Source of the DNA: Myxococcota bacterium
Lineage (GTDB): Bacteria; Myxococcota_A; UBA9160; SZUA-336
Length of the DNA stretch: 48,686 nucleotides
Direction of reading: 5' to 3'
Assembly: GCA_035498015.1 (NCBI GenBank)
Contig: DATKAO010000097.1
Span: forward strand, 1-48,686
Under the pieces are notes generated by a model. The model was not told where the DNA came from. It saw nothing but the letters and a program-made list of their open reading frames with translations, and did no database searches. The translations under genes were made by a program, and so were the position numbers. Shown piece after piece: positions 1-48,686 of the stretch; the stretch's first letter is position 1, and every line of letters begins with the position of its first letter.

Positions 1-788
1 GCCTTGTCCTTGCGCAGGAACGCCTCGACCCCGGCCCGGAAGTCCTCGCTGCGGCCGGTGTACATCATGGCCTCGGCCTCGAGGTCGAGCACGTCGCGCA
101 GGTGGCCGTGCAGCGCCAGGTTGAGATGGCGCTTCATGTAGCGGTACGAGAGCGGCGGGCCGTCCGCGATCTTGCGCGCGAGCGCGTCGACCTCGGCGCG
201 GAACGACTGCGGCGGATACACGCGGTACAAGAGACCGATGCGCAGCGCCTCGGCGGCGTCGATGCGCTCGTTCAGGAGATACATCTCGCGCGCCTTGGCC
301 GAGCCGACGAGCTTGGTCAGGAAGTACGAGCCTCCGAAGTCGCCCGAGAAGCCGATGCGCGCGAACGCGGTGGCGAAGATCGCCGAGTCACTCGCCACGC
401 GGATGTCGCAGGCCAGCGCCATCGAGAGCGACGCGCCCGCGGCCGCGCCGTTCACGGCGGCGAGCGTGGGCTTGGGCATGGTGTGCAACAGCCACGACGC
501 CTCCTGGAGCCGCTTGAGTGAGTCGAACGACTCCTCGAGGGTGACCCGGCGGTTGCGCTCGGCCGGGCTGGCGCCGTCGCCGGGCGCGAGGTCGGCCCCG
601 GCCGAGAAGGCGCGCTCGCCCGCGCCGGTGAGCACCACCACGCGCACGTCCGGGTCTTCGGCGACCGAGCGCAGCGTGGGGCCGAGCGCCTCGAGCAGCT
701 CGGTCGTGAGCGCGTTCATCTTGTCGGGGCGGTTCATGGTGACGGTGGCGATGCCGTCCTTGGTCTCGAGCAGCAGGGTGTTCGACAT
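1..788 (-). CDS. Enoyl-CoA hydratase/isomerase (crotonase) family protein, 3' end outside window
   Basis: Crotonase-fold enzymes act on acyl-CoA thioesters. The 262 codons visible start at ATG 788 (MSNTLLLETKDG) and run off the left edge. Both oxyanion-hole segments are present: FSAGADL (about residues 61-67) and NGAAAGASL (about 113-121). By eye alignment with rat enoyl-CoA hydratase, the two catalytic glutamates are replaced (Ser122 and Phe142). Asp150 in GFSGDFGG lies where PaaG-type enoyl-CoA isomerases carry their catalytic Asp. An isomerase is therefore more likely than a hydratase, but that is inference. No Shine-Dalgarno precedes the ATG; TATACT lies exactly 6 bases upstream, so the mRNA may be leaderless. 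The next gene is divergent. Confidence 0.85.
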   Translation of the reverse strand, partial: MSNTLLLETKDGIATVTMNRPDKMNALTTELLEALGPTLRSVAEDPDVRVVVLTGAGERAFSAGADLAPGDGASPAERNRRVTLEESFDSLKRLQEASWLLHTMPKPTLAAVNGAAAGASLSMALACDIRVASDSAIFATAFARIGFSGDFGGSYFLTKLVGSAKAREMYLLNERIDAAEALRIGLLYRVYPPQSFRAEVDALARKIADGPPLSYRYMKRHLNLALHGHLRDVLDLEAEAMMYTGRSEDFRAGVEAFLRKDK

Positions 789-794
789 GGCGCG

Positions 795-800
795 AGTATA
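795..800 (-). promoter_or_regulatory. -10 element of a probable leaderless promoter
   Basis: TATACT on the minus strand matches TATAAT in five of six positions and ends 6 bases before ATG 788. An A-tract (about 819-826, minus-strand sense) lies where a -35 or UP element would be. The geometry places transcription start at or next to the A of the ATG. Confidence 0.5.
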
Positions 801-843
801 CGTGGTCGCCTTTCGCGATTTTTTCTGAGATCGTTCTCGCGCC

Positions 844-1623
844 ATGGGAACGATCCTGGGTCCGCTGCCGATGTTTGGTGCCCTGGCGCTGTTCGCCGGG
901 GTGCTGGTCTCTCTCGAGCTCGGTCGCGCCATCGGGCGCTGGCGCCACAGCACGGACCTCGTGTCGAACGAGGGCGCAGGCGCGGTCGAGGGCGCCGTGT
1001 TCGGGCTCCTGGGGCTCCTGGTCGCATTCACGTTCTCGGGGGCGCTGCAGCGCTGGGACTCACGCCGCGCGCTCGTGGTCGAGGAGGCGAACGACATCGG
1101 CACCGCCTGGCTGCGTCTCGACCTCCTGCCCGAGGGATCGCAGCCGCCACTGCGGCAGCTCTTTCGCGACTATCTCGATGCCCGCCTCGCCACGTACGAG
1201 GTGCTCCAGGATCTGCCGGCGGCACAGCGCGAGCGGGCGCACTCGCTCGATCTGCAAGGTCAGATCTGGAGCCGGGCGGTGAGCGAGTGTCTGAAGCCCG
1301 AGGGCGAGAAGGCCCGGCTGCTGCTCCTGCCCGCGCTGAACGCGATGATCGACATCACGAACACGCGCACGGTGGCGACTCAGATGCATCCGCCGGTCGT
1401 GATCTATGCGCTCCTGGTCGCGCTCTTGCTCGCCAGCTCGCTCATGGCCGGGCTCGCCATGTCGCCCTCGCCGCGCCGCCACGTCATGCGCATGCTGTGC
1501 TTCGCCGCCGCCATGTCGGTGGGCGTGTACGTGATCCTCGACCTGGAGTTCCCGCGCCTGGGACTGATTCGCATCGACGCCATCGATCAGGTGCTGCGCG
1601 AGCTGCGCGCCAGCATGAACTAG
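844..1623 (+). CDS. DUF4239 (bestrophin-like) membrane protein
   Basis: A 259-residue protein of unknown function. About four membrane segments are visible: two near the N-terminus (roughly 7-27 and 48-66, the latter in GAVFGLLGLLVAFTF) and two near the C-terminus (roughly 185-207 and 215-233). A 115-residue soluble section lies between the pairs. This layout, plus the WDSRRALVVEEANDIGTAW segment after the second helix, fits the DUF4239/bestrophin-like family. Members of that family are membrane proteins without an established bacterial role. ATG 844 is the first start in frame and is 55 bases from the divergent crotonase gene. A weak hairpin follows the stop. Confidence 0.75.
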   Translation: MGTILGPLPMFGALALFAGVLVSLELGRAIGRWRHSTDLVSNEGAGAVEGAVFGLLGLLVAFTFSGALQRWDSRRALVVEEANDIGTAWLRLDLLPEGSQPPLRQLFRDYLDARLATYEVLQDLPAAQRERAHSLDLQGQIWSRAVSECLKPEGEKARLLLLPALNAMIDITNTRTVATQMHPPVVIYALLVALLLASSLMAGLAMSPSPRRHVMRMLCFAAAMSVGVYVILDLEFPRLGLIRIDAIDQVLRELRASMN

Positions 1624-1634
1624 CGCGAGAGACT

Positions 1635-1668
1635 CGAAGCGAGAAACTCGTATCCGCGTCTCACTTCG
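1635..1668 (+). terminator. Weak hairpin after the DUF4239 gene
   Basis: CGAAGCGAGA (1635-1644) and TCTCACTTCG (1659-1668) pair in nine of ten positions around a 14-base loop, 12 bases after the preceding stop. No T-run follows, so terminator function is only a possibility. Confidence 0.22.
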
Positions 1669-1716
1669 GGGTTCATACTCGCGGGGCGAGAGGTTGGACG
1701 GGGGAGTCCGACCGGC

Positions 1717-2745
1717 ATGTCGCGCGCAGCCGCGCTCGTGATCGCAGCGATCGCCTTCGGTTTTCCGCTCGAGGCGCGAGCGCTGGCGGTGAGCGGGTTC
1801 GAGCCGCACGACGTCACGATCGGCACGCGACTCACGATCCGCGGCGACTTCGCGGAGCTCTTGGCCGCCAAGGCGCGGCCCATGGTGCAGGGCCGCCGGA
1901 TCGATTCGCCCAAGACGGTCCAGTTCCAGGTGCTCGCCTGGTCGCGCCGCACGATCATCGCGCGCGTGAAGAGCGTGCCCTCGACCCGGTCCGACCCGGC
2001 CGCGGGCAAGATCTGGTCACTGGTGGTGCGCTGCGACCCGCTCGGCCTGGACGCCGAGGCCGACGGCCCGCTCACGACCTCGGGCCCGCTGCTCGCCTCG
2101 CTCGACGAAGGCGAAGCGGCCGCCGGGTCGCTCGTCACTCTTTACGCCATCGACCCGGGCAGCAAGGCGCCGACGGTCCTGCTCGGGCGCAACAAGGCCA
2201 AGGTGCTGCTCGACCTTCCCGCAGGCGCCAACCCCGACGACGATCCGTGGAGCGTGACCATCCGCGTGCCGCGGCTGCGCAACGGCTTCTACACCGTGCG
2301 GCTCGAGAACTCGCTCGGGCGCGCGCCCGAACGAGCGACCCTGCTCCTGTACGGCAGCGACGGCGCCGGGCTCGATCCCTACGCCAACGTGGCCGTGCAG
2401 GGACGACCGGCGCTGGTCGCGCCGGTGTGCACCTGGAGCGCGGCGGGCGACGCCATCCAGGTGTCTGCCTGCGCGGGCGACCCGTGCGCGCGCAGTCTCT
2501 CGCTCGAGCTCGTGCCCGATGGCCGCGGGAGCTGGGCGCCGGCCCGGGCCGTGCTCACGACCGCCGACCCCTGGGGCGGCGCGCCCGAGGTGCTCGAATC
2601 GGTGACTGGCGAAGCGAAGCTCTTGCCGTCGCCGGCGTCGAACCTGCTGGCCGGCGCGTTCGTCGCCGCGCTGCGGCCCGTCGCGGAGCCCGGAGCCACG
2701 CCGCTGCGGATCCGCGGCTACTTCCAGGCGGCTCCCGGGGAGTGA
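1717..2745 (+). CDS. Secreted hypothetical protein with IPT/TIG-like N-terminal region
   Basis: A 342-residue protein with a signal peptide (about residues 1-24, ending in EARALA). The mature part starts with a stretch of the IPT/TIG immunoglobulin-like type: a hydrophobic strand, GFEPHDVTIGTRLTIRG, then alternating strands. A second similar section begins at about residue 125 (LLASLDEGEAAAGSLVTLY). I recognise no enzyme motif. It is probably periplasmic or surface-exposed. The ATG has GGGGGAG about 10 bases upstream. Only 4 bases separate its stop from the next GTG, so it is probably cotranscribed with the methyltransferase. Confidence 0.6.
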   Translation: MSRAAALVIAAIAFGFPLEARALAVSGFEPHDVTIGTRLTIRGDFAELLAAKARPMVQGRRIDSPKTVQFQVLAWSRRTIIARVKSVPSTRSDPAAGKIWSLVVRCDPLGLDAEADGPLTTSGPLLASLDEGEAAAGSLVTLYAIDPGSKAPTVLLGRNKAKVLLDLPAGANPDDDPWSVTIRVPRLRNGFYTVRLENSLGRAPERATLLLYGSDGAGLDPYANVAVQGRPALVAPVCTWSAAGDAIQVSACAGDPCARSLSLELVPDGRGSWAPARAVLTTADPWGGAPEVLESVTGEAKLLPSPASNLLAGAFVAALRPVAEPGATPLRIRGYFQAAPGE

Positions 2746-2749
2746 GGGA

Positions 2750-3481
2750 GTGAGCCAGACGCCCGAGTCGATCGCACGCGACTTCGACCGCATCGCGGGC
2801 CTGCCCCACGACCCCTGGGACCACAACCGGCTCTACCACGCCGTGCTGCTGCGGGAGCTCCCGGCGCGGACCGGCGAGATACTCGAGATCGGCTGCGGCA
2901 CGGGCGAGCTCACGACGAAGCTCGCGCAGCGTTCGCAGCGCGTGCTGGCGCTCGACCTGTCGCCGGCCATGCTGGCGGCGGCACGGACGCGCTGCGCGGC
3001 GCAGCCGCACGTGGAGCTGCGCCTGGCCGACGCACTCACGTGCGAGCTTCCGCGCGCGGGCTTCGACGTGGTGGCCACGATCGCGACCCTGCACCACCTG
3101 CCGCTCGAGCCCATGTTCGCGCGCGTGCGCGACGCGCTGCGGCCGGGCGGCGTGTTCCTCGCGCTCGACGTGACTCTCGAGCGCTCCGCGGCCGGTGCGC
3201 TCGGGTCCGCCGTCGCTGTTCCGCTGAACCTGCTCGGCAGGCTGCGGGCGACCGGACGCCTGCGTCCGCCGCCCGAGGTGCGCGCGGCCTGGCAGGCGCA
3301 CGTCGCCAGCGACCGGTTTCCGCCGCTGGCCGAGGTGCGCCGCGCCGCAGCGGCGCTCCTGCCGGGCGCGCGCCTGCGCCGGCACCTCTACTGGCGCTAC
3401 TCGCTGGTCTGGCGCAAGCCGGGTCAGTCGGAGATGCCGGCCGCGCGCCGCGCCTTCGCCTTGGCGCGCTCCAGGTCGTAG
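2750..3481 (+). CDS. Class I SAM-dependent methyltransferase
   Basis: A 243-residue cytoplasmic protein with the Rossmann-like methyltransferase fold. Motif I is EILEIGCGTGE (about 43-53), the acidic residue after strand 2 is in LALDLSP, and the later motif DVVATIATLHHLPLEP is present. LRPGGVFLALDVT corresponds to the post-IV strand of Methyltransf_11/25 proteins. The substrate cannot be told from sequence. GTG 2750 is preceded by GGGGAGTGAGGGA, which overlaps the stop of the previous gene. Its last 58 bases overlap the convergent flavoprotein gene. Confidence 0.85.
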   Translation: MSQTPESIARDFDRIAGLPHDPWDHNRLYHAVLLRELPARTGEILEIGCGTGELTTKLAQRSQRVLALDLSPAMLAAARTRCAAQPHVELRLADALTCELPRAGFDVVATIATLHHLPLEPMFARVRDALRPGGVFLALDVTLERSAAGALGSAVAVPLNLLGRLRATGRLRPPPEVRAAWQAHVASDRFPPLAEVRRAAAALLPGARLRRHLYWRYSLVWRKPGQSEMPAARRAFALARSRS

Positions 3482-4833
3482 GTCCGGTTCATCATCACGC
3501 GCTGCGCGGGCAGCCCGCCGCCGGCCTGCAGCGTGGTCACGAGCTGCCAGCCGCCGTAGGCGTCGGCGGTGAGATCGCGGATCAGGTTGTAGATGCGCAT
3601 GCGCGCCTCGACGTCGACGTCGGGCGTGGTGTGGAGATACTTGCGCAGATACTTGCCCGCCTCGGGATGCCGCAGGTCGGCCTCCTTGGGCAGCGTGAGC
3701 ACGAGCCCGCCCCCCAGGTCGTGCAGGCGCTGCACGATCGAGTGGTAGTTCGCCGCGAAGTAGTACTTGCCCACGTTCACGCCCAGCACGTTCGGGTGCA
3801 CCATGCCCGAGGGCGTGGTCTCGTAGTTGCGGCACGCCCAGTCGAGTGACATGCGGATGAGCTGGGCGTAGCAGACCATCTCGGCCACCGCGGCTTGCAC
3901 CTCGTCCTTGCCGCCCTTGCCCTGCTGCTCGGACACGAGCAGCGCCAGACCGACGAGCGTCTCGGCGCGCTCGGCCGCCTCGACCATGCCCAGGGTGCGC
4001 TCCCACAGGCCGAGCGAGCGCGCGAACACGCCCGCGAGCCGGAACTCACCCGCGAGAAACACGCGCTCCCAGGGCACGAACACGTCGTCGAAGATCACGA
4101 AGCCTTCGGGCATGCTGTGGTGCGCGCTCGCGGGATAGTCGAACTCGGACAGCTCGGGCGGCGCGAAGCTGCGGTTGATGATGCGCACGCCCGGCGCGTT
4201 GGCCGGGATCGAGAACGAGACCGCGTAGTCGGCCTCTTCGTGTCTCATCGACTTGGTCGGCATGACCACGAGCTCGTGCACGAGCGACGCGCCGGTGATG
4301 TGCAGCTTCGCGCCGCGCACCGTGATGCCCTTCTCGCTGCGGTCGACGATGCGCAGGTACAGGTCGGGATCGTCCTGCTGGTGCGCGCGGCGGCTGCGGT
4401 CGCCTTTGGCGTCGGTGATGACCTCGGCCGCTCGCAGGTCGTTGTCGCGCGCGTAGCGCCACAGGTTCTCGATGTTCTCGGCGTAGCGCGGATTCACCGC
4501 CGCCACCTCGTCCTTCACGGACTGGAGCGCCATGTACACGCCGGTGACTCCGCCCACGATCGACATCTGACCGGCGAGCTTCACGCGCTGCAGCAAGTCC
4601 TGCTCGCTGCGCGGGATCTGGAACACGCGGTGCGCGCGCGTGCCCTCCTCGGTCTGGTAGGTGGTGAGCTCGCGGCGCGCGGGGTCGTCGTACTCGTAGT
4701 CGCGCGCGGCCACGGCCAGCGGCACGCGGAAGCGCGGGTCCTTCGCGACGTCGTCGATGCGGTCGCCGTCCCAGTACAGGACGCGCCCGTCGCGCAAGCT
4801 CTCGACGTACTCGGCCGGTGTCTTCAGCGCCAT
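3424..4833 (-). CDS. HpaB/AbfD-fold flavoprotein (4-hydroxyphenylacetate 3-hydroxylase family)
   Basis: A 469-residue protein of the family that includes HpaB-type FADH2-dependent hydroxylases and 4-hydroxybutyryl-CoA dehydratase (AbfD). Family landmarks are the N-terminal TPAEYVESLRDGR, a central HITGASLVHELVVMPTKSM segment, and YLRKYLHTTPDVDVEARMR near the C-terminus. AbfD holds a 4Fe-4S cluster with N-terminal cysteines near residues 99-103. Here that region (QMSIVGGVTGVYMALQ) has none and only Cys321 and Cys334 exist in the whole protein, so a dehydratase is unlikely. A reduced-flavin monooxygenase is more plausible. No reductase partner is adjacent. The ATG has GGAGG 6 bases upstream and lies 25 bases after the GNAT gene on the same strand. 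Confidence 0.75.
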   Translation of the reverse strand: MALKTPAEYVESLRDGRVLYWDGDRIDDVAKDPRFRVPLAVAARDYEYDDPARRELTTYQTEEGTRAHRVFQIPRSEQDLLQRVKLAGQMSIVGGVTGVYMALQSVKDEVAAVNPRYAENIENLWRYARDNDLRAAEVITDAKGDRSRRAHQQDDPDLYLRIVDRSEKGITVRGAKLHITGASLVHELVVMPTKSMRHEEADYAVSFSIPANAPGVRIINRSFAPPELSEFDYPASAHHSMPEGFVIFDDVFVPWERVFLAGEFRLAGVFARSLGLWERTLGMVEAAERAETLVGLALLVSEQQGKGGKDEVQAAVAEMVCYAQLIRMSLDWACRNYETTPSGMVHPNVLGVNVGKYYFAANYHSIVQRLHDLGGGLVLTLPKEADLRHPEAGKYLRKYLHTTPDVDVEARMRIYNLIRDLTADAYGGWQLVTTLQAGGGLPAQRVMMNRTYDLERAKAKARRAAGISD

Positions 4834-4851
4834 GCGAACCTCCGGGAGGGA

Positions 4852-4857
4852 ATTCTA
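4852..4857 (-). promoter_or_regulatory. Possible internal -10 element before the HpaB-like gene
   Basis: TAGAAT on the minus strand (five of six matches) lies in the 25-base gap before ATG 4833. It would give a leader of about 12 bases containing the GGAGG. No TTGACA-like -35 is visible, so read-through from the upstream GNAT gene is equally possible. Confidence 0.35.
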
Positions 4858-4858
4858 C

Positions 4859-5362
4859 TCATCCGAACTCGGGCGCGTAGCGCACGCGGCCGCGCACGCG
4901 CGCGAGCGCGCCCGGCACGAGCTCGAGCGCCATGAAGGCGTCGCGCGGCGGCGCGTCGCCGAAGGTGAGCCCGAAGCGCATGGCCGGCACGAAGCCGAAG
5001 CGCGGGTAGTAGGGCGGGTGACCCAGCACCACCAGGAACGGCGCGCCGAGCTTGCGGCAGGCCTCGATGCCCGCGCGCGCGAGGGCCGAGCCCGCGCCGT
5101 CGCGCTGGTGCGCCGGCAGCACGGCCAGCGGCGCGAGCCCGTACGGCGGCGGCGCGAGCGCGTGGTCCTCGACGCGCACGGGGCTGAACAGCACGTGGCC
5201 GACCAGCTCGTCGTCGCGCTCGGCCACGAGCGAGACGCACGCGGGCTCGCGCGCGAGCAGGCGCAGCACGATCTCCGCCTCGTCGCTCCGGCCGAAGGCG
5301 GCCGTGTGCACGGCGCGGATCGCCTCGCGGTCGCTCGCCTGCCCCGGCCGGATGGCAGTCAC
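4859..5362 (-). CDS. GNAT-family N-acetyltransferase (YhbS-like)
   Basis: A 167-residue acetyl-CoA-dependent acyltransferase. The acetyl-CoA pyrophosphate loop is in LAVLPAHQRDGAGSAL (about 79-94). VVLGHPPYYPRFGF (about 111-124) is typical of the YhbS branch. The acceptor substrate is unknown. The start is GTG 5362, whose last two bases form the TGA of the upstream gene (GTGA). That tight coupling and the fit of VTAIRPGQASDREAI to GNAT N-termini decide the start; longer readings of this frame run through the upstream gene. It is the third gene of the PQQ-dehydrogenase transcription unit. Confidence 0.85.
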   Translation of the reverse strand: MTAIRPGQASDREAIRAVHTAAFGRSDEAEIVLRLLAREPACVSLVAERDDELVGHVLFSPVRVEDHALAPPPYGLAPLAVLPAHQRDGAGSALARAGIEACRKLGAPFLVVLGHPPYYPRFGFVPAMRFGLTFGDAPPRDAFMALELVPGALARVRGRVRYAPEFG

Positions 5363-5934
5363 GCGAGCGTCGCGGTCACCACGCGCGTCGCGCGGGTCAG
5401 CTTGTGTCGGCGCGCGAACTCGGGCCGGCCGACGTCGGCGCGCGAGGCCTCCCAGGTGGCCAGGCTCGCGTAGCGGGTCAAGAGGTGGAAGCGCGCTTCG
5501 GGCGGGCGCACGTCGAGGCTCTTCCACAGCCCGATGATCTGCGCGTCGAAGCCGGCTTCGAACTCGGGCCAGGCGCGCTCGGAGAGACTCACGAACTCCT
5601 CGGAGTCGGAGTCCGCGATCTCGAAGCTGCGGAACGCGTAGACCCCCGCGATCGTCACGGGCGAGACACGCACGGGGCGCACGGTGGCGATCATGCGCTC
5701 GGCGCACAGGCCGCGCAGGCCCTCCGCGGCGGCGCGCAGCGCGCCGCTCGCCGCCGCCAGCCGGGCTTCGTCGGAGTAGGCGGTGAGCAGCACGCCCTCG
5801 TTGGCTTCGAGCCCGATCTGGCCGCGGAACATGCCGAAGAACGAGCCGCCGGCCGCCACGTGCAGCGTCGCGGCGCGCGCCTCCCACTCACCCGGGCCGA
5901 CGCAGAAGCGCAGTGACTCGTAGGTCTCGTGCAT
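5359..5934 (-). CDS. NIPSNAP-like / dimeric alpha-beta barrel protein
   Basis: A 191-residue protein that looks like two ferredoxin-like alpha-beta halves. The C-terminal half carries VYAFRSFEIADSDSEEFVSLSE and later FHLLTRYASLATWEASR, which resemble NIPSNAP or antibiotic-monooxygenase-like barrels. These are small-ligand proteins of varied and mostly unknown function. There is no signal peptide. ATG 5934 lies 10 bases after the stop of the PQQ dehydrogenase and its own stop overlaps the GNAT gene by four bases, so it sits inside one transcription unit. Confidence 0.55.
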   Translation of the reverse strand: MHETYESLRFCVGPGEWEARAATLHVAAGGSFFGMFRGQIGLEANEGVLLTAYSDEARLAAASGALRAAAEGLRGLCAERMIATVRPVRVSPVTIAGVYAFRSFEIADSDSEEFVSLSERAWPEFEAGFDAQIIGLWKSLDVRPPEARFHLLTRYASLATWEASRADVGRPEFARRHKLTRATRVVTATLA

Positions 5935-5944
5935 GGCCGCCTCG

Positions 5945-7921
5945 TCAGGGCAGCGCGAACGCCAGCAACGCGTCGCCGGGCTGCGACCAGCCGTGCCCGC
6001 CCGACGCGATCACGACGTACTGCTTGCCGTCGGGACGCAGTCTATACGTCATGGGGGTCGCGTTGGCGGTGTACGGCAGGCGCTGGGTCCAGATCTCGCG
6101 CCCGGTCTTCGCGTCGAAGGCGCGGAAGAACTTGTCGGTGGTGGCGCCGATGAACACCACGCCGCCGGCGGTCGCGAGCGCGCCGCCCAGGTTGGGGGCG
6201 CCCAGATGCAGCCACATCGGCCAGGGCGCCTGGTCGCGCGTGGTGCCCAGCGTCGACTCCCAGAGTGTCTCGCCGCTGGCCAGGTCGATCTTCGAGATCA
6301 CGCCCCAAGGCGGCCGGTTGCAGGGCGCGCCGAGCGGCGAGAGCAGCGGGCTGCGGCGCACGGCGTAGGGCGTGCCCTTCTGCGGATAGAGCTCGTTGGG
6401 GTAGGCCCACTTGCCCGAGTCCTTGATGCGCTCGTACTCGTCGCGCGGGATCAGCTGGATCACCGAGGGCACGCGCATCTGGTTCACGTACATGACCTGC
6501 GCCTCGGGATCGACCACCGCGCCGCCCCAGTTCGGCCCGCCGGCCGGACCGGGAAACTCGATCGAGCCGCGCAGGCTGGGCGGCGTGAAGATGCCGTCGG
6601 AGCGCAGCTGCGCGATCTGGTCGGCGCAGGCGCGCCGATCCCAGCGCGTGAAGCCCCAGGCGTCCTGGGGAGTGAGTCTCTCCGGGTGGATCGGCCGCGG
6701 GTGCGTCGGGAAGGGCTGCGTGGGCGAGAGCGACTCACCGGGCACGTCGGTCGCGGGCACGGGCCGCTCCTCGACCGGGAAGAGTGAGTCGCCGGTGCGC
6801 CGGTCGAGCAGGAACACGTGGCCCATCTTGGTGACCTGGGCGAGCGCCGGCACCACGCCGCGCGGCGTGCGCATGTCGAACAGGATCGGCTGCGCGGGCA
6901 CGTCGTAGTCCCAGACGTCGTGGTGCACGGTCTGGAAGCTCCACGCGACCTCGCCGGTCTCGGCGCGCAGCGCGATCACCGAGCTGGAGTACGCGTCGAG
7001 CCCGTTGCGGTTCGCCGCCCAGTAATCGGGCGCGGCGTTGCCCGTGGGCACGAAGATCAGGCCGAGCGACGGGTCGGCCGACAGGATCGACCACACGTTC
7101 GCGGTGCCGGGCCGGTACTTCGGCGCGCCCGGCGCCGAGGCCGCCGCGAGCGCGCCGGGCGGCACCGGGTCGAAGGCCCACACGAGCTTGCCGGTCACCG
7201 CATCGAAGGCGCGCACCACGCCGCTCGGCGCGTCGCTGCGCAGGTCGTCGGCCACCAGCGCCCCCACCACGACCAGGTCGCCGATCACGAGCGGCGGCGA
7301 GGTCATGTAGTACTCCCAGGGGGCGGCCTCGCCGATGCCCTCGCGCAGCGCCACGCGTCCGCCGCTGCCGAAGTCGGCGCAGGCCTCGCCGCTGCGCGCG
7401 TCGAGCGCGATCAGCTCCGAGTCGATCGTGCCCGTGAACACGCGCGAGTGACACGGCCGGGTGTTGCCCGTGCGGTCGCCCGGCCAGTACGCCACGCCGC
7501 GACACGTTCGCGTGTAGGGCCCTTCGATCTTCCGGAGCTTGGTCTTCGGGTCGAAGGTCCACAGCTCGCGGCCGGTCTCGGGATCGAGCGCGATCACGCG
7601 GTTCTTGCCGGTGCAGAAGTACAGCGAGCCGTCGGCGACGATCGGCGTGGCGTTGAACGAGGTGCGCGTGGTGCCGTCGGAGCCGTCCGACACGTCGCCG
7701 TGGTGGTAGGTCCACGCCACGTGCAGGTCGCGCACGTTCGCGGCCGTGACCTGGGTGAGCGGCGAGAAGCGCAGGCCCCCCTTGGTGCGGCCGTAGTCGG
7801 GCCAATCGTCGGTGGGACCGGAGTAGTCGACCGGCTTCGGCCGCTCGCACGCGGAAGCCAGCGCCAGCGCGAGCGCACACAGGAGACTCGCTGCGGCGCG
7901 CGACGCTCCCCTCCCCGGCAT
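5945..7921 (-). CDS. PQQ-dependent quinoprotein dehydrogenase, predicted lipoprotein
   Basis: A 658-residue protein of the eight-bladed beta-propeller quinoprotein dehydrogenase family (glucose/alcohol dehydrogenase type), which oxidises alcohols or sugars with pyrroloquinoline quinone. Repeated blade motifs are visible: ALDPETGRELWTFD, AFDAVTGKLVWAFD, ALRAETGEVAWSFQ, KIDLASGETLWES and AFDAKTGREIWTQ. The N-terminus has a signal sequence with a lipobox-like LASAC and Cys25, so the enzyme is probably anchored facing the periplasm. It lacks a C-terminal cytochrome; the neighbouring gene carries di-heme motifs and could be an electron acceptor (inference). No PQQ synthesis genes are in the window. 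ATG 7921 has TAGACT exactly 6 bases upstream and no Shine-Dalgarno. Confidence 0.88.
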   Translation of the reverse strand: MPGRGASRAAASLLCALALALASACERPKPVDYSGPTDDWPDYGRTKGGLRFSPLTQVTAANVRDLHVAWTYHHGDVSDGSDGTTRTSFNATPIVADGSLYFCTGKNRVIALDPETGRELWTFDPKTKLRKIEGPYTRTCRGVAYWPGDRTGNTRPCHSRVFTGTIDSELIALDARSGEACADFGSGGRVALREGIGEAAPWEYYMTSPPLVIGDLVVVGALVADDLRSDAPSGVVRAFDAVTGKLVWAFDPVPPGALAAASAPGAPKYRPGTANVWSILSADPSLGLIFVPTGNAAPDYWAANRNGLDAYSSSVIALRAETGEVAWSFQTVHHDVWDYDVPAQPILFDMRTPRGVVPALAQVTKMGHVFLLDRRTGDSLFPVEERPVPATDVPGESLSPTQPFPTHPRPIHPERLTPQDAWGFTRWDRRACADQIAQLRSDGIFTPPSLRGSIEFPGPAGGPNWGGAVVDPEAQVMYVNQMRVPSVIQLIPRDEYERIKDSGKWAYPNELYPQKGTPYAVRRSPLLSPLGAPCNRPPWGVISKIDLASGETLWESTLGTTRDQAPWPMWLHLGAPNLGGALATAGGVVFIGATTDKFFRAFDAKTGREIWTQRLPYTANATPMTYRLRPDGKQYVVIASGGHGWSQPGDALLAFALP

Positions 7922-7927
7922 CGCGCG

Positions 7928-7933
7928 AGTCTA
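7928..7933 (-). promoter_or_regulatory. -10 element of a probable leaderless promoter
   Basis: TAGACT on the minus strand ends exactly 6 bases before ATG 7921, in the 23-base gap between the two PQQ-dehydrogenase genes. The downstream gene may thus be transcribed separately from its neighbour. Confidence 0.45.
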
Positions 7934-7944
7934 TCAGAGCGGAG

Positions 7945-10644
7945 TCACTGCGCGGCGCAGGCGGGTCCTTCGCAGGCCAGCGGGCAGGCGGCGCAGGTCG
8001 GGCCCGGCGGCCGAGCCGACAGGATCTTGAACACGTCGAGGTCGCCCTCGTCGATCGTCCCGGTCCCCGACTCGTCGAGGTCGTAGATCGCGCAGCTCAT
8101 GTCGGCGTGCAGCCCGCAGGTCGAGCCGTCGACGGGCTTTCCGAGCGAGACGCGCAGCGACGCGGTGTCCTTGGCCGAGACGTTCGTCGAGAGGCTCTCG
8201 AACTGGCCGTCGCAGCGGTTGCCGAAGCCGTCGCCGTCGTCGTCGCGCTGGCCGCCGGTCAGCGTGGCCCACGGGTGGGTCGCGCGGAAGTCCGCGTCCA
8301 CACGTGGGTTCGGGATCATCGGGCAGTTGTCGCAGGCGTCGCCCACGCCGTCCTGGTCCCAGTCTTCCTGGCCGGGGTTGGCCACGGTCGGGCAGTTGTC
8401 CTCGAGCACGTCGACGCGGTCGCCGTCGGGGTCGCGTTCGGGCGGAAGCCCGTAGTCGATCCAGGTGGAGACGAGCGACGCGCCCCCGATGTCGGGCATG
8501 AGCGCGAGCCGCGGCATCCACACGTCGGGCTCGCCCGACAGCATGCGCGCCACGAGCACGCTCCGGCTCGACTGGAACGGGTGGATGCGCACGCCGCCGG
8601 GCACGCCGAGGTCACCCTGAGTCGCGGCCACGAACAGCGTGTGGGTGGCGGCGAGCGGCGTGTCGAAGCGCAGGTCCATCCCGCCTGGCGCGGGCGCGCC
8701 CGGCGCGTGACAGCTCGCGCAGTTCACGTCGAGGTAGGTGCGCGCGCGGCGATCGATCGTGACTCCGCGTTCGCCCGGCGGGTTGAAGTGGTCGTAGCTC
8801 TCGCCGGGGCCGATCGGCTGGTCGAACAAGCCCAGGCACGCGAAGCGGTCGAGCTGGTTGGCCCCCGAGCCGTCGCTGCCCTCGCGGTTGAGCTGGCGCG
8901 TGCGCACGCCCAGCGCGCGCCCGCCGGCCTGTGTGTGACACGACGCGCACTCGGACTGCAGCGGGTAGTACCAGTCGATGGTGACCGGCCCGTAGCCCAC
9001 GTCGATCTCGTAGGTGTAGGTGAGTGACCCGGTGATCAGGTAGGCCGCGGTCTGGTCCGGGATCCACCAGTAGGTGTAGCCGCGCCAGCCCGTGGTCTGG
9101 CGCACCGAGATGCGCGTCTCGACGTGGCGTGAGCCGGTCGAGGTGGGCAGGTCGAATTGCTGCACCAACGCCGTGCCGACCGGGAGGTCCCAGTCACCGG
9201 TGGGCGTGAAGCCGATCTGCGAGGTCCCCGGCAGCGCGAGCCAGCGGCGCGTGCTGGCGAAGCTGTTCCAGCCGGGCGCGTTCACCTCGTAGGCCAGCAC
9301 GCCAGGCGCGGCCGAGAGCGAGGCGAAGTCGCTGAACAGCCCCGTGTCGGCCAAGGTCTGGGGCACGTTGGGGTCGAGCTCGCCGCCCGCGGAAGTGACT
9401 CGCAGGAGCTTGCCCGCGCTGCGGTCCACCAGCAGGAGCTCGCCCGCCCGGTCCTCGGCGAAGGCGGCGACGCCCGCGTGACTGGCGATCTGCTTCGGCG
9501 TGCCGCTGGCGACGTCGAGCGCCCAGACGCGGCCGTTCGCGAAGTCGGCGTACAGGTAGTGCCCGTAGAGCTCCGGCATCTGCGCGCCGCGGTAGACCGC
9601 GCCGCCCGTGACGCTCATGCCGCCGCCCGCGCCGTGCGGATAGGCGAGCACGGGCGCAGTGAGTCCCGGCGCCCCGCAGCCCGCGCCGCTGGCGTTGCTG
9701 GTGCCTTCGCACAGCTTCCAGCCGAAGTTCTGCCCGCCCGGCGAGCCGACCGAGATGCGGTCGATCTCCTCCGCGCGCGAGCTGCCCACGTCGCCCAGCC
9801 AGAGGTCGCCGGTGAGGCGGTCGAACGAGAAGCGGCGCGGGTTCTGCAGCCCGTAGGCGAAGATCTCGCCGCGCACCGGGACCATCGAGGCGAACGGGTT
9901 GTCGCCCGGCACCTGGTAGGGCAGCGGGCCGTGCACGTCGATGCGCAACAGCTTGCCCAAGAGGTTGGTCAGCGTCTGGGCGTTGTTCTGCGGGTCACTC
10001 GTGCCCCCGCCGTCGCCGCTCGCGATCCACAGCATGCCGTCGGGGCCGAAGGCGATCTGCCCGGCGCGGTGGTTGGCGAACGGCTGCTCGATCTGCAGCA
10101 CGGTCTGGCCGCTGTCGGGGTCGACCGCCAGCGTGTCTCCGTCGAGCGCGCGGAAGCGCACCACGCGCGTGCAGGCGTGCGCGGTGCCGCACGACTCACT
10201 CGGCAGCGAGTAATTCACGTACAGGTAGCCGTTGCTCGCGAAGTCGGGATCGAACGCGAGCCCGAGCACGCCGTCCTCGCCGCCGACCTGCGCGGCGTCC
10301 CAGCTCGGCCCGGCCGCGGACAAGTCGACCAGCACGTCGCTGCCCATCGCGAACGAGTCGTCGTCGAACACCAGGATCCGGCCGCCCTGCTCGGCGACCG
10401 CGATGCGGTCGAGCTCGCCGGGCACCGGCACCGCCAGCACGGGCATGTCGAACTCGAGGAAGGGGAACGCGTCGACCAGCACGGGCGCGGAGCCATCGAT
10501 CGGGAACGCGTGCCCGGCGAAGGGGACGCGCGTCTCGGGACCGCAGGCCGTCTGCGCGTGCGCGCGCGCGGCGGCAAGCGACGCGCAGGAGAGCGCCAGG
10601 CAGAGTGCAGCCCGGCGCGGGCTGAACGGGATCGAGCGGGTCAT
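7945..10644 (-). CDS. PQQ sugar dehydrogenase / di-heme cytochrome c / TSP3-dockerin-like fusion
   Basis: An 899-residue exported protein (signal peptide ending ARAHAQ). Residues about 40-420 are a six-bladed glucose/sorbosone dehydrogenase (GSDH) domain: LAFDPDFASNGYLYVNYS, FGPDGMLWIASGDGG, FAYGLQNPRRFSFD. Residues about 430-730 hold two CASCH haem c motifs (near 566-570 and 642-646) in a context like the SO2930/HNE_0200 cytochromes. Then come thrombospondin type 3-like repeats rich in DxDxDG (about 735-815) and a dockerin or EF-hand-like segment (DLDESGTGTIDEGDLDVF, about 855-872). Likely role: periplasmic or surface oxidation of a sugar with internal electron transfer to haem. ATG 10644 was chosen over an upstream GTG because it leads straight into the signal peptide. 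Confidence 0.85.
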   Translation of the reverse strand: MTRSIPFSPRRAALCLALSCASLAAARAHAQTACGPETRVPFAGHAFPIDGSAPVLVDAFPFLEFDMPVLAVPVPGELDRIAVAEQGGRILVFDDDSFAMGSDVLVDLSAAGPSWDAAQVGGEDGVLGLAFDPDFASNGYLYVNYSLPSESCGTAHACTRVVRFRALDGDTLAVDPDSGQTVLQIEQPFANHRAGQIAFGPDGMLWIASGDGGGTSDPQNNAQTLTNLLGKLLRIDVHGPLPYQVPGDNPFASMVPVRGEIFAYGLQNPRRFSFDRLTGDLWLGDVGSSRAEEIDRISVGSPGGQNFGWKLCEGTSNASGAGCGAPGLTAPVLAYPHGAGGGMSVTGGAVYRGAQMPELYGHYLYADFANGRVWALDVASGTPKQIASHAGVAAFAEDRAGELLLVDRSAGKLLRVTSAGGELDPNVPQTLADTGLFSDFASLSAAPGVLAYEVNAPGWNSFASTRRWLALPGTSQIGFTPTGDWDLPVGTALVQQFDLPTSTGSRHVETRISVRQTTGWRGYTYWWIPDQTAAYLITGSLTYTYEIDVGYGPVTIDWYYPLQSECASCHTQAGGRALGVRTRQLNREGSDGSGANQLDRFACLGLFDQPIGPGESYDHFNPPGERGVTIDRRARTYLDVNCASCHAPGAPAPGGMDLRFDTPLAATHTLFVAATQGDLGVPGGVRIHPFQSSRSVLVARMLSGEPDVWMPRLALMPDIGGASLVSTWIDYGLPPERDPDGDRVDVLEDNCPTVANPGQEDWDQDGVGDACDNCPMIPNPRVDADFRATHPWATLTGGQRDDDGDGFGNRCDGQFESLSTNVSAKDTASLRVSLGKPVDGSTCGLHADMSCAIYDLDESGTGTIDEGDLDVFKILSARPPGPTCAACPLACEGPACAAQ

Positions 10645-10752
10645 GGGTTGGCTCCCCCAGCCTCCGCATGCCGTTTCGGAGCAACAGCCATGCGCATGAG
10701 TGACCCGGCGCACACAGTGCAACTCCACGCGTGCTTTGCATCACGCAGCGGC

Positions 10753-10771
10753 GGCGGGTCAGAATCCCGCC
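10753..10771. promoter_or_regulatory. Perfect inverted repeat over a putative -10 of the first esterase
   Basis: GGCGGG (10753-10758) and CCCGCC (10766-10771) flank TCAGAAT, which includes CAGAAT, a four-of-six -10 match. It is followed by a 23-base stretch with AGGGAGGAGG before ATG 10794. The repeat could be an operator, or a hairpin in the leader if transcription starts further up. The 149-base divergent spacer has no other strong signal. Confidence 0.3.
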
Positions 10772-10793
10772 CGCAGGGAGGAGGCATCCCACG

Positions 10794-12335
10794 ATGACGA
10801 TCGCCAGCACGAGGCAGGGCCGGGTCCAGGGCGAAGCGCGCGACGGTCTCTCGATCTTCCGCGGCATTCCCTTTGCCGCGCCGCCGGTGGGCGCGCTGCG
10901 CTGGCGCGCGCCGGAGCCCGCGGCGCCGTGGTCGGGCGTGCGCGACTGCACGGCGTTCGGCGCGTGCGCCCCGCAGAACGTGGTTGCGCTCGACATGCTC
11001 GAGGCGTTCAAGATCCTCGAGCCGCAGAGCGAGGACTGCCTGTTCCTGAACGTGTGGACGCCCGGCGTCGACGCGCGCCGGCGGCCCGTGATGGTGTGGA
11101 TCCACGGTGGCGCGTTCACGATCGGCTCGGGCGCGCAGTCGATCTACGACGGCGCGCCGCTGGCCAAACGCGGCGACGTGGTGGTCGTGACCGTGAACTA
11201 CCGGCTCGGGCCGCTGGGCTTCCTGCGACTCACCGAGCTCACCGGCGGGCGCATTCCCGCGACCGGCAACGAGGGCATGCTCGATCAGCTGGCCGCGCTC
11301 GAGTGGGTGCGCGACAACATCGCGGCGTTCGGCGGCGATCCCGAGAACGTGACCATCTTCGGCGAGTCTGCCGGCGGCATGAGCGTGGGCACGCTGCTCG
11401 GCCTGCCGCGCGCGCGCGGCCTGTTCCACAAGGCGATCCCGCAGAGCGGCGCGTGCAGCACCGCGGCCACGCGCGACGCCGCGAACTTCGTGGCGGAGCG
11501 CTACCTGTCGCATCTCGGTGTCGGCAGCGATCCCGAGTCACTCCGCAAGGTGACTGCTGCGCAGCTGCTCGCGGCCAGCGCGGCGCTAGCGGGCCCGCCC
11601 GGCACGCCCAACGAGGAGGTCGGCGGCCTGCCGTTCCAGCCCGTGGTCGACGGCGAGATCCAGCCGCGGCGCGCGATCGACTCGGTCGCAGGCGGCTCGG
11701 CGGCCGGCGTACCGCTCCTGGTGGGCACCACGCTCGAAGAGTGGAAGCTCTTCCTGCCCGCCGACCCCACGAACTTCGGGCTGAGCGACGCGCAGCTCGC
11801 GCGCCGTTGTGACCGCCGGCTCGGCGCGGCCGGGCGCGGCGTGGTCGAGACCTACCAGAAGGCGCGCAGCGAGCGCGGCCAGCCCGCGACGCCGCAGGAG
11901 CTGTGGGGCGCGATCGAGACCGACCGCATCTTCCGCATGCCCGCGCTGAAGCTCGCCGAGTCCCAGGCGCGGCACGAGCCGCGCGTCTTCAACTACCTGT
12001 TCACCTGGTCCTCGCCGATGCTGGGCGGAATGCTCGGCTCCTGCCACGCGCTCGAGCTCGGCTTCGTGTTCGGTACGCACCGCAACCCCGGCGTGTCGGA
12101 CTTCTCGGGCACGGGCCCGCAGGCAGACGCCCTCTCCGAGCACATGATGGACGCGTGGCTCGCCTTCGCGCGCACCGGCGACCCGTCGACCGCGTCGGCG
12201 GGCGCGTTCCCGCGCTACGGAGCCGAGCGGCACACGCGCATCTTCGGCGCCGAAACCAAGAACGCCGCCGCACCGTACGACGAGGAGCGCCGCGCCTGGG
12301 AGCGCGTCGCCGATGCGGCGATCGGGGCGCCCTGA
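10794..12335 (+). CDS. Type-B carboxylesterase (first of tandem pair)
   Basis: A 513-residue alpha/beta hydrolase of the carboxylesterase type B family, which hydrolyses ester bonds of xenobiotics or lipids. The oxyanion segment is VWIHGGAFTIGSG (about 101-113), the nucleophile elbow is GESAGG with Ser192, and the acid is probably the Glu in TTLEEWK. The histidine lies in GSCHALELGFVFGT, the family's usual context. No signal peptide, so it is probably cytoplasmic. ATG 10794 has a strong AGGGAGGAGG about 10 bases upstream. The next gene encodes a close relative 27 bases downstream. It is divergent from the PQQ/cytochrome fusion gene. Confidence 0.92.
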   Translation: MTIASTRQGRVQGEARDGLSIFRGIPFAAPPVGALRWRAPEPAAPWSGVRDCTAFGACAPQNVVALDMLEAFKILEPQSEDCLFLNVWTPGVDARRRPVMVWIHGGAFTIGSGAQSIYDGAPLAKRGDVVVVTVNYRLGPLGFLRLTELTGGRIPATGNEGMLDQLAALEWVRDNIAAFGGDPENVTIFGESAGGMSVGTLLGLPRARGLFHKAIPQSGACSTAATRDAANFVAERYLSHLGVGSDPESLRKVTAAQLLAASAALAGPPGTPNEEVGGLPFQPVVDGEIQPRRAIDSVAGGSAAGVPLLVGTTLEEWKLFLPADPTNFGLSDAQLARRCDRRLGAAGRGVVETYQKARSERGQPATPQELWGAIETDRIFRMPALKLAESQARHEPRVFNYLFTWSSPMLGGMLGSCHALELGFVFGTHRNPGVSDFSGTGPQADALSEHMMDAWLAFARTGDPSTASAGAFPRYGAERHTRIFGAETKNAAAPYDEERRAWERVADAAIGAP

Positions 12336-12362
12336 GCGCGGAGTGACTGGCGGAGGTTGGCC

Positions 12363-13862
12363 ATGGGCGTAGTCGTCGACACGGTCTCGGGAAAGCTAAA
12401 GGGCGAGCGGCGGGGCGGGCACGAGCGCTTCCTCGGCATTCCGTTCGCCGCGGCGCCGGTGGGCGAGCGGCGCTGGCGCGCGCCGCAGCCCGCGCCGCTG
12501 TGGTCGCGCACGCGGCCGGCGCTCGCGTTCGGCGCGTCGGCGCCCCAGCCGCCCAGCGCGCTCCCGGGTATGGCCGTCGGCCCGCAGGACGAAGACTGCC
12601 TGTATCTCAACGTGTTCACGCCGCGCGCGGACGGCGCGCGCCGGCCCGTGCTGTTCTGGATCCACGGCGGCGGCTTCACCACCGGCGGGGCTGCGCAGGC
12701 CATGTACGACGGCGGCCGGCTCGCCGAGCGCGGCGACGTGGTGGTCGTGACCATCAACTACCGGCTCGGGTCGTTGGGCTATCTGCACCTGCCGGGCTGC
12801 GACGCCAACCTGGGCCAGCTCGACCAGATCGCGGCGCTGGAATGGACGCGCGACAACATCCGCGCGTTCGGCGGCGACCCCGACCAGGTCACGATCTTCG
12901 GCGAGAGCGCCGGCGGCATGGCCGTCGCGACCCTGCTCGGCATGCCGGGCGCACGCGGCTTGTTCCGGGGCGCGATCGCGCAGAGCGGCGCCGCGCAGAA
13001 CGTGCACACGCGCGCGAGCGCGGCCGAAGTCACTGCCGCGGTGCTGGCCGAGCTCGGCCAGTCGGTGCCGGAGCTCGCCAAGCTGCGCGAGCTGCCCGTG
13101 AGCGCGCTGATCGAGGCGCAGAAGAAGGTGACTGCGGCGCGGCGCGCCGAGCTCGAGCTCGCGTTCTGCCCCACGGTCGACCCGGCCACGCTGCCCAAGC
13201 CACCGCTCGACGCCGTGCGCGAGGGCGCCGCGTCCGGAGTGGCGCTCCTGGTCGGCAGCAACCGCGACGAGATCAAGCTGTTCCGATTGGGCGTCGCCGA
13301 GTCGGCCAGCCTGTCGCCCGAGTCACTCTTGAAGCGGGTGCGCGGCACGCTGGGCGCGGTGCGCGCCGACCCGGCGCGGGCCGAAGCGCTGGTCGACACC
13401 TACCGCGCGGCGCGCGCAGGCCGCGCCTCCGTGGAGCCGGGCGAGCTCCTCGACGCGATCCAGTCCGACCGCACCTTCCGCATTCCGGCGATCCGGCTGG
13501 CCGAGGCGCAGCGGCGCAACGAGGCGCGCACCTACATGTACTTCTTCACCTGGGAGTCACCGGCGCGGCGGGGCACGCTCGGCGCGTGTCACGCTCTCGA
13601 GCTGCCCTTCGTGTTCGGCACGCTCGACGCCCCGACCATGGACCGCTTCGCGGGCAAAGGCCCGGAGGCCGACGCGCTGTCGGCGCAGATGATGGACGCC
13701 TGGATCGCCTTCGCCCGCGCCGGCGAGCCGACACACGGTGGTGTCTCCCACTGGCCGGCCTACGATACGCGCACACGGGCGACGCTCGTGTTCGATCGCG
13801 AATGTCAGCTGGTCCACGCGCCGCTCGACGCAGAGCGCGCCGCGTGGGAAGGGATTCTCTAG
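12363..13862 (+). CDS. Type-B carboxylesterase (second of tandem pair)
   Basis: A 499-residue paralogue of the preceding esterase. It has FWIHGGGFTTGG (about 99-109), GESAGG with Ser182, VGSNRDEIKLF holding the probable acidic residue, and GACHALELPFVFGT with the catalytic His. Long stretches match its neighbour in order, for example RAFGGDP and MMDAWIAFARAGEPT, so a local duplication followed by divergence is likely. ATG 12363 has GGAGG 6 bases upstream; a TTG six bases earlier overlaps that signal and is less likely. The 191 bases after it, before the sigma factor gene, contain no recognisable gene. Confidence 0.92.
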   Translation: MGVVVDTVSGKLKGERRGGHERFLGIPFAAAPVGERRWRAPQPAPLWSRTRPALAFGASAPQPPSALPGMAVGPQDEDCLYLNVFTPRADGARRPVLFWIHGGGFTTGGAAQAMYDGGRLAERGDVVVVTINYRLGSLGYLHLPGCDANLGQLDQIAALEWTRDNIRAFGGDPDQVTIFGESAGGMAVATLLGMPGARGLFRGAIAQSGAAQNVHTRASAAEVTAAVLAELGQSVPELAKLRELPVSALIEAQKKVTAARRAELELAFCPTVDPATLPKPPLDAVREGAASGVALLVGSNRDEIKLFRLGVAESASLSPESLLKRVRGTLGAVRADPARAEALVDTYRAARAGRASVEPGELLDAIQSDRTFRIPAIRLAEAQRRNEARTYMYFFTWESPARRGTLGACHALELPFVFGTLDAPTMDRFAGKGPEADALSAQMMDAWIAFARAGEPTHGGVSHWPAYDTRTRATLVFDRECQLVHAPLDAERAAWEGIL

Positions 13863-14053
13863 AGGCGCGAGGCGCAGGCGCGCACTCGCCGGCCACGACC
13901 GCCGCCCAAATCTGACCGAGCGGTGTAAGCTCTCGGCTCGAAATCCGTGCCCTCGGCCCGCGACGTAGGGAGTCACGGAGGTCGGGGTCGGAGCCGGACT
14001 CGTGGGCTGGCGTGGCTGGCAGGGCGTCTGTACTGCGGGCGGAGCGAGATCGG

Positions 14054-14641
14054 GTGGCGGAAACCCGCGACGACCTGACCCTGATGGAGCTCGTGGCGCG
14101 GCGCGACGCCGGCGCGCTGGACGGGCTCTACCTCCGGCACGCATCCCTGATCTTCGCGTTGTGTCTGCGGATCCTGCGCAATCACGCAGAGGCCGAGGAA
14201 GTCTTGCAAGAGGTCTTCTGGGAGCTCTGGCGCTCGAGTAGCCGCTACGCCGCCGAACGCGGCAGCGCCCGGGTGTATCTCGTGCAGCTGGCGCGCAGCC
14301 GCTCGCTCGACCGCGTGCGCCTGCGCCGGCGCCGCGAGGCGCTGCTGGCCGAGGCCGGCGGCCCGTCGGTCGTGGCCTCGGCGCTGGGCGGCGACGGCCG
14401 CGAAGTGAGCGCGCTGGCGTCGGCGCTCTCCGGCGAGCAGCACCGCCAGGTGCGCGCGGCCATGTGCGAGCTCTCGGAGCCGGAGCGCCATGCGCTCACG
14501 CTCTCGTTCTTCGACGGACTGTCTCATGCGGAGATCGCTGCTCAGCTGGGCGAGCCGCTCGGCACGGTGAAGACCCGCATCCGGCGCGCGCTCCTGCGCC
14601 TGCGCCACGCGCTCGTGACTCCCGGCGGAGGTGTGCCGTGA
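14054..14641 (+). CDS. ECF-type RNA polymerase sigma factor
   Basis: A 195-residue sigma-70 family protein with regions 2 and 4 only. Region 2 is visible as LYLRHASLIFALCLRILRN followed by HAEAEEVLQEVFWELWR. Region 4 is LSEPERHALTLSFFDGLSH plus the helix-turn-helix AEIAAQLGEPLGTVKTRIRR. It directs RNA polymerase to a small regulon and is held by the anti-sigma factor encoded next, with which it overlaps by GTGA. GTG 14054 was preferred because GGAG lies 9 bases before it; GTG 14012 in the same frame would add 14 residues. The upstream 13863-14053 interval has a TAAGCT hexamer (13925-13930) that could be a distant -10. Confidence 0.9.
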   Translation: MAETRDDLTLMELVARRDAGALDGLYLRHASLIFALCLRILRNHAEAEEVLQEVFWELWRSSSRYAAERGSARVYLVQLARSRSLDRVRLRRRREALLAEAGGPSVVASALGGDGREVSALASALSGEQHRQVRAAMCELSEPERHALTLSFFDGLSHAEIAAQLGEPLGTVKTRIRRALLRLRHALVTPGGGVP

Positions 14642-15396
14642 CTTGCGAAGAGCGGCGCGAGCTCGTGTTCCTCTACGCGGCCGGCGAGCTCGAAGGCGCC
14701 GAGCGCGACGAGCTGCGCGCTCACCTGGCGGACGGCTGCCCGCGCTGCCTGGGCGCGCTCGCCGAGTCCGAGGCCGCGATCACGCGGCTCGCGGCCTCGG
14801 AGCTCGCGCCCGTGACTCCGCCCGAGAGCGTGCGGCGCGCGCTGTCGGCGCGCATTGCGCTCGAGAGCCGCATGCTGGAGCCGCAGCAGTCAGTCGCCGC
14901 GCCGCCGCCGCGCCGGCGCATGCGCACGGCGCTCGCGGCAGGTCTCGCGGCCGCGGCCGCGGCGGCCGTGGTGCTGGCCGCAACGGAGCTCCGCCTGCGC
15001 GGCGCCGAGCGCGACGCCGACACCCGGCACGCGGCGCTCGAGCTGATCGGCTCGCCGTACATGCGCGCGATCGAGCTCTCCGGGCCCGCGCTCGGCTTCC
15101 AGGGCCACGGCCACCTGTACTGGGACTATCACAGCGGCGGCTGCTACCTGCGCGCCACGCAGGTGCGCGCGCCCGAGCCCGGCAAGGTCTACGTGCTGTG
15201 GTTCACCGATGCCGACGGCGCGCCGCTGCGCGGCGGCGTGCTCCAGCTGGCGCGCGACGGCGAAGCCACGCTCCTCACCGAGATGCCGCGCCAGATCGAC
15301 GTGACCGGCGAAGTCATGGTCACGGCCGAGAAGGACCCGCGCGTCGAGCAGCCCAGCGCCGACGCCGTGCTGCACGGCGAGCTCCAGCACTTCTAA
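14638..15396 (+). CDS. Anti-sigma factor (zinc-finger-like N-terminus, RskA-type C-terminus)
   Basis: A 252-residue single-pass membrane protein. The N-terminal part has H-x4-C-x2-C (HLADGCPRC, about residues 31-39), one residue longer between His and Cys than the usual HxxxCxxC ZAS motif, so zinc binding is uncertain. A hydrophobic Ala-rich segment (about 99-118) is the membrane span. The remainder (about 135-252), including LYWDYHSGGCYLRATQV and GKVYVLWFTDADG, resembles the RskA C-terminal domain outside the membrane. Role: sequester the ECF sigma factor encoded immediately upstream. GTG 14638 shares GTGA with the sigma stop and has GGAGGT 5 bases before it. Confidence 0.85.
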   Translation: MTCEERRELVFLYAAGELEGAERDELRAHLADGCPRCLGALAESEAAITRLAASELAPVTPPESVRRALSARIALESRMLEPQQSVAAPPPRRRMRTALAAGLAAAAAAAVVLAATELRLRGAERDADTRHAALELIGSPYMRAIELSGPALGFQGHGHLYWDYHSGGCYLRATQVRAPEPGKVYVLWFTDADGAPLRGGVLQLARDGEATLLTEMPRQIDVTGEVMVTAEKDPRVEQPSADAVLHGELQHF

Positions 15397-15489
15397 TTCA
15401 GCGGGTCGTTGCGCCTTGGATCCGCCCCGGCCGGCGTGGTCTACTCTCGGCGCGGTCGGGCGTCCGTTCGCCAGAGCGCTGGGGAACCG

Positions 15490-16566
15490 ATGAATGGTTG
15501 GACGGACGGATCGATCCTGCTGACGGGCGCCACGGGCCTGCTCGGCGCCGAGCTCCTGCCTCGTCTGCTCACGGCCGCGCCCGAGGCGCGCGTGCACTGC
15601 CTGGTGCGCGCGCGCGACCGCGCACAGCTCGCGCTGCGCGCGTCGGAGCTCGTGGCGGGTGCGGGGCTGTCGGCGGAGCTGGCCGAGCGCGTGCGCGTGC
15701 ATGCCGGCGACATGCGCGCGGACGGCCTGGGCCTCGAGGCGCCCGCGCGCGCGGCGCTGGCACGCGAGGTGCGCGCCGTGGTGCACGCCGCCGCCAGCAC
15801 GCGCTTCGACCTCGACCTGGCCGACGCGCGCGCGATCAACGTGACCGGCACGCGCCACGTGCTGGCGTTCGCGCGCGAGGCCGGCGCTCGGCTCCACCAC
15901 GTCTCGACGGCCTACGTGGTCGGCGACCGCCAGGGCGGCTTCCACAACGCCTACGAACAGAGCAAGCTCGAGTCCGAAGAGCTCGTGCGCGCCGCCGCGC
16001 GCGACCTACACACCACGGTGTACAGGCCCAGCATCATCGTGGGCGACTCGCAGAGCGGCCGCACGCCGCACTTCCGCGTGCTCTACGACCCCTTCAAGTG
16101 GGTGATCTACGGCAAGACGAGTCTCTTGCCCTGCCGGCCCGAGGTGCGGATCGACGTGGTGCCGGTCGACTGGGTGTGCGACGCGCTGCTGGCGCTGGGC
16201 GAGCGCTCGACCGGGTCGGGCGCGACTTACCTGCTCGCGGCCGGCGCGGCGCGCTCGCTGTCGATCGGCGAGATCCTCGCGCGCTCCGAGCCGATCGTGA
16301 ACGGCTGGCTGGCCGCGCACGGGCAGCCGACCGTGCCCGTGCCGCGCATCGTGTCGCCCGACGCCGCGACCCCGGAGCTGGCCCAGCTGTTCGCAGCCGG
16401 CGCGGCGGTCATGCGCACGCACCTGCCCTACATGCTCGACGAGCTCCTGTTCGACGATGCGGCGACCGAGGCGGCGCTGGCTGACTCGCCCCGCTGCCCG
16501 CCGCTCGCGGAGTATCTGGCGGCGATCCTCGGCTACGCGCTCGAGCGGCGCTTCGGGTTGCCGTAG
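15490..16566 (+). CDS. Extended SDR / NAD-binding_4 (thioester-reductase-like) protein
   Basis: A 358-residue Rossmann-fold protein. The nucleotide-binding loop is GATGLLGAE (about 13-21), and the catalytic residues are the serine in HHVSTAY and Y155-x3-K159 (YEQSK). The fold and VHAAASTRFD fit the NAD_binding_4 branch, which contains fatty acyl-CoA reductases, male-sterility proteins and the reductase domains of carboxylic acid reductases. It is a stand-alone domain, so a lipid-aldehyde or sterol-like substrate is only a guess. ATG 15490 follows GGGGAA. TACTCT at 15442-15447 may be its -10. Its TAG shares one base with the GTG of the RND gene. Confidence 0.8.
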   Translation: MNGWTDGSILLTGATGLLGAELLPRLLTAAPEARVHCLVRARDRAQLALRASELVAGAGLSAELAERVRVHAGDMRADGLGLEAPARAALAREVRAVVHAAASTRFDLDLADARAINVTGTRHVLAFAREAGARLHHVSTAYVVGDRQGGFHNAYEQSKLESEELVRAAARDLHTTVYRPSIIVGDSQSGRTPHFRVLYDPFKWVIYGKTSLLPCRPEVRIDVVPVDWVCDALLALGERSTGSGATYLLAAGAARSLSIGEILARSEPIVNGWLAAHGQPTVPVPRIVSPDAATPELAQLFAAGAAVMRTHLPYMLDELLFDDAATEAALADSPRCPPLAEYLAAILGYALERRFGLP

Positions 16567-19004
16567 TGCTCACGCCGATCCAGTTCGGCGTCGCGGCCGG
16601 CATCCCGCTGCTCGTGGCCGCCGCGGTCTCGGTGCTCCGCCCGCGCTGGATCGTCGACCACCCGATCTGGGTGCTCGTGCTGCACGGCGTGATCACGGTG
16701 ATCTTCGCCGCGGCGTTCTTCCGCTGGGAGCCGTTCGGCGTGCGCATCGGCATCGACGCCTCGAGCGAGCCGCTCCTGCCCGAGAACGACCCGGGCGAGC
16801 CCTTGTACCAGCGCGCGATCCTGTCGTTCGGCGACGACGACGTGTTCGTGATCTCGATGGAGACCGACGGCGTCTTCACGCAGCCGAACCTCGCGACCCT
16901 GAAGTCGGTCGGCGCCGAGATCCAGAAGCTGCCCGGCGTGCGCGGCATTGAGAGCCTGGCCAAGGTCTACGCCTACCGCTGGAACGCGAAGACCGAGATC
17001 GTCGAGATGGGCCAGTTCATCGACGAGGTCCCGTCCGATCCCGCCGCGCTGGCCGACCTGCGCACGCGCGCGCTGTCCGACCCGCTCTACCCCAAGACGA
17101 TCGTGTCTCGCGACGGCAAGACCGCGGCCATCAACGTGACCTTCAGCGCGATGAGCGACGACGAGTTCGTCAAGCAAGATCTCGACGGGCGCATCGCCGC
17201 GATCCTGAAGCAGGCCACGCGGCCGGGAGTCACCTTCCACGTGACCGGCCGCCCGCACGTGCGCGCGCAGGCGCACGAGCTCCTGGTGCACGACCTGGCG
17301 CGGCTGGTCCCGATCGCGGTGGCGGTGTCGGTGATCGCGCTCTGGCTCATGACCGGGTCGCTGCGCGGCACGCTCGTGCCGCTGCTGTTCAACGTGATGG
17401 CCTGCTTCTGGTCCTACGGCGCGATGGCGGCCATGGGCGGGAACCTGAACCTGATCACGCTGTGCATGGGGCCTGCGCTGATCACGATCGGCGGAGTCAC
17501 CGCCGTGCACAGCTTCGAGTGCTACGAGCAGATCGCCAAGACCTCGCGCGACGCGCGCGAGGCGGCGCTGCGCACGCTCGAATACACCGCGGACGTGGTG
17601 CTGATCGCGGGGCTCACCACGATCGTCGGCTTCGCGGCCCTGCTCATCAACGAGATTCCGGCCACCAACGAGCTGGGCGGCTATTGCATCTTCGGCGTGG
17701 CCTCGATCACGGTCATCTCGCTCACCGGCCTGCCCGCGATGCTCTCGCTGTTGCCGCTGCACCACGAGGAGACCGGGCGCGCGCTCTACACCGCGCAGAC
17801 GCGGCTGGCCGAGTGGTTCCAGCACAACGTCGAGCGGCGGCTCGAAAAGCTGGGCCAGTGGCAGATCGAGCACCGCAACGGCGTGCTCCTGGCCTGGGTC
17901 TTGTCCGGCGTGGTCGCCTGTCTCTTGATGCCGCGCATCGTGACCGACACCGACTTCATCACCTTTTTCCGCAAGAGCTCCGCCGTGCGCCAGGACTTCA
18001 CGGCGGTGAACGAGAAGCTCACCGGCGCGGTGCCGCTCTACGTGGTGCTCGAGAGCGGGAAGGAGGGCACGTTCCGCGATCCCGAGGCGCTGCGCGCGGT
18101 CGAGCGGCTGGAGGCGCGCATCGACAAGCTCCCGGGAGTCACCGCCGTCGTGTCTGCGGCCGACCTGGTGAAGATCGCGCACCAGGCCATGGAGCAAGGC
18201 AAGCCCGAGGCGTTCACGATTCCCGACACGCGGCCCGAGCTCGCCGAACTGATGTTCCTGATTCCGAAGGAGAAGCTGCGCACGTTCGCGACCTCGAATC
18301 ACTCCAGCGCGAACCTGCTCGTGCGTTCCGATCGGCTCGGCTCGGCCGCGCTGCGCGAGCTGGAGGATGCCATCCACGCGGCGATCGCCGCGGAGTCACT
18401 CCCGGCCGGTATCCAAGCCGACGTCACCGGCAACTCGATCCGCATCAACCGCGGCGCCGACGGCATCGCCGGCAACCAGGTCGCCCAGCTCACGTTCACG
18501 ATCGTCTGCGCGCTCTTCATCGTGATGGTCGTGTTCCGCAGCGTCGGCCTGGGCCTGCTCGCCATGCCGACCAACGTGCTGCCGGTGTTCCTGTTCTACG
18601 GGGCGCTGGGGGCCGGCGTCGCGCCGCTCTCGATCCCGATCAGCCTGATCGGATCGGTGGCGCTCGGCATCACGGTCGACGACACGAGTCACTTCCTGAA
18701 CGCCTTCCGGCACCGCCGCGCCGACGGCCAGAGCGCCGAGCGCGCGGCGCTCGAGTGCACGATGGAAGTGTGCCGTGCGATGGTCGTGACCTCGACCATG
18801 GAGATCACGGGCTTCCTGGTCATGACGTTCTCGAGCTTCGCCACGCTGCAGGAGTTCGGCTATCTCACCGCGATCACGATGACGATGTGTCTCGCAACCG
18901 ACGTGCTGATGCTGCCCGCCATGGTCGTGAAGCTGCAGAAGCTCGCCGTGCCGGCCAGCGACCGGCTGCGGGCGAGCCCGGCGCGCGGCGAGTCACCGGC
19001 GTGA
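16566..19004 (+). CDS. MMPL/RND-family transporter
   Basis: An 812-residue inner-membrane protein with the duplicated RND/MMPL layout. The first half has a membrane span at about 8-28, a large periplasmic loop, then a helix bundle at about 238-390. The second half repeats this: a span near 439-457, a loop, then a bundle at about 640-790. Motifs such as LGITVDDTSHFLNAFRHRR in the second bundle match the proton-relay region of lipid-exporting MMPL proteins. It probably exports a lipid or other hydrophobic compound. Start GTG 16566 overlaps the SDR stop by one base and its stop overlaps the aldo/keto reductase start, so the three proteins are made together. Confidence 0.88.
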   Translation: MLTPIQFGVAAGIPLLVAAAVSVLRPRWIVDHPIWVLVLHGVITVIFAAAFFRWEPFGVRIGIDASSEPLLPENDPGEPLYQRAILSFGDDDVFVISMETDGVFTQPNLATLKSVGAEIQKLPGVRGIESLAKVYAYRWNAKTEIVEMGQFIDEVPSDPAALADLRTRALSDPLYPKTIVSRDGKTAAINVTFSAMSDDEFVKQDLDGRIAAILKQATRPGVTFHVTGRPHVRAQAHELLVHDLARLVPIAVAVSVIALWLMTGSLRGTLVPLLFNVMACFWSYGAMAAMGGNLNLITLCMGPALITIGGVTAVHSFECYEQIAKTSRDAREAALRTLEYTADVVLIAGLTTIVGFAALLINEIPATNELGGYCIFGVASITVISLTGLPAMLSLLPLHHEETGRALYTAQTRLAEWFQHNVERRLEKLGQWQIEHRNGVLLAWVLSGVVACLLMPRIVTDTDFITFFRKSSAVRQDFTAVNEKLTGAVPLYVVLESGKEGTFRDPEALRAVERLEARIDKLPGVTAVVSAADLVKIAHQAMEQGKPEAFTIPDTRPELAELMFLIPKEKLRTFATSNHSSANLLVRSDRLGSAALRELEDAIHAAIAAESLPAGIQADVTGNSIRINRGADGIAGNQVAQLTFTIVCALFIVMVVFRSVGLGLLAMPTNVLPVFLFYGALGAGVAPLSIPISLIGSVALGITVDDTSHFLNAFRHRRADGQSAERAALECTMEVCRAMVVTSTMEITGFLVMTFSSFATLQEFGYLTAITMTMCLATDVLMLPAMVVKLQKLAVPASDRLRASPARGESPA

Positions 19005-19972
19005 ACCACGCGACGCTCGGCCGCTTCGGGCGCGTGAGTCGCCTGACGCTCGGGGGCGGCGGCATCGGCCAGATCTGGGGCGAGACGAGCAAGGACGAGG
19101 CGCTGCGCACGGTCGAAGCGGCCGTGGCGGCGGGCATCGACCTGCTCGACACCGCGCCCATGTACCGCAACTGCGAGCAGTTCATCGGGGAGGCCTTCGG
19201 CGGCCGCCTGCCGCCCGGGCTGCGCGTCACCTCGAAGTGCGCGCTCGGCTCGCCGCCCGCCGGCGAAGCTCCGGCGCGCATCCGCGCGTCGCTCGAGCGG
19301 AGCCTCGCCGCGATGAAGCTCGAGCGCATCGACCTGTACTTCCTGCACACGAACATCTGCCCCGACGACTACGTGTACGCGCACGGCAACGACCGGCGCG
19401 CGCAGCTGGCCACGACCTGGTCGCTGTACGTGGACCAGGTGGTGCCGACCTTCGAGTCACTTGCGCGCGAAGGCAGGATCGGCGCCTGGGGCATCACGGC
19501 CGTGGGTGTCCCCGACACGGTCGTGCGCGCCCTCGAGCACGCGCCGCGCCCGCGCGCGGCGCAGGTGGTCGCGAACCTGCTCGACAGCGCAGGCAGCCTG
19601 CGCCGCTTCGAAGAGCCCGCGCGGCCGCGCGAGATCGCCCGCGCCGCCCGGGCCGCGGGCGTGGGCGTGCTCGGCATCCGCGCCGTGCAGGCCGGCGCGC
19701 TCACGCGCGAGCTCGACCGCGCCCTGTCTCCGAACCACCCGGACGCGCGCGACTACGCGCGCGCCGCGCCGTTTCGCGCGCTGTGCGAGCGCTGGGGCGA
19801 AGACCCGGCCGTGGTCGCGCACCGCTACGCCCTGTCGCTGCCGAACGTCGACACGGTCGTGCTCGGCGTGAAGAACCGGATCGAGCTCGCGCAGTGTCTC
19901 GCCGCGGAGGCCGCGGGGCCGCTCGCCGCCGACCAGATCGCAGAGATCGACTCGTCCGCAGCCCGACCTTAG
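19001..19972 (+). CDS. Aldo/keto reductase family protein
   Basis: A 323-residue TIM-barrel oxidoreductase that reduces carbonyls with NAD(P)H. The tetrad can be read as Asp50 (DLLDTAP), Tyr55 (PMYRN), Lys79 (VTSKC) and His116 (YFLHTN). The usual C-terminal coenzyme segment is seen as NVDTVVLGVKNRIEL. GTG 19001 overlaps the transporter stop as GTGA. That decides the start, although the frame stays open far upstream because of high GC. It closes the SDR-RND-reductase unit. The convergent small lipoprotein gene ends 8 bases away. Confidence 0.88.
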   Translation: MNHATLGRFGRVSRLTLGGGGIGQIWGETSKDEALRTVEAAVAAGIDLLDTAPMYRNCEQFIGEAFGGRLPPGLRVTSKCALGSPPAGEAPARIRASLERSLAAMKLERIDLYFLHTNICPDDYVYAHGNDRRAQLATTWSLYVDQVVPTFESLAREGRIGAWGITAVGVPDTVVRALEHAPRPRAAQVVANLLDSAGSLRRFEEPARPREIARAARAAGVGVLGIRAVQAGALTRELDRALSPNHPDARDYARAAPFRALCERWGEDPAVVAHRYALSLPNVDTVVLGVKNRIELAQCLAAEAAGPLAADQIAEIDSSAARP

Positions 19973-19979
19973 AACCGAC

Positions 19980-20201
19980 TCACTTTCCCTCGACCGCTTC
20001 CTTCCCCTTTTCGTACTGCTCGTCCAGCTTGCGGCCAGCCTTCTCCATCGCGCCTTCATTGGGGTGAGTCAGCTTGTCGACGGTCTCGTCGATCTTCTCG
20101 CCGGCCTTCTGGGCGGCGCCCTTCTGGGGACAGCCGGTGGTGGCGAGCGACGCCACGGCGAGCGCGGCGAGCAGGAGACGGGAAGCGTGCGTGGTTCTCA
20201 T
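19980..20201 (-). CDS. Small predicted lipoprotein with repeated amphipathic segments
   Basis: A 73-residue protein: a signal sequence (MRTTHASRLLLAALAVASLA) ending in TTGC, an atypical lipobox, then a charged tail. The tail contains two similar stretches, QKAGEKIDETVDKL and MEKAGRKLDEQYEKG, suggesting two amphipathic helices. No function can be named. A second ATG at 20210 would add three residues, but TACAAT lies 7 bases before ATG 20201, which favours ATG 20201 and a leaderless mRNA. The divergent methyltransferase gene starts only 23 bases away. Confidence 0.7.
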   Translation of the reverse strand: MRTTHASRLLLAALAVASLATTGCPQKGAAQKAGEKIDETVDKLTHPNEGAMEKAGRKLDEQYEKGKEAVEGK

Positions 20202-20208
20202 GGGGCTC

Positions 20209-20218
20209 ATTGTATTCT
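20209..20218. promoter_or_regulatory. Overlapping -10 elements of a bidirectional leaderless promoter
   Basis: The ten bases ATTGTATTCT contain TATTCT on the plus strand (20213-20218), ending exactly 6 bases before GTG 20225. They also contain TACAAT on the minus strand (20214-20209), ending 7 bases before ATG 20201. Neither start has a Shine-Dalgarno. The -35 regions would lie inside the opposite coding sequences. Confidence 0.5.
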
Positions 20219-20224
20219 GGCGAG

Positions 20225-21124
20225 GTGAGCGACGAGGGCACGATTCGCGGCGCGTACGACGGCTCGAGCGTCGCGTTTCGCGCGCTCGAGGCCTGGGGCT
20301 GGGGCGAGTTCGTGAACCTCGGCTTCTACCCGCTTCTGGCGCTGCCCGGGCTGCTGTTCGGCATGGCGCCGTTCCAGCGGCGCCTCGCCGCGCGCGCCGT
20401 CGATCTGCTGGCGCCCGGCCCGGGCGAGCGCGTGCTCGACGCGGGCTGCGGGCGCGGCGGCGCGTCGGCGCTCGTCGCGGCGCGCGGCGCCGAGGTGCTC
20501 GGCGTCGATCTCCTGCCCGAGAGCATCGCGGCGGCGCAGGCGCGCTTCGGCGCCGACCCGCGGCTGCGCTTCGCGGTCGCCGACGTGACTCGCCTCCCGG
20601 CTCGCGCCGCGGGCGTCGACCTGTCCGCGGGCTGCTTCGACGCCGTGCTGTGTCTCGAGGCCGGCTTCCACCTGGGCGCGAAGGGGCGCCGCGCGTTCCT
20701 GGAGGAGGCCGCGCGCGTGCTGCGGCCCGGCGGGCGGCTCGTGCTGGTCGACTTCGCCTGGCGTGACTCGCGCCCGGAGCGCATCGCCGAGCTCGACCGC
20801 GACCGGCTGGTGCGAGACACCTGGCGCTTCGCCGAGTTCGAGCCGCTCGAGCGCTACCGCGCGTCGCTGCGCGAGCTCGGCTTCGTGGAGCGTGCGTTCC
20901 GCGACTGGACCGGACCCGTGACCGACCGCTTCCAGCACATCGCGACCTTCCTGGCGCGCACCGGAAACACGCGCGCCGGCCGCGCGTTCTGGTGCGCGCT
21001 GCGGCCGCGCCTGGCCCGGATCCCGCCGCACGAGTGGGCAACGCTGGTCCCGCTCATGCGCGCTCACGACGAGGTTCGGCGTGCCTCGCGCTACGTCGCG
21101 TTCCTGCTCGAGAAGCCGGCTTAG
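20225..21124 (+). CDS. Class I SAM-dependent methyltransferase
   Basis: A 299-residue methyltransferase. Motif I is VLDAGCGRGG (about 70-79), the acidic strand-2 end is LGVDLLPES, and LRPGGRLVLVDFAWRDS is the post-motif strand. The N-terminal region (AFRALEAWGWGEFVNLGFYP) and the length resemble small-molecule or O-methyltransferases acting on hydrophobic substrates; the true acceptor is unknown. GTG 20225 was chosen because TATTCT lies exactly 6 bases upstream; a TTG at 20210 would place the promoter inside the gene. The last 44 bases overlap the start of the START-domain gene. Confidence 0.82.
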   Translation: MSDEGTIRGAYDGSSVAFRALEAWGWGEFVNLGFYPLLALPGLLFGMAPFQRRLAARAVDLLAPGPGERVLDAGCGRGGASALVAARGAEVLGVDLLPESIAAAQARFGADPRLRFAVADVTRLPARAAGVDLSAGCFDAVLCLEAGFHLGAKGRRAFLEEAARVLRPGGRLVLVDFAWRDSRPERIAELDRDRLVRDTWRFAEFEPLERYRASLRELGFVERAFRDWTGPVTDRFQHIATFLARTGNTRAGRAFWCALRPRLARIPPHEWATLVPLMRAHDEVRRASRYVAFLLEKPA

Positions 21125-21779
21125 CGCGCTGGCCGCGTGCGCCGCGCTCGCCCTCGCGGGCCCGGCGCGCGCCGACGACTGGCAGACGCTCTTCCGCTCC
21201 GACGGAGTCACGGTGGCCGAGCGGCCCGAGCCGGAGCGCGCGCTGCCCGATTTCCGCGGCGAGATCGAGCTCGAAGCCGACGCCTACGAGGTGCTCGCGG
21301 TGATCCTCGACGTGCCGCAACAGACCGAGTGGATGTGGCAGTGCCGGGTGAGTCGCGTGCTGCGGCGCGAGGCCGACGACGGCGTGCTCGTGTACCAGGT
21401 GCTCGACGCGCACTGGCCCGCCACCGACCGCGACGTGGTGTTCGAGAGCGTGCCGCACGTGGTCGAGCCCGGCAGGCGGCTCGAGGTGCGCTTCGAGAGC
21501 CGGGACGACCCGGCCGCGCCACCGATGGCCGAGCTCGTGCGCATGCCGCGGCTCGCGGGCGACTTCGCGCTGGAGGCGCTCGGCCCCGGCCACACGCGAG
21601 TCACCTACACGGTCTCGGCCGACCCGGGCGGCGCGCTGCCCGCCGCCTTCCTGCGCCAGACCGTGCGCGAGTCACCGTTCGACACGCTGGTCGGCCTGCG
21701 CCGGCGCGTGGCGGAGACTCGGGGCCGCTACGCCGGGGTGGCCGATTCCTGGCGCTCGCGCGGCGCTTCCACGCGGTAA
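21081..21779 (+). CDS. Secreted START/SRPBCC-domain protein
   Basis: A 232-residue protein with an N-terminal signal peptide (about residues 1-31, ending PARAD) and a START-like lipid-binding domain. The domain reads WQTLFRSDGVTVAERPEP, then EVLAVILDVPQQTEWMW and ATDRDVVFES, which match the typical strand-helix pattern of bacterial START proteins. It probably binds a hydrophobic ligand in the periplasm. GTG 21081 is the only plausible start before the signal peptide and overlaps the methyltransferase by 44 bases. Its TAA stop doubles as part of the -10 hexamer of the next gene. Confidence 0.75.
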   Translation: MPRATSRSCSRSRLSALAACAALALAGPARADDWQTLFRSDGVTVAERPEPERALPDFRGEIELEADAYEVLAVILDVPQQTEWMWQCRVSRVLRREADDGVLVYQVLDAHWPATDRDVVFESVPHVVEPGRRLEVRFESRDDPAAPPMAELVRMPRLAGDFALEALGPGHTRVTYTVSADPGGALPAAFLRQTVRESPFDTLVGLRRRVAETRGRYAGVADSWRSRGASTR

Positions 21780-21782
21780 CAT
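21777..21782 (+). promoter_or_regulatory. -10 element of a probable leaderless promoter, overlapping a stop codon
   Basis: TAACAT ends exactly 6 bases before ATG 21789. Its first three bases are the TAA stop of the START-domain gene. Confidence 0.45.
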
Positions 21783-21788
21783 CGAGTC

Positions 21789-22682
21789 ATGCCGAAGGGG
21801 AAGAAGTCGAAGAAGGACCTGGCGGCCCGCTATCGCGTCGACGACGGCCACGGCTTCCGCCTGGCGGACGTGGACCCGGAGGACACCGCGCGCCTGGAGT
21901 CGGCCGACGAGGCGAGTCCAGAGATGGCCAAGTCTCTCGAGACACTGCGCGACCTGCAGCAGAAGCTCTACGCCGACGACCGCTGGGCGCTCCTGATCCT
22001 CTTGCAGGGCATCGACGCCGCGGGCAAGGACGGCACGATCGCGCACGTGATGTCGGGCGTGGATCCGCAGGGCTGCCAGGTCTGGTCGTTCAAGCGGCCG
22101 TCCGAGGAGGACCTCGACCACGACTTCCTGTGGCGCAGCGCGTTCCGCCGCCCCGAGCGCGGCCGGATCGGCATCTGGAACCGCTCGTACTACGAAGAGG
22201 TGCTGGTGGTGCGCGTGCACCCCGAGCTGCTCCAGCACGAACATCTGCCCGCGCGCCTGGTCACGAAACAGATCTGGAAGGAGCGCTGCGAGGACATCGT
22301 GGCGCACGAGCGCTATCTCGCGCGCAACGGCGTGGTCGTGGTGAAGCTGCTCCTGCACGTCTCGAAGGAAGAGCAGCTCCGGCGGCTCCTCGCGCGCATC
22401 GAGGAGCGGGACAAGAACTGGAAGTTCGAGACCGGCGACATCGCGGAGCGCGCGCACTGGCACGACTACCAGGACGCATTCGAGGACATGGTGCGGCGCA
22501 CCGCCACGCCACACGCCCCGTGGTACGTGGTGCCCGCGGACCACAAGTGGTTCGCGCGGCTGGTCGTCTCACAAGTGCTCGTGGCCACCTTGCGCGAGCT
22601 CGACCCGCAGTATCCCGAGGTCGACGCCCCACGCCGCCGCCAGCTCGCGAGGATCCGCACCGCGCTCGAGCGCCAGAAGTGA
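21789..22682 (+). CDS. ppk2: Polyphosphate kinase 2 family protein
   Basis: A 297-residue cytoplasmic enzyme that transfers phosphate between polyphosphate and nucleotides. The Walker A loop is GIDAAGKDG (about 74-82), and the family's second motif is GIWNRSYYEEVLVVRVHPE (about 128-146). FKRPSEEDLDHDFLWR is the lid-like region. The length and motifs fit one-domain PPK2 enzymes; whether it phosphorylates ADP, GDP or NMPs cannot be told. ATG 21789 lacks a Shine-Dalgarno and is preceded by TAACAT at 6 bases. It stands alone between the START-domain gene and mscL. Confidence 0.9.
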   Translation: MPKGKKSKKDLAARYRVDDGHGFRLADVDPEDTARLESADEASPEMAKSLETLRDLQQKLYADDRWALLILLQGIDAAGKDGTIAHVMSGVDPQGCQVWSFKRPSEEDLDHDFLWRSAFRRPERGRIGIWNRSYYEEVLVVRVHPELLQHEHLPARLVTKQIWKERCEDIVAHERYLARNGVVVVKLLLHVSKEEQLRRLLARIEERDKNWKFETGDIAERAHWHDYQDAFEDMVRRTATPHAPWYVVPADHKWFARLVVSQVLVATLRELDPQYPEVDAPRRRQLARIRTALERQK

Positions 22683-22714
22683 GATGATGTGCGCCGTCGT
22701 CTGAGGAGGGTGGC

Positions 22715-23104
22715 ATGAGTCTCCTGTCCGATTTCCGCGACTTCGTGAACCGGGGCAACGTGATGGACCTGGCCGTGGGCGTGATCATCGGCGGGGCGTT
22801 CGGAAAGATCGTCTCGTCCCTGGTCGGCGACGTACTGATGCCGGCGATCGGCATCGTGATGGGCGGCATCAACTTCGCGGGCCTGGCGGTGCAGATCGGC
22901 GGCACGGCCGAGGCGCCGGTGCTGCTCAAGTACGGCTCGTTCATCCAGGCGATCGTCGACTTCCTGATCATCGCGTTCTGCGTGTTCCTCTTGGTCCGCG
23001 CCGTCACCGCGGTCCAGAAGCCCAAAGCCGCGGCACCCGCGCCACCGACCGCGCAGGAGAAGCTACTCATGGAGATCCGCGACCTCCTGCGCGCGCGCGG
23101 CTGA
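22715..23104 (+). CDS. mscL: Large-conductance mechanosensitive channel MscL
   Basis: A 129-residue inner-membrane protein that forms a pentameric pore opened by membrane tension, releasing solutes on osmotic downshock. The N-terminal helix and first span are highly typical: DFRDFVNRGNVMDLAVGVII, then GGAFGKIVSSLVGDVLMP. The second span is about 72-95. A charged C-terminal helix (QEKLLMEIRDLLRARG) ends the protein. The ATG has GAGGAGGG 5 bases upstream, and GATGAT at 22683-22688 may be the -10. The following 99 bases hold the promoter and leader of the next gene. Confidence 0.95.
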   Translation: MSLLSDFRDFVNRGNVMDLAVGVIIGGAFGKIVSSLVGDVLMPAIGIVMGGINFAGLAVQIGGTAEAPVLLKYGSFIQAIVDFLIIAFCVFLLVRAVTAVQKPKAAAPAPPTAQEKLLMEIRDLLRARG

Positions 23105-23167
23105 AGCCCGCCGGGGCGGCAGCCCGCAGGCAAGTCTCTCGCAGAACACGGCGCGCCCGGAAGGCGT

Positions 23168-23173
23168 TAGGAT
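23168..23173 (+). promoter_or_regulatory. -10 element with a short leader and Shine-Dalgarno
   Basis: TAGGAT lies 30 bases before ATG 23204. The leader contains AAGGAG at 23187-23192. It is an example of the second, leadered promoter class in this window. Confidence 0.4.
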
Positions 23174-23203
23174 CTCGTCCGCCCAGAAGGAGCCCCCCAC
23201 GCC

Positions 23204-25150
23204 ATGCGCCGGAGCCTGTGCGCGCTGCTGCTGCTGCTGTTCTGTCCCGCCGCCGCGGCCTTCGGCGCGCCCCAGATCGACATCACCGCGCCCACCGACA
23301 ACCTGGTGACCAAAGTCGCGACGATCGACGTGGTCGCGACGGTGACCAACGCCAACGGCGCGCTCACCGTGAGCGTCGGGAACATCACGGCCACGAACGT
23401 GGGCGACGTGTACACGGCCTCGAACGTGCCGCTGGCCAACGGCCCGAACACGCTCACCGTCACCGCGACCGACGACGACGGACCCGTGACTGCCGACGTG
23501 CACGTGAAGCGGCTTCCGTTCGCGGTGATCGACGCTCCCGACGACCCGAATGTCGCAGGGCTGCAGTTCACCACGCCGCTCAGCTCGGTCGACGTGTCGG
23601 GTCACGTCGAGGACAACGAGCCCAACGGCACGATCGAGCTCAGCGCCGGCTTCTTCGCCTTCCCGGCCACGCTGACCGCCGACCCCAACGATCCGACGCG
23701 CTTCAACTTCACCGGCACCGTGCCGAATCTCTCCGAGGGCGACACGGCGATCCGGGCCTTCTACACCGACGCACACAACAACACCGACGCGAGTGACCCG
23801 CTCACGGTGACCCGCACGCGCGTATGTACCACCAAGACCGACTTCACGGTGCCGGGCGATCCCAACGACCCGAACGCGTCGCAGAACTACTTCGTCGACC
23901 GCAGCGACGACCTGCCCGACGCGGACCCGAACGACGCGAAGTGCGACATCCGCAAGGAAGTCCGCACCATCCCGAGTGACCCGAACGACCCCAACGCGCC
24001 GTTCGAGCCGCCCGCGGTCTTCGGTCACTGCACGCTGCGCGCGGCCATCGAGCAGGCCAATGCCCACCCGGGTCCCGACACGATCTCGATCCTCTCCGCG
24101 CGCAAGATCGTGCTCACCCGCACCGGCGGTCACGAGGACGCTGCGGACCGCGGCGACCTCGACATCCAGGACGACACCCGGATCGTCGGTATCTCGCGCG
24201 ATGCCATCGTGATCGACGGGCGCAAGCTCGGCGATCGCGTGTTCGACGTGCGGTCCGGCAAGCGCCTCGAGCTCGTGAACGTGACCGTCCAGTTCGGTCA
24301 GACGCCCAAGCCCGACAAGAACGACCCGAACACGATCGAGCGCGGCGGCTGCATCCGCAGCCAGGGCCGCCTCGACGTGCGCAACGTGGCGCTCTTGAAC
24401 TGCACCTCGGGCGACGCGGGCGGGGCCGTCTCGCTCGAGGACGGGAACAGCGCCATGGCGTGCGTGATCGTGGCGCGCAGCAAGGCCAAGACCGACGGCG
24501 GCGCGATCGCCTCCGACGGGGTGCCGCTCACGATCCAGAACTCGACTCTGGCCATCAACTCGGCGAGCGGAAGCGGCGGCGCCATCTCGATGGGCGGCGG
24601 TGAGTCCGCGCTGGCGCTCGAGCTGCGCAACGACACACTGAGTCAGAACAAGGCCAAGGTGGCAGGCGGCGCGCTCGACCTGGGCGGCCTGGTCGAGGCC
24701 ACGATCAACAACCTCACGTTCGCGAACAACAGCGCGAAGACGGGCACGTCGATCTCGACCACCGACGGGGCCACGGTCACGATCTCGAACTCGATCCTGG
24801 GCGACAAGTCGAAGAAGGCCTGCGATCCGGGCTCGCCGGTCGTGTCCACGGGCGGGAACGTGGAGCTCGGCGACACGTGCAACCTGCAGGCGCCGCCCAC
24901 GGACCTGCCGGGCACCGATCCCCAGCTCGAATCACTCGCCACGAACAACGGCACCACGCCCGCGCACCGGCTGAAGGACACGAGCCCCGCGATCGACCAC
25001 GCCGGCGTGCAGACGCCGTGCGAACCGCTCGATCAGCGCGAAGTCTCGCGCGGCGACTGGCCGGGGAACGACCCGAACCTCGGTGTGAACGCCAACCCGA
25101 AGTGGTGCGACTGCGGATCGCTCGAGCTGCGGACGGCGCAGCCGCAGTAG
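23204..25150 (+). CDS. Secreted right-handed beta-helix protein with CSLREA and choice-of-anchor segments
   Basis: A 648-residue exported protein (signal peptide about 1-22). The first about 200 residues are strand-rich Ig-like repeats (TDNLVTKVATIDVVATVTN). A CSLREA-type motif follows at about residue 275 (CTLRAAIEQAN). Next is a parallel beta-helix (about 300-560) with recurring GGAxS/GGA turns such as DAGGAVSLEDGN and SGSGGAISMGGGE. The end (DPQLESLATNNGTTPAHRL, then SPAIDHAG) is a choice-of-anchor Q-like region. At least seven Asp-Pro-Asn motifs (often DPNDPN) punctuate the linkers, possibly for calcium or wall contact. Likely a surface or secreted adhesin-like or polysaccharide-binding protein; no catalytic motif seen. 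Confidence 0.78.
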   Translation: MRRSLCALLLLLFCPAAAAFGAPQIDITAPTDNLVTKVATIDVVATVTNANGALTVSVGNITATNVGDVYTASNVPLANGPNTLTVTATDDDGPVTADVHVKRLPFAVIDAPDDPNVAGLQFTTPLSSVDVSGHVEDNEPNGTIELSAGFFAFPATLTADPNDPTRFNFTGTVPNLSEGDTAIRAFYTDAHNNTDASDPLTVTRTRVCTTKTDFTVPGDPNDPNASQNYFVDRSDDLPDADPNDAKCDIRKEVRTIPSDPNDPNAPFEPPAVFGHCTLRAAIEQANAHPGPDTISILSARKIVLTRTGGHEDAADRGDLDIQDDTRIVGISRDAIVIDGRKLGDRVFDVRSGKRLELVNVTVQFGQTPKPDKNDPNTIERGGCIRSQGRLDVRNVALLNCTSGDAGGAVSLEDGNSAMACVIVARSKAKTDGGAIASDGVPLTIQNSTLAINSASGSGGAISMGGGESALALELRNDTLSQNKAKVAGGALDLGGLVEATINNLTFANNSAKTGTSISTTDGATVTISNSILGDKSKKACDPGSPVVSTGGNVELGDTCNLQAPPTDLPGTDPQLESLATNNGTTPAHRLKDTSPAIDHAGVQTPCEPLDQREVSRGDWPGNDPNLGVNANPKWCDCGSLELRTAQPQ

Positions 25151-25152
25151 GC

Positions 25153-25158
25153 TAGGCT
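25153..25158 (+). promoter_or_regulatory. -10 element of a probable leaderless promoter
   Basis: TAGGCT ends 7 bases before ATG 25166, with no Shine-Dalgarno between. It lies just after the stop of the beta-helix gene. Confidence 0.4.
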
Positions 25159-25165
25159 GCGGCGC

Positions 25166-25630
25166 ATGAAAAACCGCCGTGTCACTTTCATTCGCCGTGT
25201 GATCGCCGTCACCATACTGTGCTCGACGAGCTTGCTCGTGACCACGGGCTGCTTCGGCAGCTTCACCACGCTGCACCGGCTGTACCACTGGAACGAGACC
25301 GTCGACGCCAACAAGTGGGCCAAGTGGGGTGTGTTCGTCGCCACCGTGGTCGTGCCCATCTATCCCAGCGCGACGCTGTTCGACATGGTCTTCACCAACT
25401 CGGTCGAGTTCTGGAGCGGGCGCAATCCGATGGAGACCGCGGAGGTAAAGACCGAGACCGGTGAGCAGGTCAGCATGCGCGTGCGCGACGACGGCGCCGT
25501 CGACGTCGCGATCCACTCGGACTCGCAGCCGGTGACTCGTCTTTTGGTCCGGCCCGAGCGCGACTCGATCGCGGCCTACGACGAGGACGGAAAGCTCGTC
25601 GCACGCGCCGTCGAGGTTGCGCCGAAATAG
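25166..25630 (+). CDS. DUF3332-like lipoprotein
   Basis: A 154-residue protein of unknown function. A positively charged N-terminus (MKNRRVTFIRR) and hydrophobic stretch end at TTGCFGSF, giving Cys29 as a likely lipidation site. The sequence GCFGSFTTLHRLYHWN, followed by a hydrophobic segment (about 51-75) and NSVEFWSGRNPM, matches the DUF3332 family. The C-terminal half is a small strand-rich domain. It is probably attached to the membrane on the periplasmic side. The TAG stop overlaps the proposed start of the AlkB-like gene. Confidence 0.75.
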   Translation: MKNRRVTFIRRVIAVTILCSTSLLVTTGCFGSFTTLHRLYHWNETVDANKWAKWGVFVATVVVPIYPSATLFDMVFTNSVEFWSGRNPMETAEVKTETGEQVSMRVRDDGAVDVAIHSDSQPVTRLLVRPERDSIAAYDEDGKLVARAVEVAPK

Positions 25631-26430
25631 ACTCCGGCCTCTACTACCACCCGGAGTTCGTCACGCCCGAGGACCGCGCGGAGATCCGCGCGTGGCTGGC
25701 GTCGATCCACCCGCTCTGGGAGAACCGCTTCACCGAGGCGCGGGCCGCTGCGGCCGGCGGACAGCGGCGGCTGCTGCGCCCGGTGTATTGGCTGGGTGGG
25801 TGGCAGTTCGCGTGTCTGGACTACTACCGCCCGCCCTCCGGGCTGCACGACCGCTGCGTCGCGGCCGAGCCGTATCCGCCCGTGCTCGCGCGGCTCGTGG
25901 CCGAGATCGAGCAGCGCGCGCACAAGCGCTACCGCGGACCGGACCTGCCGCAGGGCTGGGAGCTCAACACCTGCCTCGTGAACCTGTACGGCAGCCGGCG
26001 CGAGGACGGAAAGTGGGTCGACAGCGCGCGGCTCGGCGAGCACCGTGACTTCGAGCCGGGCCCGGTCGCCTCGCTCTCGCTGGGTGAGCGCGCGCTGTTC
26101 CAGTTCGTGCGCCGCGGCGCGAAGCACGAGCCCACGCGCGTGGTCGCGCAAGAGTGGCTCGCCGACGGCTCGCTCCAGCTCTTCGGCGGCGACGCGTGGA
26201 AGAAGCGCGCGCTGCACCGCGTGCTGCGCGTGGAGAAGAAGGGCGGCTTGCGCTTCGACGTGCGCGTGGCCGACTTCGAGACCCGGCGCGTGAACTTCAC
26301 CTTCCGCTGGGTGCCACGCGCGCACATCGTGCCGTTCGCGAAGCTCGCGGAGCCCGCGCGCTCGGACGTGCGCGGCTACGTCGCGGAGCTGGCGCGCGGC
26401 TCGCAGTTCTGGGCAGGCCAATTGACCTGA
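25627..26430 (+). CDS. AlkB-like 2-oxoglutarate/Fe(II) dioxygenase, apparent ATA start
   Basis: A protein of up to 267 residues of the AlkB family, which removes alkyl groups from nucleic acid bases or acts on related substrates. Iron ligands are HRD in GEHRDFEPGPV and the His in KRALHRVLRV. The downstream Arg in RRVNFTFRW would bind 2-oxoglutarate. Conserved N-terminal family sequence (DSGLYYHPEFVTPEDRAEI) begins immediately after the previous stop, yet no ATG, GTG or TTG precedes it in frame. The first normal start is GTG 25783, which would remove about 52 residues of the fold. ATA 25627 overlaps the upstream TAG as ATAG and has GAGG 10 bases before it. Use of ATA is inferred; a base change or assembly error is the alternative. 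Confidence 0.7.
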   Translation: MDSGLYYHPEFVTPEDRAEIRAWLASIHPLWENRFTEARAAAAGGQRRLLRPVYWLGGWQFACLDYYRPPSGLHDRCVAAEPYPPVLARLVAEIEQRAHKRYRGPDLPQGWELNTCLVNLYGSRREDGKWVDSARLGEHRDFEPGPVASLSLGERALFQFVRRGAKHEPTRVVAQEWLADGSLQLFGGDAWKKRALHRVLRVEKKGGLRFDVRVADFETRRVNFTFRWVPRAHIVPFAKLAEPARSDVRGYVAELARGSQFWAGQLT

Positions 26431-26489
26431 TTGGCCTGGCCTAATTGGCCTGATATTGACCTGAATGAATGGGATTTGACCCGGCCAAT
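26416..26489. promoter_or_regulatory. Operator-like repeat cluster in front of pdxR
   Basis: GGCCAAT (26416-26422) and ATTGGCC (26430-26436) form a perfect 7-base inverted repeat around TGACCTG. ATTGGCC recurs at 26444-26450, and GGCCAAT at 26483-26489, between the -35 and -10. The direct repeat TTGACCTGA occurs at 26422-26430 and 26456-26464, 34 bases apart. A-T-rich repeats in a 70% GC genome, ending in the spacer of the regulator's own promoter, suggest binding sites of the PdxR-like protein. The first site overlaps the end of the AlkB-like gene. Confidence 0.6.
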
Positions 26490-26504
26490 CCCGCGATCCA
26501 TCCT
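26476..26504 (+). promoter_or_regulatory. Sigma-70-type promoter of the pdxR operon, leaderless
   Basis: TTGACC (26476-26481), a 17-base spacer and CATCCT (26499-26504) form the best two-part promoter in the window. The -10 ends 7 bases before ATG 26512. A GGCCAAT operator half lies in the spacer. Confidence 0.55.
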
Positions 26505-26511
26505 GTGCGCC

Positions 26512-28026
26512 ATGCTGATCCCCATCGAGCGCCGGGCGCGGGAGCCGATTTCGGACCAGATCGTGGCCTACCTGCGGCGCGCGATCGAAGCGGGCCGGCT
26601 CGCGCCGGCCACGAAGCTGGAGCCGATCCGGGTGCTGGCCAAGGACCTGGGCGTGAACCGCGAGACGGTCGCGATCGCCTACCGCGAGCTCGAGCGCCTG
26701 GGGCTCACGGAATCGACGGTCGGGCGCGGCACCTTCGTGCAGGGCCGCGGTCCGACACCGAACGGTGTCGCGGCGCCGGTGGCGCCGGCCGAGCGCCCCT
26801 TCGAGCCGACCTTCGCGCGCGCCGCCGAGGCCGCGCGCGCCACGCTCGCGGCGCGGGTCGACTACGACGCGCCCGAGGGCGCGGTGCGTTTCGAACGCCT
26901 GATTCCCGACGAGTCACTCTACCCGCACGAGGAGTTCCGCAAGACGCTGCAGCGCGCGCTGGCCAAGGGCGGCGCGGCGCTCTACGAGTACGGCGACCCG
27001 CGCGGCGATCTCGGCCTGCGGCGCGCGCTGGTCGAGCGCATGGCGCGCGCGGGCATCGAGGCCGAGCCGGACGACGTGCTGATCACCGCCGGCGCAACGC
27101 AGGGCTTCGCGATCGCCACGCGCCTGTTCTGCGACGCGGGCGACGCGGCCGTGGTCGAGTCACCCACCTATCCGTGGGCGTTCGGCGCGCTCACCGCCAT
27201 GGGCGTGCGGCCGCTCGCGGTGCCTCTCGGTCCGGAGGGCCTCGACCTCGAGCGGCTCGACTCCGTGCTGGGCCGCGACCGCGCGCGGCTGATCTACACC
27301 ATGCCGAGCTTCCACAATCCCACGGGCATCTCGACCTCGCTCGCGCACCGGCGCCGTCTGCTCGAGCTGGCCGGCAAGCACGGCGTGCCCGTGCTCGAGG
27401 ACGACTTCGAGAAGGACCTGCGTGTGCGCGGTCGCGGCGCGCCCCCGCTGCGCGCGCTCGACCGGCGCGGCCTCGTGCTCTACATGGGCACGTTCTCGAA
27501 GTCACTCTTCCCGGCCGCGCGCGTGGGCTGGCTGTTCCTGCCGCCGGGCGTGATGCCGGCGGCGCTGGTCGCCAAGCGCGCGCTCGACCTGACCACGAGC
27601 CCGCTGATCCAGGCCGGGCTGGCGCTGTTCCTGAAGGAAGGCCGCTACGACCGCCACCTGCGGCGCGTGGTGAAGGAGCTCGGCCGGCGGCTCGAGGCCG
27701 CCGAGCGGGCGCTGGCTCGCGCGCTGCCCGAGGGCGCCTGCGTCGCGCCGGCGGAGGGCGGGTTCCTGTTGTGGGTGACTCTGCCGGCGCCGCTCGACGC
27801 GGCGGCGCTCCTGCCCGAGGCCAAGCGCGCCGGCGTGGTCTACGCCCCGGGCGAGCTGTTCCACCCCGACGGGCGCGGCGCGGCCAGCCTGCGCATCTCG
27901 CTCGCGCACACGCCCGTGCCCGAGCTCGAGCGCGGCATCCGGGCGCTTTGCGAAGTGATTCGCGCGGCCCAGCCGCGCGGCAGAAAGGCGCGCGCAGCGC
28001 GCGCGCCGGAGGCGGTCCATGTCTAG
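26512..28026 (+). CDS. pdxR: MocR/PdxR-type GntR-aminotransferase transcription regulator
   Basis: A 504-residue regulator. Residues about 1-80 are a GntR winged helix (REPISDQIVAYLRRAIEAGRL, then KDLGVNRETVAIAYRELE). The rest is a fold-type I aminotransferase-like domain with PLP lysine K330 in TFSKSLFPAARVG, and with SPTYPW and SFHNPTG motifs. MocR proteins of this type sense PLP, and PdxR members control pdxST. Here pdxS and pdxT lie three genes downstream in the same direction, which supports that role. ATG 26512 is preceded by a leaderless-type promoter and by a repeat cluster. The gene overlaps the next one by 8 bases. Confidence 0.88.
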   Translation: MLIPIERRAREPISDQIVAYLRRAIEAGRLAPATKLEPIRVLAKDLGVNRETVAIAYRELERLGLTESTVGRGTFVQGRGPTPNGVAAPVAPAERPFEPTFARAAEAARATLAARVDYDAPEGAVRFERLIPDESLYPHEEFRKTLQRALAKGGAALYEYGDPRGDLGLRRALVERMARAGIEAEPDDVLITAGATQGFAIATRLFCDAGDAAVVESPTYPWAFGALTAMGVRPLAVPLGPEGLDLERLDSVLGRDRARLIYTMPSFHNPTGISTSLAHRRRLLELAGKHGVPVLEDDFEKDLRVRGRGAPPLRALDRRGLVLYMGTFSKSLFPAARVGWLFLPPGVMPAALVAKRALDLTTSPLIQAGLALFLKEGRYDRHLRRVVKELGRRLEAAERALARALPEGACVAPAEGGFLLWVTLPAPLDAAALLPEAKRAGVVYAPGELFHPDGRGAASLRISLAHTPVPELERGIRALCEVIRAAQPRGRKARAARAPEAVHV

Positions 28027-28891
28027 CGTGAAGGGGCTTCCCTACGCCGTGCTCGACGTCTTCGCCGAGGCGCCGCTCGCGGGCAACCCCGTGGCGGTGG
28101 TATTCGGCGCTGGAGGTCTCGCGACCGCCGACATGCAGGCGATCGCGCGCGAGACGAACCTCTCGGAGACCACGTTCGTGCTCGCCGACTCCGCGCGCGA
28201 GGGCGCGTTCGACGTGCGCATCTTCACGCCGGGTCACGAGCTGCCGTACGCGGGTCACCCCACGCTCGGCACCGCCACGGCGATCCGCGAGCGGCTGCTG
28301 GGCGGCGCGGCGCAGTCGCTCGTGCTGCGCCTGGGCGTGGGCCCGGTGCCGGTGCGCTTCGCCGCCGATGGCGTGGCCTGGCTCGAGTCACCGCCCGCGC
28401 GCTTCGCTGCGCTGCCCGGCCCCGAGCGGGCCACCGCGGCAGTGGGCCTGCCCGCGAGCGCGCTCGACCCCGCGCTGCCGGTCGAGGTGCAGGGCACGGG
28501 CGCGAAGCAGCTCTTCATTCCGCTGTGCGACGTGGCGGCGGTCGAACGCGCGCGCGTCGAGACCAGTCACTACGAGAAGCTCATGGCCGACGGCGCGCCC
28601 GGATCGCTCTACGTGTTCGCGCGCGGCGCCCGCGACCCGCGCAATCACTTCACCGTGCGCCTGTTCGCGCCCGCCTACGGCATCCTCGAGGACCCGGCGA
28701 CGGGCAGCGCGGCGGGCTTTCTGGGCGGCTACCTGGTGCGCCACCGCGCGCACGGCCCGGGCGCGCTCGACGTGCGGCTCGAGCAGGGTCACCAGATCGC
28801 GCGGCCCTCGCTCCTGCGCGTGCGCCAGGGCGCGAACGCGATCGAGGTCGGCGGGCGGGTGATTCCGGTCGCCCGTGGAGAGTGGCTGTGA
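28019..28891 (+). CDS. PhzF family isomerase/epimerase-like protein
   Basis: A 290-residue protein of the PhzF/diaminopimelate-epimerase fold. Family marks are [20 protein letters not shown] at the N-terminus, the Glu in [10 protein letters not shown] (the catalytic residue of PhzF), [19 protein letters not shown], and [18 protein letters not shown] near the C-terminus. PhzF isomerises a phenazine precursor, but most family members have unknown substrates and no phenazine genes are nearby. Its place inside a vitamin B6 operon suggests a link to PLP or amino-acid metabolism (inference). It overlaps pdxR by 8 bases and the next gene by GTGA. Confidence 0.88.
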
Positions 28892-29328
28892 TCGAGATCC
28901 GCGAAGGCGCCGGGCGCCAGGACCTGGACGCGATCCACGGCTATCTCGTGCGTTCGTACTGGGCCGAGGGCATCTCGCGCGAGCGCGTGGCGCGCTCGCT
29001 CGCGCAGTCACTCTGCTTCGGCCTGTTCGCGGGTGCGCGGCAGATCGGCTTCGCGCGCGTGGTCACCGACCGCGCCACCTTCGCCTATCTCGCCGACGTG
29101 TTCGTGCTCGAGGACTGGCGCGGTCAGGGGCTCGCGCAGCGGCTGATCGCCGCGGTGTGCGCGCACCCCGACCTCTCCGACCTGCGCCGCTTCGTGCTCT
29201 GGACGCGCGACGCGCACGGGCTCTACGCGCGCTTCGGCTTCGAACGGCTGGGCGATCAGCCCGGATTGATGGGGCGCCTGGCGCCGTTCGGTTACGCGCA
29301 ATCCCCAGCCACAGGAGACTCCCCATGA
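28888..29328 (+). CDS. GNAT-family N-acetyltransferase
   Basis: A 146-residue acetyltransferase. [21 protein letters not shown] (about 71-91) holds the acetyl-CoA loop [25 protein letters not shown] is the usual C-terminal part of small GNAT enzymes. The substrate is unknown. Start GTG 28888 overlaps the PhzF stop (GTGA), and its own TGA overlaps the ATG of pdxS (ATGA). It is thus translated as part of the B6 operon. Confidence 0.85.
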
Positions 29329-30206
29329 ACCAAGAGCTCACACGACTGAAGGTCGGACTCGCCGAAATGCTGAAGGGCGGCGTGATCCTCGACGTGACCA
29401 ACGCCGAGCAGGCGCGCATCGCCGAGGACGCGGGCGCGGCCGCCGTGATGGCGCTCGAGCGCGTGCCGGCAGACATCCGCAAGGAAGGCGGCGTGGCCCG
29501 CATGGCCGCGGTCGAGGTGATCGAGGCCGTGCGCGCCGCGGTGTCGATCCCCGTGATGGCGAAGTGCCGCATCGGGCACACAATCGAGGCGCGCCTGCTC
29601 GAGTCACTCGGCGTGGACTTCATCGACGAGAGCGAGGTGCTGACGCCGGCCGACGAGGAGCACCACGTGGACAAGTCCGCCTTCCGGGCGCCGTTCGTGT
29701 GCGGCGCGCGCGACCTGGGCGAGGCGCTGCGGCGCATCGGCGAGGGCGCGGCCATGATCCGCACCAAGGGCGAGGCGGGCAGCGGGAACATCGTGGAGGC
29801 GGTGCGGCACCTGCGGCGCATCGGGCGCGAGATCCGGGCGCTGGTGCAGGCGCCGCGCGACGAGTGGATGGCGCAGGCCAAGGAGTACGGCGCGCCCTAC
29901 GAGCTCGTGACTCGCGTGGCCGAGCTCGGCAAGCTGCCCGTGCCGAACTTCGCCGCGGGCGGCATCGCCACCCCGGCCGACGCCGCGCTGTGCATGTCGC
30001 TCGGCGCCGAAGCCGTGTTCGTGGGCTCGGGCATCTTCAAGTCGCAGGACCCCGCAGCCCGGGCACGCGCGATCGTGCGCGCCACGACTCACTGGCAGGA
30101 GCCCAAGGAGGTGCTCGAGGCGTCGCGCGGCCTGGGCGCGGCGATGCCGGGGCTGGCGCTCGAGGCGATCCCCGAGAGCGAGAGACTCGCGAGGCGCGGC
30201 TGGTGA
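29325..30206 (+). CDS. pdxS: Pyridoxal 5'-phosphate synthase subunit PdxS
   Basis: A 293-residue TIM-barrel synthase that builds PLP from ribose 5-phosphate, glyceraldehyde 3-phosphate and ammonia supplied by PdxT, in a 12+12 complex. Catalytic residues are recognisable: Asp23 (ILDVTN), Lys80 (VMAKCRIGH) and Lys148 ([10 protein letters not shown]). The length and nearly every block ([40 protein letters not shown]) match the family. ATG 29325 has AGGAG 8 bases upstream and overlaps the preceding stop; pdxT follows with a GTGA overlap. Confidence 0.97.
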
Positions 30207-30784
30207 ACGTCGGCGTGCTGGCGCTGCAGGGCGACTTCGACGCCCACGCCCGCGCGCTCGAACGCGCCGGGGTGACTCCCGTGCTCGTGCGAGCCGCGGG
30301 CGAGCTCGCGCGCGTGGACGCGCTGGTGCTGCCGGGAGGTGAGTCGACCGCCATGCTGAAGGGCCTGGCGCGCGACGGCCTGGAGGCGCCGCTGCGCGCC
30401 TTCCTGGCCTCCGGCGCGCCCGTGCTCGGCACCTGCGCGGGGGCGATCCTGCTGGCGCGCGAAGTCAGCCATCCGGCGCAGCGTTCCTTCGGCGCGCTCG
30501 ACATCGACGTGCGGCGCAACGCCTACGGCACGCAGCTCGACTCGTTCGTGGCCACGGCCGAGGTCGACGACCCCGGCTCGCCGCTCGCGGGGCTCGAGTG
30601 TGTGCTGATCCGCGCGCCGCGCATCACGCGCGTCGCTGAGTCGCTGCTCGTGCACGCGCGGGTGAAGGGCGACCCCGCGCTCGTGTCGCGGGGCCCCGTC
30701 TTCGCCGCGACCTTCCACCCCGAGCTGGGCCGCGACCCGCGCGTCTACGCGCTCTGGCTCAGAAGCGCGAGCTCGCGAGCTTGA
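30203..30784 (+). CDS. pdxT: Pyridoxal 5'-phosphate synthase glutaminase subunit PdxT
   Basis: A 193-residue glutamine amidotransferase that feeds ammonia to PdxS. The N-terminus ([13 protein letters not shown]) and LPGGESTAM are family marks. The triad is Cys78 (GTCAG), His172 and Glu174 (FHPEL). GTG 30203 overlaps the pdxS stop as GTGA, as expected for equimolar subunits. Its 3' end overlaps the convergent TPR gene by 26 bases, so the operon ends here. No clear terminator is visible. Confidence 0.96.
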
Positions 30785-32399
30785 CGTCGGCGCCGGACCA
30801 GGCCTCCTGGAAGCGGCGGTCGACGTCGTCGGCGGACTTCTGCTGCGCGCGCATGCTCGCGCCAAGGCCGTAGAGCGACCAGCCGTTCTCGGGATACTCG
30901 ACCAGGTCGGCGCGATAGACCGCCTCCGCGTCGGCCGGCCGGCCCGCGGCGAGCAGCGCGGCGCCCTGGTACTGGCGCACGGGCAGCGGCCAGCCCGGCG
31001 GCTCGGTGTAGGCGAGCGCGTCCTCGGCGGCGTTGGCCGACTCGAGTGACTCGACCGCATGGTCGGTGTCTCCTTGCTTGGCGGCGATCTCGGCCGTGAG
31101 CAGGTGACCCGCGATCTGCAGCAGCTGCGACGCGGCACCCTCGAGGAAGGCCAGGTTCTTCACGGCGTCTTCCGACGCGACGGCGTCGAGCGCCTCGCGC
31201 TCCTTCACCGCCTGGTCGAGCTTGTCGGTGTTCGCCAGCGCCATGCCGCGCGCCCAGTGGTACATGCCGGTCGCGTAGCGCAAGTCTTCGGGCGGCGCGG
31301 GCTCGGCCAGGATCTGCTCCCACTTGCCGAAGCGCACCGGCGCGAAGTAGCGGATGGCGTAGATCTCGTGGGCGGGCGGCGCGGCGCGCGCCGCGTCGGC
31401 AGTCACGACCTCGGCGAGCCGCTTCGAGGTGGCGAGCGAGGCTTCGGCCTTGCCTTCCATGGTCTCCGACGCCCACAGGAAGTGCAGGTTGTGCGGGTAG
31501 TACGCCTGCTGGTAGAAGCCGCCCGACTTGCACCAGGCCATGTAGGCCTCGTCGGCTTGCGCGCCCTTGGCGTTGGCCGCCGAGGCGTCGCGATACAGCC
31601 CCACGCGCATGTAGGTGTGCGCGGGCATGTGCACCAGGTGACCCGCCATGGGCGCGAGGCTCTCGAGCCGCTTCGCGCTGGCCAGTGCCTTGCCGGGCTG
31701 GCCCGAGGCCTCGGTCGCGTGGATGTAGTAGTGATTCGCGCCCGGGTGCTCCGGGTTCGCGGCGAGCACGCGCTCGAGCTGCACGATGATCTCGCCCGTG
31801 TACTCGGTCTGGTCGCCGTTCTTGCGCCAATACGCCCAGGGAGTCAGGTCCATGAGTGACTCGGCGAAGAGCGTGGCGGCGTCGAGATCGTCCGGGTAGG
31901 CCTTGGCGAGCTCGCGCATGGCGTCGGCGTAGGCCTTGTCGAGCGCGGCGCGCTCGGCGCCGGGCTGGTCGGAGTAGCGCGTGGCGATGGCCGACACGTA
32001 GGCCTGCTCGCGCTGGCTCGCCTTGGGCGCGCGCTTCTGCGCCTCGGCCACGGCCTCGAGCGCGGGCTTCACGGCGTCGGCCTCCATCGGCGCATTGATG
32101 TTGGGCCCGAGCGCGAGCGCCTTGCCCCACCAGCACATGGCGCAGTCGGGGTCGAGCTTCTGCGCGGCCTCGAAGGCGCGGATCGCCTCGAGGTGATTGA
32201 AGGCGTAGACCAGGCGGATGCCCTGGTCGAAATACTTCTGGGCCAGCGGCGTCGCGCTGATCGGCATGTGGTGCGTCGAGAGTCCGTCGATGAAGCGGCG
32301 GAAGCCCGGCGGCGCGTCGAGGCTCTCCTTGTGCGAGCAGGACAACGTGGCGAGCAGGAGCGCGGCTGCCACACCGAGCCCCCTTCCCATCTGACTCAC
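30759..32399 (-). CDS. Exported tetratricopeptide-repeat protein, probable lipoprotein
   Basis: A 546-residue protein with a short N-terminal signal (GLGVAAALLLATLSC) ending in Cys, so probably lipid-anchored, although the lipobox is not ideal. The body is helical with TPR-like units, for example KYFDQGIRLVYAFNHLEAIRA and GRPADAEAVYRADL. Histidine-containing motifs HATEASGQPGKAL and MPAHTYMRVGLY recur, as in a large family of uncharacterised 500-600 residue TPR proteins. No enzyme motif is seen. GTG 32399 has AAGGAG 6 bases upstream and overlaps the aroB stop as GTGA, so it is coupled to aroB. No functional link to the shikimate pathway is known. Confidence 0.8.
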   Translation of the reverse strand: MSQMGRGLGVAAALLLATLSCSHKESLDAPPGFRRFIDGLSTHHMPISATPLAQKYFDQGIRLVYAFNHLEAIRAFEAAQKLDPDCAMCWWGKALALGPNINAPMEADAVKPALEAVAEAQKRAPKASQREQAYVSAIATRYSDQPGAERAALDKAYADAMRELAKAYPDDLDAATLFAESLMDLTPWAYWRKNGDQTEYTGEIIVQLERVLAANPEHPGANHYYIHATEASGQPGKALASAKRLESLAPMAGHLVHMPAHTYMRVGLYRDASAANAKGAQADEAYMAWCKSGGFYQQAYYPHNLHFLWASETMEGKAEASLATSKRLAEVVTADAARAAPPAHEIYAIRYFAPVRFGKWEQILAEPAPPEDLRYATGMYHWARGMALANTDKLDQAVKEREALDAVASEDAVKNLAFLEGAASQLLQIAGHLLTAEIAAKQGDTDHAVESLESANAAEDALAYTEPPGWPLPVRQYQGAALLAAGRPADAEAVYRADLVEYPENGWSLYGLGASMRAQQKSADDVDRRFQEAWSGADVKLASSRF

Positions 32400-33496
32400 G
32401 CATCTCTCCTTCCGTTGCGGATCGAGGCCCACGCGCGACTCACTGCCTCGGGGGCGACGCCGTCGCGGATCACGACTGAGCCCACGCGCTCGGGCAGCAC
32501 GAAGCGGATGCGGCCCGACGCGACCTTCTTGTCGAGCGCCATCGCCTCGGCCAGGCGCGCGTCGGCGGGCAGCTCGGTGCGGCGCGGCAATCCGGCGCGC
32601 GCGACCACGTCTTCGACCTCGGCGCGCAGGCCGGGCGCGGCGAGGCCGACGTCGGCCGCGAGCGTCGCCGCGGCGAGCAGCCCCAGCCCCACGGCCTCGC
32701 CGTGCAGCACGCGCCCGTAGCCGACCGTCGCCTCGATCGCATGGGCGAAGGTGTGACCCAGGTTCAGGTGCGCGCGCACGCCCGTCTCCTTCTCGTCCTC
32801 GATCACCACCGCGGCCTTGATCGCCACGTTGCGCGCGACCAGCTGGACGAGTGAGTCGGGCTCGAGCGCGAGCAGGCGCGGCATCTGCGCCCGCGTCCAC
32901 TCGAACAGCGCCGGATCGCGAATCAGCGCGTGCTTGATGCACTCGGCCAGCCCGCAGCGCAGCTCGCGCGCGGGCAGCGTGCGCAGAGCTCGCGGATCGG
33001 CCACGACCAGCACAGGCTGGTGGAAAGCGCCGATCAGGTTCTTGCCCTGAGGCACGTTCACGCCGACCTTCCCGCCCACCGAGGAGTCGACCATGGCGAG
33101 CAGGGTGGTGGGACACTGCACGAACGGCACGCCGCGCAGGTAGGTCGCCGCCGCGAAACCGACCGTGTCTCCCAGGACGCCGCCGCCGAGCGCGATCACG
33201 GGCGCGCGCCGTTCGAATCTCCGCTCGAGCAAGACGTCGTACAGCCCATGCACCGTGGCGAGCGTCTTGTTCTCCTCGCCGCCAGCGAACGGGACACAGG
33301 TGGTCTCGAAGCCCGCGCTCTCGAGCGAGGCGCGCACGCCGGGCAAGTGACTGGCCTCGAGCGCGCGATCGAACACCAGGAACGCCGCGGGCGCCGGGGC
33401 CACGGCGCGCACGCGGGCGCCCAGCCCCTCGAGCCCACCCGGCTCGATCACGACGTCGTAGCGGTGGTGCGGCAGCGTGACGGGGACGGCCGGCAT
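32396..33496 (-). CDS. aroB: 3-dehydroquinate synthase
   Basis: A 366-residue NAD- and metal-dependent enzyme that converts DAHP to 3-dehydroquinate, the second step of the shikimate pathway. The NAD site GGGVLGDTVGFAA, the VQCPTTLLAMVDSSVGGK block, the metal ligand Glu in GLAECIKHA, and the ligands in NLGHTFAHAIE and LHGEAVGLG are all present. The length is normal. ATG 33496 has no Shine-Dalgarno; TAAGCT lies 10 bases upstream. No aroK or other shikimate gene is adjacent. The TPR gene follows with a four-base overlap. Confidence 0.96.
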   Translation of the reverse strand: MPAVPVTLPHHRYDVVIEPGGLEGLGARVRAVAPAPAAFLVFDRALEASHLPGVRASLESAGFETTCVPFAGGEENKTLATVHGLYDVLLERRFERRAPVIALGGGVLGDTVGFAAATYLRGVPFVQCPTTLLAMVDSSVGGKVGVNVPQGKNLIGAFHQPVLVVADPRALRTLPARELRCGLAECIKHALIRDPALFEWTRAQMPRLLALEPDSLVQLVARNVAIKAAVVIEDEKETGVRAHLNLGHTFAHAIEATVGYGRVLHGEAVGLGLLAAATLAADVGLAAPGLRAEVEDVVARAGLPRRTELPADARLAEAMALDKKVASGRIRFVLPERVGSVVIRDGVAPEAVSRAWASIRNGRRDA

Positions 33497-33540
33497 GCGG
33501 CCCCGGAGCTTAACGCGTGCGGCCCGTTGTGCACGAGCCG

Positions 33541-33546
33541 TAGGAT
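33541..33546 (+). promoter_or_regulatory. -10 element of a probable leaderless promoter
   Basis: TAGGAT ends exactly 6 bases before GTG 33553. TAAGCT for the divergent aroB gene lies at 33507-33512, so both promoters share the 56-base gap. Confidence 0.45.
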
Positions 33547-33552
33547 GCGGGG

Positions 33553-34470
33553 GTGACCCGTCTTCTGCTCCTGCTCGCGGCGCTCCTGGCCGCCTCGCCG
33601 GCGCGTGCCGATGCCGAGCGCGTGCGCGCAGCCCTGGCCTCCGTGCGCTTCGTGGCCTACACGCCGCGCGGCTTCGACCCGGGCGCGGATCGCCCGCCCG
33701 AGCCGGCCGCCCTGCGCGCCGACCTGGCGCTCCTGCGCGGGCGCTTCGACGGACTGGTCACTTACTCGTGCGCGAACGGCCTCGACCGGCTCGCCGGCCT
33801 GGCGCGCGAGGCGGGCTTCCGCGCGGTGGTGCTCGGCGTCTGGTCGCCCAGTGACTCGCGCGAGCTCGCGCGGGCCCTGGCCGCGGCCGACGCCGAGCGC
33901 GGCGTGGTGATCGCGCTGGCGCTGGGCAACGAGGGGCTGTTCTTCGGGCGCTACGACGCGGGCGCGCTGGCCGGCGCGTTCGCGCGGGCGCGCGCCGCAC
34001 GGCCGGACCTGGCGCTCGCCACGAGCGAGCCGTTCGCGGTGTATCTCGAGCCCGCACGCGCCCGCGCCCTGCCCCGGCAGGACTTCCTCTTGCCCAACAT
34101 CCACCCGACCGGCGAGCCGTGGTTCGCTGCGGCCCCGCCCGACGCTTCGGTCGAGCTCGTCGCGAACGTGGTGGCGGAGCTCGAGCGGCGCTTCGCGCTG
34201 CCCGTGCTGGTGAAGGAGACGGGGCTGCCGAGCGGGCCCGCCGCCGACGGCTTCAGCCCCGCGGCGCAAACGCGCTTCTGGGAGTCACTCGCCCGGCGCC
34301 TGCCGCCCACGCGCGCGCACGCGTTCGCCTGGTTCGAGGCCTTCGACGCGCCCTGGAAGCCCGCGCGCGCGCTCGACGCCGCGCCGGAGAAACGCGCGCG
34401 CGAGGCCTTCTGGGGCTTCTGGGACGCCGATGGCCAGCCCAAGCCGGCGCTCGCGGCGGTGCCGCGCTGA
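33553..34470 (+). CDS. Secreted glycoside hydrolase family 17-like protein
   Basis: A 305-residue exported protein (signal peptide about 1-19, ending SPARA). The TIM-barrel landmarks of GH17 exo-beta-1,3-glucanases are visible: Glu127 in LALGNEGLF as the acid/base, NIHPTGEPWF, and Glu222 in LVKETGLPSG as the nucleophile. The ending TRAHAFAWFEAFDAPWK carries the usual aromatic substrate wall. It probably cleaves or remodels beta-glucan in the periplasm or outside. GTG 33553 is preceded by TAGGAT at 6 bases, and no Shine-Dalgarno is seen. Confidence 0.8.
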   Translation: MTRLLLLLAALLAASPARADAERVRAALASVRFVAYTPRGFDPGADRPPEPAALRADLALLRGRFDGLVTYSCANGLDRLAGLAREAGFRAVVLGVWSPSDSRELARALAAADAERGVVIALALGNEGLFFGRYDAGALAGAFARARAARPDLALATSEPFAVYLEPARARALPRQDFLLPNIHPTGEPWFAAAPPDASVELVANVVAELERRFALPVLVKETGLPSGPAADGFSPAAQTRFWESLARRLPPTRAHAFAWFEAFDAPWKPARALDAAPEKRAREAFWGFWDADGQPKPALAAVPR

Positions 34471-34490
34471 GAATCGACGATCCCGCGCAC

Positions 34491-35273
34491 GTGGCCGCGC
34501 AGTACGCGAGCTCGGCGAACCTCGACGCGCGCGTGCGCATCTACGAGCTCTTCGACACGAACCCCGAGCCGTGGCACCGCTTCGTGTTCGCGTGTCTGCG
34601 GCTCGCTCCGGGCGAGCGCGTGCTCGAGGTGGGCTGCGGCACGGGCAGCGTGTGGAGCGCGAACGCCGAGCGCCTGCCGGCGGGCCTCTCGCTCGTGCTC
34701 AGCGACCTGTCGCCCGGCATGCTCGAGGCAGCGCGCCGCCGCCTCGCGCAGCTCTCGCCCGCGCCCGAGCTGCGCACCGCCGACGCCCAGTCACTGCCCT
34801 TCCCCGACGCGAGCTTCGACGTCGCGATCGCGAACCACATGCTCTACCACGTGCCGGACCGCGCGCGGGCGCTGGCCGAGCTGGCGCGCGTGCTGCGCCC
34901 CGGCGGGCGGCTGGTCGCCTCGACCTACCCCTGGACGCACCTGCTCGAGCTGCGCGAGCTCACGGCGCGCCTGGGCCTGCCCCACGCCATGCTGCCCGTC
35001 GGGCGCAGTGACTCCGAGTTCGACCTCGAGACCGCGCTGCTCGAGCTCGCCCGGGTGCTGCGCGTCGAGCGCGTCGAGCGGCGCGACAGCGCGCTCGCGG
35101 TCACCGACCCGGACGCGCTGGTCGCCTACCTGCGCTCCACGGCCCGCGCCGACGACCACGACTCGCTCGCGCGCATCCGCGCCCACGTCGCGCGCCAGAT
35201 CGAGCTGTGCGGCGCGTTCCGCATCCAGATCGCCGGCGCGGCGCTCACGGCTTCGAGGCCGCCAGCGCCGTGA
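34491..35273 (+). CDS. Class I SAM-dependent methyltransferase
   Basis: A methyltransferase of 260 residues from GTG 34491. Motif I is VLEVGCGTGSVW (about 43-54), the strand-2 acidic residue is in LVLSDLSPGM, and DVAIANHMLYHVPD and LRPGGRLVASTYP complete the Methyltransf_11 pattern. The substrate is unknown. Family-like sequence (RIDDP, then HVAAQYASSANLD) extends upstream of GTG 34491. A CTG at 34467 would include it and would overlap the previous stop as CTGA. CTG initiation is possible but unproven. The 3' end overlaps the convergent M20 peptidase by 29 bases. Confidence 0.8.
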   Translation: MAAQYASSANLDARVRIYELFDTNPEPWHRFVFACLRLAPGERVLEVGCGTGSVWSANAERLPAGLSLVLSDLSPGMLEAARRRLAQLSPAPELRTADAQSLPFPDASFDVAIANHMLYHVPDRARALAELARVLRPGGRLVASTYPWTHLLELRELTARLGLPHAMLPVGRSDSEFDLETALLELARVLRVERVERRDSALAVTDPDALVAYLRSTARADDHDSLARIRAHVARQIELCGAFRIQIAGAALTASRPPAP

Positions 35274-36642
35274 CCAGGCGGCTCAGGAACTCCTGGCCCT
35301 CGTAGAACTGCTTCACGCCCACGCGCTCGTCGCGGCCGTGCGCGCGCACGTCGTCGATGTCGACGAAGATCCCCGACAGCCCGTAGGCGGGGATCCCGGC
35401 CAGGCGGAAGTACTTCGAGTCGGTGGCGCCCGAGCTCATGGTCGGCACCACCGGCACGCCGGGAAACACTTGGGCCGCAACGCCCTCGACGGTCTTCAAC
35501 AGCTCGGGGTCGACGCTGGCGCGCGGCCCAGCGATCTCCTGCTCGTCGAGCGCCACGTCGATCTTCGGGTCGGCGAGCGCGCTCACGAGCTGCTTGCGGA
35601 CCTCTTCTGCCGAGTGACCCGGCAGGATGCGGCAGTTCACGTTCGCCAGCGCGCTCTGCGGCAGCGCGTTGCGCGCGTGACCGGCCTCGACCTGTGTGGC
35701 GACGCAGGTGGTGCGGATCAGCGCGTTGTAGCGCGGCTCGCGCGACAGGCGCTTGGCCGCCTGCGGGTCCTGGGCGTTCGCGGCCAGCGCGCGCATGGCG
35801 GCGCCGATCTCCTTGGGCTCGGTCGGCGCGGCGCGCTTCAGGAACTCGCGAGTCACTTCGTTCAGCTCGACCGGGAAGACCAGCTTCTGCAGCCGGCCGA
35901 GCCCCGCCGCCAGGCGGTAGATCGCGTTCTCCGGCGTGGGCAGCGAGCTGTGACCGCCCTTGTCGGTCACCTTGAGCGCGTAGTCCATGTAGGTCTTCTC
36001 GGACGACTGCATGGCCAGCACGAGATACTTGCCCTGGCGCAGCCAGCCGCCGCCGCCCTCGTTCAGCACGAGTGACCCGTCGACCAGCTCGCGGTGCTCG
36101 CGCAAGAGCCACTCGGCGCCGTTCTCGTTCCCGGCCTCCTCGTCGGCCGTGAGCGCGAGGATCACGTCGCGCCGCAGCGGCGTGTGGTCGGTCGCCAGCC
36201 GCAGGACGAGCGTGGTGAAGATCGCCGCCATGGCCTTGTCGTCGAGCGTGCCGCGGCCGTAGAAGTAGCCGTCCTGCTCGAGCAGCACGAACGGATCGAC
36301 CGACCAGTCCTCGCGCTTGGCCTCCACCACGTCGAGGTGCGCGAGCAGGACCAGCGGCTTCTCGGCCCCGCTGCCGTGCAGGCGCGCGACCAGGTTGCCC
36401 TTGGTCGGCGAGGGTCCGAGCCGGGCGATGTCGGACTCGGGGATGCCCGCAGCGCGCAGCCGGGCCGCCACGCGCTCGGCGGCGGCAGTCGTGCTGCCGG
36501 TCGAGTGCGTGGTGTTGGTCTCGACCAGCTCCTGGTAGACCTGCCGCACCAGCGCGCGGTCGGCTTCGGAGACGGCGGTCTGGGCGCGCGCGCCGCTGGC
36601 CAGCGCGAGCACCACGAGCACGAGAGCGAGTGGCTGGTTCAC
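35245..36642 (-). CDS. Secreted M20-family metallopeptidase
   Basis: A 465-residue exported di-zinc peptidase (signal peptide about 1-21, ending GARAQ). Metal and catalytic residues are visible: His102 and Asp104 in LLAHLDVV, the bridging Asp in GRGTLDDK (about 134), the base and ligand pair in TADEEAG (168-169), and a further ligand in SSGATDSKYF. The dimerisation lid domain lies between about 215 and 330. It resembles carboxypeptidase or aminoacylase-1-like enzymes that trim peptides or N-acyl amino acids. Start GTG 36642 has TAGACT 7 bases upstream and no Shine-Dalgarno. Confidence 0.88.
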   Translation of the reverse strand: MNQPLALVLVVLALASGARAQTAVSEADRALVRQVYQELVETNTTHSTGSTTAAAERVAARLRAAGIPESDIARLGPSPTKGNLVARLHGSGAEKPLVLLAHLDVVEAKREDWSVDPFVLLEQDGYFYGRGTLDDKAMAAIFTTLVLRLATDHTPLRRDVILALTADEEAGNENGAEWLLREHRELVDGSLVLNEGGGGWLRQGKYLVLAMQSSEKTYMDYALKVTDKGGHSSLPTPENAIYRLAAGLGRLQKLVFPVELNEVTREFLKRAAPTEPKEIGAAMRALAANAQDPQAAKRLSREPRYNALIRTTCVATQVEAGHARNALPQSALANVNCRILPGHSAEEVRKQLVSALADPKIDVALDEQEIAGPRASVDPELLKTVEGVAAQVFPGVPVVPTMSSGATDSKYFRLAGIPAYGLSGIFVDIDDVRAHGRDERVGVKQFYEGQEFLSRLVTALAASKP

Positions 36643-36649
36643 GGCCGCG

Positions 36650-36655
36650 AGTCTA
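36650..36655 (-). promoter_or_regulatory. -10 element of a probable leaderless promoter, overlapping a stop codon
   Basis: TAGACT on the minus strand ends 7 bases before GTG 36642. Its first three bases are the TAG stop of the upstream metallophosphoesterase gene. Confidence 0.42.
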
Positions 36656-37687
36656 CTCGGCCGCCGAGCCGAGTGTCTCGGAGGTGACCGCCCCCGACTC
36701 GGAGACCGTCCAGGCGGCCACCACCCGCGGCACGTCCACGGCCGAGACCGCGAACAGGCGCAGCCGCAGGTGCGCGCTCGCGCCGGCGCCCACCAGGTCG
36801 ACGCGCGCGAAGCCGGTCGAGGCGAGCTGGTAGAGCTCGCCGGGCAGTGTCTGGTGACTCGACTCGCTGCCGCCGCCGCCGCCCGACACGAGCTGGAAGG
36901 CCGGCTGCGGCGCCTCGCCGGCAGCGCCGCGCAGGTCGTGGATGTGACCCGCGAGCAGGAGCTGCGCGCGCACGCCCGCGGCCGCGAGCGCGCGCTGGAT
37001 CGGCACGTCGACCTCGCGCCCGTCGAGCGGGTGGTGCGCCACGAGCACGCGCCAGGGCCCGCGTGACTGCGCGAGCGCGCGCGTGAGCAGCGGCAGCGAC
37101 GCGGCGTTCGCGGTCCGGTGCAGGGCGGTGGAGTCGTAGAACACCAGGCTCACGCCTTGCGGCAGCTCGACCGTCTCGACCGGCAGCCCGAGCAGCTTCC
37201 AGTTCGACACGTACAGCGGCACGCGCTCGCGCTCGAGCGCGATCGACTCCGCGCTGGTGTCGTGATTGCCGAGCACCGCCCACAGCGGCAGCGGGTGGCG
37301 CCGCGCTTCCGGCTCGAGACACGCTTCGCCCAGCGTGGCGGCGCCACGCGCGGTCAGGGCCACGAAGTGACAATACGGGCCGACCAGGTTCGCGCGCAGC
37401 CGCATCTCGACCTCGCTCGCTTCCAGGCCGTGCGGGTAGAAGTTGTCGCCCACGAAGATCAGCGCGTCCGCGGGCGCGCGGCGGTCCTCGGCGGCGAGCG
37501 CCTCGGCGACACGCAATTGTTTCGCGGGTGTCTGGCCTTCCTTCGGCCGGCGGCCCCAATCGCCGAGCGCGAGCAGCGAGAGCCGCACCTCCGCGCCGCG
37601 GGCCTCGTAGCGCGGCTCCGGCGGGCGCGCGCAGCCGATTGCCAGCGCGAGAAGCGTCGCTACCAGGACGATTTGCCTGTGCATCAT
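36653..37687 (-). CDS. Calcineurin-like metallophosphoesterase, predicted lipoprotein
   Basis: A 344-residue exported protein. The N-terminus (MMHRQIVLVATLLALAIGC) is a signal with a likely lipidated Cys. The metallophosphoesterase signature is complete: Asp in LALGDWGR, GDN in FVGDNFYPHG, GNHD in VLGNHDTS, the His in VAHHPLDG, and GHIHD. The order and spacing resemble purple acid phosphatase (ACP5-like) enzymes that cleave phosphomonoesters in the periplasm. ATG 37687 was chosen because the signal starts there; a start further up would add an unlikely hydrophilic stretch. TACGGT lies 13 bases before it. Confidence 0.85.
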   Translation of the reverse strand: MMHRQIVLVATLLALAIGCARPPEPRYEARGAEVRLSLLALGDWGRRPKEGQTPAKQLRVAEALAAEDRRAPADALIFVGDNFYPHGLEASEVEMRLRANLVGPYCHFVALTARGAATLGEACLEPEARRHPLPLWAVLGNHDTSAESIALERERVPLYVSNWKLLGLPVETVELPQGVSLVFYDSTALHRTANAASLPLLTRALAQSRGPWRVLVAHHPLDGREVDVPIQRALAAAGVRAQLLLAGHIHDLRGAAGEAPQPAFQLVSGGGGGSESSHQTLPGELYQLASTGFARVDLVGAGASAHLRLRLFAVSAVDVPRVVAAWTVSESGAVTSETLGSAAE

Positions 37688-37843
37688 GGGCAAGTGCGCA
37701 CCGTAACAAGCGGGCGCGCCCGCCACACCCCCGGAAGCGAGGTTTCCGATAAGTCAGGGCGCGTTTCCCCGGTCGTGAGCAACGCCTAATACGAAACGTC
37801 CCGCCGGAACGGGGGTTTCTCAAGACGACATGAAAAATGCGGC

Positions 37844-37849
37844 TACAAT
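37844..37849 (+). promoter_or_regulatory. -10 element of the mlaA promoter
   Basis: TACAAT (five of six matches) lies 31 bases before GTG 37881. The leader contains GGAGGGG at 37865-37871, 9 bases before that GTG. It fixes the start, since the upstream ATG 37830 would precede the transcription start. The rest of the 193-base gap (37688-37880) holds only short imperfect hairpins. Confidence 0.5.
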
Positions 37850-37880
37850 CCCGCGCGCTGCTCTGGAGGGGTTTCGCGAG

Positions 37881-38825
37881 GTGGCAGTGGAGACACGCGT
37901 GAGCGTCGCTCGAAAGCTCGTGGCCCTGTCGGCGCTCGGTCTCGCGGCGTTCGGCGCCGCCCCGCGCCCTGCGTCCGCCGAAACGACCGATCCCGTGACT
38001 CCCGCGGCGCATGCGCCCGCCCCTTCGGCCGAGCCCGCGCCGCCCGCGCCCGCGGGCGACGACGCGCTCTTCGACGCGCTCGACGCCGCCGAGACCAGCT
38101 CCTACTGGGACCCGCTCGAGCCCGGCAACCGCGTGGTGTTCGACTTCAACGAGCTCGCGGACAAGTACGCGATCAAGCCCGTGTCCGACGCCTACTCCCT
38201 CGTCATGCCCGACCCCGCCGAGCGCGCGGTGCGGCGCATGTTCCGCAACCTGTCCGAGCCGATCTCGTTCGCGAATCACTTCCTGCAGTTCCATCCGCAG
38301 GAGGCGGGACAGACCTTCGTGCGCTTCTGTCTCAACTCGAGCGTCGGCCTGGCGGGCGCCTTCGACGTGGCGAACTCACTCGGCATCCCCCCGCACCCGA
38401 CCGACTTCGGCGCCACGCTGCACCGCTTCGGCTCGCCCGCGGGGCCGTACATCGTGGTGCCGCTGTTCGGCCCCACGACCGCGCGCGACGGCTTCGGCGG
38501 GATCGTCGACTCGAGCGTGATGCCGCAGAACTACCTGCTGTCGACCACGCTCCAGCTCTTCCTGCAGACCGGCAACGGAATCACTGCGCGCGCCGAGGCC
38601 GGCCAGGCGCTCGACGCGTTGCGCGACGGCTCCGTGGACTTCTACGCTGCGCTGCGCTCGGCCTACTACTTCAACCGTGAGTCCGAGTTGCGCGGCGGCG
38701 CGCCCGGGCCCTCGGACACTTTGCGCTCGAGCGCCGCGACCAGCGCATCGAACCCGTCGCGCTCCAGCACCGAGGTGTACTCGGCCCTGCGGAGCGCCAA
38801 CTCCGACACCGTGCCGCTCAAGTAG
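37881..38825 (+). CDS. mlaA: MlaA (VacJ) family outer-membrane lipid-asymmetry protein
   Basis: A 314-residue exported protein that, with MlaC and the MlaBDEF complex, removes phospholipids from the outer leaflet of the outer membrane. VacJ marks are YWDPLEPGNRVVFDFNELADKY near residues 73-94, then FRNLSEPISFANHFLQ, GIPPHPTDFGATLHRFG and GPYIVVPLFGPTTARDGFG. The signal peptide ends at RPASA without a lipobox Cys, unlike classical VacJ. The conserved domain ends near AYYFNRESEL; the last about 50 residues are antisense to the convergent mlaC and Ser-rich, so they may be read-through. GTG 37881 is set by a Shine-Dalgarno and promoter. Confidence 0.88.
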   Translation: MAVETRVSVARKLVALSALGLAAFGAAPRPASAETTDPVTPAAHAPAPSAEPAPPAPAGDDALFDALDAAETSSYWDPLEPGNRVVFDFNELADKYAIKPVSDAYSLVMPDPAERAVRRMFRNLSEPISFANHFLQFHPQEAGQTFVRFCLNSSVGLAGAFDVANSLGIPPHPTDFGATLHRFGSPAGPYIVVPLFGPTTARDGFGGIVDSSVMPQNYLLSTTLQLFLQTGNGITARAEAGQALDALRDGSVDFYAALRSAYYFNRESELRGGAPGPSDTLRSSAATSASNPSRSSTEVYSALRSANSDTVPLK

Positions 38826-39346
38826 ACGTCGATCACGCGGAAGCCCGCGGGCGTCGAGCGCAACCGGTAGTCCAGGTGGACGTCCTCGTCCGAAGCATGC
38901 AGCACGCTGCGAACGATCACGGTTCCCGCGACCGAGGGCTCCTCGCCCAGGGTCTCGAAGCGTTCGTTGTCGTAGCCGTCGAAGCGCGTGGCGTAGGTGC
39001 GCAGCGTCATCGCGCGAAATACGGCGATGAAGCGCTCGTGCTGGGCGTCGTCCAACTTGGCCCAGCCGGTCGCGAGCGAGCGCTGGGCCATCGCAGGGAA
39101 GTCATAGGTGGCATCCAACGCGGGCGCGAGCTTCACCTTGCGCCCCTCGAGCCCGAGCGTCTTCGCGTTCTTCATCACGTCCAGGAGGACGGCGTGGAAG
39201 TGATCGATCACGGGCGCGGCGTCCGCCGGCGCAAGGGCCGTGGCATCCTGCTGTGCGGACGCGCGGAGCGCGCCGAGCCCCCCGACCACGAGTGCGACCA
39301 ACGCTGCAGCGAGCGCCGTGCGGCACCCGACCCGGGAATGATGCAT
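38666..39346 (-). CDS. MlaC/HpnM (Ttg2D-like) periplasmic lipid-binding protein
   Basis: A 226-residue exported protein (signal peptide about 1-31, ending ASAQQ) of the Tol-tol-Ttg2/MlaC family, which shuttles lipids across the periplasm. Conserved parts are DATYDFPAMAQRSLATGWAKL, AFRAMTLRTYATRFDGY, VDYRL-like strands (VHLDYRLRSTPAGFRVIDVYL) and the C-terminal YTSVLERDGFDALVAAL. In hopanoid producers this family is called HpnM and pairs with HpnN, whose gene starts 38 bases away in the opposite direction. The 3' end overlaps mlaA by 160 bases. ATG 39346 has TATCCT 10 bases upstream. Confidence 0.82.
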   Translation of the reverse strand: MHHSRVGCRTALAAALVALVVGGLGALRASAQQDATALAPADAAPVIDHFHAVLLDVMKNAKTLGLEGRKVKLAPALDATYDFPAMAQRSLATGWAKLDDAQHERFIAVFRAMTLRTYATRFDGYDNERFETLGEEPSVAGTVIVRSVLHASDEDVHLDYRLRSTPAGFRVIDVYLSGTVSELALRRAEYTSVLERDGFDALVAALERKVSEGPGAPPRNSDSRLK

Positions 39347-39356
39347 GGTTCGGCGG

Positions 39357-39362
39357 AGGATA
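39357..39362 (-). promoter_or_regulatory. Possible -10 element of the hpnM/mlaC gene
   Basis: TATCCT on the minus strand lies 10 bases before ATG 39346, within the 38-base divergent gap with hpnN. It would give a leader of about 4 bases. Confidence 0.3.
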
Positions 39363-39384
39363 ACCGATCGCGCGCGGGGGCAGC

Positions 39385-42027
39385 ATGGACGAGTTGATCG
39401 GCCGCGCGGTCGCGAAGTGGGTCGACTGGATCCGGCGTCACCCGATCGGCACGCTGGTCGCGACGGCGCTCGTGACCGCGCTGCTCGGGCTCTACACGTA
39501 CCGCAATCTCGGCATCAACATGGATGTCGCGGCGATGCTCTCGCCCGACCTCCCGCACCAGAAGACCTGGCGCGACATCACCAAGGCCTTCCCCGAGTCC
39601 AACGATCCCCTCCTGGTCGTGGTCGACGCCGCGACCCCCGAGCGCGCGCGCGAGGCGGCGCTCGCGCTGCGTGACCGGCTGGCGAAGGAGACCAAGCTCT
39701 TCGGCTCGGTCGACGTGCCCGGCGAGGGCCCGTTCTTCGAGAAGAACGGCCTGCTGTATCTCAGCACCGACGAGCTCGCGAAGCTCTCCGATCACCTGGC
39801 CGAGGTGCAGCCGTATCTCGCCGAGCTGCGCCGTGACTCGAGCCTGCGCGGGCTGTTCGCGCTCTTGCAGCGCGCGGCCGACTCGCTGCGCACCGGCGAC
39901 GCCACGGTGGTGGAGCTCGCGCCGGTGTTCGACCGGCTGTCGCGCGCGGTCGACGCCGAGCGCACGGGCCGCTCCGAGCCGGTGTCGTGGCGCGAGGTGC
40001 TGCTCGGCCAGTCACTGCCCGAGACGCCGCGCCGCGTGCTGGTGGTGCAGCCGATCGTCGACTTCGGCGCGCTGATCCCCGCCGAGGAGTCGATCGCGCG
40101 CATCCACGAGCTCGCCCAGGAGGTCGGGCTCGACGGCGATAGCGGCGTGCGCGTGCGAGTCACCGGCGAGCTCGCGCTGTCGTCCGAGGAGCTGGAGACG
40201 GTCACCACCGGCACCGCGCTCTCGGGCATCCTGTCGTTCATCGCGGTCACGGGCATCCTGTTCTTCGGGCTGCGCAGCTGGAAGCTCATGGCCGCGACCT
40301 CGCTCACGCTGACGATCGGCCTGGTGTGGACCTTCGCCTTCGCCACGCTCGCCGTCGGCTCGCTCAACATGGTGTCGGTGGCGTTCGCGGTGCTGTTCAT
40401 CGGCCTGGGCGACGACTTCGGCGTGCACTTCTGCCTGCGCTGGCAGGACCTCTACTCGAAGGGCCGTGACTCCGCGGCCGCGCTGCGCGAGACCGCGCAG
40501 GACGTCGGTCTGTCGCTCCTGCTCGCGGCCATCACCGTGGCGATCGGCTTTCTCGCCTTCGCGCCCACCGACTACGTGGGCGTGGCCGAGCTGGGCGTGA
40601 TCTCGGCGGGCGGCATCATCATCTCGGTGATCGCGAGCCTCACCGTCCTGCCTGCGCTGATCACGCTGACCAAGCCCCCGCTGCCCAAGCCGCGCGTGCC
40701 GCGGCCGCCCAGCGCCTGGATGTCGCGGCTCGTCTCGTTCCCGGTGCGGCGCGCGGGCTGGGTGCGCATGGGCGCGCTCGGGCTCGCGATCGCCTGCGTG
40801 CCGTTCCTGATGCACGTGCGCTTCGACTACAACCCGCTGCGGCTGCGCGTGCAGACGGCGGACTCGGTGACTGCCTTCAACGACCTGCTGTCGACCGACG
40901 GTCTCTCGCCCTGGAGCGTTACCGTGCTCGCCAAGGACCGCGCCGCGGCCGATGCCGTGGCCGAGCGGCTGAAGAACCTGGACACGGTCGACCACACGCT
41001 GACTCTCTCGGACTACATCCCGGCCGACCAGGAGCAGAAGCTCGCGATCCTGGAGGACGTGGCGCTGATGATGGCGCCGCCGCCGCCCGCGGAACGCGTG
41101 CCGCGCCCGCCCACGAGCGACGACGAGATCGCCGCGCTCGAGAGCTTCCTGGCGAAGACCGACGCCATGCCCGAGTCACTCGATCCCAAGACGCGCACGG
41201 CGCTGGACAAGCTGCGCGCGGCGGTGAGTGGCTTGGTGGCGAAGCTCGCGGGCGAAGACGAGGCGGCGCGCGCGGCTTCGCTCGCCCGGCTCGAGAAGAG
41301 CGTGGTCGGCAGCCTGCCCGACCAGATGAAGCGCATCGACACCGCGCTCCAAGCGCAGCCGATCGGCGCGAGTGACCTGCCGCACGACCTGGTGCGCGAC
41401 ACGGTCGCGCCCGACGGACGCGTGCGCGTCGACGCGTACCCCAAGCACGACCTCGGCCGCGACGACCGCGAGCTGCAGCGCTTCGCCGACAGCGCCACGG
41501 CGGCACTGCCCGAGGCGACGGGCATCGCCGTCACGACCGTCGAGTCGGCGCGGGTGGTCGTGAAGTCGTTCCGCGAGGCGCTGTTCGGCGCCGCGCTCGC
41601 GATCACGGTGCTCCTGCTCGCGCTGTGGCGCCGGGTGGGCGACACGCTGATCGCGCTGGCGCCCTTGCTCTTGTCGGCGTGCGTGCTCGCGGCGATCGGA
41701 GTCATCTTCGACCTGCCGTTCAACTTCGCGAACGTGCTGGTGCTGCCGGCCCTGCTCGGCATCGGCATCGACAGCGGCATCCACCTGGTCCACCGCTGGC
41801 GTCACATGGCCGGTGAGTCGGACCCGCTGCTCGAGACCAGCACCGCGCGCGGCGTGGTGCAGAGCACGCTGACCACGATCGCGAGCTTCGGCACGCTCGC
41901 GATCTCGCCGCACCCCGGCATGGCGAGCCTCGGCATCCTGCTCACCCTGGGCCTCAGCCTGATCCTGGTCGCCAACCTGATCCTGATCCCGGCGCTGGTC
42001 GCGAACCGCAAGCTCGACGCGAAGTGA
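39385..42027 (+). CDS. hpnN: HpnN-type hopanoid-associated RND transporter
   Basis: An 880-residue inner-membrane RND protein with two repeats: spans at about 20-40, 275-425 and a second set at about 450-470 and 730-875. HpnN shuttles hopanoids to the outer membrane. Recognisable HpnN features are NMDVAAMLSPDLPHQKTWRD, then DPLLVVVDAATPERAREAA, the FFEKNGLLYLSTDELAKL stretch, and VLFIGLGDDFGVHFCLRW in the first helix bundle; the second bundle has GIGIDSGIHLVHRW. ATG 39385 follows GGGGG. It lies back to back with an HpnM-like gene, and its stop overlaps the next gene as GTGA. No squalene-hopene cyclase gene is in the window. Confidence 0.88.
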   Translation: MDELIGRAVAKWVDWIRRHPIGTLVATALVTALLGLYTYRNLGINMDVAAMLSPDLPHQKTWRDITKAFPESNDPLLVVVDAATPERAREAALALRDRLAKETKLFGSVDVPGEGPFFEKNGLLYLSTDELAKLSDHLAEVQPYLAELRRDSSLRGLFALLQRAADSLRTGDATVVELAPVFDRLSRAVDAERTGRSEPVSWREVLLGQSLPETPRRVLVVQPIVDFGALIPAEESIARIHELAQEVGLDGDSGVRVRVTGELALSSEELETVTTGTALSGILSFIAVTGILFFGLRSWKLMAATSLTLTIGLVWTFAFATLAVGSLNMVSVAFAVLFIGLGDDFGVHFCLRWQDLYSKGRDSAAALRETAQDVGLSLLLAAITVAIGFLAFAPTDYVGVAELGVISAGGIIISVIASLTVLPALITLTKPPLPKPRVPRPPSAWMSRLVSFPVRRAGWVRMGALGLAIACVPFLMHVRFDYNPLRLRVQTADSVTAFNDLLSTDGLSPWSVTVLAKDRAAADAVAERLKNLDTVDHTLTLSDYIPADQEQKLAILEDVALMMAPPPPAERVPRPPTSDDEIAALESFLAKTDAMPESLDPKTRTALDKLRAAVSGLVAKLAGEDEAARAASLARLEKSVVGSLPDQMKRIDTALQAQPIGASDLPHDLVRDTVAPDGRVRVDAYPKHDLGRDDRELQRFADSATAALPEATGIAVTTVESARVVVKSFREALFGAALAITVLLLALWRRVGDTLIALAPLLLSACVLAAIGVIFDLPFNFANVLVLPALLGIGIDSGIHLVHRWRHMAGESDPLLETSTARGVVQSTLTTIASFGTLAISPHPGMASLGILLTLGLSLILVANLILIPALVANRKLDAK

Positions 42028-42563
42028 CTCGCCCGCGGGTCTACCTGGCGGGCCCCGAAGTCTTCCTGCCCGATCCGCAGCGCGCCGCGGCGGCGAAGAA
42101 GGCGCTGTGCGAGCGGCACGGCTTCACGGGCGTGTTCCCGCTCGACGCGGGCCTCGAGCTTGGCGGCCTCGCTCCGCGCGACGCCGCGCTCGCGATCGGC
42201 CGCGCCAACGAGGACCTGATCCGCAGCTGCCAGCACCTGGTCGCGAACCTGACCCCGTTCCGCGGCCCCAGCGCCGACGCCGGCACCGTGTGGGAGCTCG
42301 GCTTCGCGCGCGGGCTCGGGCTCCGGGTGCACGGCTACTCGAACGTGGCCCGCGACTTCGCGGCCCGCACGCGCGCCTTCCTGCGCGACCACCCCGACCC
42401 GCTCGCGGTCGAGTCGTTCGGCCTCGCCGACAACCTCATGCTCGCGCACGCGATCGAGGCCTCGGGCGGCGCGTTCGTAGCCCGCAGCGCGCCGCGCGCG
42501 AAGCGCTATACGGACCTGTCCGCCTTCGAAGAGTGTCTCGTCACTGCATCCCGTAGCGCCTGA
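42024..42563 (+). CDS. Nucleoside 2-deoxyribosyltransferase-like protein
   Basis: A 179-residue protein of the NDT family, which swaps the base of deoxynucleosides or hydrolyses their glycosidic bond. VYLAGPEVFLPD starts the first strand and substrate loop. DLIRSCQHLVANLTPFRGPSADAGTVWELG holds the Asp and Glu residues of the active site, and GFARGLGLRVHGY follows. It is cytoplasmic. GTG 42024 overlaps the hpnN stop as GTGA, so the two are cotranslated although no functional tie is evident. The last 23 bases overlap the convergent regulator gene. Confidence 0.88.
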   Translation: MTRPRVYLAGPEVFLPDPQRAAAAKKALCERHGFTGVFPLDAGLELGGLAPRDAALAIGRANEDLIRSCQHLVANLTPFRGPSADAGTVWELGFARGLGLRVHGYSNVARDFAARTRAFLRDHPDPLAVESFGLADNLMLAHAIEASGGAFVARSAPRAKRYTDLSAFEECLVTASRSA

Positions 42564-43812
42564 GCTTCTTGTAGAGACACTCGCGGGTGATGCCGAGCTC
42601 GCGGGCGGTGGCGATGCGGCGCTGCTGGTTCCGTTCGAGCGCGTGCTTCAGGTACCAGGACTCGAAGCGGGCCACGGCCTGGCGCAGGGTCTCGGTCGAG
42701 GCGTCGCCACGCGGCAGCTCGGGCGCGCCGCCGCGCAGGCGCGGCGAGAGCATGCGCGCGGTGATCTCGGCGCCCGCCTCGGCGTGGGTCACGATGCGCG
42801 CGACCTCGTTCTCGAGCTCGCGCACGTTGCCGGGCCAGGGGTAGGTCTCGAGCAGGCGGCGCGCGTCGGAGGCCACGCCGCGCAGGCTGGTGAGCTCGCG
42901 GCTGCGCTCCAGGAAGTGCAGCACGAGCGGCACCACGTCGTCGCTGCGCGCGCGCAGCGGCGGCAGTGAGATCGGGAAGACGTTGAGCCGGAAGAACAGG
43001 TCGCGCCGGAAGCGGCCGGATTCGACTTCGCGCTCGAGCTCGCGGTTGGTCGCGGCCACGATGCGCACGTCGACCGGCTGCTCCTTGCCCGCGCCGAGCG
43101 GACGCACCCGGCCCTCCTGCAGCGCGCGCAGCAGCTTCACCTGGAAGCCGAGCGTGGTCTCGCCGATCTCGTCGAGAAACAGCGTGCCGCCGTTCGCCTG
43201 CACGAAGTGACCCGGACGCGCGCGCGCGGCGCCGGTGAATGCGCCCCGGTCGTGCCCGAACAGCTCGCTCTCGAGCAGTGTCTCGGGGAACGCCGCGCAG
43301 TTCAGCGCCACGAACGGCCCGCGCGCGCGCCGGCCGCCCTCGTGGATGGTGCGCGCGAGCACCTCCTTGCCGGTGCCGGTCTCGCCGAGCAGCAGCACCG
43401 TGGCGTCGGCGCGCTGCGCCTTGCGCACCAGCTCGAGACACGCGCGCATCGCCGCGCTGCGCGCCACGATGCCCTCGGACGCCGCGGCGGGCCTCGGCGC
43501 CACGCGCGGCGCGACCAGCCCCGCCACGCGCGAGCGCAGGCTGGAGTCGGTCGAGGCGTCGCGCACCACGATCTCGTGCACGCCGCACGCGAACAGCTCG
43601 CTCGCGCGCTCCACCTCGGCCGTATCGACCAGCGCGATCACCGGCAGCCGGTTGCGCCGCCGCCGCAGCCAGCGCGCGTCGGCCAGCGCGGCGTCGACGC
43701 CGCCGCGGTCGAGACAGATCGCGGCATAGTCGTGACTCTCGAGCGCCACTGCCAGCTCGTCGCGCTCGGCGACCACGGAACCATCGGACAGGAACAGGAT
43801 CGACTCGTCCAC
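42541..43812 (-). CDS. Sigma-54-dependent Fis-family activator with degenerate receiver-like N-terminus
   Basis: A 423-residue bacterial enhancer-binding protein. The AAA+ domain (about 113-340) has Walker A GETGTGKE (143-150), the sigma-54 contact loop GAFTGA (190-195), Walker B LFLDE (211-215) and the arginine-finger region [11 protein letters not shown]. The C-terminal Fis helix-turn-helix is [19 protein letters not shown]. Residues 1-100 look like a response-regulator fold, but the N-terminal acidic pair is reduced to one Asp (ILFLSDG), although an Asp in AAICLDRG may sit at the phosphorylation site. GTG 43812 has GGGAGGG upstream. No sensor kinase and no obvious -24/-12 promoter were found nearby. 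Confidence 0.9.
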
Positions 43813-43914
43813 GCTTCACCCTCCCAAGCGAACGGGCCCGGGAGAGCAAGCCACGTGCCGCGGTCGTGCGCCGTCGCAGCGTGCGGCGGCCACTGACTCG
43901 GCTTCGAGCGCGAC

Positions 43915-43931
43915 CGTCTGGCCGCCAGACG
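43915..43931 (-). terminator. Hairpin after the secreted hypothetical gene
   Basis: CGTCTGGC and GCCAGACG pair perfectly around one central base, 6 bases after the stop of the minus-strand gene at 43938. In RNA this gives about seven pairs with a three-base loop. No U-run follows. The rest of the 125-base gap shows nothing. Confidence 0.4.
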
Positions 43932-43937
43932 CGGCCC

Positions 43938-44456
43938 TCAGAGTTTGTCGGACTCCTGTGCGAGCCTGACCTGGTAGTTCAGATTGAGCGTGGCCGGGCT
44001 GTTGCCCACGGCCATCAGATACAGCGTCAGGTTGGTCCGCCCCGAGACCCAGGTCGAGTCCGCAACGCTCAGGAACCCGCGGTTTAGCTTGCGAGAGACC
44101 TCGCTGCCGTACTTCGCGCGGAGCGCGTCGGTGAGCGATTCGAAGACGAGCAGCGCGGACGAGAAGTCGGAGCTCTCGGCCAGGGTGAGGGTCACCTGCG
44201 AGAGCCTCTCGCCCTTGAAGTAGAAGAGCGCGGTGAACGTGTGACCGACCAGCGCGATTCCGGGTTTCTCCAAGAGGCCCAGCGCGCCGTCGCCCAGCTT
44301 CGAGGGGCTGGCCGACTTCAGCACGCCCGGCACGCTTTCCCGGACCTGCGCGACAGACATGCCGTACTGGGTCGGGCCCCACAGAGACTGCGCGCGAGCG
44401 ACCTGGGCGCTGGCGAGCGTGGCGAGAGAGAGCACCAGAGCCGCGAGCCGAGCCAT
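43938..44456 (-). CDS. Secreted hypothetical protein
   Basis: A 172-residue exported protein with a clear signal peptide (about 1-22, ending QVARAQ). The mature part starts SLWGPTQYGMSVAQVRESVPG, resembling small periplasmic proteins in which a GMS-x-xQV helix starts the domain. It continues with strands (FTALFYFKGERLSQVTLTL, LTLYLMAVGNSPATLNLNYQV). I do not recognise the family, and no catalytic motif is seen. ATG 44456 follows GGGGGAAGG. A perfect hairpin follows the stop. Confidence 0.7.
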   Translation of the reverse strand: MARLAALVLSLATLASAQVARAQSLWGPTQYGMSVAQVRESVPGVLKSASPSKLGDGALGLLEKPGIALVGHTFTALFYFKGERLSQVTLTLAESSDFSSALLVFESLTDALRAKYGSEVSRKLNRGFLSVADSTWVSGRTNLTLYLMAVGNSPATLNLNYQVRLAQESDKL

Positions 44457-44521
44457 TTGCCTTCCCCCTGGGAGGATTCTCACCGGCTCATTCGGCGGAA
44501 CGGCCCGCCGGGTTGATCGGG

Positions 44522-45142
44522 TCAGGCGACCGAGCTGCGCACCAGCTCGGCGACCTCGGCCAGGCCCTGGCCGCCGAAGAAGTGATCGGCTTTGGGAATC
44601 ACGTCGAGGTTCGCGTTGGGCAGGCCCTCGAGCAGGGGCGAGAGCTCGTCGAGCGGTGAGAACTCGTCGCGGCCGCCGACGATCACGTGGATCGGCCCGC
44701 GGAACTCGGCCAGCGCGAGCGACTCGACCATGCCGACCGGCGGCGCCACGAGGATCAGCTCCGAGACACGCGGGTCGCGCAGCCCGATGCGCAGCGCGGT
44801 GGCCGCGCCGAACGAGTAACCGGCGGCGACGATCGGCGGGGGAAGCGTCGCGACGACCTGCTCGACCGCTGCCATGTAGTCCTCCTCGGCCGCCTTCCAG
44901 TCGCCAGTCACTCGGCCCTGGCTCGCGCCCACGCCCCGCCAGTTGAAGCGCAGCGAGGCGACGCCAGCCTTGTAGAGCCCGTAGGCCAGCTCGCTCACCA
45001 CGGGGTGCTCGAGGCTGCCGCCGTACTCCGGGTGCGGCGGCGCGATCACCGCGCCGCGGCCGGCCCCTTTCTGCCACACGCCCTCGAGCATGAGGCCGCA
45101 CGAGGGCACCGCGATCGGCACCATCTGTTCCTTCCAGGACAT
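44522..45142 (-). CDS. Alpha/beta hydrolase
   Basis: A 206-residue serine hydrolase similar to the short bacterial alpha/beta hydrolases that resemble dienelactone or acyl-peptide hydrolase cores. The nucleophile elbow is GYSFGAA with Ser110, the acid is Asp159 in VGGRDEFSP, and the histidine is His187 in KADHFF. PPHPEYGGSLEHPVVSELAY and SLRFNWRGVGAS are characteristic of this subgroup. No signal peptide. ATG 45142 begins MSWKEQMVPI; TACTCT lies 8 bases before it and there is no Shine-Dalgarno, so the mRNA may be nearly leaderless. Confidence 0.85.
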   Translation of the reverse strand: MSWKEQMVPIAVPSCGLMLEGVWQKGAGRGAVIAPPHPEYGGSLEHPVVSELAYGLYKAGVASLRFNWRGVGASQGRVTGDWKAAEEDYMAAVEQVVATLPPPIVAAGYSFGAATALRIGLRDPRVSELILVAPPVGMVESLALAEFRGPIHVIVGGRDEFSPLDELSPLLEGLPNANLDVIPKADHFFGGQGLAEVAELVRSSVA

Positions 45143-45150
45143 CGCGGGAG

Positions 45151-45156
45151 AGAGTA
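45151..45156 (-). promoter_or_regulatory. -10 element before the alpha/beta hydrolase gene
   Basis: TACTCT on the minus strand ends 8 bases before ATG 45142, in the 32-base gap after the upstream minus-strand gene. Confidence 0.35.
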
Positions 45157-45174
45157 CACGACCCGCCGCGAGAC

Positions 45175-46395
45175 TCAGGGCGTGCGGTCGTCCTCGAGCA
45201 GCGCGTCGGCGCCGAGCGCCCCGAGGCGGAGCTCGCGGGCGAGCTCCTCGAGGCCGTAGGTCGTGCCCGTGTTCCACAGCTCGAGCAAGAGCGTCCCGGC
45301 GCCGCGTGTCTTCCAGTACTCTCGCCCGAACCGGCCGCGCAGCAGGCGCGCAGCCCCCATGCCGAAGGCCGCGGCGCGCAGGCTGTCCACCGAGGTGAGC
45401 GCGGGCCCGGCTCGCGCGAGATAGCCGGGCTCCTGCCACGCGCCGGGCGCCGACCCCGGGTCGAGCTCGGCCAGCCAGAGCTCGGTCGCGACGCGCCCGG
45501 CGGCGCTCTGCAGCCGCTCGATGCGCGCGCGGCGCGCGGCCGCGGCGAAGTGCTCGGGAGTGACTCGCGCGAGCTCGGCCCCGAGCGGGATCTCCGAGGC
45601 CAGCGCGCGCCAGAGCTCGCCGAAGCCAGCCGCCAGGGCCGGATCGCCCAGCACGCGCTTCTCGAGCGGGAGCTCGGGCGAGGTGATCGCGGCCTGCGCC
45701 GCCTGACCGGCCGCGCTGAACAGCTCACCGCACGCGCCGAGCCCGCCCGCGCCGGTGAGCTCGAGCCACACGTCCCCTGGAACTCGTGGCGCGATCGAGA
45801 ACGCCGGGCCCGCCAGCCCGGGCCGCGGGCCGTCGATCGTGAGGCCGGGAAGCCGTCCGAGATCGAGCCCCATCCCCGCCAGCGCGTGGTCGAGCGCGGC
45901 GCGCAGGCGCGACCCGGGCAGCTCGGAGCCGAAGCTCGAGCCCGAGCCGGGGCCGCGCTCGGCGTCGCGCAGCAGCGAGTCACTCTGCGCGAGATAGCGC
46001 GCGGACTCGCTGCGCCAGGCGTCGTAGTCGACTCCAGGCCGCAGCGCCTCGGCGAAGCTGCGCGCGCGCGCAAAGCCCAGGCGCGCCAGCGCACGGCTGC
46101 GCTCGGCGACCCGCTCGGCCCGGAGCTCGTCGAGCTCCTCCGGCTCGGCCTCGGCGCGTGCACGCGCGGCGATGCGGGCGTCGAGCGCACGCAGCTCACT
46201 CGCCAGCGCCGCTTGGACGAGCCCCAGCCGGAAGCGCCCCTCGGCGCGCTCGACCGCCGCGCCGCCGGTCACGTCGCCGAACTCGCCGTCGATGCGCTCG
46301 GCATCGCCATCCGGCTCTGCGCCCAGCGCGCGCTCGAGCCGCAGGCGTTCGCGGGCCTCCCGCCAGGATTCGTAGCGCGCGCGCAGGTCCGCCAT
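45175..46395 (-). CDS. Uncharacterised 406-residue helical protein
   Basis: I do not recognise this protein with confidence. It is almost entirely helical and rich in Ala, Leu, Arg and Glu, with no signal peptide and no membrane span. The middle part (DVWLELTGAGGLGACGELFSAAGQAAQAA) and the C-terminus (FGREYWKTRGAGTLLLELWNTG) loosely recall the helical bundle of M3-type oligopeptidases. No HExxH zinc motif exists, so it would be an inactive relative at best. TAGAAT lies 9 bases before ATG 46395, placed back to back with the -10 of the divergent Nudix gene. The hydrolase gene downstream may be cotranscribed. Confidence 0.65.
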   Translation of the reverse strand: MADLRARYESWREARERLRLERALGAEPDGDAERIDGEFGDVTGGAAVERAEGRFRLGLVQAALASELRALDARIAARARAEAEPEELDELRAERVAERSRALARLGFARARSFAEALRPGVDYDAWRSESARYLAQSDSLLRDAERGPGSGSSFGSELPGSRLRAALDHALAGMGLDLGRLPGLTIDGPRPGLAGPAFSIAPRVPGDVWLELTGAGGLGACGELFSAAGQAAQAAITSPELPLEKRVLGDPALAAGFGELWRALASEIPLGAELARVTPEHFAAAARRARIERLQSAAGRVATELWLAELDPGSAPGAWQEPGYLARAGPALTSVDSLRAAAFGMGAARLLRGRFGREYWKTRGAGTLLLELWNTGTTYGLEELARELRLGALGADALLEDDRTP

Positions 46396-46404
46396 CGCGC
46401 GCGG

Positions 46405-46419
46405 ATTCTAGGCTACCTT
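46405..46419. promoter_or_regulatory. Back-to-back -10 elements of a divergent gene pair
   Basis: TAGAAT on the minus strand (46410-46405) and TACCTT on the plus strand (46414-46419) are separated by three bases. Each ends 9 bases before its ATG (46395 and 46429). No Shine-Dalgarno is visible for either gene. Confidence 0.42.
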
Positions 46420-46428
46420 GCGCGCGCC

Positions 46429-46977
46429 ATGGTCGACGACGAGACACCGGCGCGGCTGCTCGAGCGGCGAGTCATCTGGGAGGGCAACGTCGGCTCGTTC
46501 GGCCTGGACACCGTGGTGCTGCCCTCGGGCGAGCAGGCGACGCTGGCGCTGTTCAAGCACCCGGGCGCCTCGGCGGTGGTGCCGTTCCTCGACGCCGAGC
46601 GCATCGTGATGCTGCGCCAGTTCCGGCACGCAGCGGGTGGAGTCATCTGGGAGGTGCCGGCCGGCAAGCTCGACCGCGGCGAGGACCCGGCCGTGTGCGC
46701 GGCGCGCGAGCTCGAAGAGGAGACCGGCTACCGCGCCGGCCGGATCGAGAAGACCGGCGCGCTCCTCACCACGCCGGGCTTCACCGACGAGCGCATCCAC
46801 CTGTTCTGCGCCTACGAGCTCGTGCCCGGGCCGGCGCGGCCCGAGGCCCATGAGGTGCTGCGCACCGAGGTGATCACGCTGGCGTCGGCTCTCGCGATGA
46901 TCGAGACGGGCGAGATCTGCGACGGAAAGACGATCGCGGCGCTGTTCCTGGCCGCGCGCCGGAGCCGGAAGGCGTGA
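46429..46977 (+). CDS. Nudix hydrolase (ADP-ribose pyrophosphatase-like)
   Basis: A 182-residue Nudix enzyme. The Nudix box is complete at residues 79-101: G79, Glu85, Arg93-Glu94, Glu97-Glu98, Gly100 and a final Tyr in the hydrophobic slot. The upstream VVLPSGEQATLALFKHPGASAVVPF and the downstream TTPGFTDERIHLFCA are typical of the ADP-ribose/NDP-sugar pyrophosphatase subgroup. It cleaves nucleoside diphosphate-linked compounds. ATG 46429 is fixed by family length and by TACCTT 9 bases before it. Its stop overlaps the next start as GTGA. Confidence 0.9.
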   Translation: MVDDETPARLLERRVIWEGNVGSFGLDTVVLPSGEQATLALFKHPGASAVVPFLDAERIVMLRQFRHAAGGVIWEVPAGKLDRGEDPAVCAARELEEETGYRAGRIEKTGALLTTPGFTDERIHLFCAYELVPGPARPEAHEVLRTEVITLASALAMIETGEICDGKTIAALFLAARRSRKA

Positions 46978-47804
46978 GTGACTCGCGCGCGCCGCTGGGC
47001 GTCGCGCTCACCGGCCACCGGCTGCCGCTCGAGGCGCGCGTGCGCCTGGCCGCCCGCGCCGAGGCGCTGGGCTTCGAGCTGCTCATGCTCGACGGCGACG
47101 CGCCGGCGTCGCTCGCGGCCGAGCATCTGCGCGTGTACGACCCGACCGCCGTCATGACCGCGGCTGCGCTCGCGACGCGTCGCATCCGCCTGGCCTCGAT
47201 CCACCTCGCGCACCTGTGGCAGCCGGCGCTCCTGGCGCGCCAGCTGGCCACGCTGCACGAGCTCTCGGGCGGCCGGCTGGTGAGTCACTTCGGCGTCGGC
47301 ACGAAGCGCGCCGGGGCCGCCGAGCGGATCGCGCGGCTCGACCAGACCCTGGGCGAGCTGCGCCCGCTGCTCGCGCGGGCTCGGGCCGAGACGCCGATCG
47401 CGGTCTCGGCCGCGGGTCCGCGCGCGCTCGAAGTCGTGCGCCGCCACGCAGACGTGTGGGACGCCAACGTGCCGCCGCTGCCCGAGCGGCTCGCGCCGCT
47501 GCGCGCGCAGCTCGGCCGCGCGTTGCCGACGTGGATCTGGGTGTTCGCACGGCCCGGCGCGCCGCTCGAGAGCGCGCTCGCCGACTACCGGCGCCACGCG
47601 CCGTGGTTCAGAGAGCTCGCGCCCGACGCGCAGGCCCGGGCGGTGCTCCACGGCGATCCGGCGCGCTGCCGCGCGCGCCTCGCAGAGCTGCGCCGCGAGC
47701 TCGACGTGGCGCTGCCGATCGTCGACCTGGCCGGGCTCGACGAGCCGGCCGCAGCGCGCGCGCTCGAAGCGCTCGCGAAGGCATCCGACCCCGGGATTTC
47801 GTAG
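46974..47804 (+). CDS. LLM-class (luciferase-like) flavin-dependent oxidoreductase
   Basis: A 276-residue TIM-barrel protein of the bacterial luciferase/F420 or FMN-dependent family. LAARAEALGFELLMLDGDAP, then YDPTAVMTAAALATRRIRLAS and LLARQLATLHELSGGRLVSHFGVGT are the classical helix-strand blocks. The C-terminal part is shorter than in most members. The substrate and cofactor (FMN or F420) cannot be told. GTG 46974 overlaps the Nudix stop as GTGA. Its TAG stop also starts the -10 hexamer of the rhomboid gene. Confidence 0.82.
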   Translation: MSDSRAPLGVALTGHRLPLEARVRLAARAEALGFELLMLDGDAPASLAAEHLRVYDPTAVMTAAALATRRIRLASIHLAHLWQPALLARQLATLHELSGGRLVSHFGVGTKRAGAAERIARLDQTLGELRPLLARARAETPIAVSAAGPRALEVVRRHADVWDANVPPLPERLAPLRAQLGRALPTWIWVFARPGAPLESALADYRRHAPWFRELAPDAQARAVLHGDPARCRARLAELRRELDVALPIVDLAGLDEPAAARALEALAKASDPGIS

Positions 47805-47807
47805 CCT
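47802..47807 (+). promoter_or_regulatory. -10 element of a probable leaderless promoter, overlapping a stop codon
   Basis: TAGCCT ends 7 bases before GTG 47815. Its first three bases are the TAG stop of the preceding oxidoreductase gene. Confidence 0.45.
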
Positions 47808-47814
47808 CGCAAGC

Positions 47815-48567
47815 GTGTACGGACGAAACCGCGGCTACATGCCGAGCAGCACCGGCATCCCCGGCATGACGCCGATGGTGCAGCGCATCATCATCGCCAA
47901 CTTCGCGATCTGGATCTGCCAGCTGTTCGCGAACAGGCTCGGCATCCCGCTCACCGAGCTGTGCGCGGTGCGCCTCGACGGCTTCTTCGGCCAGCTCTAC
48001 CTCTGGCAGCCCTTCACGTACATGTGGCTGCACGCCACGGACACCCCGTTCCACATCCTGTTCAACATGTGGTTCTTGTATCTGGTCGCGCCGGTGCTCG
48101 AGGCGACCTGGGGATCGCGCCGCTTCCTGCGCTTCTACGTCACGTGCGGCGTCGGCGCAGGCTTCGTGATCCTGGCTTGGAACGCGCTCATGGGCCAGTG
48201 GGGCGCCGCCACGCTCGGCGCGTCGGGCGCCATCTACGGCGTGGTCACGGCGTTCTCGCTCATCTGGCCGGATCGCATGATCATGATGCTGATCCCGCCC
48301 ATGCCCATCCGCGCGATCTGGATCGTGCCGTTCCTGTTCCTCATGCAGTTCCTGCTCGGCGGCGACGGCCGCGTGAGTTACATGGGTCACTTGGGCGGCG
48401 TGCTGGTCGCCGCGGCGCTCCTGCGCGGCGAGCTGCGGCGCGCGATCGGCTGGCGCTCGCTCAGTCATCGCTGGCACCGCATGCGCATGCGCAACCGCTT
48501 GCGTGCCGTGCGCCGCGAAGAGCTCGAGCGGCGCCAGAACACCGACGACGATCGCAACTATCGCTGA
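47815..48567 (+). CDS. Rhomboid family intramembrane serine protease
   Basis: A 250-residue inner-membrane protease with about six spans (roughly 23-41, 65-97, 104-125, 132-150, 165-182, 188-205). The catalytic pair is Ser137 in LGASGAIYG and His192 in YMGHLGG; the HILFNMWFLY motif (His80) in the second helix helps form the oxyanion hole. It cleaves membrane protein segments. The C-terminal tail is strongly basic (HRWHRMRMRNRLRAVRREEL). GTG 47815 is preceded by TAGCCT at 7 bases. It is followed by two strong inverted repeats, so the transcript probably ends there. Confidence 0.9.
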   Translation: MYGRNRGYMPSSTGIPGMTPMVQRIIIANFAIWICQLFANRLGIPLTELCAVRLDGFFGQLYLWQPFTYMWLHATDTPFHILFNMWFLYLVAPVLEATWGSRRFLRFYVTCGVGAGFVILAWNALMGQWGAATLGASGAIYGVVTAFSLIWPDRMIMMLIPPMPIRAIWIVPFLFLMQFLLGGDGRVSYMGHLGGVLVAAALLRGELRRAIGWRSLSHRWHRMRMRNRLRAVRREELERRQNTDDDRNYR

Positions 48568-48569
48568 CA

Positions 48570-48605
48570 CTGACTGACCGGGAGATCAGAGGCTCGGTCA
48601 GTCAG
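48570..48605 (+). terminator. Perfect 11-base inverted repeat after the rhomboid gene
   Basis: CTGACTGACCG (48570-48580) and CGGTCAGTCAG (48595-48605) are perfectly complementary around a 14-base loop, starting 3 bases after the stop. No T-run follows, as with the other hairpins in this window. Confidence 0.5.
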
Positions 48606-48632
48606 GCGCGTCGGTCAGGTGCCGAAAGAGCG

Positions 48633-48664
48633 ACGGGTCCTGCGACCGTCGTCGCAGGACCCGT
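48633..48664. terminator. Perfect 14-base inverted repeat with four-base loop
   Basis: ACGGGTCCTGCGAC (48633-48646) and GTCGCAGGACCCGT (48651-48664) pair without mismatch around CGTC. It is the most stable hairpin in the window. No T-run follows (TGCAATACTC). It could terminate transcription from either side or be a recombination or protein-binding site; the gene to the right is outside the window. Confidence 0.5.
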
Positions 48665-48686
48665 TGCAATACTCGCCAGGATTTTC

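Follow-up and report, generated by a model that had tools for sequence, protein, structure and literature searches.

Can a single exported polypeptide oxidise a sugar and carry the electrons away through haems of its own? The question is raised by P0001, an open reading frame of 899 residues on the minus strand of contig DATKAO010000097.1 (C97) of a draft Myxococcota genome, the window analysed here being the whole contig of 48,686 nucleotides. A first-pass annotation made from the letters had described P0001 as a PQQ sugar dehydrogenase joined to two haem c sites, TSP3 repeats, and a dockerin-like end. The answer depends on whether the fusion is real, whether its propeller keeps the residues that handle PQQ, what the tail of the protein is, and which partners the genome encodes.

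Architecture of the protein

The features on which the argument draws are as follows.

7945..10644, minus strand: P0001, whole open reading frame, 899 aa, from ATG at 10644 to stop at 7945
10555..10644, minus strand: Sec-type signal peptide, residues 1-30, cleavage after AHA (by eye)
9499..10407, minus strand: GSDH-family six-bladed propeller, residues 80-382 (Pfam); fold match about 52-423 (AF2 model)
10069..10071, minus strand: His192, aligned to the catalytic His144 of sGDH and kept (propeller alignment)
9841..9846, minus strand: Gln267-Asn268, aligned to Arg228-Asn229 of sGDH, Arg replaced (propeller alignment)
8455..9363, minus strand: SO2930/TIGR03806-like dihaem cytochrome c domain, residues 428-730 (NCBIfam)
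8935..8949, minus strand: haem c site 1, CASCH, residues 566-570 (sequence)
8707..8721, minus strand: haem c site 2, CASCH, residues 642-646 (sequence)
8305..8433, minus strand: TSP3 repeat region, residues 738-780 (TSP_3; PDB thrombospondin/COMP matches)
7948..8334, minus strand: C-terminal tail module A, residues 771-899, two EF-hand-like halves and conserved cysteines (profile search and alignment)
5945..7921, minus strand: neighbouring PQQ-type dehydrogenase (PF01011, 797.6 bits), with a lipobox-like LASAC (by eye)

The frame is also open upstream from a GTG at 10728; starting at the ATG gives, by eye, a normal Sec-type signal (top 19-residue hydropathy 1.43). A scan of positions 7700-10900 for promoters and terminators found none. 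The domain search proposed in the annotation bore it out, with models for GSDH, cytochrome c, and TSP3 all matching P0001. GSDH (PF07995) scores 132.6 bits against a cut-off of 25, which places the propeller in that family, and TSP_3 (PF02412) scores 27.9 bits against 25, which supports the claimed repeats. TIGR03806 matches over model positions 2-312 of 314 (E 1.1e-58); its 198.9 bits lie under the curated 313.3, and we treat the domain as homologous to that family. Exactly two CxxCH motifs occur in P0001, both inside this domain, in agreement with the two haem c sites first reported. Thus the description of one chain joining a dehydrogenase-family propeller to two haem c sites stands, with export read from the signal by eye.

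An AF2 model built from 59 sequences has a mean pLDDT of 80.3, high across the propeller and over the greater part of the cytochrome region and mostly below 50 in the tail. The structure matches listed for this model all fall on the propeller, and no SO2930 fold was established from that list. Aldose dehydrogenases, sGDH, and HHIP align to the propeller with Z of 34.9-39.9, among them Pyrobaculum 3A9G (Z 39.7), 2g8s_B (Z 39.3, rmsd 2.5, 333 aligned), 7pgm_A, which is HHIP (Z 38.2, rmsd 2.3, 327 aligned), and 1c9u_A, the Acinetobacter sGDH (Z 37.5, rmsd 2.6, 333 aligned). HHIP is also the top PDB sequence match of the propeller (E 7e-26) and has the best Foldseek E-value. It is an animal ligand-binding protein and is not known to carry an SO2930-type haem domain. 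By fold scores alone, the AA12 structures (CcPDH and TrAA12) lie below this range at Z 30.9-32.6, the CcPDH structure 6jt5 aligning with Z 30.9, rmsd 2.8, 306 residues, and 12% identity.

Reality and distribution of the fusion

The annotation had named a sequencing error that fuses two genes as one way in which its reading could be wrong. The genome itself carries three GSDH-SO2930 fusions, namely P0001 on C97 and paralogues on C137 and C148. At E<=0.001, SO2930 matches 21 of 59 relatives and 231 of 377 genomes of the phylum, own genome included. An earlier locus set, in which some genes (our three included) are counted twice, has GSDH in the same frame in 21 of 58 SO2930 rows. A scan of named genomes, for which twelve fusions supplied the SO2930 domain as seed, returned at least 586 stretches, at least 548 of them relatives; among the best 80 loci, which were kept, GSDH lies in frame in 71 of 81 SO2930 open reading frames. 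This proportion is not an estimate of frequency, because the scan started from fusions and both HMMs derive from the three paralogues of this genome. Among the same best 80 loci, the fused frames come from Planctomycetota, Verrucomicrobiota, Gammaproteobacteria and other Pseudomonadota, a Bdellovibrionales MAG, and Myxococcota; Peristeroidobacter agariperforans, Steroidobacter agaridevorans, and Paraliomyxa miuraensis are isolates. Most rows above the TIGR03806 cut-off in the phylum table are frames shorter than 560 aa, and the long ones that were examined have no GSDH match.

The survey of architectures in relatives therefore places the fusion in several phyla and in isolates. That two genes were joined by sequencing or assembly, for which nothing but the draft state of the genome speaks, is ruled out for practical purposes by the two further fusions in the same genome and by the in-frame fusions elsewhere; we give it a negligible chance.

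In a tree of 75 rows, P0001 falls in a ten-row group of Myxococcota, members of its own class, and MAG TMED88 (SH-aLRT 99). Its end branch measures 0.82 against a median of 0.35, and the tree program marked none of the end branches as long. Among the papers listed in literature searches, none deals with a GSDH-SO2930 fusion under that name. A natural propeller-cytochrome fusion is nevertheless already published, for Teredinibacter, whose TERTU_3803 and TERTU_2567 are described with GSDH and cytochrome c domains (excerpts of PMC12055684), and, with different domains, for CcPDH.

The cofactor site of the propeller

Residues of the site were compared in a propeller alignment of 72 rows, comprising P0001, E. 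coli Asd, the two paralogues from the same genome, and 68 of the 71 fused frames from the best 80 of at least 548 relatives (three truncated ones were dropped). The equivalent of His144 is His in P0001 and in all 70 relatives. That of Asn229 is Asn in P0001 and in 62 of the 70, and Ser in the other eight; the glycine of the calcium loop is also kept in P0001. At the place of Arg228, which in sGDH activates the PQQ carbonyl (excerpts of PMC6881810), 69 of the 70 have Arg and one has Lys, and P0001 departs from Asd and sGDH with Gln267. Since these three equivalents are conserved in 70, 69, and 62 of 70 relatives, the propeller site is under selection in the fusion family.

A further motif, R-x-R near the propeller end, is present in four solved Asd-type proteins (2g8s, 7cdy, 2ism, and 3a9g), in a comparison in which the 3das alignment stops short of the motif and sGDH is not among the proteins shown. 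We take this motif to correspond to Arg406/Arg408 of sGDH. None of the 71 fusions aligned has R-x-R at that place, and the one row of 72 that does is the E. coli Asd control. Lys377 of sGDH was dropped as a marker because the solved Asd-type proteins vary there too.

We also scored 105 near-invariant columns over P0001 and 58 of the 68 fusions. P0001 departs at 11 of them (median 2), tied third of the 59 rows, with more departures in L139 (14) and L142 (13) and as many in L162. The positions lost include Arg267; Ser460, Asp461, and Lys465 of a PLWSDxAxK motif in the haem domain; and Lys495. A further departure, M709W, is probably a misalignment by one column, since Met710 adjoins. Both paralogues in the same genome keep the catalytic Arg and PLWSDxAxK. 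Decay is not unique to P0001, because other fusions depart as much or more and no end branch was flagged long. Gln267 rests on a single codon of a draft genome; an SO2930 match is absent from the same-genus genome G001, which hence offers no orthologue for codon 267.

The claim of a PQQ dehydrogenase is thus undercut twice, by the missing R-x-R in 71 of 71 fusions aligned and by the loss of the catalytic Arg in P0001 itself. Missing PQQ residues are not proof of inactivity, because both HHIP and an active fungal enzyme are without some of them: the fungal CcSDH/CcPDH lacks several PQQ anchors and is PQQ-dependent all the same (excerpts of PMC4133262). We nevertheless regard PQQ sugar oxidation by P0001 as doubtful, since the catalytic Arg is Gln and PLWSDxAxK has decayed, and the PQQ label on this protein as weak.

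A shared C-terminal module

Behind the haem domain lies a module of about 125 residues, tail A, that recurs in nine places of the genome at E<=0.01, in P0001 and eight other open reading frames, six of which encode FG-GAP proteins. At E<=1e-6 it occurs in four of 90 genomes of the class, own genome included, with 54 places in G015, a genome of another family. A profile built from 23 copies detects it in six of 377 genomes of the phylum, own genome included (E<=1e-10), the counts per genome in that search being lower bounds. In 21 of 22 open reading frames of the fetched stretches, the eight other carriers in this genome included, tail A ends 0-14 residues before the stop; the exception, L228, has it 378 residues before. 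In an overlapping set of 23 matches, 21 end no more than 26 residues before the stop, and the other two end 157 and 378 residues before it. By a crude hydrophobicity score, 14 of the 22 frames reach at least 2.0 close to a possible start; of the remaining eight, three run off the edge of their stretch.

Nine cysteine columns of tail A are at least 85% conserved. By eye, the EF-hand-like halves have a spacing one residue beyond the canonical in most copies, and the first half is degenerate in P0001. TSP_3 was the sole Pfam match in six tails scanned; NCBIfam gave sub-cut-off matches to the TSP3-bearing models MtsC, Omp28-related, and TraB, one of which reaches the first half of the tail. A single-sequence model of the tail has a pLDDT of 39 and carries no meaning. 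Among the literature listed for such modules we found no description of tail A.

The dockerin-like end that had been proposed gained no support. Pfam gives no dockerin match in P0001 at E<=1, none appears in its tail and five others at E<=0.1, and cohesin (PF00963) matches none of four genomes at E<=0.01, these being drafts and perhaps incomplete; we reject a cellulosomal dockerin. The resemblance arises because the shared module has two EF-hand-like halves. The paralogue on C148 has a sub-threshold dockerin match (E 0.05). MYXO-CTERM, a short Cys motif with a transmembrane helix and an Arg-rich end (excerpts of PMC11980579), was rejected as well; the tail has no membrane helix (top 19-residue hydropathy 0.69) and ends in CAAQ, which is not Arg-rich.

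The two paralogues in this genome end in a different module, tail B, with 16 matches at E<=1e-5 in this genome, 32 in G010, and none in G015. A fusion from G015 (L023) carries tail A yet lies elsewhere in the 75-row tree than P0001, which suggests that tail A was joined to such fusions more than once. Tail A is the most novel part of P0001, and it probably fixes the location of a protein and not its chemistry. Surface display, which the annotation had proposed, is plausible.

Genomic context and possible partners

As had been reported, a second PQQ-type enzyme adjoins P0001, starting 23 bp downstream on the same strand; we take its fold to be eight-bladed. The two genes are possibly co-transcribed. 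A conserved operon was rejected, a homologue of the neighbour (E<=1e-10) lying in the flanks (up to 5 kb, some shorter) of only two of the best 80 loci of at least 548 relatives, L139 and L155. PqqE, the PQQ synthesis gene that we searched for, scores above cut-off on another contig of the draft, in line with the remark that P0001 is far from such genes. The cytochrome c assembly family has three hits in the genome, which also encodes an MtrB porin directly beside a ten-CxxCH cytochrome of the DmsE/MtrA family (both above cut-off) and has a second MtrB-like frame.

Because a conduit of the MtrA/MtrB type, PqqE, and cytochrome c assembly proteins are all encoded, the extracellular respiratory route once suggested for P0001 is possible. 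However, the conduit genes are on another contig, and nothing ties them to P0001.

Proposed role and alternatives

The reading we prefer, with a probability of roughly 0.6, is that P0001 is an exported electron-transfer protein that combines a GSDH-family propeller, an SO2930-type dihaem domain, TSP3 repeats, and a shared tail, and in which PQQ sugar oxidation is doubtful. In the family as a whole, the propeller would oxidise a small organic substrate with a cofactor held in a pocket unlike those of sGDH and E. coli Asd. The electrons would then reach a partner beyond the inner membrane by way of the chain's own two haems. The engineered fusion of Pyrobaculum Asd with cytochrome b562 offers a precedent, its electrons going from PQQ to haem (excerpts of PMC12011955). 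P0001 itself may serve chiefly as a haem protein at the cell surface, or it may have another substrate; its location is probably set by the tail.

The readings overlap, and our probabilities for them do not sum to one. Were P0001 a catalytically dead paralogue, its propeller would, like HHIP, bind a ligand or a partner, and the haem domain alone would be redox active. HHIP being the best sequence match among solved structures fits this, as do the change of Arg to Gln and the decay of PLWSDxAxK where the two paralogues keep both; but His192, Asn268, and the calcium-loop Gly are retained, and the fold match to Asd is about equal to that to HHIP (2g8s Z 39.3, 7pgm Z 38.2). We consider this reading possible but on the doubtful side. 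The opposite reading, a fully active PQQ sugar dehydrogenase that respires extracellularly by sending electrons through its own haems to the MtrA/MtrB conduit or another surface acceptor, gains from the kept catalytic His and Asn and from the encoded PqqE, MtrB beside a decahaem cytochrome, and cytochrome assembly proteins. It is unlikely, given the replaced Arg228, the absent R-x-R, and a conduit on another contig with no link to P0001. An analogy points the same way: in excerpts of PMC10916295, the pf08450-X173 pair of Teredinibacter TERTU_2913/TERTU_3803 showed no PQQ binding by ITC and no glucose dehydrogenase activity, even though its closest matches, a similarity called distant there, are annotated as PQQ glucose/sorbosone dehydrogenases.

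P0001 might instead supply electrons to copper monooxygenases outside the cell or to some other system that oxidises polysaccharides, in the manner of CcPDH or in the role proposed for Cbp2D/Cbp2E. Proteins described with GSDH, cytochrome c, and cellulose-binding modules do occur in the Teredinibacter cellulose secretome (excerpts of PMC12055684), and a c-type domain of Cbp2D, taken by itself, can initiate LPMO copper reduction (excerpts of PMC12542752). Pfam, however, gives no carbohydrate-binding module match in P0001, and the latter source, as excerpted, has no definitive function identified for Cbp2D/Cbp2E themselves; we judge a donor of this kind quite improbable. Our preferred reading of an exported electron-transfer protein can be taken further, though only tentatively and at less than even odds: tail A, with its TSP3, duplicated EF-hand-like halves, and Cys-rich tip, may be an undescribed localisation module of one bacterial class. 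Up to dozens of exported proteins in a genome would carry it, and here it would bring to the cell surface, close enough to an MtrA/MtrB conduit, a propeller protein that has two haems and an unusual cofactor pocket.

Two consequences follow for annotation and for experiment. The propeller matches a family that goes by the name of glucose/sorbosone dehydrogenase, but a motif common to four solved Asd-type proteins is missing from each of the 71 aligned fusions, and therefore the PQQ label on such proteins merits a direct test. If the fusions do oxidise sugars, they would be natural direct-electron-transfer enzymes of the type built by hand for biosensors (excerpts of PMC12011955). Tail A, for its part, is a candidate for a surface-sorting module of a new type, and one that can be put to the test.

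Comparison with known systems

PEP-CTERM is a C-terminal sorting tag repeated on many exported proteins. Like it and like MYXO-CTERM, tail A is a C-terminal module on many exported proteins per genome; unlike MYXO-CTERM, it is about 125 aa long, has a Cys-rich end, and has no such helix. The TIGR03806 family shares with P0001 the two CxxCH motifs and near full-length coverage of the model, and differs in that P0001 scores below its cut-off and has the domain fused behind a propeller. SO_2930 of Shewanella is listed as outer-membrane/extracellular (excerpts of PMC4837345).

The Asd/sGDH proteins (E. coli Asd/YliI 2G8S, Pyrobaculum 3A9G, and sGDH 1C9U) have the same six-bladed GSDH fold (rmsd 2.3-2.6, 322-333 aligned) and the same catalytic His and Asn, whereas P0001 is without R-x-R, has Gln for Arg228, and adds a haem domain and a tail; HHIP and Asd have about equal VIA-align Z to its propeller. 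The Teredinibacter proteins TERTU_3803, TERTU_2567, and TERTU_2913 and the Cellvibrio proteins Cbp2D and Cbp2E, compared by their excerpted descriptions, are likewise extracellular bacterial multi-domain redox proteins, but with carbohydrate-binding and other X domains and no TSP3 or tail A. Coprinopsis CcPDH (AA12) differs in its N-terminal cytochrome b domain and cellulose-binding module (excerpts of PMC4133262) and probably in its PQQ residues, and, like P0001, it carries its propeller, there a PQQ propeller, and a cytochrome on one chain (excerpts of PMC6881789).

C-terminal modules of the fusion protein and its relatives

The fusion protein ends in a C-terminal module of ~125 aa (tail A), which comprises the end of the TSP3 region, two EF-hand-like halves, and a Cys-rich tip. 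Many ORFs end in this module (also found at L072-L092 and L209-L228), with 54 places in G015, a genome of the same class but another family (E<=1e-6). A second dockerin-like module (tail B; alignment A5) forms the C-termini of L001, L004 (the paralog on contig C137), and L038 and carries a conserved Cys near its end; at E<=1e-5, the own genome contains 16 matches to it and genome G010 contains 32.

Genes around the fusion

The tail of the fusion gene and the neighbors of this gene in the window are as follows:

3424-4833 (-), HpaB-like hydroxylase
5945-7921 (-), PQQ-type enzyme with a lipobox-like LASAC; 749.2 bits against TIGR03074, below the cut-off of 832.65
7948-8334 (-), tail A, within the fusion gene
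10797-12335 and 12357-13862 (+), a pair of carboxylesterases encoded side by side and transcribed away from the fusion gene

Other arrangements of the two domains

At L098:3726-7169, another GSDH ORF comes immediately after a GSDH-SO2930 fusion. In L017, L019-L022, L045-L047, L050, L055, and L060, SO2930 lies C-terminal to another region, of at least ~450 aa, and no GSDH match was found in this N-terminal region; these ORFs are a different fusion from GSDH-SO2930.

MtrB-type porins in the same genome

A second MtrB/PioB-like porin (L234:1-2403, contig C175) scores 233.5 bits, slightly below the NCBIfam cut-off of 240.05, and the 11.6-kb contig that carries it has no CxxCH ORF of at least 120 aa. 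The first, an MtrB porin on contig C196, adjoins a ten-CxxCH cytochrome of the DmsE/MtrA family and a three-CxxCH ORF; this gene set (L233:7474-11980) probably encodes an outer-membrane electron conduit.
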